Source: Candidatus Rokuibacteriota bacterium (GTDB taxonomy: Bacteria > Methylomirabilota > Methylomirabilia > Rokubacteriales > CSP1-6). From it: a stretch of DNA of 53,256 bases. Where the stretch lies: NCBI GenBank assembly GCA_030647435.1, contig JAUSJX010000007.1, positions 1 through 53,256 of the forward strand. The letters are read 5' to 3'. Both the position numbers and the translations under genes were made by a program. Shown in pieces: positions 1-53,256 of the stretch. Below the pieces are notes generated by a model. That model was not told the origin of the DNA, searched no databases, and saw only the letters and a list, made by a program, of their open reading frames with translations. Every line of letters begins with the position of its first letter. Position 1 is the first letter of the stretch.

Positions 1-129
1 CTCGCCATAGAGCGGATGAACTGGCAACCGGATCGTCGCCATCGGCCCGCTCGCGAGCTCACCCGTCCGAGGCCGAAGGGGCTTCGTCGCGTTCTGCTTG
101 GCCTTGGTAGTGCGCTTTGTCTTAGTTTG

Positions 130-1130
130 TCTGGTGCTTCGCAGCGGGCTGCAATTGAATATCCACTTCCACACGCTCGTGCTCGACGGCGCCTTCAGCG
201 AGACTCGACCCGGACACCTCACCTTTCACCCTGCACCCCTCCCGAGCGACGAGGACGTGGCGCACGTCCTCGCCACCGTCCGTGCCCGCGGGGGACGGCG
301 GCTCGCCCGCCGCCAGCTCGAGCCTGCAGATGACCGCGCGCCGCCCGATCCCCTCAGCGAGCCCTCGCCCGGGCTGGCCGGTCTCGTCCGCGCCGCCGTC
401 CAGGGCCGCGTCGCCCTCGGTCCCCGCGCCGGCGCTCGCGTCCGGCGCGTCGGCGACGAGCCGGCGTTGGACCCCGTCAGCTCCCGCGGGCCCCGCCAGG
501 CCCAGCTCGACGGCGTCGATCTCCACACCCGCGTCTGGGTCCCCCCCACCGATCGCGCCCGCCTCGCACAGCTCTGCCGCTACCTCCTCCGCCCCCCGCT
601 CGCCCAGGCCCGCGTCCCGCTCCGGCCCGACGGGCGTGTCCTCGTCACGCTGCAGACGGTCTGGCGCGATGGCACCTCGCCTCGCCTCTTCGAGCCCATC
701 GAACTGCTGGAGACGCTCGCCGCGATCACGCCTCGCCCGGCGATCACCTTGGTGCGCTAGCACGGCGTCCTCGCCCCGCAGGCGCGCTGGCGCTCACAGG
801 GCGTCCGCGACGGCCGCGCGTCCCCTGACGTCACCGTGTGCTCGCTCGAGGCCAGTCCCCGCGCCGCCGGTACCCCGGACCCGTGGACCTGGGCCGCGCT
901 GATGCGCCGCGGGTTCGCTCTCGATGTCCTCGCCTGTCCCCGCTGTGGTGGCCGCCTGCGCGTCATCCCACCGTGCAGGATCCCCTCGCCGGGCAGGCCA
1001 TCCTCGCCCACCGTGCCCGCTCCGGCGCCCCCGCGCCGCCCGGCCCCGCCCCACCCGCGCCCGCCGCGCCCTCACGGAGCCCGCAGCGCAGTCCGTCTCT
1101 CGCTGCTGCCCCGGCCACCCGGCGGCGCCC
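130..1130 (+). pseudogene. Decayed IS91-type (Y2/HUH) transposase
   Basis: Remnant of a rolling-circle transposase of the IS91 type. Homology starts near 140 with NIHFHTLVLDGAF, whose HFH is the HUH metal-binding motif. It runs through QGRVALGPRAGARV and LCRYLLRPPLAQARV, the expected catalytic Tyr region, to FEPIELLETLAAITP. A TAG at 758-760 interrupts the normally continuous LVRYHGVLAP stretch, and the frame then resumes (HGVLAPQARW). The C-terminal zinc-knuckle-like CPRCGGRLRVI follows at about 928-966. A +/-1 frameshift near 965-975 moves the tail (VQDPLAGQAILAH) into another frame. The N-terminal third cannot be recognised in any frame. At least one nonsense codon and one frameshift make it inactive. 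The bases from about 1130 to 1254 show only the leader of the next gene. Confidence 0.8.
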
Positions 1131-1254
1131 CCCCGGCCCCGCAGCCGCACCCCTCCGCCCGCTTCCGTGCACTTGCCAGCAGGGCCGGCGTCGGCTAGAC
1201 TCACTTCTCGCTCACGGTCCGGCGTCGAACCGATCCGTTTTCGCGGAGGTCGCC

Positions 1255-2919
1255 ATGACAGTTTCGCGGCCGCTTGCCCTGCTGCTCTCCCTGGTATCCG
1301 TCCTCACATTGCTCGGCACGATGGCCCCAGCCAGGGCGCAGGCGCCTCGGGCCTCGCCGACCTCCCAGCCGTCGCAGACTCCCCAGGCGTCGCAGACTCC
1401 AAAATACGGCGGGGTGCTCGTCACCCACCCGCTGTCCGCGACGCCGAGCCTCTCCCCCCACGAAGAGTCCACCGTTGCCACGACGCAGCAGGCCAGCCCC
1501 TGCTTCAACAACCTCGTCTACTACGATCCAGCCAAGAAGCAGGAGAGCGTCGACACGCTGATTCCCGAGCTGGCGGAGAAGTGGTCGTGGCAGGACGGCC
1601 ACCGGAACCTGGTCTTCTTCCTCCGCCGGGACGTCAGGTGGCATGACGGCAAGCCATTTACGTCGCAGGACGTGAAGTACACCTTCGACATGGTGCGCGG
1701 GGCGCCCGACGCCAAGGCCAAGCTCAAAGTCAACCCGCGCAAGCTCTGGTTCGAGAACATCGACGCGATCGAGGCGCCGGACTCGTACACGGTGGTCTTC
1801 CGGCTCAAGCGTCCGCAGCCGTCGCTCCTCCCCATGCTGGCTTCGGGCTACTCGCCCGTCTACCCGGCGCACGTGCCGCTCGCCGAGTTCAAGAACCGCT
1901 GCGTCGGCACCGGGCCGTTCAAGCTCAAGGAGAACAAGCCCGGCGAGTACATCGAGTACGTGAAGAACCCCGACTACTTCGTCAAGGGCCGGCCGTACCT
2001 CGACGGGATCAAGTTCGTGGTCATCCGGGACCGCTCGACCCAGATTGCGGCGGTCCAGTCGGGCCAGCTCGACCTGGCGGGCACCGGCTGGAACCGGACG
2101 AATGCCGAGGACGCCAAGAAGGGCGCGCCGAAGCTGGTCGTGGTCGAGATGGACAACAACGTCAACGACAATGTCCTCATCAACTTCAAGAAGCCGCCAT
2201 TCAACGACCGACGGGTGCGGCAGGCGATCAATCTGGCGCTCGACCGCAAGGGGTACCTGGTGGGGCCGCGGCAGGGCGCGGCCACGTTCGGCGGAGCTTT
2301 GCTGCCGCGGCCGGCCGGCGTTTGGGGGCTGCCCGCCGTCGAGGTCGCCCGGCTCGCCGGGATGGGTGATCCGGCCAAGCAAAAGGCCGAGGCCAGGAAG
2401 CTCCTCGCCGAGGCCGGCTTCGGCCCTGGCAATCCGCTCAAGTTCACGCTGTCCACCCGCGCGCTCGCGCTGTACGTGGACACCGCGAGCTGGATGGTCG
2501 ACCAACTCCAGCAGATCGGGGTCGAGACCACCCTCGAGCAGATCGAGACCGGGGTCTGGCACCCGAAGATGACCCGGCTCGAGTACCAGGTCGCGCTGAA
2601 CCTCACCGGCATCGGCATCGACGACCCCGACGCCCAGCTCTTCGAGAACTACCGGTGCGGATCGCAGCGGAACTTCTCCGGCTACTGCTCGGAGGAGATC
2701 GACCGGCTCATGGTCGAGCAGTCGCAGACCCTCGATCCGAAGAAGCGGCTCGCGCTGGTTAACGAGATCGATCGAAAGCTCCAGGCGGACGGGGCGCGGC
2801 CGATCCTCGGCTGGGCCAAGCAACACTATGTGCTGTGGCCGCACGTCAAGGGCTGGGTCGTGCACGAGAACTCCATCTACAACGTGAGCCGGCGCCAGGA
2901 CGTCTGGCTGGACAAGTAA
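1255..2919 (+). CDS. ABC transporter substrate-binding protein, peptide/nickel family 5
   Basis: Periplasmic binding protein of the DppA/OppA type (SBP family 5), 554 aa, expected to capture peptides or a similar solute for the permeases that follow. The ATG at 1255 has GGAGG seven bases upstream, and the protein starts with a signal peptide (residues 1-29, ending ARAQA). A low-complexity Ser/Gln/Thr/Pro linker (about 33-50) built from a repeated SQTPQA-like unit precedes KYGGVLV, the usual start of the mature fold. Family-typical segments are ELAEKWSW, FFLRRDVRWHDGKPFTSQDV and GTGPFKLKE. An upstream in-frame extension to 838 lies in transposase remnant and is rejected. The true substrate cannot be read from sequence. 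Confidence 0.9.
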   Translation: MTVSRPLALLLSLVSVLTLLGTMAPARAQAPRASPTSQPSQTPQASQTPKYGGVLVTHPLSATPSLSPHEESTVATTQQASPCFNNLVYYDPAKKQESVDTLIPELAEKWSWQDGHRNLVFFLRRDVRWHDGKPFTSQDVKYTFDMVRGAPDAKAKLKVNPRKLWFENIDAIEAPDSYTVVFRLKRPQPSLLPMLASGYSPVYPAHVPLAEFKNRCVGTGPFKLKENKPGEYIEYVKNPDYFVKGRPYLDGIKFVVIRDRSTQIAAVQSGQLDLAGTGWNRTNAEDAKKGAPKLVVVEMDNNVNDNVLINFKKPPFNDRRVRQAINLALDRKGYLVGPRQGAATFGGALLPRPAGVWGLPAVEVARLAGMGDPAKQKAEARKLLAEAGFGPGNPLKFTLSTRALALYVDTASWMVDQLQQIGVETTLEQIETGVWHPKMTRLEYQVALNLTGIGIDDPDAQLFENYRCGSQRNFSGYCSEEIDRLMVEQSQTLDPKKRLALVNEIDRKLQADGARPILGWAKQHYVLWPHVKGWVVHENSIYNVSRRQDVWLDK

Positions 2920-2962
2920 AGCAGACGGGGCCGGGCGCCCTCGCCTCCGACCCCGAAGCGCC

Positions 2963-3919
2963 ATGCGTGTCTACGTCTTCAAGCGTCTCGTCATCGCGGG
3001 CGTCACCCTCCTGGGGATGTCCATCCTCATCTTCGTCCTCATGCGTCTGGCGCCCGGCAATATCACCGACATCGTTTTCGAGTCGGCCGGCTACGTTGAC
3101 GAGGCGGACCGCAAGCGCCTGGAGGCGGAGCTGGGAATCGACAAGCCCGTCGCCGTGCAGTACGCGCACTGGCTCGGCGAATTCGTCCGCGGTGATCTCG
3201 GCAAGTCGTATCGCTACGACCTTCCCGCGTGGGAGGTGATCAAGCCGCGACTGCCCGTCACGCTGGAGCTGGCGGTGCTGGCCCTCGGCTTCTCGGTGCT
3301 TCTCGGCGTGCCGGCGGGCGTGATCAGCGCCACGCGGCGGGGTCGTCCCCTCGACTACGCGCTGCGCGTCCTGTCCCTCGCCGGCCTGTCCATGCCGTCC
3401 TTCTGGCTCGGGATGATCGTGATCCTGGTGCTCGTCCGTTCGCTCGGCTTGATCCCGTCGATGACCTACGTCTCGCCATTCGAGAACCTGGGCGCCAATC
3501 TGTTCCAGTTTCTCCTGCCGGGGCTGGCGGTGGGCTACCGCAGCTCCGCCCTCATCATGCGCATCACGCGCTCGGCCATGCTCGAGGTGCTGCGGGAGGA
3601 CTATATCCGGACGGCGTGGGCCAAGGGCCAGCGGGAGACCCAGGTGGTATGGCGGCACGCATTCAAGAACGCCTCGCTGCCCGTCATCACGCTCATCGGC
3701 ATCGAGTTCGCGTTCCTCATCGGGGGCCTGATCGTCACCGAGACCGTCTTCAACCTGCCCGGCGTGGCGCGCTACCTGGTCGACGCCATCCAGGTCCGCG
3801 ACTACCCGATCGTCCAGAACCTGGTCATGCTGATCGCGGTGGTGGTGGTGCTGGCCAACCTCGCCGTCGATCTTCTTTACACGTGGCTCGACCCGCGGAT
3901 CAAGTACGGAAGGGCCTGA
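2963..3919 (+). CDS. Peptide-type ABC transporter permease (DppB/OppB family)
   Basis: Inner-membrane permease of 318 aa, the normal family length. It has an N-terminal membrane helix (about residues 9-29), a periplasmic segment, then five more helices. The cytoplasmic EAA loop that contacts the ATPase is visible as LREDYIRTAWAKG (about 210-222). It forms a heterodimer with the DppC-like protein encoded next, with which it overlaps by one base (TGATG). It follows the binding protein by 43 bases, so the three are probably one transcript. No ATPase gene of this system is in the window. Confidence 0.92.
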   Translation: MRVYVFKRLVIAGVTLLGMSILIFVLMRLAPGNITDIVFESAGYVDEADRKRLEAELGIDKPVAVQYAHWLGEFVRGDLGKSYRYDLPAWEVIKPRLPVTLELAVLALGFSVLLGVPAGVISATRRGRPLDYALRVLSLAGLSMPSFWLGMIVILVLVRSLGLIPSMTYVSPFENLGANLFQFLLPGLAVGYRSSALIMRITRSAMLEVLREDYIRTAWAKGQRETQVVWRHAFKNASLPVITLIGIEFAFLIGGLIVTETVFNLPGVARYLVDAIQVRDYPIVQNLVMLIAVVVVLANLAVDLLYTWLDPRIKYGRA

Positions 3920-4812
3920 TGGCAATCCGCGCGCTGGACGTCGCGGTGCCGGCCGCCCTCCCGGAGGAGCGCGGATGGGGTGGCGCCCTCTGGCTGTTCG
4001 TGCGAAAGAATCCCCTCGGCGCTGCCGGCGGGCTCTTGATGCTGCTCCTGATCCTCGCCGCCGCCCTCGCCGGGATTCTCGCCACCCACAACCCGATCCG
4101 CACCTCGATGCGCGTGCTGGTGGCGCCCGGCGCCGAGTTCTGGCTGGGGACGGACAACCTCGGCCGCGATCTTTGGAGCCGGGTCGTGTACGGCGCCCGC
4201 ATCTCGCTCCTCGTGGGCGTCTCCTCCACGCTCATGGGAGCGGTGACGGGGGGGCTGATCGGGCTCGTATCGGGCTACGTCGGAGGCAAGACGGACCTGA
4301 TCGCCCAGCGGCTGATGGACATCATGCAGGCGCTTCCGATCCTGGTCCTGGCCCTGGTCATGGCGGCGGCCCTCGGCCCCTCGCTCATCAATACCATCAT
4401 CGCCATCTCGGTGGTGATCGCGCCGCGCGCTGCCCGCGTCGTTCGCGCCAGCGTGCTTGCCATCCGCGAATTTGCCTTCATCGAGGCGGCCCGCGCCTTG
4501 GGCGTCAGCCATTCGCGGGTCGCCTTCCTTCACATCCTGCCGAACACCTTCGGGCCCTTCGTCGTGCTGGTCACCGCCCAGGTCGGCGGCGCCATCCTGG
4601 CCGAGGCGGCGCTCTCGTTCCTCGGACTCGGCATTCCGGAGCCCTACCCGTCCTGGGGGCGGATGCTGTCGATTGCCGCCGCCGAGTACGCTCAGAAGGC
4701 GCCGTGGCTCGTGATCTACCCCGGACTCGCCATCAGCGTGGCCGTCTTCGGCACGAACCTGCTGGGCGACGCGCTCCGCGACACGCTGGACCCGCGGCTC
4801 CGCGGCTCCTGA
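3919..4812 (+). CDS. Peptide-type ABC transporter permease (DppC/OppC family)
   Basis: Second permease of the peptide-type importer, 297 aa. The ATG overlaps the preceding stop (TGATG), which fixes the start. An N-terminal OppC-type helix (about residues 33-55) is followed by the family hallmark FWLGTDNLGRD (about 74-84) and the EAA loop FIEAARALGVS (about 187-197). DppD/DppF-type ATPases normally follow at this point, but the next gene is nuoL, so the energising subunits must be encoded elsewhere or be shared. The 77 bases after the stop hold the nuoL promoter. Confidence 0.92.
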   Translation: MAIRALDVAVPAALPEERGWGGALWLFVRKNPLGAAGGLLMLLLILAAALAGILATHNPIRTSMRVLVAPGAEFWLGTDNLGRDLWSRVVYGARISLLVGVSSTLMGAVTGGLIGLVSGYVGGKTDLIAQRLMDIMQALPILVLALVMAAALGPSLINTIIAISVVIAPRAARVVRASVLAIREFAFIEAARALGVSHSRVAFLHILPNTFGPFVVLVTAQVGGAILAEAALSFLGLGIPEPYPSWGRMLSIAAAEYAQKAPWLVIYPGLAISVAVFGTNLLGDALRDTLDPRLRGS

Positions 4813-4834
4813 CGCGCGCCGCGCCCCCGCGTTC

Positions 4835-4863
4835 TTGACACCCCCCACCCCTTCCGATAGAGT
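4835..4863 (+). promoter_or_regulatory. Sigma70-like promoter for nuoLMN
   Basis: TTGACA (4835-4840, perfect -35 consensus) is followed after exactly 17 bases by TAGAGT (4858-4863, four of six -10 positions). The predicted start of transcription is near 4870, leaving a leader of roughly 20 bases. No Shine-Dalgarno sequence is visible in that leader, so translation of nuoL may start weakly or rely on another signal. The site separates nuoLMN from the ABC genes upstream. Confidence 0.75.
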
Positions 4864-4889
4864 GTGGCGGGTTTGTACCTAAAAGCACA

Positions 4890-6766
<1,877 letters not shown>

Positions 6767-6770
<4 letters not shown>

Positions 6771-8281
6771 GAGCGGTCCTGTCGGCGGTGACCTTCCTGC
6801 CCGTGGTGGGCGCCGCCCTCATCTTCGTCCTGCCGCGCCGCTGGGAGGGCATGGTCAAGGTGACCGCCCTCGCAACGAGCATCGTGACCTTCGCGGTCTC
6901 GGTGCCGCTGTTCACGCGCTTCGACGCGTCGCTGTCCGCCTACCAGTTCGTCGAGCAACGCGCGTGGATGCCCACCCTCGGCGTCTCGTACCACCTGGGC
7001 GTGGACGGGATCAGCCTGCTGCTGGTGCTGCTGACGACCTTCCTGATGCCGCTCGTCCTGCTCTCCTCGTGGCACTCGATCGAGCGACGCTGGAAGGAGT
7101 TCGCGATCACGATGCTGCTGCTCGAGACGGGGATGCTGGGCGTGTTCGTGGCGCTCGACCTCTTCCTCTTCTACGTCTTCTGGGAGGCGATGCTGATCCC
7201 GATGTACCTCATCATCGGGATCTGGGGCGGGCCCAATAGGGTATATGCCGCGGTCAAGTTCGTGCTGTACACGCTCTTCGGCTCGCTGCTGATGCTGGTC
7301 GCCATCCTCGCGCTCTACTTCCTCCACGGGGCGGCGACGGGCGCCTACACCTTCGACCTGCCGGTGCTCGTGCGCTACGTGCTGCCCGCCGGCCGGGCGC
7401 AGAACCTCATGTTTCTCGCCTTCGCGCTGGCCTTCGCCATCAAGGTGCCGATGTGGCCGTTCCACACCTGGCTGCCCGACGCTCACACCGAGGCGCCCAC
7501 GCCGGGCAGCGTGATCCTGGCGGGCGTGCTGCTGAAGATGGGCACGTACGGATTCCTCCGCTTCTGCCTGCCGCTCTTCCCCCAGGCGACCATGACCTTC
7601 GCGCCGTGGATGTTCGCGCTGGCCGTGATCGGCATCATCTACGGCGCCTGGGTCTCGACGGTGCAGGCCGACATGAAGAAACTGGTCGCCTACTCGAGCG
7701 TCAGCCACCTGGGCTTCGTGGTGCTCGGACTGTTCACGCTGAACCCGCAGGGCATGGTCGGCGCCATCATCCAGATGGTCAACCACGGCCTCTCGACGGG
7801 CGCGCTCTTCCTGATCGTGGGCATGCTCTACGAGCGGCGGCACACCCGGCTCATCGCCGACTACGGCGGGCTGTGGAGCGTCGTGCCGGCGCTCTCGGTG
7901 ATCTTCCTCATCGTGACCCTTTCCTCCATCGGCCTGCCGGGGCTCAACGGGTTCGTGGGCGAGTTCCTCATCCTGGTCGGCGCCTTCCAGGTTCACCGGC
8001 CGGCAGCCGTGCTCGCCACGACGGGGATCATCTTCGCCGCCGTCTATCTCCTGTGGATGTACCAGCGGGTGATCTTCGGCGAAGTGACGCATGAAGAGAA
8101 CCGCCGGCTCCCGGACCTGTCCCTCCGCGAGTGGGTCATCCTGGTGCCGGTGCTTGTCTTCATCGTCTGGATCGGCGTGTACCCGGTCGCGTTCACGGGC
8201 AAGACCGAGGCGAGCGTCCAGGCGCTCATCACCCAGGTCCAGACGAAAGCGGCCGCGACGGCCGCGATGGCATCACGATGA
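6767..8281 (+). CDS. nuoM: NADH-quinone oxidoreductase subunit M
   Basis: Second antiporter-like complex I subunit, 504 aa, about 14 membrane helices. The GTG at 6767 overlaps the nuoL stop as GTGA; a longer reading back to 6659 would run inside nuoL and is rejected. Hallmarks are LGVDGISLLLVLLTTFLMP, the FYVFWEAMLIPMYLIIGIWG segment with the conserved Glu, KVPMWPFHTWLPDAHTEAPT, and the pump lysine region VQADMKKLVAYSSVSHLGFV. Translational coupling with nuoL and nuoN is likely from the overlaps. Confidence 0.96.
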
Positions 8282-9738
8282 CAGACTCGATCCTGCTCCC
8301 CGTGGTGAGCCTGCGCGTCATCGCGCCGGCCGCGGTGCTGGCGGTGACGGGCTTCGTCCTGATGCTGCTCGATCTCCTGCCGCCGCGGCAGCGCCGCGAG
8401 CACATGGCCTTCGTGGGGCTGGCGGGGGTCGCCGCCGCGCTCGTCGCCACGGTGCTGCTCTGGGGCTCGGAAGAGTCCGGCTTTCAGGGCATGGTCGTGC
8501 TTGACAACTTCACCCTGTTCCTGACGCTCGTCATCGGGTACGCGACGGGGCTGGTGCTGCTCCTGTCGATCGACTACCTGCAGCGCCTGGGGATGGAGAC
8601 GGGCGAGTTCTACATCCTCGTGCTGTTCGCCGCCACGGGCATGGTCGTGATGGCCGGCGCCAACGACCTGATCGTCGTCTTCCTCGGGCTCGAGACCATG
8701 TCGCTGGCCCTGTACGTTCTGGCGGGCATCTTCCGCACGCGGATCGAGGCGGGCGAGGCCTCGATGAAGTACTTCCTGCTGGGCGCCTTCGCCTCGGGTT
8801 TTTTCCTCTACGGCATCGCGCTGATCTACGGCGCGACGGGCTCGACCAACTTCAACAAGATCGGCGCGGCCGTTGCCGCGGGGGCGGCGCGTGACCCGCT
8901 GCTCCTGATCGGTTTCGGGCTCCTCCTGGTGGGCTTCGGCTTCAAGATCTCCGCGGTGCCGTTCCACATGTGGACGGCGGACGTCTACGAGGGCGCCCCG
9001 ACGTCGGTGACGGCATTCATCGCCACCGGATCGAAGGCCGCGGCCTTTGCGGCGCTGGTGCGGGTGCTGCTCGTGGCGCTCCGGCCGCTCCAGGGCGAGT
9101 GGGCGTGGCTCTTCTGGGGGCTGGCCGTGCTGAGCATGACCCTCGGCAACGTGGTCGCCATCGCCCAGCAGAACCTCAAGCGCATGCTCGCGTACTCCTC
9201 CATCGCCCACGTCGGCTACATGCTGGTCGGCATCGTCGCGGGCGGCTCTTTCGGCAACGGCGGCGTGCTCTTCTATCTCCTCGTGTACACGTTCACGACG
9301 GCCGGCGCCTTCGGCGTGATCCTGCTGCTCGAGCGCGGCGGCGAGGAGGCCGTGCGCATCGGGGACACGGCCGGTCTCGCGGCGCGTCACCCGCTGGCGG
9401 CGCTCGCGCTGTCCGTGTTCCTTCTCTCGCTGGTCGGCATTCCGCCGACGGCGGGCTTCGTCGGCAAGTTCTACCTGTTCGGCGCCGCGATCCGGTCGGG
9501 CTACATCTGGCTGGCGGTCATCGGCGTGCTCAACTCGGCCGTGGCGGCCTACTACTATCTGCGCGTCATCGTCAGCATGTACATGCGCGAGCCGGAAGGG
9601 ACGCCGACCGTGCTCGCGCCCTCTTTCGCGGGCGCGCTCGCCCTGGTCGTCGCCCTCTGGGGCGTGATTCAGCTCGGGATCATGCCCGCGCCGATTTTCG
9701 ATCTGGCACAGTCAGCGGTCCTGCCGCTCCTCCGCTAG
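8278..9738 (+). CDS. nuoN: NADH-quinone oxidoreductase subunit N
   Basis: Third antiporter-like complex I subunit, 486 aa, a standard length. The ATG overlaps the nuoM stop (ATGA). Diagnostic segments are the Glu-bearing helix around VFLGLETMSLALYVLAG, KISAVPFHMWTADVYEGAPT, and QQNLKRMLAYSSIAHVGYML, which carries the conserved Lys. It is the last gene of the nuoLMN block. Immediately downstream is a 419-base gene-free stretch with paired palindromic elements that may end the transcript. Confidence 0.96.
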   Translation: MTDSILLPVVSLRVIAPAAVLAVTGFVLMLLDLLPPRQRREHMAFVGLAGVAAALVATVLLWGSEESGFQGMVVLDNFTLFLTLVIGYATGLVLLLSIDYLQRLGMETGEFYILVLFAATGMVVMAGANDLIVVFLGLETMSLALYVLAGIFRTRIEAGEASMKYFLLGAFASGFFLYGIALIYGATGSTNFNKIGAAVAAGAARDPLLLIGFGLLLVGFGFKISAVPFHMWTADVYEGAPTSVTAFIATGSKAAAFAALVRVLLVALRPLQGEWAWLFWGLAVLSMTLGNVVAIAQQNLKRMLAYSSIAHVGYMLVGIVAGGSFGNGGVLFYLLVYTFTTAGAFGVILLLERGGEEAVRIGDTAGLAARHPLAALALSVFLLSLVGIPPTAGFVGKFYLFGAAIRSGYIWLAVIGVLNSAVAAYYYLRVIVSMYMREPEGTPTVLAPSFAGALALVVALWGVIQLGIMPAPIFDLAQSAVLPLLR

Positions 9739-9771
9739 TGTCCCGACCCAGAAATCCGCTGATGAGGCGCC

Positions 9772-9914
9772 GGGCGGGGCCGGGGGCCCTCCCCGTGGAC
9801 CACGCTGACTCGCGCCCCGCTGGAGCGTCTCCTAAGGAGCCACGAGATCCCGGTTGTCGGCTTCGGCAACGCGCAGAAGATACGGGTCCACGGGGAGGGC
9901 CCCCGGCCCCACCC
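9772..9914 (+). repeat. Palindromic element copy 1 (143 bp, 28-bp inverted termini)
   Basis: The arms at 9772-9799 and 9887-9914 are inverted repeats matching at 27 of 28 positions (my own hand alignment). They flank an 87-base core. The core begins CCACGCTGACTCGC and ends CGCAGAAGATACGGG, both shared with copy 2. The frame read from 9772 is open but has no ATG, GTG or TTG start with a ribosome binding site, so coding is not supported. It could be a REP/MITE-like mobile palindrome or a structured RNA. Confidence 0.85.
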
Positions 9915-9977
9915 GGCTTCGCGCGAGTGGACGCCCCGCTGACTCAGGACGCGAGAAGTCGATCGACGCACAGCGGA

Positions 9978-10120
9978 GGACGGGGACGGGGGTGCCCTCC
10001 CCGGACCCGTATCTTCTGCGGGTCGTCGAAGCGGCGGACTGAAGTCTCGTGGCCCCTGACGAGAAGGGATAGCGGGTTGCGAGTCAGCGTGGTCCGGGGA
10101 GGGCACCCCCGTCCCCGTCC
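9978..10120 (-). repeat. Palindromic element copy 2 (143 bp, perfect 28-bp inverted termini), inverted relative to copy 1
   Basis: The arms at 9978-10005 and 10093-10120 are perfect 28-bp inverted repeats. On the minus strand the 87-base core aligns with copy 1 without gaps, about 67 of 87 bases identical, with the identity concentrated at both ends and in GCCACGAGA. The arm sequence differs from that of copy 1, yet the two arms within each copy match each other almost perfectly, so the pairing rather than the exact sequence is being kept. Confidence 0.85.
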
Positions 10121-10157
10121 ACTAATCTGCACGCGAACTTCCGGGACGGAATCCTAA

Positions 10158-10933
10158 TTGGCGATCAGGTTTCCGTACCGCGGCTGGCTCTTCGACCTCG
10201 ACGGCACCATCTACCTCGGCGAGGCGCTGATCCCCGGCGCGGCAGAGGCCATCGCCGCGCTGCGCGCCGACGGCAGGCGCGTGGGTTTTCTCTCGAACAA
10301 GCCGCTCCAGACCCGCGAGGACTACGCCGCCAAGCTCAGCCGCCTGGGGGTGCCGGCCTCGGCCGACGACGTGATCAACTCGTCGCTCGTCCTCGCGCGC
10401 CACCTCCGCGCCCTCGACCCCGGCGCGCCGGTTTTCGTCATCGGTGAGCCGCCGATGCTGGCGGAGATGCGCGCGCACGGCTTCGAGGTGCGCGACGACC
10501 CACGCGTGCGGTGGGTGGTGATCGCCTTCGACCGGACCTTCACGTACGCCAAGCTCAACACGGCGCTCCAGGCCGTGAAGCAGGGCGCGCGGCTCATCGC
10601 GACCAACCCGGACCGCACCTGCCCGGTCGAGGGCGGCGAGATCCCCGACTGCGCCGGCATGATCGCGGCCGTCGAAGCTGTCACCGACCGCAAAGTCGAG
10701 GCCATCGTGGGCAAGCCCTCGCCCATCATCCTCGAGGTCGCGCTCCAGGCCCTCGGCTGCCCCGCATCGGACTCCGTCATCGTCGGCGACCGCATCGAGA
10801 CCGACATGGTCATGGGCAAGCGGATGGGACTCGCGACCATCCTCGTGCTCTCCGGCGTCACGCGCCCCGACGACCCGCGAATCGCCGCGCTCGCTCCCGA
10901 CCACGTGCTACGATCGGTCCGGGAGCTGATCGC

Positions 10934-10937
<4 letters not shown>
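10158..10937 (+). CDS. HAD-superfamily phosphatase, NagD/phosphoglycolate type (HAD-IIA)
   Basis: Cytosolic phosphatase of 259 aa. The HAD motifs are in order: nucleophile motif FDLDGTIY (about residues 12-19), motif II FLSNKP (about 45-50), motif III with GKPSP, and motif IV VGDRIETDMVMG. The C2a-type cap of the NagD/PGP/AraL group lies between motifs II and III. It appears to start at TTG (10158); no better start with the complete first strand is visible. It overlaps glpD by four bases (GTGA), so it belongs to the glycerol operon. Family members act on phosphoglycolate, glycerol-3-phosphate or small sugar phosphates; the context makes glycerol-3-phosphate or a related triose a reasonable guess only. 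Confidence 0.85.
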
Positions 10938-12559
<1,622 letters not shown>

Positions 12560-12563
12560 TTCG

Positions 12564-12572
12564 TGCTATAGT
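12564..12572 (+). promoter_or_regulatory. Extended -10 promoter candidate before the ugpB-like gene
   Basis: TGC followed by TATAGT (12567-12572) matches an extended -10 element (TGn plus five of six -10 positions). A weak -35 (TTCCGA, 12545-12550) lies about 16 bases upstream inside the end of glpD. It could drive the ugp-like genes separately from glpD. The predicted leader would be more than 100 bases long and shows no recognisable riboswitch. Confidence 0.45.
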
Positions 12573-12694
12573 CCCTCCCGCTTGGCGCAACGATGCGCAA
12601 ACTTCACGAGCCCGCAACGCGATCGATACACGCCACCGGTAGCATCACGGGCGTCGGCATCCCCATGGATTCACCCCTGACGAGGAGGACAGCC

Positions 12695-14026
12695 ATGCCA
12701 CGTACCACGACCCTCTTGCGCTCGGCCACGTGGGCCTGCGCCCTGTGGGCGGTGATTGCCCTCGCGCCCGCGCCGGTCTCGGCCAAGACCGAGATCCACT
12801 TCTGGCACGCGATGACCGGCCAGTTGGGCGACGCCACCAACGAGCTCGTGAAGCAGTTCAACGAGAGCCAGTCGGAGTACGAGGTCAAGCCGCTCCGCAA
12901 GGGCTCCTATTCCGAGACGCTGACCGCGGCCATCGCCGCCTACCGGCAGAAGCAGGCGCCGCACGTCGTCCAGGTCTTCGAGGTCGGCACGCAGACCATG
13001 CTGCTGTCCGGCGCGGTCCTCCCCGTGTACCAGCTGATGAAGGAGCAGGAGATCGCGGTCGAGTGGAAGGACTTCATCGCGCCGGTCGTCGGGTACTACT
13101 CGAAGGACGGCAACCTCTATTCCATGCCGTTCAACTCCTCGACGCCGATCTTCTACTACAACAAGGAGGCCTTCCAGAAAGCGGGGCTCGACCCGTCGAA
13201 GCCACCGCAGACCTGGAAGCAGGTCGAGGAATACTCGAAGAAGATCATCGCCGCGGGCGCGGCCAAGTGCGGCTTCTCGACGGGCTGGCCGTCGTGGACG
13301 ATGGTCGAGAACATGCACGCCTGGCACGATCAGCCCTTCGCGACCAAGCGCAACGGGTTCGAAGCGGTCGACGTCCAGCTCCTGATCAACAAGGAGTTCG
13401 GCGTGATGCACCTGGGCCGGCTCGCCGCCTGGCAGAAGGACAACGTCTACTCCTACGGCGGGAGGGCGGGGACGGCCGACCCCAAGTTCGTCAACGGCGA
13501 GTGTGCCATGTACATCCAGTCCTCGGCGCTCATCGGCGGTTTCACGCGCGGCGTCAAGTTCCAGTGGGGGACGGGACAGCTGCCGCACTGGGGCCCGCCC
13601 TACAACAAGGCAACCTCCATCATCGGCGGCGCCACGCTCTGGGTGATGAAGGGCAAGCCGGCCGCCGAGAACCGCGGCACGGCCAAGTTCCTCAAGTTCC
13701 TCTCCGAGAGCAACCAGCAGATGTGGTGGCACGTCACCACCGGCTATCTCGCGATCTCCAACACCGCCGTGAAGAATCTCGAGGCGGGCTACCACTTCAA
13801 GAAGTTCCCGGACCAGTTCACGGCCTTCGCGCAGCTGACCAAGGGGAAGGCGACCGCGAACAGCCAGGGGCTGCGGCTCGGCAACTTCGTCCAGATCCGT
13901 GACGTCATCGAGGCGGAGATGGAGAACATCTTTGCCGGCAAGAAGACGTCCAAGCAGGGACTCGACGCCGCCGTCGCCAAGTCGAACGAGATCTTGAAGG
14001 AGTTCGCGGCGGCCAACAAGCAGTAG
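12695..14026 (+). CDS. ugpB: ABC transporter substrate-binding protein, UgpB-like (glycerol-3-phosphate)
   Basis: Periplasmic binding protein of SBP family 1, 443 aa. The start at ATG 12695 is chosen because GAGGAGGA lies just upstream and the protein then opens with a signal peptide ending APVSAK. The mature part begins with TEIHFWHAMTGQLGDATNEL, typical of UgpB. MYIQSSALIGGF and YGGRAGTADPKFVNGE support the UgpB subgroup over general sugar binders. An in-frame extension to 12593 lacks a ribosome site and would bury the signal peptide. Genes for glycerol-3-phosphate use on both sides support a substrate of glycerol-3-phosphate or glycerophosphodiesters. Confidence 0.9.
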   Translation: MPRTTTLLRSATWACALWAVIALAPAPVSAKTEIHFWHAMTGQLGDATNELVKQFNESQSEYEVKPLRKGSYSETLTAAIAAYRQKQAPHVVQVFEVGTQTMLLSGAVLPVYQLMKEQEIAVEWKDFIAPVVGYYSKDGNLYSMPFNSSTPIFYYNKEAFQKAGLDPSKPPQTWKQVEEYSKKIIAAGAAKCGFSTGWPSWTMVENMHAWHDQPFATKRNGFEAVDVQLLINKEFGVMHLGRLAAWQKDNVYSYGGRAGTADPKFVNGECAMYIQSSALIGGFTRGVKFQWGTGQLPHWGPPYNKATSIIGGATLWVMKGKPAAENRGTAKFLKFLSESNQQMWWHVTTGYLAISNTAVKNLEAGYHFKKFPDQFTAFAQLTKGKATANSQGLRLGNFVQIRDVIEAEMENIFAGKKTSKQGLDAAVAKSNEILKEFAAANKQ

Positions 14027-14043
14027 CCGCCCGCGCCCGACGC

Positions 14044-14928
14044 ATGCAGCGGACGGTCTTCAGGAGCCGGTGGCTGCCATACCTGCTGGTGTTCCCGCAG
14101 ATGGCGGTCACCGTCGTGTTCTTCTTCTGGCCGGCGTTCAAGTCGCTGCAGCTGTCGGTCTACCGGGTAAATCCCTTCGGCGACAGCACGCGCTTCATCG
14201 GGCTCGAGAACTTCGCCAAGCTCCTGGGCGACCCCGAGTACTACCGGAGCGTCGTCAACTCCATCCTCTTCGCCGGGAGCGTGACCGTGCTTGCGGTGGC
14301 GGGGTCGCTGTTGATGGCGGCGCTGGCCACGCAGAAGATCCGGGGCCTCTCGGCGTACCGGACCCTGCTGCTCTGGCCCTACGGCATCGCGCCGGCGGTG
14401 GCGGGCATCATCTTCCTCTTCATCTTTCACCCCACCTACGGCGTCCTGCCGTATTTCCTGTCCTTCATCACGGACTACGAGTTCAACTGGCTGCTGAAGG
14501 GTTGGGTCGCCATGGCCCTGGTGGTGACCGCGACCGCGTGGACGCACCTCGGCTACAACATCGCCTTCTTCATCGCGGGGCTCCTCGCCATCCCCGGCGC
14601 CGTGCTCGAGGCGGCCGACGTTGACGGGGCGGGGCCGCTGCGCCGCTTCACGAAGATCGCCTTCCCGCTGGTCTCGCCCATCACCTTCTACCTCGTGGTC
14701 CTCAACATGGTCTTCGCCTTCTTCGAGTCCTTCGGCGTCATCGACGCCGTGACGAAGGGCGGGCCCGGCGACGCGACGATGATCATGGTCTACAAAGCCT
14801 ACAAGGACGGCTTCATCGGGCTCAACGCGGGCTCGTCGGGGGCGCAGTCAGTCATCCTGATGGCCTTGGTGATCGGCTTGACCATGCTCCAGTTCAAGTA
14901 CGCAGAGAAGAAAGTGACATACCGGTGA
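14044..14928 (+). CDS. ugpA: ABC transporter permease, UgpA-like
   Basis: Inner-membrane permease of the MalF/UgpA group, 294 aa with six predicted helices, the first at about residues 15-35. GLENFAKLLGDPEYYRSVVNS is the typical periplasmic loop segment. The EAA loop reads VLEAADVDGAGPLRRFTKI. It follows the binding-protein gene by 17 bases and overlaps the next permease gene by four (GTGA). With UgpE it forms the channel for the UgpB-delivered substrate. Confidence 0.9.
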   Translation: MQRTVFRSRWLPYLLVFPQMAVTVVFFFWPAFKSLQLSVYRVNPFGDSTRFIGLENFAKLLGDPEYYRSVVNSILFAGSVTVLAVAGSLLMAALATQKIRGLSAYRTLLLWPYGIAPAVAGIIFLFIFHPTYGVLPYFLSFITDYEFNWLLKGWVAMALVVTATAWTHLGYNIAFFIAGLLAIPGAVLEAADVDGAGPLRRFTKIAFPLVSPITFYLVVLNMVFAFFESFGVIDAVTKGGPGDATMIMVYKAYKDGFIGLNAGSSGAQSVILMALVIGLTMLQFKYAEKKVTYR

Positions 14929-15821
14929 GCGCCGTCGGCGCCGGGCAGCTCGAGCAGGCGCGGGTGCGGGCCGGCGCCGTGGTCGCGCAGCGGAAGAAGC
15001 CGTTCCCGTGGCAGAGGGCGATCGTCCACGCGCTGCTCGTCGCCTGCATCGCCGTGGTCGTCTTCCCGCTCTACTACGCGTTCGTGATCTCGACCCAGGA
15101 TATCCAGGAGGTCGTCCAGCGGCCGCCACGGCTCTACCCGTCTTTGCACCTCCTCGAGAACTACGCGGAGGCCTGGCGCAAGGCCCACATGGGCCGGATG
15201 CTCTTCAACAGCTTCGTCATGGGGGTGACGGTCGCGGTGGGCAAGATCGTCATCTCCATCCTGTCGGCCTTCGCCATCGTCTACTTCGACTTCCGCGGGC
15301 GCATGCTCTGCTTCTGGATGATCTTCCTCACGCTCATGCTCCCCGTGCCCGTCCGCATCATGTCCACCTACGAGGTCGTCGGCACCCTCGGCTGGATCAA
15401 CACCTACCAAGGGCTGACCATCCCGCTGATGGCCTCGGCGACCGCGACCTTCCTCTTCCGGCAGTTCTACATGACGATCCCGAACGAGCTCGCCGAAGCC
15501 GCGCAGCTCGACGGCGCGGGGCCCATGCGCTTCCTCTTCCAGTTCCTCCTGCCGCTGTCGTGGGCGAACATCGCCGCGCTGTTCGTCGTCCTCTTCATCT
15601 TCGGCTGGAACCAGTACCTCTGGCCTCTCCTGATCACCAACAGCGAGGCGATGCGCACCGTGGTCATCGGGCTCGAGGGGCTGATCCCGCGGAGCGGCAC
15701 GGAGCTGCCGACGTGGAACCTCATCATGGCCGGTGCTATGATGGCGCTCCTGCCGCCGGTGGCCGTCATCATCTTCATGCAGCGCTGGTTCGTGAAGGGC
15801 CTCGTCGAGAGCGAGAAATAG
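14925..15821 (+). CDS. ugpE: ABC transporter permease, UgpE-like
   Basis: Second permease of the glycerol-3-phosphate-type importer, MalG/UgpE group, 298 aa. GTG start overlapping the ugpA stop. One helix lies at about residues 29-52, with five more following. The EAA loop is NELAEAAQLDGAGPMRFLFQ, and the C-terminus has the characteristic MQRWFVKGLVESEK ending of UgpE proteins. The expected ugpC ATPase gene does not follow: the next gene is ugpQ. Confidence 0.9.
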   Translation: MSAVGAGQLEQARVRAGAVVAQRKKPFPWQRAIVHALLVACIAVVVFPLYYAFVISTQDIQEVVQRPPRLYPSLHLLENYAEAWRKAHMGRMLFNSFVMGVTVAVGKIVISILSAFAIVYFDFRGRMLCFWMIFLTLMLPVPVRIMSTYEVVGTLGWINTYQGLTIPLMASATATFLFRQFYMTIPNELAEAAQLDGAGPMRFLFQFLLPLSWANIAALFVVLFIFGWNQYLWPLLITNSEAMRTVVIGLEGLIPRSGTELPTWNLIMAGAMMALLPPVAVIIFMQRWFVKGLVESEK

Positions 15822-15822
15822 C

Positions 15823-16647
15823 ATGCGTACTTTGCTCGTGATGGGCTGGGCGCTGGGCGCTGTTGCCGTGATCGCGGGATCCGCCGGCGCGCAGGACAAG
15901 CCCGCGACGCTCCTCGCCGCGCACCGGGGCGGGTCGCTGCTCTGGCCCGAGAACAGCCTGCTCGCGTTCCGGAACGCGGTGGCCCTGGGCGCGGATTTCA
16001 TCGAGTTCGACGTGCACCTCTCGAGGGACGGCGAGGTCGTGGTCATTCACGACCCGACGCTGGAGCGCACCACCACGGGAGCAGGTCCAGTCAAGGACCG
16101 CACGGTGGCCGAGCTCAAGGCGCTGCGCCTCAAGGACAGGACGGGCGCGCTGACGGAGGAGACCGTGCCGACGCTCGACGAGGTCGCGGCCGTGGCGGCG
16201 AAGGGCAAACGGCGCATGCTCCTCGAGATCAAGGTCGACCCGTCGCGCGCGCGCTACCCGGGCATCGAGGAGAAGGTGCTGGCCATCCTCGACCGCCACG
16301 GCATGGCCGGGGCGACAGTCGTCATGGCCTTCGAGGCGTCCACGTGGCGGCGTGTCCGCGAGCTGCGCCCCGACGTCGCGACGTGCGCGCTCTACTCTGC
16401 GCGCATGCTTGGACGGACGTCGCTGGCGGAGGAGCTCCAGACGCTGGGCTCAGCGGGCGTTCGCTTCATCGGAGTCGAGCACACCGCGGTGGACGCGGCG
16501 GCGGTGGCGCAGGCCCGCGCGGCCGGCATCGGGCTCGGCGCCTGGACGGTGAACGACCCGGCGAGCATGAAGCGTCAGATCGACGCCGGCGTCGCCATCC
16601 TCATCACCGACCAGCCTGACGTCGCCAAGACCCTTCTCGGGCGATGA
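15823..16647 (+). CDS. ugpQ: Secreted glycerophosphodiester phosphodiesterase
   Basis: Hydrolyses glycerophosphodiesters to glycerol-3-phosphate and the alcohol. 274 aa. The GDPD catalytic residues are all visible: HRG (34-36), PEN (42-44), [10 protein letters not shown] with Glu61 and Asp63, and His76 in [12 protein letters not shown]; Lys-containing LLEIK follows. A signal peptide (1-23, ending GSAGAQ) suggests a periplasmic enzyme of the GlpQ location, whereas E. coli UgpQ is cytosolic. Export would allow cleavage before uptake by UgpBAE. It starts one base after the ugpE stop and overlaps glpK. Confidence 0.9.
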
Positions 16648-18140
16648 CGGCGCGCCGGTTCGTCCTGGCGCTGGACCAGGGCACGACGGGCTCCCGCGCG
16701 CTCGTCGTGGACCCCGACGGTGCGGTCCGGGGGAGCGGTTACGTCCTCCTGCCGCAGTACTACCCCAAGCCGGGCTGGGTCGAGCACGACGCCGAGGAGA
16801 TCTGGCAGACCACGACTCAGGCCATCGGCCAGGCCCTCGCCGCGGCGCGCGTCGCGGTCGCGGACATCGCGGCCATCGGTATCACCAACCAGCGCGAGAC
16901 TTCAGTGCTGTGGGAGCGCGCCTCGGGCCGCCCCGTGCACCGCGCTATCGTGTGGCAGTGCCGCCGGACGGCGCCCTTCTGCGAGCGCCTCAAGTCCGAA
17001 GGGCACGAGGCCGAGTTCAGGCGCAAGACCGGCCTCATGCTCGACCCGTACTTCTCCGGCACCAAGATCCGCTGGCTGCTCGACGAGGTGCCGGGGGCGC
17101 GGCAGCGCGCCGAGCGCGGCGAGCTCTGCTTCGGCACCGTGGACTCGTGGCTCCTCTGGCGGCTCACCGGCGGCGCCGTGCACGCCACGGACCCGTCCAA
17201 CGCCTCGCGGACGCTCTGCTACGACATCCGCGCGCTCCGCTGGGACGAGGCGCTGTGCGAGGCGCTCGGCGTGCCGGCGGCGCTCCTGCCGGAGGTCAAG
17301 CCGTCCGCCGGCATTTTCGGCGAGACGGCCGCGGGCATCCTGCCCGCCGGGATCCCGGTGACGGGGATCGCCGGGGACCAGCAATCGGCGCTCTTCGGCC
17401 AGTGCTGTTTCGAGCCCGGCATGGCCAAGAACACCTACGGCACCGGCTGCTTTCTTCTGTTGAACACGGGCGACAAACCGGTCGCGTCCGAGCGCGGCCT
17501 CCTGACCACCGTCGCCTGGCAGCTCGACGGCGCGGTGACCTACGCGCTCGAGGGCAGCGTGTTCATCGGCGGCGCCGTGGTCCAGTGGCTCCGCGACGGC
17601 CTGGGCATCATCGGGAGCGCGGCCGAGACCGAGGGCCTGGCCGCGTCGGTGCCCGACACGGGCGGCGTCTACCTCGTTCCGGCCTTCACGGGCCTGGGCG
17701 CGCCCTACTGGGACCCGTACGCGCGCGGCGTGCTTGTCGGGCTCACCCGCGGGACCACCAAGGCGCATATCGCGCGCGCCGCGCTCGAGGCGATCGCCTA
17801 CCAGAACCGCGACGTGCTCGACGCCATGACGCTCGAGGCGGGCGCGCCGCTCCAGGCGCTGCGCGTGGACGGCGGCGCCGCGGCCAACAACTTTCTCTGC
17901 CAGTTCCAGGCCGACGTGCTAAACGTCGAGGTGCTCCGCCCCGCCGTCACCGAGACGACGGGGATGGGTGCCGCGTTCCTCGCCGGGGTGGGCGCCGGGC
18001 TGTGGAAGACGGGCGACCTGGCGAGCCGCTGGCGCCTCGAGCGCCGCTTCACGCCGTCGGCGGTCACTTCGTCTCGCGAGGCGGGCTATGCCGGCTGGCG
18101 CCGGGCAGTCGAGCGCGCCCGGGGCTGGGCGGAGCCGTAA
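16644..18140 (+). CDS. glpK: Glycerol kinase
   Basis: ATP-dependent phosphorylation of glycerol to glycerol-3-phosphate, feeding GlpD. FGGY-family kinase of 498 aa, the normal length. N-terminal phosphate-binding loop [15 protein letters not shown] (about residues 8-22), glycerol-binding NQRET and WQCRR, then [28 protein letters not shown] and the FGGY signature region [16 protein letters not shown] with [18 protein letters not shown]. It overlaps the ugpQ stop by four bases (ATGA). It is the last gene of the glycerol operon. Confidence 0.95.
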
Positions 18141-18168
18141 CTATATCCTCGAGCTGGCCGAGAGCCAC

Positions 18169-18197
18169 TTGACACGAACCCTCTTCCGGCAGATTCT
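18169..18197 (+). promoter_or_regulatory. Possible promoter before the redoxin gene
   Basis: TTGACA at 18169-18174 is a perfect -35 hexamer, but the -10 at 17 bases (GATTCT, 18192-18197) matches only three of six positions. It lies in the 116-base gap between glpK and the candidate selenoprotein gene, where a promoter would be expected. The same gap carries a short open reading stretch in another frame, for which no support was found. Confidence 0.35.
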
Positions 18198-18256
18198 CGA
18201 ACGCATCGAGCGGCTCCCGCGACGGAGTCCGAAGTGCTGAACCATTATAAGGAGGC

Positions 18257-18904
18257 ATGCGCACCGTGACTCGAGCAAGCGTACAACCGGGCGAACCAGC
18301 GCCAGACTTTGCGCTCCCGGCCGTCCATCGGGCGGGGGATGTGTCGCTGGCCGATTACCGCGGCCGGAGCCCGGTTCTTCTGGTGCTCCTGCGCGGTTTG
18401 TACTGAGCGTTCTGCCGGCGCCAGCTCGTCGAGCTGGGACGGACCGCGGCGAAGCTCAAGGAGCTCGGTGTCGAGACGCTGGCGGTCGTCGCGTCGCCGG
18501 CCGAGCGCGCCCGCCTCTACTTCCGCTACCGGCCGGTGCCGCTCGCGACGGCCGCCGACCCCGACCTCCTCACGCACAGGGCCTTCGGCGTTCCGAATAC
18601 TTCGATGACGCCGGAGATCTGGGAGACGATCGAGGCGAAGGCGAACGAGCTGGCCCGCAAGCTGAGCGTACCCGTGCAGGCCGGCCAGGCCTACGCCGCG
18701 ATCGACGGGCTGGACGGCTTCGAGAAGGTCGAGACCGACGACACTGATATGCAGCGCCACCAGGAACAATTTACCGGCCATTTCCTGCTCGACCGCGACG
18801 GGGTCGTGCGGTGGGCGAGCATCGAAGGCGCCAACGCCGGCCTCGCCGGCCTCCCCCTTTTTCCCACCGACGAAGAGCTGATGGCGGCGGCGCGGGCGCT
18901 GTGA
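18257..18904 (+). CDS. Candidate selenocysteine-containing redoxin (peroxiredoxin-like, UxxC)
   Basis: AhpC/TSA-type thioredoxin-fold protein, 215 aa if the in-frame UGA at 18404-18406 (codon 50) is read as selenocysteine. A strong ribosome site (AAGGAGG) precedes the ATG. Residues 10-30 carry PGEPAPDFALPAV and 42-56 read LLVLLRGLY-U-AFCRR, so the UGA occupies the first position of what is a CxxC motif in relatives. After the UGA the same frame stays open for 165 codons with typical redoxin sequence (GVETLAVVASPAERARLYFR, GHFLLDRDGVVRW). A hairpin with the geometry of a bacterial SECIS follows. The alternative is a single nonsense mutation in a Cys homolog. Probable role: thiol peroxidase or disulfide oxidoreductase. 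Confidence 0.72.
18415..18442 (+). promoter_or_regulatory. SECIS-like stem-loop inside the redoxin gene
   Basis: CCAGCTC (18421-18427) pairs perfectly with GAGCTGG (18431-18437) around a three-base loop GTC. An outer CCG/CGG helix (18415-18417 with 18440-18442) lies beyond a small internal loop. The apical loop starts 21 bases after the UGA and its first base is G. Both features fit the bacterial SECIS model as I recall it (loop roughly 16-37 bases from UGA, G at loop position one or two). The same bases encode Gln-Leu-Val-Glu-Leu, so a chance palindrome is possible. Confidence 0.55.
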
Positions 18905-18947
18905 TGCCCGGGGGCGATCGGCCCCCCTGCTCCGGACGGTCGCGGCC

Positions 18948-21900
18948 ATGACGTGTCCGGGCTGCGGCTTCGAGGCGCAATCGGACTTCGCGTTCTGTCC
19001 CAAGTGCGGGTGCAAGCTGCCCGCTGCATGCCCGGCGTGCGGCTTCGCCTGCGCGTCCGACTTCGCCTTCTGCCCGAAGTGCGGCGCGGCGCTCTCGGCT
19101 CCCACCGCCGTCGCGCCACCGCCACGCACGGCGGCGCAGCAGCCGGCGCCCACGCCGGCTCCGGCGGCGGACCGCGACGCCGATCGCCGCCGTGTCACCG
19201 TGCTCTTCGCCGATCTCACCGGGTTTACCGCGCTCAGTGAGCGACTCGACCCGGAGGACGTGCGTGCGTTCCAGAATGACCTGTTCCGGATGATGGCTGA
19301 GGAGATCCAGCGGTTCGACGGCTTCGTCGAGAAGTTCGTGGGCGACGCAGTCATGGCGGTCTTCGGCGCCCCGGTGGCGCACGAGGACGATCCGGAGCGG
19401 GCGCTGCGCGCCGGCCTCGCGCTCCTCGAGCGGATCCGGGCGCTCAGCCGCCAGTGGGAGCCGCGCCTCGGTGAGCCGGTGACGCTGCACATCGGCATTA
19501 ACACGGGACCCGTGGTCGCCGGGAGCCTCGGGACCCCCGCCGGCGGCGCGTACGCGGTGACCGGCGACACGGTCAACACGGCGGCACGCCTGCTCGCCGC
19601 CGCACCGCCCGGCACGATTCTCGCGAGTGAGAGCACATACCGGATGGCGCAGCAGCGCTTCGCCTTCGAGCCGCTCGGCGATCTCGCGCTCAAGGGCAAG
19701 TCGGACGCGGTCCGCGCCTATCGCGTGCTCGGCGTGCTCGCGGGTCCGCGGCCCACCCGCGGTCTGGAGGCGCTCGGGCTCGTGGCGCCGCTGATCGGCC
19801 GGGACGATGAGGTCGGCCTGCTGCTCGCGGCGTTCGAGCGGATGACACGCGGGCGGGCCCAGGTCGTGAGCCTCGTCGGCGAGGCCGGCGCGGGCAAGTC
19901 GCGGCTCCTCGCCGAATTCTTTGGGCGCCTCGAAACGGATGGACGCCTCGCCGGCGTGACGGTTCGCCGCGCCGCCTGCTCCTCGCTCGGCGAGCAGCCC
20001 TACGGCGTGTTCGCGACCTTCCTGCGTGACGCCTACGGGATCTCCACGTCGGACACGCTCGAGGTCGCGCGGCGGAAGCTCGTCGAGGGGCTGCAGGCCA
20101 TCGGAGCGAGCGGCGCGGAGGCGGAAGGCGTGGCGCCGCTCGTCGGCTACGTGCTCGGCCTCGAGTCGGGCGAGCGCGTGCCCGAGGTCGAGCCCGAGCA
20201 GCTCCACCGACAGATCGTCTTCGCCGCGCGGACCGTGTTCGAGCGGCGCCTGGCGCAGAGCCCGCTCGTGCTCGTCGTCGAGGATCTCCAGTGGGCGGAC
20301 GCGGCCTCGGTGGAGCTGCTGCGCCAGGTCGTGGACCGGCTCGACGATCGGCCCCTCATGCTCGTGGCGTCACTGCGGCCCCAGTCGGGTGACCGGCCGC
20401 TGGCGCTGAGCCGTGCCGCGCACACGATCATCCGTCTGGCGTCGCTCTCCGACACGGAGACCGAGGCGCTTCTCGCCGGCCTCTTCGGCGCCTCGTCGAG
20501 TGTGATGCCGGCGGGGCTCCGCGCGCGCATCGTGACGCGCGCGGGAGGCAACCCGCTCTACGTCGAGGAGGTCGTCCGCGCCCTGATCGCCGACGGTGTG
20601 CTCGCGCGGGACGGGGACCGCTGGACGTGCCGGGCGGCCGGTACTGCGGTCGAGGTCCCGGTCACGCTCCAGGCGCTCCTCCTCTCCCGACTCGATCGCC
20701 TGCCGTCCGACGAGCGGCGCCTCATCCAGGAGGCGTCGGTGCTCGGGCCGGTCTTTGACGAATCGCTGCTCCGCACGGTGGCGACTGATCCGCTTGGTGT
20801 CGAGGCGCGCCTCGACCGATTGCTGGACGCGGGGCTGCTCCGAGAAATCGGACGTGACGCAGCGGGCCGGCGACATGGGTTCGAGCACGCGCTCGTCCAG
20901 GAGGTGCTCTATCAGAACCTCCTCGTGAGTCGGCGTGTCGAGCTGCACGGGCGTGCGGGCACAGGCCTCGAACGCGCCTGCGGCGACGCCCCGGAGCGCC
21001 TGGAGGACATCGAGGCGCTCGGCCACCATTTCAGCCTGAGCGCCGACCGCGCGCGCGGGGTGCGCTACCTCACGGCCGCGGGGGACTGGGCGCGCGCGAT
21101 CTACGCGAACGACGACGCGGTGCGGCACTATGCGCGCGCGCTCACGACGCTCGCCGAGTGCAGGGATTGCGAACGCGACGTTCTCGTCGTGCGCGAGCGC
21201 CTCGGCGATCTGCTTGGGCCCATGGGCCGCCGGGCCGACGCGCTGGCGCACTACGAGGGGGCGCGGGCGGGCTGGGCGACGGCGGCGGACCACCCGGCGC
21301 AGGCGCGGCTGCTGCGGAAAGTCGCCGCGCTGCGCTGGGACGCCGGAGAGCGCGACGCCGCCCAGGCCTGTCTCGACGCCGCACTGGAGCTCCTCGATGG
21401 CCCGGAGCACATTGAGCGTGCGCACGTCTGCCAGGAGATCGGGCGCTTGGCGTTTCGCAACGGCGACAACGAGCGCGCGATCGAGTGGGCGGAGCGGGCG
21501 CTGGCACAGGCCGAGCGGGTGACTGCGGCGGCCGGTGCGGACGCGGAGGAGGTGCGCGAAGGAGCGACCGCGATCGCCCAGGCGTGCACCACGCTCGGCG
21601 TGGCACTCGCGCGCACCGGGCACCTCGAGGAGGCGGTGCGGCACACCGAGCGGAGTGTCGAGGTCGCGGAGCGTCACGGCCTGCTGCGCGCGGCGTGTCG
21701 CGGCTACACGAACCTCGGCGTGCTCTACAGCACGCTCGATCCCGGCCGGGGGATCGAGACGTGCCAGCGCGGCCTCGAGACCGCGATGAAGATCGGCGAC
21801 CTCGGGTTCCAGTCGCGACTCTATGCGAACCTCGCCGTCGCGTTCTGTGCGCTGACCAATCGCTGCGAGTCGGAGGGCGTGGTGGCCGCGCAGGCAGCGA

Positions 21901-22208
21901 TCGACCTCGACCGGCGGCTGGGCCAGGTCGACCATCTCGCGATTCCGCTGATCGTGCTGGGGCAGATCTATCAGTGTCACGGCGGCAATCCCGCACGAGC
22001 GCTCGAGTGCTATCGCGAAGCGCAGACCCTCGCCGAGGCGGCGGGCGAGCCGCAGCTGCTCTTCCCTTGCTACGATGGTCTCGCCACGCTGTATCTCGAG
22101 ATGGGCGATGAGGTCCAGGCCGAGCGCTTCATGCAAAAGGCACAGGCCGTCTGCGAGCGCACCGGCGTCAGCCCGGACTCGCTGGTGATTTTGCCGTTTC
22201 TCGATTAG
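18948..22208 (+). CDS. Zinc-ribbon / class III adenylate cyclase / AAA ATPase / TPR signalling protein
   Basis: Large cytosolic multidomain protein, 1086 aa. Residues 3-45 hold two tandem zinc ribbons with a repeated SDFAFCPKCG unit, four CxxC pairs in all. A Pro/Ala linker follows, then a class III cyclase domain (about 82-262). Its metal Asp89 (LFADLTGF) and Asp133 (KFVGDAVMAVFG), Lys129 and the Asn210/Arg214 pair (VNTAAR) are all present, so it looks active and adenine-specific. An AAA/STAND-type ATPase has Walker A GEAGAGKS (311-318) and Walker B LVLVVEDLQWAD (about 440-451). The C-terminal ~450 residues are helical TPR-like repeats. Members of this architecture are thought to be nucleotide-gated signalling switches; ligand and target are unknown here. 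Confidence 0.88.
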   Translation: MTCPGCGFEAQSDFAFCPKCGCKLPAACPACGFACASDFAFCPKCGAALSAPTAVAPPPRTAAQQPAPTPAPAADRDADRRRVTVLFADLTGFTALSERLDPEDVRAFQNDLFRMMAEEIQRFDGFVEKFVGDAVMAVFGAPVAHEDDPERALRAGLALLERIRALSRQWEPRLGEPVTLHIGINTGPVVAGSLGTPAGGAYAVTGDTVNTAARLLAAAPPGTILASESTYRMAQQRFAFEPLGDLALKGKSDAVRAYRVLGVLAGPRPTRGLEALGLVAPLIGRDDEVGLLLAAFERMTRGRAQVVSLVGEAGAGKSRLLAEFFGRLETDGRLAGVTVRRAACSSLGEQPYGVFATFLRDAYGISTSDTLEVARRKLVEGLQAIGASGAEAEGVAPLVGYVLGLESGERVPEVEPEQLHRQIVFAARTVFERRLAQSPLVLVVEDLQWADAASVELLRQVVDRLDDRPLMLVASLRPQSGDRPLALSRAAHTIIRLASLSDTETEALLAGLFGASSSVMPAGLRARIVTRAGGNPLYVEEVVRALIADGVLARDGDRWTCRAAGTAVEVPVTLQALLLSRLDRLPSDERRLIQEASVLGPVFDESLLRTVATDPLGVEARLDRLLDAGLLREIGRDAAGRRHGFEHALVQEVLYQNLLVSRRVELHGRAGTGLERACGDAPERLEDIEALGHHFSLSADRARGVRYLTAAGDWARAIYANDDAVRHYARALTTLAECRDCERDVLVVRERLGDLLGPMGRRADALAHYEGARAGWATAADHPAQARLLRKVAALRWDAGERDAAQACLDAALELLDGPEHIERAHVCQEIGRLAFRNGDNERAIEWAERALAQAERVTAAAGADAEEVREGATAIAQACTTLGVALARTGHLEEAVRHTERSVEVAERHGLLRAACRGYTNLGVLYSTLDPGRGIETCQRGLETAMKIGDLGFQSRLYANLAVAFCALTNRCESEGVVAAQAAIDLDRRLGQVDHLAIPLIVLGQIYQCHGGNPARALECYREAQTLAEAAGEPQLLFPCYDGLATLYLEMGDEVQAERFMQKAQAVCERTGVSPDSLVILPFLD

Positions 22209-22242
22209 GATCCGGTCCGAAATCCCGGATAAGGAGGCGTCC

Positions 22243-23373
22243 ATGGTTCGATTCATTGCAGCCCTGACAGCGCTGGCGGCTCTGCTGGGCCCTTGCGGTC
22301 TTGCGGGGCAGAGTCACGCCCAGGCCCCGATAGAGGGCGAGCTCAACCTCATCACCCCCGTGTCGAAGTTCATCCACGACGCGGCGCTCAAGGCCTTCGC
22401 CGACTACGCGAAGGAGAAGTGGAACGTCACGGTCAAGGTCAGCGCCATCCCGGCCGGGACGCCCGTCGCCTACGGACGCATCACGGAGTGGAAGGGCAAG
22501 CCGGAGGTGGACATCTTCTGGGGCGGCGAGTCGGCGCTGTTCGAGAAGCTCGCGGAGCAGAAGCTCCTCCAGAAGGTCGAGATCTCCAAGGCGGCGTGGG
22601 ACTCCATCCCCGCCTCCATCGGCAAGCCCAAGCCGATCCCGCTCAAGGACAAGGACGGCTACTGGGTCGGCACCGCGCTCGAGCCGTACGGGCTCGTGTA
22701 CAACCCCAAGCGCATCCAGCGGCTGGGGGCGCCGGAGCCGAAGGAGTGGGACGACCTGCTGAACCCGAAGCTCAAGGGCGAGGTCGCCCAATGCGCGCCG
22801 ACGCGCTCGTCCTCGTCCAACGCGACGTACGAGGTGATGCTCTCGCTCTACGGCGAGGACAAGGGCTGGGAGTGGCTGGCGCGCCTGGCCGCCAACACGG
22901 GACACTTCACGGCGCGCAGCCGTGACGTGCCGACCGTCGTCGCCAAGGGCGAGTTCGCCGCGGGCTTCGCGGTGCCCTCCTACATGGCCTTCGAGGAGAA
23001 GCTGGCTGGCTTCGACATCAAGTTCGTCGCGCCCAAGTACGCCTTCGTGACACCCGAGCCGATGGCCATCCTGGCCGGCGCGCGCAACCCCAAGGCGGCG
23101 CGGGCCTTCATCGAGTTCCTCCTGACCGAGCGCGGCCAGAGGGTCTTCATGGAGCGCGGGCTCTTCCCGATCACGCCCAAGTTCAAGGTCCAGGGCGCGC
23201 CCGGCTCGACGGCGGAGCTGGCCGTGGAGTTCACGGGCGGCGTGCGCTCGTACTTCGACCGCGAGGTCGCCAATGTCTACGACGAGGCCGTCGCCGCCAA
23301 GCGCTCCGACGCGCTCAAGGTGCGCTTCCGCAGCGACATCGAGACCAAGTGGGAGGACCTGAAGAAGAAGTAG
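22243..23373 (+). CDS. ABC transporter substrate-binding protein, iron/2-aminoethylphosphonate-like family
   Basis: Periplasmic binding protein of SBP family 1 (AfuA/FbpA/PhnS-like), 376 aa. ATAAGGAGG lies upstream of the ATG. Signal peptide at residues 1-27 (ending SHAQA), then ELNLITPVSKFIHDAALKAF. KPEVDIFWGGESALFEKLAEQ and GYWVGTALEPYGLVYNP are typical of this family's ligand-binding segments. It is the first gene of a complete importer with ATPase and fused permease. Ferric iron is the usual annotation, but phosphonates, thiamine or polyamines cannot be excluded because the ligand residues are not conserved enough to read by eye. Confidence 0.87.
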   Translation: MVRFIAALTALAALLGPCGLAGQSHAQAPIEGELNLITPVSKFIHDAALKAFADYAKEKWNVTVKVSAIPAGTPVAYGRITEWKGKPEVDIFWGGESALFEKLAEQKLLQKVEISKAAWDSIPASIGKPKPIPLKDKDGYWVGTALEPYGLVYNPKRIQRLGAPEPKEWDDLLNPKLKGEVAQCAPTRSSSSNATYEVMLSLYGEDKGWEWLARLAANTGHFTARSRDVPTVVAKGEFAAGFAVPSYMAFEEKLAGFDIKFVAPKYAFVTPEPMAILAGARNPKAARAFIEFLLTERGQRVFMERGLFPITPKFKVQGAPGSTAELAVEFTGGVRSYFDREVANVYDEAVAAKRSDALKVRFRSDIETKWEDLKKK

Positions 23374-23376
23374 GCC

Positions 23377-24436
<1,060 letters not shown>

Positions 24437-24444
<8 letters not shown>

Positions 24445-26107
24445 GTCCCGCGCGAAGGGAGCCCTCGGAGTCGGGCTCATCTGGCTGTTCCTCGCGCTGT
24501 TCCTCGTCTACCCGCTGGCGCGCATTTTTTACGACGCGGTCACCGACGAGGCGGGGCGGCTGACCCTCGCCAACTTTGCCGGCTTCTTCACCGACAGCTT
24601 CTACCTGCGCGCGCTCTGGAAGTCGCTCGTCCTCGGTGTCGCGACCGTCGCGGCGTCTTCCGTGATCGGGATCGCGGTCGCGTTCCTCCTGGTGCGCTAC
24701 GACTTTCGGGGCCGGGGCCTCTTCAGCTACCTGACCCTGATCCCCATCATCTCGCCGCCGCTCGTGGGGACGCTCGGCTTCACGTTCATCCTGGGGCGGG
24801 CGGGCTCGGTCAACGTGCTGCTGATGGACCTCTTCGACATGCTCACGCCCATCAACTTCCTGTACGGCATCCACGGCGTCGTGCTGGTGGAGACCCTCCA
24901 CCTCTTCCCGATGATCACGCTCAACGTGGTGGACGCCCTCGGCAAGATCGACCCCGCGCTCGAGGAGGCGGCCGAGAGCGTCGGGGCGCGCGGCTGGACG
25001 AAATTCCGGACGATCACCCTGCCGCTGACCACGCCGGGCTACGTCGCGGGCGCGCTCCTCGTCTTCATCTGGACCTTTTCCGATTTCGCCACGCCGCTCA
25101 TCCTGGGGGTCCAGGATCTCCTCGCGCCCCAGGCCTATCTCAACATCGTCCAGTTCGTGGACCGGCGGATCTTCCGGATGGGCATCGTCATCTCGGCGCT
25201 GATGGTGTTCTTGGCCGTCGTCTTTCTCTTGGTCGCCCGCCGCTGGGTCGGGCTCAAGGACTACTCGTCCCTGTCCTACTCGACCATTGCGCGCCGCCGT
25301 CTTTCCCCGCCGCGCCAGGCCGCGGCCGTCGGGTTCCTCTCGATCCTGATGCTCCTGTCCTTTATCCCGTATGTCGGCGTCGCGCTCGCGGCCTTCAGCA
25401 GGGGGTGGTCGCTGACGCCGCTGCCGCTCTCCTACACGCTCCAGCACTTCGAGCGCGTCATCGTCGAGACCCCGAAGTACATCGTCAACAGCTTCCTCTA
25501 CTCGGGGCTCGCGGTGGTGCTCTGCATCGCCGTCGGCGTGCCCATCGCCTGGATCCTCGGCCGCTCGACGATGCCGGGGCGCGGGGCGCTCGACTCGCTG
25601 AACACCTTGATCCTGGCGGTGCCGGGCACGGCGATCGGCATCGCCTACATCCGCGCCTTCCACTTCGACCTGCCGGGCTTCGACCGTGGCCTGACCTCCT
25701 ACTGGATCGTCATGCCGCTGGTGCTGGCGGTGCGGCGCCTGCCGTACACGGTACGCGGTGCCTACTCCTCGCTGCAGCTCGTCCACCGCTCGATGGAGGA
25801 GGCGGCCGCGAGCGTGGGCGCCTCGGGCCTGCGCGTCTTTCGCGACGTGACGCTGCCGCTCATCTGGAAGGGCGTCGTCGTGGGCAGCCTCTTCTCCTTC
25901 ATGACCTCGCTCCAGGAGGCCTCGGCCGTGCTCTTCCTGGCCCTCGGCGGCTGGGAGATGATCACCAACGGCATCTTCGCCTTCTACATCGCGGGCTCGT
26001 CGAGCGAGGCGGCCGCGCTCGGCGTCATCCTGATCGCCGTCGCCGCGCTTAGCGTCGTCATCATCAACCGTCTCGCGGCCGGGCGCATGGGCGGGGTGTT
26101 CGGCTAG
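24437..26107 (+). CDS. Fused two-domain ABC permease (FbpB/ThiP-like)
   Basis: Inner-membrane permease of 556 aa made of two BPD_transp_1 domains in one chain, about 12 helices. Each half has an EAA loop: LEEAAESVGARGWTKFRTI (about residues 174-192) and MEEAAASVGASGLRVF near residue 454. The internal duplication replaces the usual heterodimer. It overlaps the ATPase gene by eight bases, so the three genes form one operon. Last gene before the ATP synthase cluster. Confidence 0.92.
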
Positions 26108-26197
26108 GCTTCACGTGCTGTCGGATGGATGGCTTTGTGCGGAACCGACGGAGCCTGATGGGCTGTTTCACCCATGAAATAAGCGCTTTGCGCCGCC

Positions 26198-26226
26198 TTG
26201 TCTTCCCCAAAACGCTGTGATAGTGT
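26198..26226 (+). promoter_or_regulatory. Possible promoter for the atpZ-atpI-atpB-atpE cluster
   Basis: TTGTCT (26198-26203) and TAGTGT (26221-26226) are separated by 17 bases and match the consensus at four and three positions. The -10 resembles that before nuoL (TAGAGT). Transcription would begin near 26233, only a few bases before the ATG at 26237, giving a nearly leaderless message. That agrees with the absence of a ribosome binding site there. Confidence 0.45.
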
Positions 26227-26236
26227 TCCTATTCAC

Positions 26237-26479
26237 ATGGCGGGAGGCAGTGGAAAGCCGTCACCGGGACAGACCGCTCAGCTCGTCAGTCTCGGCACCA
26301 TGCTCTTCGCGTGTGTCGCCGTCGGGCTCGGCATCGGGTATTTCGCGGATCGGTGGCTGGGGACGCAGCCGTGGCTCCTGCTGAGCGGGCTCGGGCTCGG
26401 CATCGCGGCCGCCGGCGTGAACTTCTACCGGACCATCAAGGCTTTGAACGGGATGGATCAATCTGATGGCAGCAGCTGA
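26237..26479 (+). CDS. AtpZ/AtpI-like F0 assembly protein
   Basis: Small membrane protein of 80 aa with two predicted helices (about residues 16-36 and 44-64). SLGTMLFACVAVGLGIGYFADRWLGTQPWLLLSGLGLGIAAAGVN is the pattern of the ATPase gene 1 family (AtpZ). These proteins sit first in atp operons and are implicated in magnesium supply or rotor-ring assembly. ATG 26237 is preferred over the in-frame 26198, which would start upstream of the -10. It overlaps the next gene by 14 bases. Confidence 0.75.
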   Translation: MAGGSGKPSPGQTAQLVSLGTMLFACVAVGLGIGYFADRWLGTQPWLLLSGLGLGIAAAGVNFYRTIKALNGMDQSDGSS

Positions 26480-26861
26480 CCTGACCTCGCGCGTGATGTG
26501 GGCGGGCGCCTGCACCGTCGCCGTGCTGAGCGGCGCGGCCTGGTGGTGGGCAGGGGTCCCGGCTGCGGCCGGAGTGGCGGGCGGCGGCGGCATCGCGCTG
26601 ATCAACTTCCGCTGGCTCGCGAGGGACGTGGGACGCGCCGTCGCGCTCGTGGCCGAGGGGCGCGGCGGTCTCGCGCGCGTCGGACGCATCGGGCTGCGCC
26701 AGTTCGTCACGTTCGGAGGGCTCGGCCTGCTGGTCGCCCAGGGCTGGGTCCATCCTGCGGCCGTGGGACTGGGGCTGGCCGCCCTGCCGCCCGTCCTTTT
26801 CGTTCAGGGGCTGCTGCATTCCCGCCCGGAAGAGCCCCCAGCCGCGTCCAAGGACGCCTAG
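26466..26861 (+). CDS. atpI: ATP synthase subunit I
   Basis: Membrane protein of 131 aa with four predicted helices, ATP synthase I-chain family, which assists assembly of the c-ring. GGGIALINFRWLARDVGRAV is the most family-like segment. The ATG overlaps the preceding gene and atpB follows after four bases. Identification rests on position between an AtpZ-like gene and atpB plus the hydrophobic pattern, since the family is poorly conserved. Confidence 0.7.
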   Translation: MAAADLTSRVMWAGACTVAVLSGAAWWWAGVPAAAGVAGGGGIALINFRWLARDVGRAVALVAEGRGGLARVGRIGLRQFVTFGGLGLLVAQGWVHPAAVGLGLAALPPVLFVQGLLHSRPEEPPAASKDA

Positions 26862-26865
26862 GCCC

Positions 26866-27621
26866 ATGGAGCTCATCGAGCACCCGCCGATCTTCCGCAT
26901 CCCCTCGATCCCGGACCAGGTCCTCTACATGTGGATCGTCATGGGGATCCTGCTCGTCGTGGCCGTCGTATCCACGCGCCGGCTCCAGATGGTGCCGCGC
27001 GGATCGCAGAATTTCATGGAGCTCGTGCTCGAGCAGTTCGTGAACGAGCTCGACGAGACCATCGGGCACGGCGGCCGCCGCTATCTTCCGCTCATCGCGA
27101 CGCTCGGGCTGTTCATCCTGACGTCGAACCTGATGGGGCTCGTGCCCGGCCTGATCGCGCCGACCGCCAACCTCAACACCACGGCGGCCTGCGCGCTCAT
27201 CGTGTTCTTCACGTACCACTGGATCGGCGTCAGGAAGCAGGGCCTGGTGCCCTACCTCAAGCACTTCGCGGGTCCCGTGCCCACGGCGCTCAAGCCGCTG
27301 ATGTTCGTCATCGAGATCATCAGCCACTGCGCCCGGCCGCTGTCGCTCTCGCTCCGGCTCTTCGGGAACATGATGGCGGGCCACATCCTGCTCGCGATCT
27401 TCTTCTTCATGATGGGGCTGGACGGGATGCTGGGTTGGGCGCTCTCCGGCTCGCTGGGCGGGATCCTGATAGGGGCGCCGGCGGCGGCCATCCTGGTCGT
27501 CTTCGTGATCGGCTTTCTGTTCCCGCTCAAGATCCTCGTGGCGCTGATCCAGACCTTCATCTTCTGCAAGCTGGCCATGCTCTACATCGCCGCGGCCGTC
27601 GAGGAAACCGAACACCACTAG
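26866..27621 (+). CDS. atpB: ATP synthase F0 subunit a
   Basis: Proton (or sodium) channel subunit of F0, 251 aa, about six helices. The essential Arg is in LSLSLRLFGNMMAGHIL and the second conserved region is GFLFPLKILVALIQTFIFC with the expected Gln. SNLMGLVPGLIAPTANLNTT is the usual periplasmic-side signature. The start overlaps nothing but follows atpI by four bases. The next gene encodes subunit c, while subunit b and the whole F1 set are missing from this cluster. Confidence 0.95.
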   Translation: MELIEHPPIFRIPSIPDQVLYMWIVMGILLVVAVVSTRRLQMVPRGSQNFMELVLEQFVNELDETIGHGGRRYLPLIATLGLFILTSNLMGLVPGLIAPTANLNTTAACALIVFFTYHWIGVRKQGLVPYLKHFAGPVPTALKPLMFVIEIISHCARPLSLSLRLFGNMMAGHILLAIFFFMMGLDGMLGWALSGSLGGILIGAPAAAILVVFVIGFLFPLKILVALIQTFIFCKLAMLYIAAAVEETEHH

Positions 27622-27651
27622 GCTGTAATCACCACGACAAGGAGGAGCGCC

Positions 27652-27966
27652 GTGCGACGCATTCTCACTATGACTCTGATGGCGGTTGTGACGGCCCCCG
27701 CGATGGCCTGGGCGGCCGAGGCCGGGGCGGGCGATTTCCCGAAGGCCTTCGCCTTCCTGGCCGCGGGGATCGGTTTCGGTCTGGCTGCGGGCCTCTGCGG
27801 ACTGGGCCAGGGCCGCGCGGCCGGCTCGGCCGTGGATGCCATGGCGCGCCAGCCCGGCGCCATCGCCCGCATCCAGACCGCGATGCTGCTCGGCCTGGCC
27901 TTCATCGAGTCGTTGGTGCTGTTCGTCTTCGTCATCGCGGTCATCCTGCTGTTCGTGAAGTCGTAG
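27652..27966 (+). CDS. atpE: ATP synthase F0 subunit c
   Basis: Rotor-ring subunit, 104 aa, with GTG start and AAGGAGGA upstream. The core is a two-helix hairpin: helix 1 with GLCGLGQGRAAGSAVDAMARQP and helix 2 with MLLGLAFIESLVLFVFVIAV, where the Glu is the ion-binding carboxylate. The N-terminus adds about 23 residues (MRRILTMTLMAVVTAPAMAW) that look like a signal peptide and are longer than in most c subunits. Gln in GLGQG and Ser after the Glu are two ligands of sodium-type rings, but the Thr and Tyr positions are Leu and Phe. Confidence 0.95.
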   Translation: MRRILTMTLMAVVTAPAMAWAAEAGAGDFPKAFAFLAAGIGFGLAAGLCGLGQGRAAGSAVDAMARQPGAIARIQTAMLLGLAFIESLVLFVFVIAVILLFVKS

Positions 27967-27984
27967 CGACAGCCTGAGACTCGA

Positions 27985-28011
27985 GCGTCCCGGGCCCCGC
28001 TCCCGGGACGC
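27985..28011 (+). terminator. Strong hairpin between atpE and rex
   Basis: GCGTCCCGGG (27985-27994) pairs perfectly with CCCGGGACGC (28002-28011) around a seven-base loop. It starts 19 bases after the atpE stop and ends 16 bases before the rex ATG. There is no following T-run, so it is not a textbook intrinsic terminator. It may slow polymerase, protect the 3' end of the atp message, or set rex expression. No palindrome resembling a Rex operator (TTGTGA-type) is seen here. Confidence 0.5.
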
Positions 28012-28027
28012 CCGGAGCCGCGCCGCA

Positions 28028-28681
28028 ATGGCCCGACGCTCGCCCTTCAAGATCCCCCGCATCCCGGAGATGACGGTGCGGAGGCTGTCCGTCTACACGC
28101 GCTGCCTCCAGCAGCTCGAGGAGGACGGCGTCAAGACGATCTCCTCCCAGGATCTGGCCGAGCGCTTCAGCCTGAACTCCGCGCAGGTCAGGAAGGACCT
28201 CGCCTACTTCGGCGAATTCGGCGTGCGCGGCATCGGCTACTACGTCTCGGGGCTCAAGGCGGAGCTGCAGCGCATCCTCGGCCTCGATCGCGAGTGGCAG
28301 GTGGCGCTCGTCGGCTTCGGCAACCTCGGCTCCGCGCTCTTCCACTACAAGGGCTTCGCGCGCCAGGGCTTCCGGATCGCAGCCATCTTCGACGACGACC
28401 CAGGCAAGATCGGGCAGACGGCCGACGGCGTGCCCATCCTACCGCTCCGCGATCTGCCCCGCGAGGCCAAGGCCCGCAACCTGCAGCTCGCGATCGTGGC
28501 CGTGCCCGCCGAGTCGGCGCAGCCCGTGACGGAGACCCTCGTCGAGGCAGGCATCAAGGCGATCCTCAATTTCGCCCCCGGCCGGATCCGCGCGCCGAAG
28601 GACGTCCGCTTCAAGAGCGTGGACCTCTCCATCGAGCTCGAAACCCTGAGCTTCTATCTGGCGCAGGGCCCGAGGGCCTGA
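28028..28681 (+). CDS. rex: Redox-sensing transcriptional repressor Rex
   Basis: NADH/NAD+-responsive repressor of energy-metabolism genes, 217 aa, the usual length. N-terminal winged helix with IPEMTVRRLSVYTRCLQQLE and the recognition region SLNSAQVRKDLAYFGEFG. Then comes a Rossmann domain with VALVGFGNLGSALFHYKGF (about residues 95-113) and the C-terminal domain-swapped helix ELETLSFYLAQ. It lies next to F0 genes, whose products consume or produce the proton gradient. Its targets are not identifiable within the window. Confidence 0.96.
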   Translation: MARRSPFKIPRIPEMTVRRLSVYTRCLQQLEEDGVKTISSQDLAERFSLNSAQVRKDLAYFGEFGVRGIGYYVSGLKAELQRILGLDREWQVALVGFGNLGSALFHYKGFARQGFRIAAIFDDDPGKIGQTADGVPILPLRDLPREAKARNLQLAIVAVPAESAQPVTETLVEAGIKAILNFAPGRIRAPKDVRFKSVDLSIELETLSFYLAQGPRA

Positions 28682-28748
28682 CGTCCAACCCAAGCCGCTC
28701 CCGCTGCATCGTGGTAGCGTAGATCCCGGTGTCACGCAGCAAGCGTTC

Positions 28749-31700
28749 ATGAACGTCACGGCTTCGGAGTCGCTCCTGTCCCGGTGGGCCGCGCTTGGAG
28801 AGCTCGGGGCGGCCCTCGCCCGGGGAGTTCCTTGTCTCCAGGCCGATGGGCTCTGGGGCTCCGCCCGCGCCCTCGTGGCCGCCGCTCTCGTGAGCGAGAC
28901 GGGACGGCCCGCGCTGCTGCTGGCACCCGGAATGCCGGAGCGGCACCGGATGGCCGAGGACGCGCGATTCTTCCTGGAGAGCCTCGAGGGCGCGGGCACC
29001 GCGCCCGTGCTGGAGTTCCCGCCCGCCGAGCGCGCCTCGTGGCGCGGCCGGCATCGGGACCACGCGGCCGAGCGCGCGCGGGCCTGCCACTATATGGCGA
29101 GCGGGCGCCCCGTCGTCGTGGTCGCGACGCCCTCCGCGCTCGCCGCCCCGCTGCTCCCGCCCGGTGAGTTCCGCGCGCGCACCTTCTCCCTGGAGGTCGG
29201 CGGCACGATCGAGCGCGGAACGCTCCTCGGCCGGCTCGAGGCCGCGGGCTACGAGCGCGTGGACACCGTGGTCGAGGTCGGGCAGTGGAGTCTCAGGGGC
29301 GGGATCGTGGACGTGTTCTCGCCCGCGCGCGAGCGGCCGGTGCGGGCCGAGTTCCTGGGCGACGAGGTCGAGTCGCTGCGTCTCTTCGACCCCACGACCC
29401 AGCGCTCGGTCGAGTCGCTCCGCGAGATCGTTGTCCTGCCGCTCGGGGCCGATCCGGGCTCGGCCGTCCTGCTCTCGGCCTGGCTTCCGCGCGACGCGCT
29501 GGTGATTCTCGACGACCCGGCGCTCCTCGAAGCGCCCCCTGAGGACGCGCCCTCGGCCGTGCCGCTCGCGGAGGCGCTGTCCGGCTTCCAGCGGCTCGAG
29601 CTGCCGCTGCTCCAGCGCGGAGCCGGGAGCGCGCCGCGCGTGGCCATGGGCGCGCGCTCGGTGGGCGGCTTCCAGGGCCGCTTCAAGGAGCTGGCCGGCG
29701 AGATCCGAGGCTGGCGGGCCGAGGGCTTTGCCGTGCGCCTCGTCGTGGACGACGAGCAGCAGGCCGTCCGTCTCCGGGGCATCCTGGCCGAGCACGACCT
29801 CGAGCCCTGGCCCGGGGCGTCCCTCTGGAGCGGCGAGGGGCTCGGTGTCATCGCGGGTGATTGCGCCGCCGGCTTCCAGCTGCCGGCGCTGGGTCTCGTC
29901 CTTCTCGCCGAGGAAGACATCTTCGGCGCGCGGCGCCGCCGGCTTCGCCGCCCGGTCTTCCAGCGGGGCCAGGCCATCGCGGCCTTCACCGACCTCAACC
30001 CCAACGACCTCGTGGTCCACGAGTCCCACGGCGTCGGCCGCTACCACGGGCTTCAGACCATGGCCGTGGACGGCCGCGAAGCCGACTTCCTCCTCCTCGA
30101 GTACGCCGAGGGCGGCCGGCTCTACCTGCCCGTCGAGCGGCTCGACCTCATCTCCAAGTACATGGGTGCGCCCTCGGGCGCGGCTCGGCTCGACCGCATG
30201 GGCGGCGGCGCCTGGCAGCGCATCAAGGAGTCGGTGCGCGCGGCCGTTCGCCAGATGGCCGAGCAGCTCCTCCGGCTCTACGCTGCCCGCTCCGTCGCCG
30301 AGCGGGCGCCCTTTTCCCCCGACACGCCCTGGCAGCGCGAGTTCGAGGCCGCCTTCCGCTTCGAGGAGACGCCCGACCAGCTGCGCGCCATCGAGGACGT
30401 CAAGGCCGACCTCGAGCGCCAGCGCCCCATGGACCGGCTCGTGGCGGGTGACGTGGGCTACGGCAAGACCGAAGTCGCGCTGCGCGCGGCCTTCAAGGCG
30501 GTGGCCGACGGCCGTCAGGTGGCTGTCCTCGTGCCGACCACCGTGCTCGCCCAGCAGCACTTCCATACCTTCAGCGACCGCTTCAGCGCGTTCCCGGCGC
30601 GCGTGGAGGTTCTCTCGCGCTTCCGCAGCCCGAAAGAGCAGAAGGCGGTCGTCGAGGGCCTGCGGACCGGCGCCGTGGACGTTGTCATCGGCACCCACCG
30701 GCTGCTCTCTAAGGACGTGCAATTTCGCAACTTGGGTCTCCTCGTGGTGGACGAGGAGCACCGCTTCGGCGTCACCCACAAGGAGCGTGTCAAGCAGCTG
30801 CGCGCGTCGGTGGACGCGCTGACGCTCACGGCCACGCCGATCCCGCGCACGCTGTACATGTCGCTGGCGGGCGTGCGGGACCTCTCGGTGATCGAGACGC
30901 CGCCGCTCGACCGACTGCCGGTGGAGACCGTGGTCACCGGCTTCAGCCGTGCCGTGATCAAGGAGGCGATCGAGCGGGAGCTTGGCCGCGGCGGACAGGT
31001 CTTCTTCGTCCACAACCGCGTCCAGTCGCTGCCGTCCATGACCGCCTTCATCCAGGCGCTCTGCCCCGAGGCGCGTGTGGTCATGGGGCACGGGCAGATG
31101 CGCGAGCGGGAGCTCGAGTCGGTGATGATCAAGTTCGTCGACGGGCAGGCCGACGTGCTGGTCTCGACGGCCATCGTCGAGTCGGGGCTCGACATCCCGG
31201 CGTCGAACACCATCATCATCAACCGCGCCGACCGCTTCGGCCTGGCCCAGCTCTACCAGCTGCGCGGACGCGTTGGACGGGAGCGCCAGCAGGCCTACGC
31301 GTACCTCTTGGTGCCCGCCGACGGCCGTCTCGACGAGACGGCGCAGCGGCGCCTGCGCGTCATCGAGGACATGACGGAGCTCGGCGCCGGCTTCCGGCTC
31401 GCCATGCGCGACCTGGAGATCCGCGGCTCCGGCAACCTACTCGGTGCCGAGCAGCACGGCCACATCGCGGCCGTGGGGTTCGATCTTTACACCAAGCTCC
31501 TGGCCGAGGCCGTGAGAGAATTGAAGGGCGAACCGGCCGGGACCACGGTGGATCCGGTCATCACGGTGGGCGTCGAGGCGCTCCTGCCTGACGCCTACGT
31601 TCCCGAGGTCAATCAGCGGCTCGCGATCTACCAGCGGTTGACGGACCTGGGCGGAGGCGGGGACGGGGACGGGGCGATCGTGGAGATGCGGGCCGAGCTC

Positions 31701-31994
31701 GCGGACCGCTTCGGCCCGCCGCCGCCGCCGGTGGAGGCGCTGCTCGACGTGGTCGGGCTTCGGGCGCTGGCCCGACGACTTCACGCCGAGCGCGTCGAGG
31801 CCGGCGGGGGCCGAGCGCTCGTGACCTTCGCCCCGTCGACGCCCGTAACGCCCGAGCGGATCCTGGCCGTCATCGGCCGGACCGCCGGCGGAGTGCGCAT
31901 GCGGAAGGAGTTCATGTTGGAGGCAGCGATCCCTGCGGGTCCCTGGCCGGCGGTGCGCGACGCGCTCCGGGCCCTCCTGGAGTCTCTCGCGTGA
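28749..31994 (+). CDS. mfd: Transcription-repair coupling factor
   Basis: Releases RNA polymerase stalled at lesions and recruits UvrA. 1081 aa, slightly shorter than the 1148 aa of E. coli. The N-terminal UvrB-like region includes GQWSLRGGIVDVFSP. The RNA polymerase-interacting domain with DLVVHESHGVGRYHGL and YAEGGRLYLPVERLDLI follows near 420-480. The RecG-like motor has Walker A AGDVGYGKTEVALRAA (about 566-581), DEEH, TATPIPRTLYMS and GRVGRERQQAYAYLL. A TRCF C-terminal domain closes it. It follows rex by 67 bases and overlaps the SurA-like gene by four. Confidence 0.97.
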   Translation: MNVTASESLLSRWAALGELGAALARGVPCLQADGLWGSARALVAAALVSETGRPALLLAPGMPERHRMAEDARFFLESLEGAGTAPVLEFPPAERASWRGRHRDHAAERARACHYMASGRPVVVVATPSALAAPLLPPGEFRARTFSLEVGGTIERGTLLGRLEAAGYERVDTVVEVGQWSLRGGIVDVFSPARERPVRAEFLGDEVESLRLFDPTTQRSVESLREIVVLPLGADPGSAVLLSAWLPRDALVILDDPALLEAPPEDAPSAVPLAEALSGFQRLELPLLQRGAGSAPRVAMGARSVGGFQGRFKELAGEIRGWRAEGFAVRLVVDDEQQAVRLRGILAEHDLEPWPGASLWSGEGLGVIAGDCAAGFQLPALGLVLLAEEDIFGARRRRLRRPVFQRGQAIAAFTDLNPNDLVVHESHGVGRYHGLQTMAVDGREADFLLLEYAEGGRLYLPVERLDLISKYMGAPSGAARLDRMGGGAWQRIKESVRAAVRQMAEQLLRLYAARSVAERAPFSPDTPWQREFEAAFRFEETPDQLRAIEDVKADLERQRPMDRLVAGDVGYGKTEVALRAAFKAVADGRQVAVLVPTTVLAQQHFHTFSDRFSAFPARVEVLSRFRSPKEQKAVVEGLRTGAVDVVIGTHRLLSKDVQFRNLGLLVVDEEHRFGVTHKERVKQLRASVDALTLTATPIPRTLYMSLAGVRDLSVIETPPLDRLPVETVVTGFSRAVIKEAIERELGRGGQVFFVHNRVQSLPSMTAFIQALCPEARVVMGHGQMRERELESVMIKFVDGQADVLVSTAIVESGLDIPASNTIIINRADRFGLAQLYQLRGRVGRERQQAYAYLLVPADGRLDETAQRRLRVIEDMTELGAGFRLAMRDLEIRGSGNLLGAEQHGHIAAVGFDLYTKLLAEAVRELKGEPAGTTVDPVITVGVEALLPDAYVPEVNQRLAIYQRLTDLGGGGDGDGAIVEMRAELADRFGPPPPPVEALLDVVGLRALARRLHAERVEAGGGRALVTFAPSTPVTPERILAVIGRTAGGVRMRKEFMLEAAIPAGPWPAVRDALRALLESLA

Positions 31995-33073
31995 GCGGTG
32001 CGGCGCGCCTCGTCCTGGCGGCCGCGGTCGTTTTCGCGCTGTCCGGCTGCTCCGCCCCCTCGTGGGTGCCGCTCGTGGGCAAGGCCAAGGCGCCCGAGCC
32101 CCCGCCGCCCCCGCCGCCTCCCCACGAGGTCCGCGCCCCGATCCTCTCGCGGCCCGCGCCGCCCACGGACGACGACTTGGTCGTGGACCGCGTCATCTGC
32201 GTCGTCAACAGCGACGCCGTCACGCTGTACGAGCTGGAGGAGGCAGAGGCCTATTCCGTCTACGAGACCAAGCAGGCGCCGTCGACGCCCGAGGAGCGCG
32301 CGGCGCTTCGCGAGAAGACGCTGGCCGGCATCATCGAGAAGCGCCTCCAGCTCCAGCAGGCCGAGCGCGAGAAGATCGTGGTCGACGACGCGGAGATGAA
32401 GGAGCAGCTCGACGAGATCCAGAAGCGGCTGGGCGCCAAGAACGAGGTCGAATTCGAACAGTTGGTCAAGGCCCAGGGGCTGACCCTGGACGGAGTCAAG
32501 AAGCGGCTCCGGGAGCAGCTGCTGGTGGAGCGCATCAAGCGCCGCAAGGTCAACCTCCGCATCTCGGTGACCGAGGAGGACATCGACCAGTACCTCAACG
32601 CCAACCGCGAGAAGCTCGAGACGGGCCTGTCTTTCGAGGCGCGGCACATCCTCTTCGTGCCGCCTGCGGGGGCGGGGGAGGACGGCTGGCAGGCGGCGAG
32701 GCGGCGCACGGAGGACGTCTACACGCGTGTCATGGGCGGGGAGGAGTTCGGCGAGCTGGCGCGGGAGTTCTCCGACGATACCGCGACCGCCAAAAATGGC
32801 GGCCGGCTCGGTGTGCTCAAGCGGGCCGAGCTGGCGCCCGACATCGAGAAGGCCATCCTGCGGCTCTCACCCGGGGAGCACTCGTCACCGTTCCGCTCCG
32901 AGGTCGGCTACCACCTGTTCGAGCTCGAGTCCAAGGAGACGCTGGCGGGCGAGCAGCTGACCCAGGCGCGCAACCAGATCCGCGACATCTTGTACAAGCA
33001 GAAGTACGACGTTCGGCTGAACGAGTGGCTGGTCGAGATCCGAGGCAAGGCCATTATCGAGATGCGCCTCTGA
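31991..33073 (+). CDS. SurA/PpiC-like peptidyl-prolyl isomerase lipoprotein
   Basis: Envelope foldase of 360 aa. It opens with a lipoprotein signal peptide whose lipobox is LSGC (Cys20), then a run of eight prolines (about 39-46). The SurA-type N-terminal helical domain follows: VVDRVICVVNSDAVTLYELE and EEDIDQYLNANREKL. One parvulin-type rotamase domain (about 212-310) shows ARHILFVPP, FGELAREFSDD, NGGRLGVL and VGYHLFELE. E. coli SurA has two such domains and no lipid anchor. GTG start overlapping mfd. Probably helps outer-membrane protein folding. Confidence 0.87.
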   Translation: MSGAARLVLAAAVVFALSGCSAPSWVPLVGKAKAPEPPPPPPPPHEVRAPILSRPAPPTDDDLVVDRVICVVNSDAVTLYELEEAEAYSVYETKQAPSTPEERAALREKTLAGIIEKRLQLQQAEREKIVVDDAEMKEQLDEIQKRLGAKNEVEFEQLVKAQGLTLDGVKKRLREQLLVERIKRRKVNLRISVTEEDIDQYLNANREKLETGLSFEARHILFVPPAGAGEDGWQAARRRTEDVYTRVMGGEEFGELAREFSDDTATAKNGGRLGVLKRAELAPDIEKAILRLSPGEHSSPFRSEVGYHLFELESKETLAGEQLTQARNQIRDILYKQKYDVRLNEWLVEIRGKAIIEMRL

Positions 33074-33276
33074 CAGCCTGAAGCCCCCGAGAATTCGTTT
33101 GACATCTCCCGCGGGGCTGTGGGAGATTGATTCAAGTAGTCGAGTCCAGCACCCCGTACACATTCAACCCCCCGGAGATCGCCATCTCGCAGCGTAGTCC
33201 CAAACGGCCCTCGCCGAAGATGTCCGACGCCACCGATGAGGCTTCGTCCGAGCCCGGTGGGGTAGGAGGCAACAGG

Positions 33277-34530
<1,254 letters not shown>

Positions 34531-34532
34531 GT

Positions 34533-34549
34533 CCCCCGCCCCTGGGGGG
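34533..34549 (+). terminator. Possible hairpin after rho
   Basis: CCCCC (34533-34537) can pair with GGGGG (within 34544-34549) around a short loop, starting two bases after the rho stop and followed by TCTAT. The stem is short and the T-run is poor. It lies just before the rpmE promoter, where an end of the rho transcript would be expected. Confidence 0.35.
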
Positions 34550-34575
34550 TCTATCAGGTGGAAGTATCGGATTTC

Positions 34576-34604
34576 TTGCGTTTTGTCGCCTTCGCTGGTA
34601 TCCT
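34576..34604 (+). promoter_or_regulatory. Sigma70-like promoter for rpmE
   Basis: TTGCGT (34576-34581) and TATCCT (34599-34604) with a 17-base spacer; each matches four of six consensus positions. The predicted start near 34611 would give a leader of about 29 bases containing the ACAGGAGG ribosome site. It fits a separately expressed ribosomal protein gene. Confidence 0.6.
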
Positions 34605-34639
34605 CTGAGTTTCATTCGCATTTATACAGGAGGTGAACC

Positions 34640-34855
34640 GTGAAGGCTGGCATTCATCCCGAATACGTCGACACCACGATTACCTGTAACTGCGGGGAGG
34701 TCATCCACACCCGCTCCACCCAGCCGCAGATCCGGGTGGAGGTGTGCTCCAAGTGCCACCCGTTCTTTACCGGCAAGCAGAAGTTCCTGGACACGGCCGG
34801 CCGCGTCGAGCGCTTCCAGCGGAAGTACAAGAGGAAGCCGATCGCGGAGGGGTAG
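34640..34855 (+). CDS. rpmE: Ribosomal protein L31, zinc-binding form
   Basis: Large-subunit ribosomal protein of 71 aa. GTG start with AGGAGG upstream. The zinc-binding (C+) form is shown by CNC at residues 16-18 and CSKC at 36-39. The C-terminus is the family-typical HPFFTGKQKFLDTAGRVERF stretch. Zinc-containing L31 is often a zinc reservoir, and a zinc-free paralogue may exist elsewhere. The 113 bases to prfA are GC-rich with no clear signal. Confidence 0.97.
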   Translation: MKAGIHPEYVDTTITCNCGEVIHTRSTQPQIRVEVCSKCHPFFTGKQKFLDTAGRVERFQRKYKRKPIAEG

Positions 34856-34968
34856 GGCACAGGCCGGCCGCGCGCCGCGCCACGCAGTCAGCGTCCCGAA
34901 GGGCTTCCTGTTCCCGTCCCCGTGCGCGGCGGCGTCATTGTCTGCCCAGCTCCCGATGAGGGCGCGCC

Positions 34969-36036
34969 ATGTTTGACAAGCTCCGCCAGATCGAGGAGCG
35001 GTACCGCGAGCTGACCCGCTCGATGGCCGACCCCGCCGTCATCGGCCAGCCGGCCGCCTACGCCAAGACTGCCAAGGCCGCCTCGGAGCTTTCCGAGGTC
35101 GTCCAGAAGTTCGAGGAGTACAAGCAGCTCCTGGGACGTCTCGAGGAGGCCCGTCACATGGCCGCCGCGGACGCCGACCGCGAGATGCGCGAGATGGCGC
35201 AGGCCGAGGTGGACGAGCTCGCCGCCCGCCAGGGCAAGCTCGAGGACGAGCTGCGCGCGCTGATCCTTCCGAAGGATCCCAACGACGACAAGAACGTCTT
35301 CGTGGAGATCCGCGCCGGCGCCGGCGGGGACGAGGCGGGGCTCTTCGCCGCCGACCTCGCGCGGATGTACACGAAGTACTCGGAGCGCCAGAGGTGGAAG
35401 GTCGAGGTGATCGACAGCCACGCGACCGGCGTGGGCGGCTTCAAGGAGATCGTGCTGTCCATCCAGGGCCGCGGCGCCTGGAGCCGGCTCAAGTTCGAGC
35501 GCGGCGTGCACCGCGTCCAGCGGGTGCCGCAGACCGAGTCGAGCGGCCGCATCCACACCTCCACGGTGACGGTCGCCGTCCTTCCCGAGGCCGAGGACGT
35601 TGACATCAAGGTCGAGGAGAAGGACATCCGGGTGGACGTGTATCGGTCGTCGGGACCCGGCGGGCAGGGCGTCAACACGACCGACTCCGCCGTGCGGCTG
35701 ACCCACATCCCGACGGGGCTCGTCGTCACCTGCCAGGACGAGCGCTCCCAGATCAAGAACCGCGCGAAGGCGCTCCGGGTGCTCAAGGCGCGGCTGCTCG
35801 AGCGCGCGCAGGAGGAGCAGGCCGCCGCCATCGCCGCCGACCGCCGCAGCCAGGTCGGCACGGGCGAGCGCAGCGAGCGGATCCGCACCTACAACTTCCC
35901 CCAGGGCCGCATCTCGGACCACCGCATCAACCTCACGATCCATCGTTTGCCGGCCGTCCTCGAGGGCGACCTCGACGAGATCCTGGACGCGCTGAGCGCC
36001 GAGGATCAGCGGCGGAAGCTCGGAGCCGCGTCGTGA
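34969..36036 (+). CDS. prfA: Peptide chain release factor 1
   Basis: Reads UAA and UAG and triggers release of the finished protein, 355 aa. The stop-codon reading segment has PQT (the PxT motif of RF1) in [20 protein letters not shown]. The catalytic GGQ lies at about residues 231-233 in [18 protein letters not shown]. The N-terminal coiled domain (1-100) is complete. It overlaps prmC, whose product methylates the GGQ glutamine, by four bases. RF1 does not read UGA, so it does not compete at the selenocysteine candidate codon of this window. Confidence 0.97.
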
Positions 36037-36944
36037 CGATCACCGCCGCATCGCTCCTCGCAGAGGGCACCCGGCGCCTGGCGCTCGCCGGGCTCGAATG
36101 CGCCCGCCAGGACGCCCTTCGCCTCATGGCCCAAGCGCTCGGGACCGACCGGCTCACCGTCTACGTCGAGCCGCGCCGTTCGGTCGACCCGCGCGCGGCC
36201 GCCAGCTTCAGAGCCCTCGTGGACCGGCGCGCGGCGCACGAGCCCGTCCAGCACATCCTGGGCTACGAGGAGTTCCGCGGTCTCAGGATCGCGGTGACGC
36301 CCGACGTCCTGATCCCGCGTCCCGAAACCGAAGGCCTTGTGGAGCGCGCGCTCGAGCTTCTCGCCGACCGCCCTGGGGCGGTCGTGGCCGACATCGGCAC
36401 GGGCAGCGGGGCCATCGCCTGCGGGCTCGCGGCCGCCCGCCCCGATCTCGAGGTGCTGGCCGTGGACCAATCTTTAGGCGCGCTGGCCGTGGCCTCGGAC
36501 AACGTGCGCACGCTCGGGCTCGCGTCGCGCGTGAGGCTCCTGGCCGGGGATCTCTTCGGCCCGCTGGCCTCGCTGGGCGGGAGCCTCGACATGGTCGTCG
36601 CCAACCCGCCCTATCTTCCCAGCGGGATCATCGCGGGTCTTCCGGCGGAGGTCGAGCGCTTCGAGCCGCGGCTGGCGCTCGACGGCGGGCCCGACGGCAT
36701 GCGCGTGCTGCGGCGGATCATCACCGAGGCGCCGCGCTTCCTCCGCCCGGACGCGTGGCTCCTGATGGAGATCGGCGAGGAGCAGGCCGGGCCGCTGGCC
36801 TCGCTGATGGCCGCCGAGGGCTTCTCGCGTATCGGCGCGCATCGCGACCTGCGCGACGTCGAGCGTTACATCGAGGGCCGGTGGGCCGAAGGCGCGGCGT
36901 CGGCGCCGCCCCCGGCTGCGGCGGCCCAGAGGATGGGCTGCTGA
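36033..36944 (+). CDS. prmC: Release factor glutamine methyltransferase
   Basis: S-adenosylmethionine-dependent enzyme that methylates the GGQ glutamine of RF1 and RF2, 303 aa. GTG start overlapping prfA. The N-terminal helical domain contains [19 protein letters not shown] and [13 protein letters not shown]. The SAM motif I is [16 protein letters not shown] (about residues 119-134) and the catalytic NPPY is in [11 protein letters not shown]. The tail ([15 protein letters not shown]) is a little longer than usual. Coupling with murA by ATGA overlap. Confidence 0.95.
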
Positions 36945-38200
36945 TGCCGGCCCGTCTGGTTATCGAAGGCGGCACCCCGCTGCGGGGCGAGGTCCAGGTC
37001 AGCGCCGCCAAGAATGCGGCCCTGCCCGCCATGGCCGCGAGCGTGCTGACGGCCCAGCCGGTGATGCTCGAGAACGTCCCGGCCTTGGCCGACGTGGTGA
37101 CCATGCGCAAGCTCCTCGAGAAGCTGGGCGCCGAGACGTCCGTGGGGCCCGGCGGCGCCACGCGGCTCCAGGTCAAGCGCGTGGCGAGCCACGAGGCGCC
37201 GTACGAGCTCGTGTCCACCATGCGCGCTTCGGTGGTCGTGCTGGGGCCGCTCCTGGCGCGCACCGGGGTGGCGCGCGTCGCGTTGCCCGGCGGCTGCGCC
37301 ATCGGCGTGCGCCCCATCGACCAGCACCTGAAGGGCCTGGCCCGGCTCGGCGCCGACATCGTCATCGAGAGCGGGTACATCGAAGCCCGGGCGAGCCGGC
37401 TCAAGGGCGCGCGGATCACGACCGACCTCGTCACGGTCACCGGCACCGAGAACCTCATGATGGCCGCCGCGCTCGCCGAGGGCGTGACCGTGCTGGAGAA
37501 CGCCGCGCGCGAGCCCGAGGTGGCCGACCTGGCCCGGCTGCTCATCGCCATGGGCGCGCGCATCGAGGGCGCGGGCACCGAGCGCATCGAGATCGAGGGC
37601 GTGGCCGAGCTCGGCGGAGCCCGGCACCGAATCATTCCCGACAGGATCGAGGCGGGCACCCTGCTCGTCGCCGGGGCGATCAGCGGCGGAGACGTGACGG
37701 TCACCGGGGTGGCGCCGCGCCACATGACGGCGACCCTGGCGAAGCTCGAAGAGTGCGGCGCGGCCTTGACCGTCGACGGCGACAGGATCCGTTGTGTCGG
37801 GTCGGCGCGCCCAAGGGCGGCCGACATCATCACGAGCCCGTTCCCGGGCTTTCCGACCGACATGCAGGCCCAGATGATGACGCTCCTTGGGCTGGCCGAC
37901 GGGCTCAGCAAGATCACGGAGACCATCTTCGAGAACCGGTTCATGCACGTGGCCGAGCTCTGCCGCATGGGCGCGCTGATCGAGACGGAGGGGTCCATCG
38001 CGGTCGTGCGCGGCGTCGCCGCGTACCAAGGCGCGCCCGTCATGGCGACCGATCTGCGCGCCTCGGCCTCGCTCGTGCTGGCCGGGCTCGTGGCGCGCGG
38101 CACCACCGAGGTCTCGCGCGTCTACCACCTGGATCGCGGCTACGAGGCCCTCGAGAAGAAGCTCCAGTCGCTCGGCGCCCGCATCCTGAGGGTCGGGTAA
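36944..38200 (+). CDS. murA: UDP-N-acetylglucosamine 1-carboxyvinyltransferase
   Basis: First committed step of peptidoglycan synthesis: transfers enolpyruvate to UDP-GlcNAc in the cytosol. 418 aa. N-terminal [20 protein letters not shown], active-site loop [15 protein letters not shown] with Cys118 (fosfomycin target, so drug sensitivity is expected from this residue), and [15 protein letters not shown] near 300-315. The ATG overlaps the prmC stop. The murA-hisG adjacency is known from other bacteria and suggests the his genes share this transcript. Confidence 0.97.
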
Positions 38201-38201
38201 C

Positions 38202-38837
38202 ATGCCCCCGCTGACTGTGGCGCTGCCCAAGGGCCGGCTGCTCGATCCCGCGCTCCAGCTGCTCTCCGCCATGGGCATCCGGGGGCTCGAGGCCGACACG
38301 CGCCGCCTCCTGCTCACCGACGCGGACCGCGACCTGCGCTTCATCTTCCTGAAGCCCGCGGACATCCCGACCTACGTCGAGTACGGCGCCGCCGATCTCG
38401 GCATCGTGGGCAAGGATATCCTCGCCGAGCAGCAGCCCGACGTGTACGAGCCGGTCGATCTCGGGTTCGGCTTCTGCCGGCTGGTCGTGGCGGAGCCGCG
38501 GGAGCTCTGGGAGCGCGATGACCCGACCAAGTGGTCCTGGGTCCGCGTGGCGACCAAGTACCCGGCGCTGACCGAGCGGTACTTTTCCGAGCGCGGCATC
38601 CAGGTCGAGATGATCCGGCTCGACGGCTCGATCGAGCTGGCGCCGCTCGTGGGTCTCGCCGAGCGCATCGTGGACCTGGTCCAGTCGGGCGAGACGCTCC
38701 GGGCCAACGGCCTGGTCGAGGTCGCGGAGATCATGTCCTCGACGGCGCGGCTCATCGTGAACCGCGCGTCGCTCAAGACGGCCCACGCCCGCGTCAACGC
38801 CCTGATCGCCGCCATGCGCCAGGAAGCCGCCAAATGA
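38202..38837 (+). CDS. hisG: ATP phosphoribosyltransferase, short form
   Basis: First enzyme of histidine synthesis: ATP plus PRPP to phosphoribosyl-ATP. 211 aa, which is the short form lacking the C-terminal regulatory domain and normally needs HisZ for activity and feedback control. [46 protein letters not shown] and the PRPP-loop region [16 protein letters not shown] are visible. HisZ is not in the window. It starts one base after the murA stop and overlaps hisD by four. Confidence 0.95.
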
Positions 38838-40144
38838 TCAGGCGGATGGAGACCGCCACGCTGGGCGCCGCGGGAGTGGCCAAGGCCCTCGACCGGTCGC
38901 CGGCGGCCGTCGATCCCGAGATCCACCGGCGCGTCGAGGAGATCGTGGCCGCTGTGCGCGACAAGGGCGACGCGGCGCTGCTGGAGTTCACGGAGCGCTT
39001 CGACCACGTCGCCCTCACGGCGAGGGAGCTGGCGGTGACGCCGTCGGAGCTGGATGCGGCGGAACGGACCGTGGGCGACACGACCATGCGGGCGCTTCGC
39101 TACGCCGCGGGGCGGATCGAGCGCTTCCATCGCGAGTCCGCGCCGCGCTCCTGGCGGATGACCGATGCCCTGGGCTCGCGGCTGGGCCAGGAAGTGCGGC
39201 CGATCGACCGCGTGGCGGTGTATGTCCCCGGCGGGCGAGCGCCGTATCCGTCCACGGTGCTGATGACCGTCATCCCCGCGCGGGTCGCCGGCGTGAGGGA
39301 GATCGTGCTGGTTTCCCCGCCGTCTGCCGACAAGTCGCTGAACGCCGCCGTGCTCGCCGCCGCTCGGGTGGCGGGCGTGACAGAGGCGTACCGGGTCGGC
39401 GGCGCGCAGGCCGTGGCCGCGCTGGCCTACGGGACCGAGACGATCCGTCGCGTCGACAAGATCGTCGGGCCGGGCAACCTCTACGTCGCGCTCGCCAAGA
39501 GCCGGGTCTTCGGCGACGTGGGCATTGACATGGTGGCGGGACCGAGCGAGATCGTGGTCGTGGCCGACGAGAGCGCCGATGCGGTCTTCGTGGCGGCGGA
39601 CCTCCTCGCCCAGGCCGAGCACGACCCGATGGCCCGCGCCGTTCTCCTGACTCCCTCGCGGGCGCTGATCGATCGCGTCGCGCGCGAGGCGGAACGGCAG
39701 CTCGGCGCGCTGCCGAGGCGCCTAATCGCGGGCGCGGCGCTAGAGGCCCACGGCGCCCTCGTGCTGACGCGGAGCCTGGAGGAGGCGGTGGAGGTCGCGA
39801 ATCTGCTCGCGCCCGAGCACCTCGAGCTCCAGGTCGAAGATCCCGAGGCACTGCTCTTGCTTGTGCGGAACGCGGGCGCCGTCTTCCTCGGCCGCTTGAC
39901 CCCCGAGGTCGTTGGCGACTACGTCGCCGGGCCGAACCACGTGCTGCCGACGGGGGGCACGGCGCGCTTCGCGTCGGCGCTCGGCACGGACGATTTCGTG
40001 AAGCGAATGAGCGTCATCCAGTACGGGGAGGCGGGGCTCCAGGACGCGGCGCCGCACCTGGCGGAGCTCGCGCGGGTGGAAGGGCTCGACGGTCACGGGG
40101 CCGCGGCGGCGGTGCGCATCGAGCGAACGGGAGGCACGACATGA
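38834..40144 (+). CDS. hisD: Histidinol dehydrogenase
   Basis: Zinc-dependent NAD+ enzyme for the last two steps of histidine synthesis, 436 aa. ATG overlapping the hisG stop. GGRAPYPSTVLMTVIPARVAG, VGGAQAVAALAYGTETI, KIVGPGNLYVALAKSRVFG and DMVAGPSEIVVVADE are diagnostic. Metal-site His residues are in QAEHDPMARAVL and APEHLEL. Overlaps hisB by four bases. Confidence 0.96.
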   Translation: MIRRMETATLGAAGVAKALDRSPAAVDPEIHRRVEEIVAAVRDKGDAALLEFTERFDHVALTARELAVTPSELDAAERTVGDTTMRALRYAAGRIERFHRESAPRSWRMTDALGSRLGQEVRPIDRVAVYVPGGRAPYPSTVLMTVIPARVAGVREIVLVSPPSADKSLNAAVLAAARVAGVTEAYRVGGAQAVAALAYGTETIRRVDKIVGPGNLYVALAKSRVFGDVGIDMVAGPSEIVVVADESADAVFVAADLLAQAEHDPMARAVLLTPSRALIDRVAREAERQLGALPRRLIAGAALEAHGALVLTRSLEEAVEVANLLAPEHLELQVEDPEALLLLVRNAGAVFLGRLTPEVVGDYVAGPNHVLPTGGTARFASALGTDDFVKRMSVIQYGEAGLQDAAPHLAELARVEGLDGHGAAAAVRIERTGGTT

Positions 40145-40761
40145 CGGCAGCGATGGCGAGCGGGGCGCCCCTGGGCCTCCGCCAGGGACGGGTCGAGCGG
40201 AAGACCAAGGAGACGCAGATCGTGCTGCAGGTCGGGTTGGACGGCACGGGCGCTTCCAAGGTCGAAACCGGCATCCCGTTCTTCAATCACATGCTCGAAG
40301 CCTGGGCCAAGCACGGGCTCATGGACCTGACGGTGGACGCGCGCGGCGACCTCGAGGTGGATCTCCACCACACGGTCGAGGACATCGGCATCTGCCTCGG
40401 CAAGGCGTTCCGGGAGGCGCTGGGCGACCGGGTGGGCATCGTGCGCTACGGTGCGTCCTTCCTGCCCATGGACGAGGCGCTCCTGCACGCGGCGGTGGAC
40501 ATCTCCGGCCGGCCTTTCCTCGTGTTCAACGTGCCCGTGAGGCGGACGCGGATCTCGAACTTCGACCTCGACCTGCTCGAGGACTTTTTCCGCGCCTTCG
40601 CTTTCAACGCCGAGATCACGCTGCACGTCAACATGCACTACGGCCAGAACCTCCACCACATCGCCGAGGCCGTGTTCAAGACGGTCGGCCGGGCGCTGGC
40701 TGAGGCGACGAGGCTCAACCCGCGCATTGCCGGAGTCCTCTCGACGAAGGGGACGCTGTAG
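40141..40761 (+). CDS. hisB: Imidazoleglycerol-phosphate dehydratase
   Basis: Manganese enzyme converting imidazole glycerol phosphate to imidazole acetol phosphate, 206 aa, monofunctional (no histidinol-phosphatase domain). Paired metal motifs are FFNHMLEAWAKHG, DLHHTVEDIGICLG, HVNMHYGQNLHHIAEAVFK. A gene for HisC normally lies next to it but is absent. The ATG overlaps the hisD stop; hisH begins one base after the hisB stop. Confidence 0.96.
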   Translation: MTAAMASGAPLGLRQGRVERKTKETQIVLQVGLDGTGASKVETGIPFFNHMLEAWAKHGLMDLTVDARGDLEVDLHHTVEDIGICLGKAFREALGDRVGIVRYGASFLPMDEALLHAAVDISGRPFLVFNVPVRRTRISNFDLDLLEDFFRAFAFNAEITLHVNMHYGQNLHHIAEAVFKTVGRALAEATRLNPRIAGVLSTKGTL

Positions 40762-40762
40762 C

Positions 40763-41383
40763 GTGATCGCCGTTATCGACTACGGCAGGGGCAACCTGGG
40801 CAGCGTCGAGAAGGCGCTGGGACGCCTCGGTATGCGCGCCGTGGTCACCCAGGACCCGCGCGTGATCGGGGACGCCCGCGCCCTCGTGCTGCCCGGAGAC
40901 GGCGCCTTCCACGACGCCATGGGCAACCTCCAGTCGTTGGGACTCCTCGACCCTCTCCGGGCCGCGCTCGACGACGGGCGGCCGTTCCTCGGGATCTGCC
41001 TCGGGTATCAGCTCCTCTTCACCGAGAGCGAGGAATTCGGGCAGGGCAAGGGACTCGACGTCATCCCCGGCGTGGTCCGCCGCTTTCCCTCCGGGCTCAA
41101 AGTGCCGCACATGGGATGGAATACGGTCCGGCACGGCGGCGACCTCCCGATCTTCGACGGCATCCCGAGCGGCGCCCACTTCTACTTCGTGCACTCGTAC
41201 TATCCGACGACGGCCGATGCGTCGCTGCAGGTGGCGACCTGCACCTACGGCGTCACCTTCCCGGCCGCCGTGGGCAAGGGCCCGCTTTTCGCGACGCAGT
41301 TCCATCCGGAGAAGAGCCAGCGCTGGGGTCTGCGCCTCCTCGAGAACTTCGCCGCCTTCGTGCGGGACCGGCGCGGCGGATGA
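40763..41383 (+). CDS. hisH: Imidazole glycerol phosphate synthase, glutaminase subunit
   Basis: Class I amidotransferase that supplies ammonia to HisF, 206 aa. GTG start with one base between it and the hisB stop; an upstream in-frame start inside hisB is rejected. Catalytic nucleophile Cys in FLGICLGYQLLF, His and Glu in ATQFHPEKSQ. IDYGRGNLGSVEKAL opens the protein. Between it and hisA lies a 108-base gap with a short duplication. Confidence 0.95.
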   Translation: MIAVIDYGRGNLGSVEKALGRLGMRAVVTQDPRVIGDARALVLPGDGAFHDAMGNLQSLGLLDPLRAALDDGRPFLGICLGYQLLFTESEEFGQGKGLDVIPGVVRRFPSGLKVPHMGWNTVRHGGDLPIFDGIPSGAHFYFVHSYYPTTADASLQVATCTYGVTFPAAVGKGPLFATQFHPEKSQRWGLRLLENFAAFVRDRRGG

Positions 41384-41466
41384 ATTTCGAGCTGGAGGCT
41401 GAGATGATCCCGCAGGCGTGGCCGTTCGAGCTGAGTCGCGAAGCGGCGAGGCGAGGGCTCAATTGA
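41380..41466 (+). CDS. Possible 28-codon leader-like reading frame
   Basis: ATG overlapping the hisH stop (ATGA) opens 28 codons reading MNFELEAEMIPQAWP and ending in RRGLN, with a TGA just before hisA. It could be a translated spacer that keeps ribosomes moving between hisH and hisA, since operon neighbours here nearly all overlap. No family is recognised. It contains no histidine, so it is not a histidine attenuator peptide. Low confidence. Confidence 0.25.
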   Translation: MNFELEAEMIPQAWPFELSREAARRGLN

Positions 41467-41494
41467 TGCGCGGCGAGGCGAGGGTTGAATTATG
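41443..41494 (+). repeat. Tandem duplication of about 26 bp before hisA
   Basis: GCGGCGAGGCGAGGG occurs at 41443-41457 and again at 41470-41484, each followed by CTCAATTGATG or TTGAATTATG. The second copy ends in the hisA ATG. It looks like a recent tandem duplication of the hisA ribosome-binding region, leaving a decoy start codon upstream. Confidence 0.7.
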
Positions 41495-42214
41495 AGCTTT
41501 CAGGTCATCCCCGCCGTGGACCTCAAGGGCGGCCGGTGCGTCCGCCTGCTCCAGGGCAAAGCCTCAGCCGAGACCGTGTTCTCGGACGATCCCGTCGCCA
41601 TGGCGGAGCGCTGGGAGGCCGAGGGCGCGCCGCGCCTCCACGTCGTGGACCTCGACGGCGCGTTCGCCGGCGGTCCCGTCCAGACGGCGATCATCCGCAC
41701 GCTCGCGCGCGCCGTCTCGATCCCCCTCGAAGTCGGGGGCGGCCTGCGGACACTTGAGCATGTCCAGGCCGTGCTCGAATCCGGCGCGCGCTGGGCCATC
41801 GTCGGCACCCGCGCGGCGCTCGACCCCGCTTTTCTCGGCGAGGTGTGCCGGCGCTTCGAGGACCGCATCATCGTCGGCCTGGACGCCGCCGACGGCCGCG
41901 TGGCGGTGGACGGCTGGACCCGCGTGCTGGAGCTGGAGGCGGTGACGCTCGCGCGCGACGCGGCGGCGGCAGGCGCCGGCACCATCATCTACACGGATAT
42001 CGCGCGGGACGGCACCCAGGGCGGGCCCAACGTCTGGAGCACCGAGGCCGTTGCCCGGGCCGCCGGGATCCCCGTCTTCGCCTCGGGCGGCGTGGGCTCG
42101 TTGGAGGACATCCGGCAGCTGGCCGCCATCCCGGGAGTCGACGGCGTGATCGTGGGCCGGGCGCTGTACACGGGCGCGGTCAGCCTCCGCGCGGCGCTCG
42201 CGGAGGCCCGATAA
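41492..42214 (+). CDS. hisA: Phosphoribosylformimino-5-aminoimidazole carboxamide ribotide isomerase
   Basis: ProFAR isomerase, a TIM barrel of 240 aa. [18 protein letters not shown] with the catalytic Asp, [37 protein letters not shown] with the second Asp, and [13 protein letters not shown] form the two phosphate sites. The GAGGCGAGGG motif upstream is a poor ribosome site. Four bases separate it from hisF. Confidence 0.96.
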
Positions 42215-42218
42215 CCCC

Positions 42219-42989
42219 ATGCTCTGCAAGCGCATGATCCCGTGCCTCGACGTCCACGGCGGCCGCGTGGTCAAGGGCGTCCGTTTCGTCGACCTCCGCG
42301 ACGCGGGTGACCCGGTCGAGGCGGCGCTGGCCTACGACGCCCAGGGCGCGGACGAACTGGTCTTCCTCGACATCACCGCGTCCCACGAGGAGCGGGCCAT
42401 CATGCTCGACGTCGTGCGCCGGACCGCCGAGGGCATCTACATGCCGCTCACGGTCGGCGGCGGCATCCGCAGCATCGAGGACATCCGCACGCTGCTTCGC
42501 GCGGGCGCCGACAAGGTCTCGCTCAACACGGCCGCGCTCGAGCGGCCGGAGCTCATCCGGGACGCCGCGCAGCGCTTCGGCAGCCAGTGCATCGTGGTGG
42601 CGATCGACGCCAAGCGCGAGCCCGGCGAGGAGCGAAGCTGGGGCGTCTACACTCACGGCGGCCGCCGGCCGACCGGGCGGGACGCCGTCCAGTGGGCGCG
42701 CGAGGTCGAGGCCTTGGGCGCGGGCGAGATCCTCCTGACCAGCATGGACCGCGACGGCACGGGCGACGGCTACGACCTCGAGCTGACGCGCGCCGTCTCC
42801 GAGGCAACCTCCGTGCCGGTCATCGCCTCGGGTGGGGCGGGCACGCTCGAGCACCTGCGCCAGGGCGTTGTCGACGGCAAGGCCGACGCCGTGCTGGTGG
42901 CCTCCATGTTCCACTTCGGCCGCCACACGATCAGCGAGGCCAAGGCCTACCTGCGCGAGCGCGGCGTGGCCGTGAGGATAGAGGCGTGA
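42219..42989 (+). CDS. hisF: Imidazole glycerol phosphate synthase, cyclase subunit
   Basis: Partner of HisH, 256 aa TIM barrel. Catalytic Asp residues are in [15 protein letters not shown] (Asp11) and [15 protein letters not shown]. Also [25 protein letters not shown] and [13 protein letters not shown], all standard. It makes imidazole glycerol phosphate and AICAR. Overlaps hisIE by four bases (GTGA). Confidence 0.97.
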
Positions 42990-43645
42990 GCGTGCTCGAC
43001 GAGCTCACGTGGGACGGCGACGGGCTCATCCCCGCCGTGGTCCAGGAGACCGAGACCGGCGAGGTGCTCATGGTGGCGTGGATGGACCGCGAGGCGCTGG
43101 CGAAGACGCTCGAGTCCGGGCTCGCTCACTACTGGTCCCGCTCGCGCCGCGCACTCTGGCGCAAGGGCGAGACGTCCGGCCACACGCAGCACGTGGACGG
43201 GCTCTATGCCGACTGCGACCGCGACACGCTCCTGGTCCAGGCGCACCAGGACGGCGTCGCCTGCCACACGGGAGCGCGGTCGTGCTTCTTCACGCGTCTC
43301 GAAGGCGGGATATTGGAGCAGGCCGCTGGGCCGCGGGCCTCGGGCGCCGGCCCCGCCATGCTCGAGGTGCTGGAGCGGGTTCTCCAGTCGCGCAAGGTCG
43401 AGCGGCCGTCGGGGTCGTACGTCGCGGGGCTCTTAGAGCGCGGGGAAGCGCAGATCTGCCGGAAAATCGGCGAGGAGGCGACCGAGGTGGTGACGGCGGC
43501 GCTCGGCGGCGAGGGCGACGCGCGCCTCGTCTCGGAGGTGGCGGACCTGTGGTTTCACACCATGGTGCTGCTCGCCTCGCGGGGCATCCCGCTTCGCCGG
43601 GTCTTCGAGGAGCTGGCCCGCCGCCACGAGGAGAAGGGTAAGTGA
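42986..43645 (+). CDS. hisI: Bifunctional phosphoribosyl-AMP cyclohydrolase / phosphoribosyl-ATP pyrophosphatase
   Basis: Fused HisI-HisE protein of 219 aa catalysing steps two and three of histidine synthesis. HisI half (1-115): [20 protein letters not shown]-like [20 protein letters not shown] and metal Cys/His in [14 protein letters not shown]. HisE half (about 125-219): [31 protein letters not shown] and [15 protein letters not shown] start on the hisF stop. It overlaps the following lipoprotein gene by four bases, linking the his and Mla genes in one run. Confidence 0.95.
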
Positions 43646-44139
43646 TAAAGCCGGCGTGGGTTCTTCTCGGCGTGGTCCTTCTCACCGGCTGCAGCGCGAG
43701 CCGCATCGAGAACGGTATCTTCTACTCGCCCAAGGGCTACCAGGTCAGCCTTCCGCGCCAGGGGTGGGCGGTCAAGCCGGGCGGCGCGGCCGAGCTCGAG
43801 CTCCAGCGGCAGGACCCCGCGGGCGGCATGCTGGCCGACGCGACCTGCGACGACAAGACGGCCGGCCGACCGCTGACCGTGCTGACGCGTCACCTGACCT
43901 TCGGCCTCAAGGACCGCGTCCTCGAGGACGGCGGGCCGCTCACGCTGGCCGGGCGCCCGGCGCAGCGCGCCGTGGTGCGGGGCAGCATCGACGGCGCGCC
44001 CGTCGGGGTCGAGGCGGTGGTGATCAAGGGCGAGCGCTGCGTCTACGACTTTCTCTACGTCGCGCCGGCGGCGGCGTTCGAGACGGGGCGCGGCGACTTC
44101 CGGGCCTTCGTCGAGAGCTTCAGCGGGGGCGCCAGGTGA
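43642..44139 (+). CDS. Lipoprotein of unknown function next to mlaEFD
   Basis: 165 aa with a lipoprotein signal peptide and lipobox LTGC (Cys16). The mature part begins SASRIENGIFYSPKGYQVSLP and shows a mixed alpha/beta pattern with two Cys (CDDKT and ERCVYDF). I do not recognise the family. Overlaps on both sides (hisIE by four bases, mlaE by four) place it in the Mla unit, so a role in lipid handover or envelope maintenance is plausible but unproven. GTG start at 43642. Confidence 0.7.
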   Translation: MIKPAWVLLGVVLLTGCSASRIENGIFYSPKGYQVSLPRQGWAVKPGGAAELELQRQDPAGGMLADATCDDKTAGRPLTVLTRHLTFGLKDRVLEDGGPLTLAGRPAQRAVVRGSIDGAPVGVEAVVIKGERCVYDFLYVAPAAAFETGRGDFRAFVESFSGGAR

Positions 44140-44915
44140 GCGTGCTCGCGTACGCGCGTCGGCATGGGCGTGAGTCCGTCGCCTGGTACGGGGGCTTAGG
44201 GCTGCTGACGCTCCGGGTGATGCGCAACCTCCGGCTCCCCCCGTCGTACCTCGTCATCGTGGCGCGGGAGATCGACATCATCGGCGTCCGCTCGCTCGTG
44301 GTCGCCCTCACGGCCGCGCTCTTCACGGGCATGGTGCTGGCGCTCCAGTCCGCCGTGAACATGGCGCGCTTCGGGGCCGAGAACTACGTCGGGCCCGTCG
44401 TCGCGCTGTCGATCCTCCGCGAGCTCGGGCCCGTGCTGACGGCCATCCTGGTCGGCGGCAAGGTCGCCTCCGGCATCACGGCCGAGCTCGGCTCGATGAA
44501 GGTGACGGAGCAGATCGACGCGCTGCGGGCCATCGGGGTCAACTACATCAAGAAGCTGATCGTCCCGCGCATCCTGGCGGCGCTCGTCGTGTTCCCGCTC
44601 GTGACCATCATGGCCGACGCCATCGGGCTCCTGGGCGGTATGCTCATCGTGGTCTTCGACCGCGACGTCGACCCGTACCTCTACTGGAACACGATCTCCT
44701 ACTGGGTCGTGATGAAGGATTTCCTGACCGGTATCGGCAAGAGCGTGGTCTTCGGCGGGCTCATCACCCTCATCGGCTGCTACAACGGGCTCGAGACGAG
44801 CGGCGGGACGGAAGGGCTCGGCCGCTCAACTACCGACACCGTAGTCCAGGTGGCCATGGCCGTCATCGTGTCCGACTTCTTCCTGACCAAGCTCATGCTG
44901 CTGCTCTTCTGGTGA
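44136..44915 (+). CDS. mlaE: Phospholipid-transport ABC permease MlaE
   Basis: Inner-membrane permease of the Mla/Mce lipid transporter, 259 aa with about five helices. Diagnostic segments are FTGMVLALQSAVNMARFGAE, ILRELGPVLTAILVGGKVAS, ITAELGSMKVTEQIDALRAI and the C-terminal GCYNGLETSGGTEGLGRST. GTG start on the stop of the lipoprotein gene. It works with MlaF and MlaD to move phospholipids between the membranes of a diderm cell. Confidence 0.93.
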   Translation: MSVLAYARRHGRESVAWYGGLGLLTLRVMRNLRLPPSYLVIVAREIDIIGVRSLVVALTAALFTGMVLALQSAVNMARFGAENYVGPVVALSILRELGPVLTAILVGGKVASGITAELGSMKVTEQIDALRAIGVNYIKKLIVPRILAALVVFPLVTIMADAIGLLGGMLIVVFDRDVDPYLYWNTISYWVVMKDFLTGIGKSVVFGGLITLIGCYNGLETSGGTEGLGRSTTDTVVQVAMAVIVSDFFLTKLMLLLFW

Positions 44916-45670
44916 TGGACACCGTGGCCCCGGCCCTCGTCGAGCTGCGTGACGTTCGAAAGTCCTTCGAGCAGAAGGAGGTCCTCTGCGGCGTGAGCCT
45001 CTCCCTGCGGAAGGGCACGACGCTGGCCGTCATGGGAGGCAGCGGCGCCGGCAAGACCGTGCTGCTGAGGATCTCGGCGGGGCTGGTCCGGCCCGATGCC
45101 GGGCAGGTCTCGCTCTTCGGCACGCGGATCGAGCGCATGAGGGAGGAGGCCATGCTGGCCGTCCGCAAGCGCACCGGCTTCGTCTTCCAGGGCGCGGCGC
45201 TCTTCGACTCGCTGTCCGTGTTCGAGAACGTCGCGTACCCGCTGCGCGAGCACACGCGGATGCCGCTGGGGGAGATCACGGACCGCGTGCACCGCTTCCT
45301 GTCGCTGGTGGGCATGCCGGGCACGGACGAGCTCCTGCCCGCCGGGCTGTCGGGCGGCATGCGCAAGCGCGTCGGGATCGCGCGCGCGCTCGTGATGGAG
45401 CCGGAGGTTGTCTTCTTCGACGAGCCGACGGCCGGTCTCGATCCGACCAACGCCCGGCTGGTCGCCGAGCTGATCGCGACGCTCAGGGCCGGCGTCTGCG
45501 ACACGGCCATCGTGGTGACCCACGATGTCGGCTTCGCCGACATGGTTGCCGACCAAATGGCGATCCTCTACCAGGGGCGCTTCGCCGATCTCGGCACGCC
45601 GGACGAGATCCGCGCCTCGTCCAACCCCGACGTCCGGCGTTTCCTCGCCGGCGAGCTCCGGGAGGAGTAG
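44915..45670 (+). CDS. mlaF: Phospholipid-transport ABC ATPase MlaF
   Basis: ATPase of the lipid transporter, 251 aa. Walker A GGSGAGKTVLLRI (about residues 36-48), Q-loop FQGAALFDSLSV, signature LSGGMRKRVGIARAL, Walker B EVVFFDEPTAGLDP and H-loop VTHD are intact; the LSGGM form and LFDSLSVFENVAYPL are typical of MlaF. A GTG at 44912 one codon earlier is also possible. TGATG overlap with mlaE. Confidence 0.93.
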   Translation: MDTVAPALVELRDVRKSFEQKEVLCGVSLSLRKGTTLAVMGGSGAGKTVLLRISAGLVRPDAGQVSLFGTRIERMREEAMLAVRKRTGFVFQGAALFDSLSVFENVAYPLREHTRMPLGEITDRVHRFLSLVGMPGTDELLPAGLSGGMRKRVGIARALVMEPEVVFFDEPTAGLDPTNARLVAELIATLRAGVCDTAIVVTHDVGFADMVADQMAILYQGRFADLGTPDEIRASSNPDVRRFLAGELREE

Positions 45671-45673
45671 CCG

Positions 45674-46858
45674 ATGCCGGACGAGCGGCGCTATGGGCTC
45701 CAACTCCGCATCGGCGCCTTCATCCTGGTGGCGCTCGGCGTGTTCCTGGCCATCGTCTACCTGCTCGGCGCGCGCGCGCGGTACTTCGAGAGCAAATACG
45801 ACCTGGTGGCGGAGTTCACCGAAGTGGGCGGCTTGATCGAGGGCGCCACGGTGCGCCTGGCAGGCGTGCAGATCGGCCGGGTCACGAGCGTGATCCTGCC
45901 GCCGCAGCCCGGCGGCAAAGTGCGGGTGACGATGACCGTCGCGCGCCGCTTCCAAGACCGCATCCGCCGAAACTCCCAAGCGCGCATCTCGACCCAGGGG
46001 CTGCTGGGCGACAAGATCGTCGAGATCACGATGGGCTTGCCCGAAGCCCCGCCGCTCGGGCCCGGCCAGGCGCTGGCCTCGCAAGATCCCCAGGAGATGA
46101 GCCGGATGTTCGCCGAGGGCGCGGGCACCCTCAAGTCCATCAACGAGCTGGTGTCGACCCTTCACGCCGCCGCGGACAGGCTCGACAAGGGCGGCGCCTT
46201 CGACGATATCGGGGCGGCGGCCAAGTCGGCTCGGCGCATCACCGACGAGGTGGAGAAGGGCAAGGGGTGGCTCCACGTCCTCGTCTATGAGGAGCCCGAA
46301 GCGCTGCGGCGCCTCAACGGTCTCCTGGGCTCGACCCAGCAGCTGATCGCCCGCGCCGAAAGCGGCGAGAGCGCCGTGGGCGTGCTGCTCTCCAAGGACT
46401 CGGGCAAGTCGGCCCGCGCCCTCCTGGCCGCGCTCGACGCGCTCGGCCGCGCCGCTTCGAGCCCGGGCCCGGGGGACGGTCTTCTGCCCGCCCTGCTGTT
46501 CGACCCGGAATACCGGCCGGTCGCGCGCGACCTCCAGGCCCTCGCCAAAAACTTCCGCGACGTCTCCGAAAAGCTCGCGCGCGGCGAGGGCTTGCTCGGC
46601 GGGCTGCTCCAGGGCAGCGGCGACGGTAGCATGGGCGAGGCCGGGGCCGATTTCCGCGCGGCGCTCGCCAACCTGCGCGCGGTGAGCGAGAAGCTCAAGT
46701 CGGGCGAGGGTACGGTGGGCGCCCTGATCGAGGACCCGACGGTCTACGAGAACCTCGTCACGTTCCTCGAGGGCGCCCAGCGGAGCTTCCTGCTGCGCTC
46801 GCTCGTGCGCTCGACCATTCAAACGGGCCAGACGGGCCAGACGGGGAAGGAAAAGTAG
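45674..46858 (+). CDS. mlaD: MlaD/MCE-domain lipid-binding protein
   Basis: 394 aa: one N-terminal membrane helix (about residues 14-33) and a periplasmic MCE domain (about 40-120) with VAEFTEVGGLIEGATVRLAG and VGRVTSV-like motifs. Beyond it a long helical C-terminal region (about 150-394) is roughly 200 residues longer than E. coli MlaD, resembling the tunnel-forming tails of longer MCE proteins. A TGQTGQTG repeat from a nine-base tandem repeat (46823-46846) ends it. It overlaps radA by one base. Confidence 0.9.
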   Translation: MPDERRYGLQLRIGAFILVALGVFLAIVYLLGARARYFESKYDLVAEFTEVGGLIEGATVRLAGVQIGRVTSVILPPQPGGKVRVTMTVARRFQDRIRRNSQARISTQGLLGDKIVEITMGLPEAPPLGPGQALASQDPQEMSRMFAEGAGTLKSINELVSTLHAAADRLDKGGAFDDIGAAAKSARRITDEVEKGKGWLHVLVYEEPEALRRLNGLLGSTQQLIARAESGESAVGVLLSKDSGKSARALLAALDALGRAASSPGPGDGLLPALLFDPEYRPVARDLQALAKNFRDVSEKLARGEGLLGGLLQGSGDGSMGEAGADFRAALANLRAVSEKLKSGEGTVGALIEDPTVYENLVTFLEGAQRSFLLRSLVRSTIQTGQTGQTGKEK

Positions 46859-48222
46859 TGGCGAGGGAACGCCCGGTCTATCGCTGCCAGACCTGCGGCT
46901 TCGCCGCGCCGAAGGCCGGCACGTGCCCGGACTGCGCGCGGGCCGGCACGTACGTGGCGCTCGTCGAGGAGCGGCCGGCGCCGTCGCGCTCGGAGCGGCC
47001 CAAGCTCGCCGCCGGCGCCCGACCCGTGCTCATCGGCGACATCGCGGTGACGTCAGGCGAGCGCATCACCACCGGCATCGGCGAGCTCGACCGCGTGCTG
47101 GGCGGCGGTGTCGTCCCCGGCTCGCTGGTGCTGATCGGCGGCGACCCCGGCATCGGCAAGTCCACGCTCCTGCTGCAGGCGAGCCGCTCGCTGTCGGAGC
47201 GCGCCGGACCCGTGCTCTACGTCTCCGGAGAGGAGTCGGCGCCCCAGGTCAAGCTGCGCGCGGACCGGCTCGGCATCTCGCCGCGCGGCCTCTACTTCCT
47301 GGCCGAGACGGATCTCCAGGTGATCGAGGCGCACGCGGCCGAGCTCAAGCCCCGCGCGATCGTGGTCGACTCGATCCAGACCGTTTTCCTGCCCGGGCTC
47401 GAGTCGGCGCCCGGCAGCGTGAGCCAGGTCCGGGAATGCGCGGCGCGCCTCATGCTCTGGTCCAAGGGGCGCGGCACGGCGACGTTCCTCGTGGGGCACG
47501 TCACCAAGGACGGCGCGATCGCCGGGCCCCGCGTCCTCGAGCACCTGGTCGATACGGTGCTCTACTTCGAGGGAGAGCAGCACCACGCGTACCGCGTCCT
47601 GCGCGCCGTCAAGAACCGCTTCGGCTCGACCAACGAGATCGGCGTTTTCGAGATGGGAGAGCAGGGCCTCGCCGAGGTCACGAACCCATCGGGATTCTTC
47701 CTCGCCGAACGGCTCCGCGGCGCCGCCGGGTCGGTCATCGTGTCGAGCCTCGAGGGCAGCCGGCCGCTGCTCCTCGAGCTCCAGGCGCTGGTGACGCCGG
47801 CCAGCTTCGGGACGCCGCGCCGCACCGTGCTCGGCGCCGACTACAACCGGGTCTGCCTGCTGCTGGCGGTGCTCGAGAAGCGGGTCGGGTTTCCTCTGCA
47901 GAGCCAGGACGTCTTCGTCAACGTGGCGGGCGGCGGCCGCGTCACCGAGCCCGCCGCGGATCTGGGCGTGGTCGTGGCGGCGGCCTCAAGCTATCTCGAC
48001 CGCCCCGTGCGGGGCGACACGGTGATCATGGGCGAAGTCGGCCTCGCCGGCGAGGTGCGCGCGGTGGCGGGGTTCGCGGTGCGGCTCAAGGAGGCGGCGG
48101 CCCTGGGCTTCACGGCGGCGGTGGTGCCGCAGAACAATCTCGCGGCGGGCGGCGCGCAGCCCCTGGAAGTCCAGGGGGTGGCAACGGTGGACGAAGCGGT
48201 CAAGGCGCTGTTGGGACACTGA
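46858..48222 (+). CDS. radA: DNA repair protein RadA
   Basis: RecA-like branch-migration helicase in recombination, 454 aa. N-terminal zinc finger CQTCG...CPDC (residues 9-25), Walker A GGDPGIGKST (about 98-107), RadA-specific KNRFGSTNEIG, and a C-terminal Lon-protease-like domain (about 280-454) with VFVNVAGGGRVTEPAADLGV. GTG start at the mlaD stop. Followed by yacL after nine bases. Confidence 0.96.
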   Translation: MARERPVYRCQTCGFAAPKAGTCPDCARAGTYVALVEERPAPSRSERPKLAAGARPVLIGDIAVTSGERITTGIGELDRVLGGGVVPGSLVLIGGDPGIGKSTLLLQASRSLSERAGPVLYVSGEESAPQVKLRADRLGISPRGLYFLAETDLQVIEAHAAELKPRAIVVDSIQTVFLPGLESAPGSVSQVRECAARLMLWSKGRGTATFLVGHVTKDGAIAGPRVLEHLVDTVLYFEGEQHHAYRVLRAVKNRFGSTNEIGVFEMGEQGLAEVTNPSGFFLAERLRGAAGSVIVSSLEGSRPLLLELQALVTPASFGTPRRTVLGADYNRVCLLLAVLEKRVGFPLQSQDVFVNVAGGGRVTEPAADLGVVVAAASSYLDRPVRGDTVIMGEVGLAGEVRAVAGFAVRLKEAAALGFTAAVVPQNNLAAGGAQPLEVQGVATVDEAVKALLGH

Positions 48223-48231
48223 GAGGCGACC

Positions 48232-49233
48232 ATGGGTATCGTCATCGTGCGGGTATTCATGCTGGCGGCGGCCACCGGAGCGGGAATGGCCTTCGGCCCG
48301 CCGCTCGGCATTCACGCGACCAACTGGTGGCTCGGCGGCGCCGGCTTCCTCTTCGGGGTGCTGGCGGTCCTGCTCGAGTGGCAGGCGCGGCGCATCCCGG
48401 TGGACCGGATCTTCTGGGGTGCCATGGGCGGCATCGTGGGGCTCGGGCTCGGGCTCGGGCTGGGGACGGCCATGGGCGCCGTCTCCCCCGACGCGGGGCC
48501 GCTCGGGCGCGGGCTCTTCGGCCTGCTCTTCTCCTACCTGGGCGCCTCGGTCGCGCTCGCCAAGCGGGACGAGCTCGAGGACATGTCGGCCAAGCTCTTC
48601 CCCAAGACCGCCGCGCGCCGCGAGCGATTCAAGATCCTCGACACCTCCGTGATCATCGACGGCCGCGTCGTGGATCTCTGCGAGGTGGGCTTCCTCGACG
48701 GCACGCTGGTCGTCCCCCAGTTCGTCCTTCGCGAGCTGCAGCAGATCGCCGACTCGCCCGACCCGCTCAAGCGCAACAGGGGCAAGCGCGGTTTCGACGT
48801 GCTGCAGCGCCTGCAGCGCATCCCGGGGACGACCGTCCGCGTCGAGGACCAGGACTTCCCTCATATCCGCGAGGTGGACCGGAAGCTGATCGAGCTGGGC
48901 AAGGCGATGGGTGGCAAGGTCGTCACCAACGACTACAACCTCAACAAGGTCGCGGAGCTGTCGGGCGTGTCGGTGCTCAACGTCAACGAGCTGGCGAACG
49001 CGCTCAAGCCGGTCGTGCTGCCCGGCGAGGTGGTGCACGTCCACGTCGTCAAGGAGGGCAAGGAGGTCGGCCAGGGCGTCGCCTACCTCGACGACGGGAC
49101 GATGGTGGTGGTGGACCACGGGAAGCGGTTCATCGGCCAGCAGGTCAGCGCCACGGTCACCTCGGTGCTCCAGACCACGGCCGGGCGCATGATCTTCGCC
49201 CGCCTGAGGGAAGAGGAGGGCGCGTCCAAGTGA
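48232..49233 (+). CDS. PIN-TRAM domain membrane protein (YacL family)
   Basis: 333 aa. Residues 1-120 hold about four membrane helices, one with a glycine-rich GLGLGLGLG stretch encoded by four tandem GGGCTC-like hexamers (about 48430-48460). The PIN nuclease-like domain (about 137-255) has ILDTSVIIDGR with the first Asp and TNDYNLNKVAEL with a later acidic residue. A TRAM domain closes it (VVLPGEVVHVHVVKEGKE). This is YacL-type, whose RNA target is unknown. It sits between radA and ispD as in Firmicutes. Confidence 0.9.
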   Translation: MGIVIVRVFMLAAATGAGMAFGPPLGIHATNWWLGGAGFLFGVLAVLLEWQARRIPVDRIFWGAMGGIVGLGLGLGLGTAMGAVSPDAGPLGRGLFGLLFSYLGASVALAKRDELEDMSAKLFPKTAARRERFKILDTSVIIDGRVVDLCEVGFLDGTLVVPQFVLRELQQIADSPDPLKRNRGKRGFDVLQRLQRIPGTTVRVEDQDFPHIREVDRKLIELGKAMGGKVVTNDYNLNKVAELSGVSVLNVNELANALKPVVLPGEVVHVHVVKEGKEVGQGVAYLDDGTMVVVDHGKRFIGQQVSATVTSVLQTTAGRMIFARLREEEGASK

Positions 49234-49922
49234 AGACCGCCGTCGCGATAGTGCCGGCGGGAGGCGCGGGCGCGCGCATGGGCGGCCCCCGGCCCAAGCA
49301 GTACCTGACCCTCGGGGGCGCGCCCATCCTCGTCCACACCTTGCGCGCGCTCGCCCGCTGCCGGTCGCTCGACGGGCTCGTCGTTGCCGCGCCGACCGAC
49401 CGTGTCGAGGCGACCCGCGCGCTCCTCGCCCGCTTCAGGGTGCCGCGGGTGCTGGCCGTGGTCGCGGGAGGGGAAGAGCGGCAGGACTCGGTGAGGCTGG
49501 GACTCGAGGCCGTTCCCCCGGAGGCGGCCTGGGTGGTGGTCCATGATGCGGTGAGGCCGTTCATCACTCCCGAGATCGTCGAGCGGGTACTGGCCGCAGC
49601 GCGCGTTCCCGGCGCCGCCACCTGCGGTTGGCCGGTCCGTGAGACCGTCAAGCGGGTGCGGGACCGCGTCGTCGAGACGACGCTCCCCCGCGAGGGACTG
49701 TGGCTGACCCAGACGCCGCAGGCTTTTCGGCGGGCGCTCCTCGCGGAGGCGCACGACAAGGCCGCCCGCGACGGCTACCGCGCCACCGACGACGCCATGC
49801 TGATCGAGCGGCTGGGCGGGCGCGTCTCCATGGTCGAGGGGCTGCCGCAGAACCTCAAGATCACGACGCCGGACGACCTCAAGGCGGCGCGGGCGTGGGT
49901 CGGGGGCGGGCGCAGGGCATGA
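49230..49922 (+). CDS. ispD: 2-C-methyl-D-erythritol 4-phosphate cytidylyltransferase
   Basis: MEP-pathway enzyme making CDP-methylerythritol, 230 aa. VPAGGAGARMGGPRPKQYL is the CTP-binding loop, VVHDAVRPFITPEIV and TPQAFRRALL, RATDDAMLIERLG, LKITTPDDL complete the signature. GTG start on the yacL stop. Overlaps ispF by four bases. The large open frame that covers radA and yacL in the same frame is a GC artefact. Confidence 0.96.
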   Translation: MKTAVAIVPAGGAGARMGGPRPKQYLTLGGAPILVHTLRALARCRSLDGLVVAAPTDRVEATRALLARFRVPRVLAVVAGGEERQDSVRLGLEAVPPEAAWVVVHDAVRPFITPEIVERVLAAARVPGAATCGWPVRETVKRVRDRVVETTLPREGLWLTQTPQAFRRALLAEAHDKAARDGYRATDDAMLIERLGGRVSMVEGLPQNLKITTPDDLKAARAWVGGGRRA

Positions 49923-50401
49923 GCTCCACGCGGAGCGGCCTCGGCTTCGATCTCCACCCGCTGGTGGACGGGCGCCCGCTCGTGCTGGGCGGGATCGCCG
50001 TGCCGCACGAGCGGGGACTCGGCGGCCATTCCGACGCCGACGTCCTGACCCATGCCGTCTGCGAGGCGCTGCTCGGGGCGCTGGCCCTGGGCGACCTCGG
50101 CCGAATGTTCCCGGACACGGACCCGCGCTGGAAGGGCGTCTCGAGCCTGGTCCTGCTCGAAGGCGTCCTGGACGCCCTGCGCGCGCGCCGCGCGACGCTT
50201 GTCAACGTGGACGCCACGGTGATCTGCCAGGCGCCGCGGCTTGGCCCGCACCTGCCTGCCATGGCCGCGCGCCTGGCGAAGACCATGGGCGTCGAGACCG
50301 ATCGCGTAAGCGTCAAGGCGAAGAGCCCCGAGCACCTGGGGCATCTCGGTCGCGGCGAGGGCATCGCGGCCATGGCGGTCGTCAGCGTAGAGGTTCCGTG
50401 A
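49919..50401 (+). CDS. ispF: 2-C-methyl-D-erythritol 2,4-cyclodiphosphate synthase
   Basis: MEP-pathway cyclase forming the cyclodiphosphate, 160 aa trimer subunit. Zinc ligands in GLGFDLHPL (Asp and His) and GGHSDADVLTHAVCEALLGA; DTDPRWKG and the C-terminal KSPEHLGHLGRGEGIAAMAV are standard. With ispD this supplies isoprenoids, including quinone tails for the Nuo and GlpD enzymes of this window. Confidence 0.96.
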   Translation: MSSTRSGLGFDLHPLVDGRPLVLGGIAVPHERGLGGHSDADVLTHAVCEALLGALALGDLGRMFPDTDPRWKGVSSLVLLEGVLDALRARRATLVNVDATVICQAPRLGPHLPAMAARLAKTMGVETDRVSVKAKSPEHLGHLGRGEGIAAMAVVSVEVP

Positions 50402-51837
50402 TGCCGCTGCGTATCTTCAATACCCTCACGCGACGCAAAGAAGACTTCGTCCCGCTCGTCGCCGGCGAGGTGCGGATGTACGTCTGCGGCGTGACCGTGT
50501 ACGACCTGTGCCACATCGGCCACGCCCGGAGCGCCATCGTCTTCGACGTGATCCGGCGCTACCTGCGCTTCAGGGGCTACCGCATCACGTTCATCAAGAA
50601 CTACACCGACGTGGACGACAGGATCATCCGCAAGGCCAACGAGGAGGGCGTGGCCGCCTCCGTGATCTCGGAGCGCTACATCGCGGCATACCAGTCGGAC
50701 ATGGCCTCGATCGGTGTTGCGCCGGCCGACGTGGAGCCCAAGGCAACGGAGCACATTCCCCAGATGGTCGCGCTGATCGGGCGACTGCTGGCGCGCGGAG
50801 TCGCCTACGTGCTGGAGGGTGACGTCTACTTCGAGGTCCGCCGGTTCCCGCCCTACGGCAAGCTTTCGGGCAAGAACCTCGACGAGCTCGAATCAGGCGC
50901 CCGCGTGGACGTGGACGAGCGCAAGCGCGACCCGCTCGACTTCGCGCTGTGGAAGGCGTCCAAGCCCGGCGAGCCGTCATGGCCCTCTCCGTGGGGGCCC
51001 GGTCGCCCCGGGTGGCACAGCGAGTGCTCCGCCATGTCGATGCAGTACCTCGGCGAGACGTTCGACCTGCACGGCGGCGGCGAAGACCTCATTTTCCCGC
51101 ATCACGAAAACGAGATCGCCCAGTCCGAGGGAGCAACCGGGCGGCCCTTCGTGCGCTGCTGGGCCCACAACGGCTTCGTCAACCTGAACTCGGAGAAAAT
51201 GTCGAAGTCGCTGGGCAATACGCTTTGGATCAGGGACATGGTGCGCCGGCACGATCCCGAGGCGCTCAGGCTCTATTTCCTCGGGACGCACTACCGGCAC
51301 CCGCTCGAGTTCGGGGACGAGCGCATCGGGGAGTCGTTGAAGGCCCTCGGCCGGCTCCGCGCGCTGGTGGAGGAGGCGGACCGCATCGCGGCCAAGGGCA
51401 CGCCCGCGCCCGGACCCGACGGCGGGCTCTTCGACGAGATCGCCGCCCACCGCGCGCGCTTCGAGGCGGCGATGGACGACGACTTCAACACGCCGCAGGC
51501 GCTTGGTGTCCTGTTCGACCTTGCGCGGCTGCTCCAGGGCGCGCGCGCGCAGGCCGACGACGGCCGGCTCGCGGCGGGCGGCCTCCTCATGGGCGTGGGC
51601 GAGCTGGTGACGCTCGCGCGAGCGCTCGGTTTGCTCGAGCCGGGCGGGCGGCCGGAGCGGCCCGTGGATCCGCAGCTCAAGGCCCGGATCGAATCCCTCC
51701 TGTACCTCCGCGAGCAGGCCCGCAAGCAGCGCGATTTCGCCGAGGCCGACCGGCTGCGCGACGAGCTGACAGAGCTCGGCGTCACGCTCAAGGACTCGCG
51801 CGACGGCGGCGGCACCAGGTGGACGCTCGGGTCATGA
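50401..51837 (+). CDS. cysS: Cysteinyl-tRNA synthetase
   Basis: Class Ia synthetase, 478 aa. HIGH motif in YDLCHIGHARS, zinc ligands Cys30-type (YVCGVTVYD), HSECSAM and HHENEIAQSEG, KMSKS in SEKMSKSLGNTLWIRDM, and the anticodon-binding tail ending DGGGTRWTLGS. ATG overlapping the ispF stop; the in-frame GTG at 50398 is one codon earlier. Overlaps rlmB by four bases. Confidence 0.97.
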   Translation: MPLRIFNTLTRRKEDFVPLVAGEVRMYVCGVTVYDLCHIGHARSAIVFDVIRRYLRFRGYRITFIKNYTDVDDRIIRKANEEGVAASVISERYIAAYQSDMASIGVAPADVEPKATEHIPQMVALIGRLLARGVAYVLEGDVYFEVRRFPPYGKLSGKNLDELESGARVDVDERKRDPLDFALWKASKPGEPSWPSPWGPGRPGWHSECSAMSMQYLGETFDLHGGGEDLIFPHHENEIAQSEGATGRPFVRCWAHNGFVNLNSEKMSKSLGNTLWIRDMVRRHDPEALRLYFLGTHYRHPLEFGDERIGESLKALGRLRALVEEADRIAAKGTPAPGPDGGLFDEIAAHRARFEAAMDDDFNTPQALGVLFDLARLLQGARAQADDGRLAAGGLLMGVGELVTLARALGLLEPGGRPERPVDPQLKARIESLLYLREQARKQRDFAEADRLRDELTELGVTLKDSRDGGGTRWTLGS

Positions 51838-52607
51838 GCGCGGCCGACGCCGAGGATACCCCTCTCTCCGGGCGCAACCCCGTGCTCGAGCTCCTGCGGG
51901 CCCAGAGCCGCCGGGTGGAGGAGGTCGCCATCCTTTCCGAGGGCCGCGGCCCCGCGCTCCAGGACCTCCTGGGCTTGGCCAGGCGCCTTGGCGTCAAGGT
52001 CTCCTACCGGACCCGCGACCAGCTGACGGCCATCGCGGGCACCCCACACCATCAAGGCGTGGTTGCGCGGGTCGCGGGCGCGAATTACGCTTCTCTCGAT
52101 GAGCTGCTGGCCATACCCGGGCAGCGGGGCGAGCCGGCCTTCTTCCTGGCCCTGGACCAGATCCAGGATCCACGCAACCTGGGAGCCATTCTGCGCTCCG
52201 CCGAGGCGACCGGAGCGCACGGAGCCATCGTGCCCAAGCACCACGCCGCCGGGGTTACCGCCGCGGCCGCGAAGTCTGCCATGGGGGCCGTCGAGTATCT
52301 GCCAGTCGCCCGCGAGACGAATCTCGTCCAGACTATTGAGATACTGAAGAAGGACGGTGTCTGGATCGTCGGTGCCGTGGTCAAGGGAGGTCAAGCCCCA
52401 TGGGAGGTTGATCTCTCCGGTCCAATCTGCCTGGTCCTGGGAGGCGAGGGGCCCGGCGTGAGGCCTCTGGTGGCCAAGAGCTGCGACTTTCTCACGAGCA
52501 TTCCCATGCGGGGAAAGATCGGATCGCTCAACGTGTCCGCGGCGGCGGCGGTTCTCTGCTACGAGGTGGAGCGCCAGAGGCTAGCGAAACAGGCAAAATT
52601 GTCTTGA
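51834..52607 (+). CDS. rlmB: 23S rRNA (guanosine-2'-O-)-methyltransferase, SpoU/TrmH family
   Basis: Methyltransferase of the SPOUT knot class, 257 aa. N-terminal substrate-binding domain with LSGRNPVLELLRAQ and HHQGVVARV; catalytic motifs ALDQIQDPRNLGAILRSAEA, LVLGGEGPGVRPLV and IPMRGKIGSLNVSAAAAVL. It completes the radA-yacL-ispD-ispF-cysS-rlmB series. The exact nucleotide target is inferred from the family. Confidence 0.9.
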   Translation: MSAADAEDTPLSGRNPVLELLRAQSRRVEEVAILSEGRGPALQDLLGLARRLGVKVSYRTRDQLTAIAGTPHHQGVVARVAGANYASLDELLAIPGQRGEPAFFLALDQIQDPRNLGAILRSAEATGAHGAIVPKHHAAGVTAAAAKSAMGAVEYLPVARETNLVQTIEILKKDGVWIVGAVVKGGQAPWEVDLSGPICLVLGGEGPGVRPLVAKSCDFLTSIPMRGKIGSLNVSAAAAVLCYEVERQRLAKQAKLS

Positions 52608-52632
52608 CTTACGGGGACCTCGAAACTAAAGT
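52604..52632 (+). promoter_or_regulatory. Sigma70-like promoter for the tRNA-tuf operon
   Basis: TTGACT (52604-52609, five of six) and TAAAGT (52627-52632, four of six) are 17 bases apart. The predicted start near 52639 lies eight bases before the first tRNA. The -35 overlaps the end of rlmB. Confidence 0.75.
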
Positions 52633-52646
52633 GAAGTTTTGTGACT

Positions 52647-52721
52647 GCTGGCGTAGCTCAGGGGTAGAGCAACTGCCTTGTAAGCAGTGGGTCGGGGGTT
52701 CAAATCCTCCCGCCAGCGCCA
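52647..52721 (+). tRNA. tRNA-Thr (anticodon UGU)
   Basis: Seven-base acceptor GCTGGCG/CGCCAGC with encoded CCA end. The anticodon arm is ACTGC-CTTGTAA-GCAGT, giving anticodon TGT for ACA codons. The T-arm GGGGGTTCAAATCCTCC is normal. First of four tRNAs in the tuf operon. Confidence 0.95.
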
Positions 52722-52755
52722 GACATTTCAAGGGGTTACAGCCTGAGGAACCAGC

Positions 52756-52841
52756 GGGGAGATACCCAAGTGGTCAAAGGGGGCAGACTGTAAATCTGCT
52801 GGCGAACGCCTTCGGAGGTTCAAACCCTCCTCTCCCCACCA
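52756..52841 (+). tRNA. tRNA-Tyr (anticodon GUA)
   Basis: Class II tRNA of 86 bases with a long variable arm. Acceptor GGGGAGA/TCTCCCC and encoded CCA; anticodon loop CTGTAAA gives GTA. The T-arm is GGAGGTTCAAACCCTCC. Confidence 0.95.
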
Positions 52842-52877
52842 TCTTAGCGGGCGGCGAGCGGCGCGCCGAGAGGGAGC

Positions 52878-52952
52878 GCGGGAATAGCTCAGCGGTAGAG
52901 CGCCAGCCTTCCAAGCTGGGGGTCGCGGGTTCGAATCCCGTTTCCCGCTCCA
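52878..52952 (+). tRNA. tRNA-Gly (anticodon UCC)
   Basis: Acceptor GCGGGAA/TTCCCGC with encoded CCA; the anticodon loop CTTCCAA between CCAGC and GCTGG gives TCC for GGA codons. Confidence 0.95.
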
Positions 52953-52995
52953 CTTGGCTCCGGCATCGGCGAGACGGACGAGGAACATGATCCAG

Positions 52996-53071
52996 GCCCA
53001 TGTAGCTCAGTTGGCAGAGCACGCCCTTGGTAAGGGCGAGGTCTCCGGTTCAAGCCCGGACATGGGCTCCA
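52996..53071 (+). tRNA. tRNA-Thr (anticodon GGU)
   Basis: Acceptor GCCCATG/CATGGGC with encoded CCA; the anticodon loop TTGGTAA between CGCCC and GGGCG gives GGT for ACC and ACT codons. It lies 44 bases before the tuf start. Confidence 0.95.
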
Positions 53072-53115
53072 TCAATCTGACAGACCGGCAGGCGGACTGA
53101 GGAGGCGAGCGAGGA

Positions 53116-53256
53116 ATGGCCAAGGCGAAATTCGATCGGTCGAAGCCGCACGTGAACATTGGGACGATTGGGCACATCGATCACGGCAAGACGACGCTGA
53201 CGTCCGCGATCACGAAGGTGCTGCACACGAAGTTCACGGGGGTGGCGGTGCGGGAC
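53116..53256 (+). CDS. tuf: Elongation factor Tu (5' end only)
   Basis: The first 47 codons of EF-Tu, cut by the window end. [20 protein letters not shown] is followed by the G1 loop [14 protein letters not shown]. It delivers aminoacyl-tRNA to the ribosome. The ribosome site is weak (GAGGA). Placement after Thr-Tyr-Gly-Thr tRNAs matches the tufB locus of E. coli, where secE, nusG and ribosomal genes follow. Confidence 0.95.

Follow-up and report, generated by a model that had tools for sequence, protein, structure and literature searches.

Peroxiredoxin-like selenoproteins, that is, thiol:disulfide oxidoreductases of family PF00578 with a UxxC or UxxU active site, are among the kinds listed in the accessible sections of PMC13188914 and PMC9312934. 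Selenoproteins annotated as 'Prx-like' also appear in the Sargasso Sea and GOS selenoproteomes (excerpts of PMC1088965 and PMC2398784), and according to the same excerpts the UxxC form had been catalogued by 2005. The function of most prokaryotic selenoproteins is unknown, as stated in the accessible part of PMC13188914.

The redoxin studied here shares with this catalogued kind a match to PF00578 above the gathering score and the motif U50-A-F-C53. It is, as modelled, a peroxiredoxin-fold UxxC oxidoreductase and belongs to a known kind of selenoprotein. The preliminary description had called Sec-for-Cys replacement at a redox position the classical pattern of new selenoproteins; the selenoprotein reading is supported by the results below, but the kind is not new, UxxC Prx-like proteins having been catalogued already. 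Compared with the descriptions of Prx-like proteins in those papers, its subfamily differs in the motif U-[PA]-F-C-R-R, found in most of its selenocysteine (Sec) members, in its length of 215 residues, of which about 150 can be aligned to peroxiredoxins, and in a recurrent nucleotide cyclase partner, which goes unmentioned in the accessible portions of the papers. Within the accessible text of the open-licence literature on selenoproteins of Rokubacteria, Methylomirabilota and NC10 and on cyclase–redoxin links, including PMC12013277 (deep-Sep), no description of the pair was found. As far as this literature goes, the redoxin–cyclase pair is new to print, and an earlier notice in Deng et al. 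2026 is possible.

The window, meaning the whole analysed stretch of 53,256 nucleotides, is contig C7 of a 5.79-Mb assembly that comprises 176 contigs and is 98.5% complete. The closest named relatives of the redoxin protein come from Candidatus Rokuibacteriota, Methylomirabilota and NC10 MAGs. The redoxin frame occupies positions 18257-18904 of the forward strand (215 codons) and contains a single internal TGA, codon 50 at 18404-18406, in the context LRGLY-U-AFC-RR; the terminal stop at 18902-18904 is also TGA. Direct reading of the frame thus agrees with the preliminary description, which had reported one UGA at codon 50 and no other defect. It had also placed AhpC/TSA sequence on both sides of the UGA, and this holds: the read-through translation matches PF00578 (AhpC-TSA) at 1.8e-15 (57.4 bits against a gathering score of 26), and relatives align across both flanks of the TGA with identity up to 63%. 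The strong ribosome site of the same account is present as a Shine-Dalgarno sequence, AGGAGG, read at 18250-18255 on the forward strand, but a single nucleotide separates it from the ATG at 18257, and the GTG at 18266, 10 nt away, is the better-spaced of the two possible starts. Without read-through, the list of open reading frames of at least 80 aa keeps only a 122-aa piece of the frame (18536-18904), for which a Pfam search returned no match.

Coding constraint was assessed on each flank of the TGA separately. In comparisons with 10 Sec relatives of at least 50% identity, third codon positions were the most divergent both upstream (0.41-0.73, with 0.12-0.27 for the first two codon positions) and downstream (0.42-0.50, with 0.19-0.35), a pattern as under purifying selection. 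The mean codon-bias score is weak in the first 49 codons (-0.14, versus +0.45 past the TGA), so the N-terminal part of the protein is supported by homology rather than by codon use. A codon-score scan of the window for other read-through genes gave one strong place, at 48220, where a normal stop seems to precede an in-frame start; the scan is an insensitive test, since it fails to recover the redoxin gene itself (upstream score -0.15).

Homologues were searched for in 57 genomes of the family, 95 genomes of the phylum and a species collection. Retaining alignments of more than 150 residues with E <= 1e-25, and dropping all other rows, left 45 distinct redoxin genes, counting that of the window. 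Of these, 16 have UGA as codon 50 and the remaining 29 a Cys codon (UGC in 21, UGU in 8), and codon 53, a TGC at 18413-18415 of the forward strand in the window, encodes Cys in 45/45. The preliminary description had stated that relatives carry Cys at the UGA site and had proposed an alignment for Sec/Cys pairs at codon 50; the 45 genes provide such pairs cleanly. No other UGA occurs within the aligned part of these genes, with frames cut at TAA or TAG, so that genes broken by TAA or TAG could escape the count. A 41-row alignment (A1), in which Sec was treated as Cys, shows no variation at position 50 or at C53, R54 and R55. A tree built without the codon-50 column from 15 Sec and 26 Cys rows, two partial rows having been excluded, forces at least three changes between Sec and Cys. 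Six redoxins from Pseudomonadota plasmids carry Cys at both positions 50 and 53.

These data bear directly on whether the gene is a pseudogene with a nonsense mutation, or whether the TGA is a sequencing error for TGC or TGT. Such a reading would fit a single TGA in an assembly and the low codon-bias score of the codons ahead of it. It is contradicted by the dominance of third-position changes past the UGA and by the full Sec machinery described below, and it was rejected because the codon-50 UGA recurs in 16 distinct genes without a further aligned UGA. Recurrence of the same UGA in other genomes, together with Sec/Cys exchange exactly at codon 50, makes sequencing error very unlikely, and we assign this whole explanation almost no probability.

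An AlphaFold2 model of the redoxin, computed from A1, reached a pLDDT of 93.7 and a pTM of 0.91, and in it residue 50 sits immediately before the active-site helix 51-69. Structure comparison of the model returned peroxiredoxins and AhpE with Z of about 20 over about 150 residues; the alignable part thus covers about 150 of the 215 residues of the window's protein. When the protein is aligned to human peroxiredoxin 2, C53 falls opposite the Cys of FTFVC, which we take to be the peroxidatic Cys, and residue 50 falls opposite the Thr. A Thr or Ser three residues ahead of the peroxidatic Cys (TxxC) is typical of peroxiredoxins. From the structure matches and this alignment, we describe the protein as combining the fold of peroxiredoxins with a UxxC site of thioredoxin type.

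Several neighbouring families were compared with the redoxin. AhpE and the 2-Cys peroxiredoxins resemble it in fold and in the correspondence of C53 to the Cys of FTFVC, but a predicted Sec takes the place of the TxxC Thr of peroxiredoxin 2; assignment as a typical peroxiredoxin was rejected, as the predicted model matches in fold and TxxC is absent. Oxidoreductases of the DsbE/ResA/TlpA type have CxxC at the same place as the redoxin's UxxC, and the best PDB sequence match of the redoxin is the DsbE-like 3gl3. In contrast to these proteins, the redoxin chain is longer, and its N-terminus shows no membrane anchor or signal peptide by eye. The best NCBIfam match is SelL/SelL-related (NF040769; 7.8e-17, residues 15-122). 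The SelL motif is UxxU; membership was rejected at 61.5 bits versus a cut-off of 120, the redoxin having UxxC, not UxxU. The protein would be a probably cytosolic thiol oxidoreductase of the thioredoxin/peroxiredoxin fold with a U-x-x-C active site, in which Sec50 may attack and Cys53 resolve.

The genome possesses the components required for such a protein. A tRNA-Sec, with anticodon tca according to ARAGORN, scored 71.3 bits (cut-off 47), and SelB (380 bits), SelA (584 bits) and SelD (343 bits) all exceed their curated cut-offs; the check for these four genes that the preliminary description had proposed therefore found every one of them. The genes selA, selB and tRNA-Sec are clustered within 5 kb on contig C56. 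Within the family, 8/8 genomes with a Sec-form redoxin at E <= 1e-28 have selA and tRNA-Sec above cut-off. Five MAGs without selA (G023, G025, G041, G042 and G052) also show redoxin-superfamily matches with one TGA, and 11 of the 57 family genomes gave no tRNA-Sec match; we conjecture that missing contigs account for the absence of Sec machinery in those MAGs. The selD gene of the window's own genome (G000, contig C98:94090-95046; loci L018 and L084) contains one in-frame TGA, so selenophosphate synthetase may itself be a selenoprotein there.

Given this machinery, SelB and Sec-tRNA-Sec would decode the UGA at codon 50, probably aided by a stem-loop just 3' of it. A bacterial SECIS is predicted at 18407-18447 of the forward strand. 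Its upper stem of 7 bp (CCAGCUC/GAGCUGG, 18421-18427 and 18431-18437) closes the loop GUC at 18428-18430, 21 nt past the UGA, in a fold of the 44 nt from the UGA; the energy of the upper hairpin is -10.0 kcal/mol. The bSECIS constraints given in the accessible part of PMC13188914 are a loop of 3-9 nt, a stem of 4-16 bp, G in the first two loop positions, a spacing of 16-37 nt and an MFE <= -7.5; the hairpin falls within all of them with a loop of 3, a stem of 7, G first, a spacing of 21 and -10.0 kcal/mol. The preliminary description had suggested a SECIS search at the UGA; an Rfam search of 18200-19000 gave no match at E up to 5, and for this gene alone the hairpin is not significant against dinucleotide shuffles (z -0.47) or synonymous-codon shuffles (p 0.09). 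In view of the dinucleotide-shuffle result, the RNA fold alone is not taken as proof.

Across relatives, SECIS-type hairpins are stronger in 14 close Sec genes than in 27 Cys genes (mean -8.2 versus -3.3 kcal/mol, p 0.0005, uncorrected for relatedness), in a scan that accepted loops of 3-8 nt at a distance of 11-30 nt from the UGA, which differs from the published 16-37. An upper hairpin of <= -7.5 kcal/mol occurs in only 9/14 of the close Sec genes and also in 3/27 Cys genes. Since several near relatives have the loop 3 nt nearer the UGA, there is no covariation to cite, and a common SECIS helix was abandoned. The SECIS evidence is weaker than that from the machinery and the Sec/Cys column.

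The statistical weakness of the hairpin for this gene would fit a UGA that serves as a regulated stop or that is read as another amino acid, whether by near-cognate suppression or under an altered genetic code. This explanation is countered by the presence of tRNA-Sec, SelA, SelB and SelD and by the position of the UGA at the catalytic Cys column. A general re-reading of UGA is further disfavoured because the redoxin gene itself ends in TGA, where it would not stop, and we regard the explanation as highly improbable. Selenocysteine insertion at codon 50 is the reading we retain, and the redoxin gene very probably encodes a selenoprotein.

The gene is not isolated among the redox genes of its genome. 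Searches with PF00578 located 33 places, 18 of them with exactly one in-frame TGA, the window redoxin among them. For the 17 of these that were examined, the TGA falls in the active-site region (domain position 33-42), its contexts being UxxC, xxxU and UGC. One-TGA AhpC/TSA places lie on contigs C22, C29, C159, C170, C139, C134, C115, C9, C65, C137 and C81 (loci among L089-L117). The AhpD-type family PF02627 has 17 places, 6 with one TGA, whose position was inspected in one. Together with selD, this gives at least 25 selenoprotein candidates, spread over three families. Judged from these in-frame TGAs, the redox selenoproteome of the genome is very large; the accessible part of PMC13188914 cites Deng et al. 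2026 for a MAG of Methylomirabilota that has 63 selenoprotein genes. The window gene is thus a well-supported addition to a catalogued kind of selenoprotein, in a phylum with a recently reported very large selenoproteome.

A partner gene, absent from the preliminary description, begins 43 nt past the redoxin stop. It spans 18948-22208 of the forward strand and encodes a 1086-aa protein in which a class III adenylate/guanylate cyclase domain is accompanied by a double zinc ribbon, an AAA_16 ATPase domain and TPR repeats; the two genes are most likely co-transcribed. The genomic neighbourhood of 44 distinct redoxin genes was examined with the thresholds used above (alignments of more than 150 residues, E <= 1e-25), tandem copies being counted singly. 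A cyclase homologue lies within 1.2 kb of 26 of them (11/16 Sec, 15/28 Cys). The redoxin is downstream on the same strand in 21 of these pairs, upstream in 2 (the window and L078) and on the opposite strand in 3. For the remaining 18 redoxins no cyclase lies this close; several are at contig ends, but L025, L028 and L029 have 3 kb on both sides.

The association is tighter when viewed from the cyclase. With at most 8 candidates scored per genome, 26 cyclase orthologues (E <= 1e-150) were found in 24 of the 95 phylum genomes. A redoxin is present in the flanks (up to 1.5 kb) of 25/26, belonging to this subfamily in 21 cases and solely to a second type (FTKGMACPFC) in 4; the single orthologue without a redoxin has its 3' end cut by the contig. 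By hand count, 24 of the 95 genomes have the cyclase, 27 the redoxin (E <= 1e-25) and 22 both, a co-occurrence with a Fisher value of 9e-15 when genomes are taken as independent, which they are not.

Individual loci show further arrangements. Tandem Sec and Cys redoxin copies stand behind one cyclase in L023, L024, L026, L124, L125 and L126, offering a natural Sec/Cys comparison inside one cell. In L071 (1907-6946), one cyclase lies between two Sec redoxins, both on the strand opposite to it, and in L072 (952-4258) a cyclase cut by the contig end is adjoined by three Sec redoxin genes that together span no more than 3.3 kb. The window's own genome has a second, Cys-only arrangement (L078 2656-7069, contig C135), composed of a redoxin, a cyclase 39-42% identical to the window's and a different redoxin of the FTKGMACPFC type. 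The latter type is also found beside the cyclase in G030, G031, G032 and G055.

The pairing extends to plasmids of Pseudomonadota, where a redoxin lies within about 520 bp of 18/18 cyclase orthologues (E <= 1e-100). These cyclases share 49-55% identity over 81-100% coverage, and 13 are from Sinorhizobium, 12 of them from one species. The redoxin itself was seen in 134 plasmid records, Rhizobium accounting for 99, and only 18 of the 134 carry this close cyclase orthologue. No cyclase was found within 4 kb of the redoxin in Rhizobium johnstonii 3841, or within 1.2 kb in Ensifer sesbaniae and Variovorax WS11. On a plasmid of Mesorhizobium sp. WSM1497 (L182), three annotated cyclase genes surround the redoxin, with a Rab-type GTPase gene adjoining. 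Since plasmids of Sinorhizobium, Phyllobacterium, Mesorhizobium and Variovorax carry the pair in its Cys form, the question comes within reach in culturable bacteria.

The redoxin could be a selenoprotein and yet act as a general antioxidant or repair reductase for peroxide, methionine sulfoxide or protein disulfides, the cyclase being a mere neighbour through shared regulation. The Prx/AhpE fold would suit such a role, as would the presence in L023 of a gene for methionine sulfoxide reductase (PF01625) close to the pair, the existence of tandem and lone redoxin copies, the plasmid copies that mostly lack the close cyclase orthologue, and the many other AhpC/TSA places with UGA, which point to broad Sec use. 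Set against this, cyclase orthologues stand beside a redoxin in 25/26 and 18/18 cases, in two phyla and in several gene orders, which goes beyond what we would expect from shared stress regulation. We consider a general reductase a real but minority possibility. That the redoxin is a selenoprotein and also sets the thiol state of the cyclase, taken as one statement, appears somewhat probable to us. A partner kept over two phyla provides a testable substrate for the selenoprotein.

The cysteines of the cyclases were compared between 23 paired proteins, five partial ones (L169, L171, L172, L173 and L177) having been left out, and 11 unpaired paralogues, drawn from 21 other cyclase matches in the window's own genome. 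The 1.5-kb flanks of the unpaired paralogues, searched with two redoxin queries, gave no match at E up to 1e-3. C344, C917, C967, C1010 and C1041 are kept in 23/23 paired cyclases and C939 in 21/23; among the 11 unpaired paralogues, C344 is present in 4, C1041 in 7 and C917, C967, C1010 and C939 in none. All of these but C344 belong to the TPR region (21696-22070 of the forward strand in the window). The Phyllobacterium and Mesorhizobium plasmid cyclases keep all six, C939 included. Counted over the final 300 residues, paired cyclases have 6-11 Cys and unpaired ones 2-7, and 4 of the 65 invariant columns in the C-terminal part of the paired proteins are Cys. In the three cyclase motif stretches examined, two Asp and an Arg are kept in 23/23 and an Asn in 22/23; we assume these to be the metal-binding and transition-state residues of the cyclase. 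As the paired cyclases form one clade, the conserved cysteines may mark descent rather than a redox function.

From the neighbourhood and the conserved cysteines, we infer a redox-to-cyclic-nucleotide pair. In this scheme, the redoxin would set the thiol state of the cyclase, with the invariant cysteines of the TPR region or those of the zinc ribbon as candidate targets, and oxidant or thiol status could be converted through the cyclase into a change in cyclic nucleotide. In its full form, a redoxin with Sec or Cys in Methylomirabilota, and with Cys in the rhizobia and Variovorax examined, would control a class III cyclase through its TPR cysteines; this we propose only tentatively. If true, selenium-dependent thiol chemistry would feed cyclic-nucleotide signalling.

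Elsewhere in the genome, an AhpD-type (CMD) frame with a CxxU motif (NHCDYU; L134 82-708) lies near one of the unpaired cyclase paralogues, at contig C97:126675-129851, and this region is perhaps a second selenoprotein–cyclase neighbourhood.
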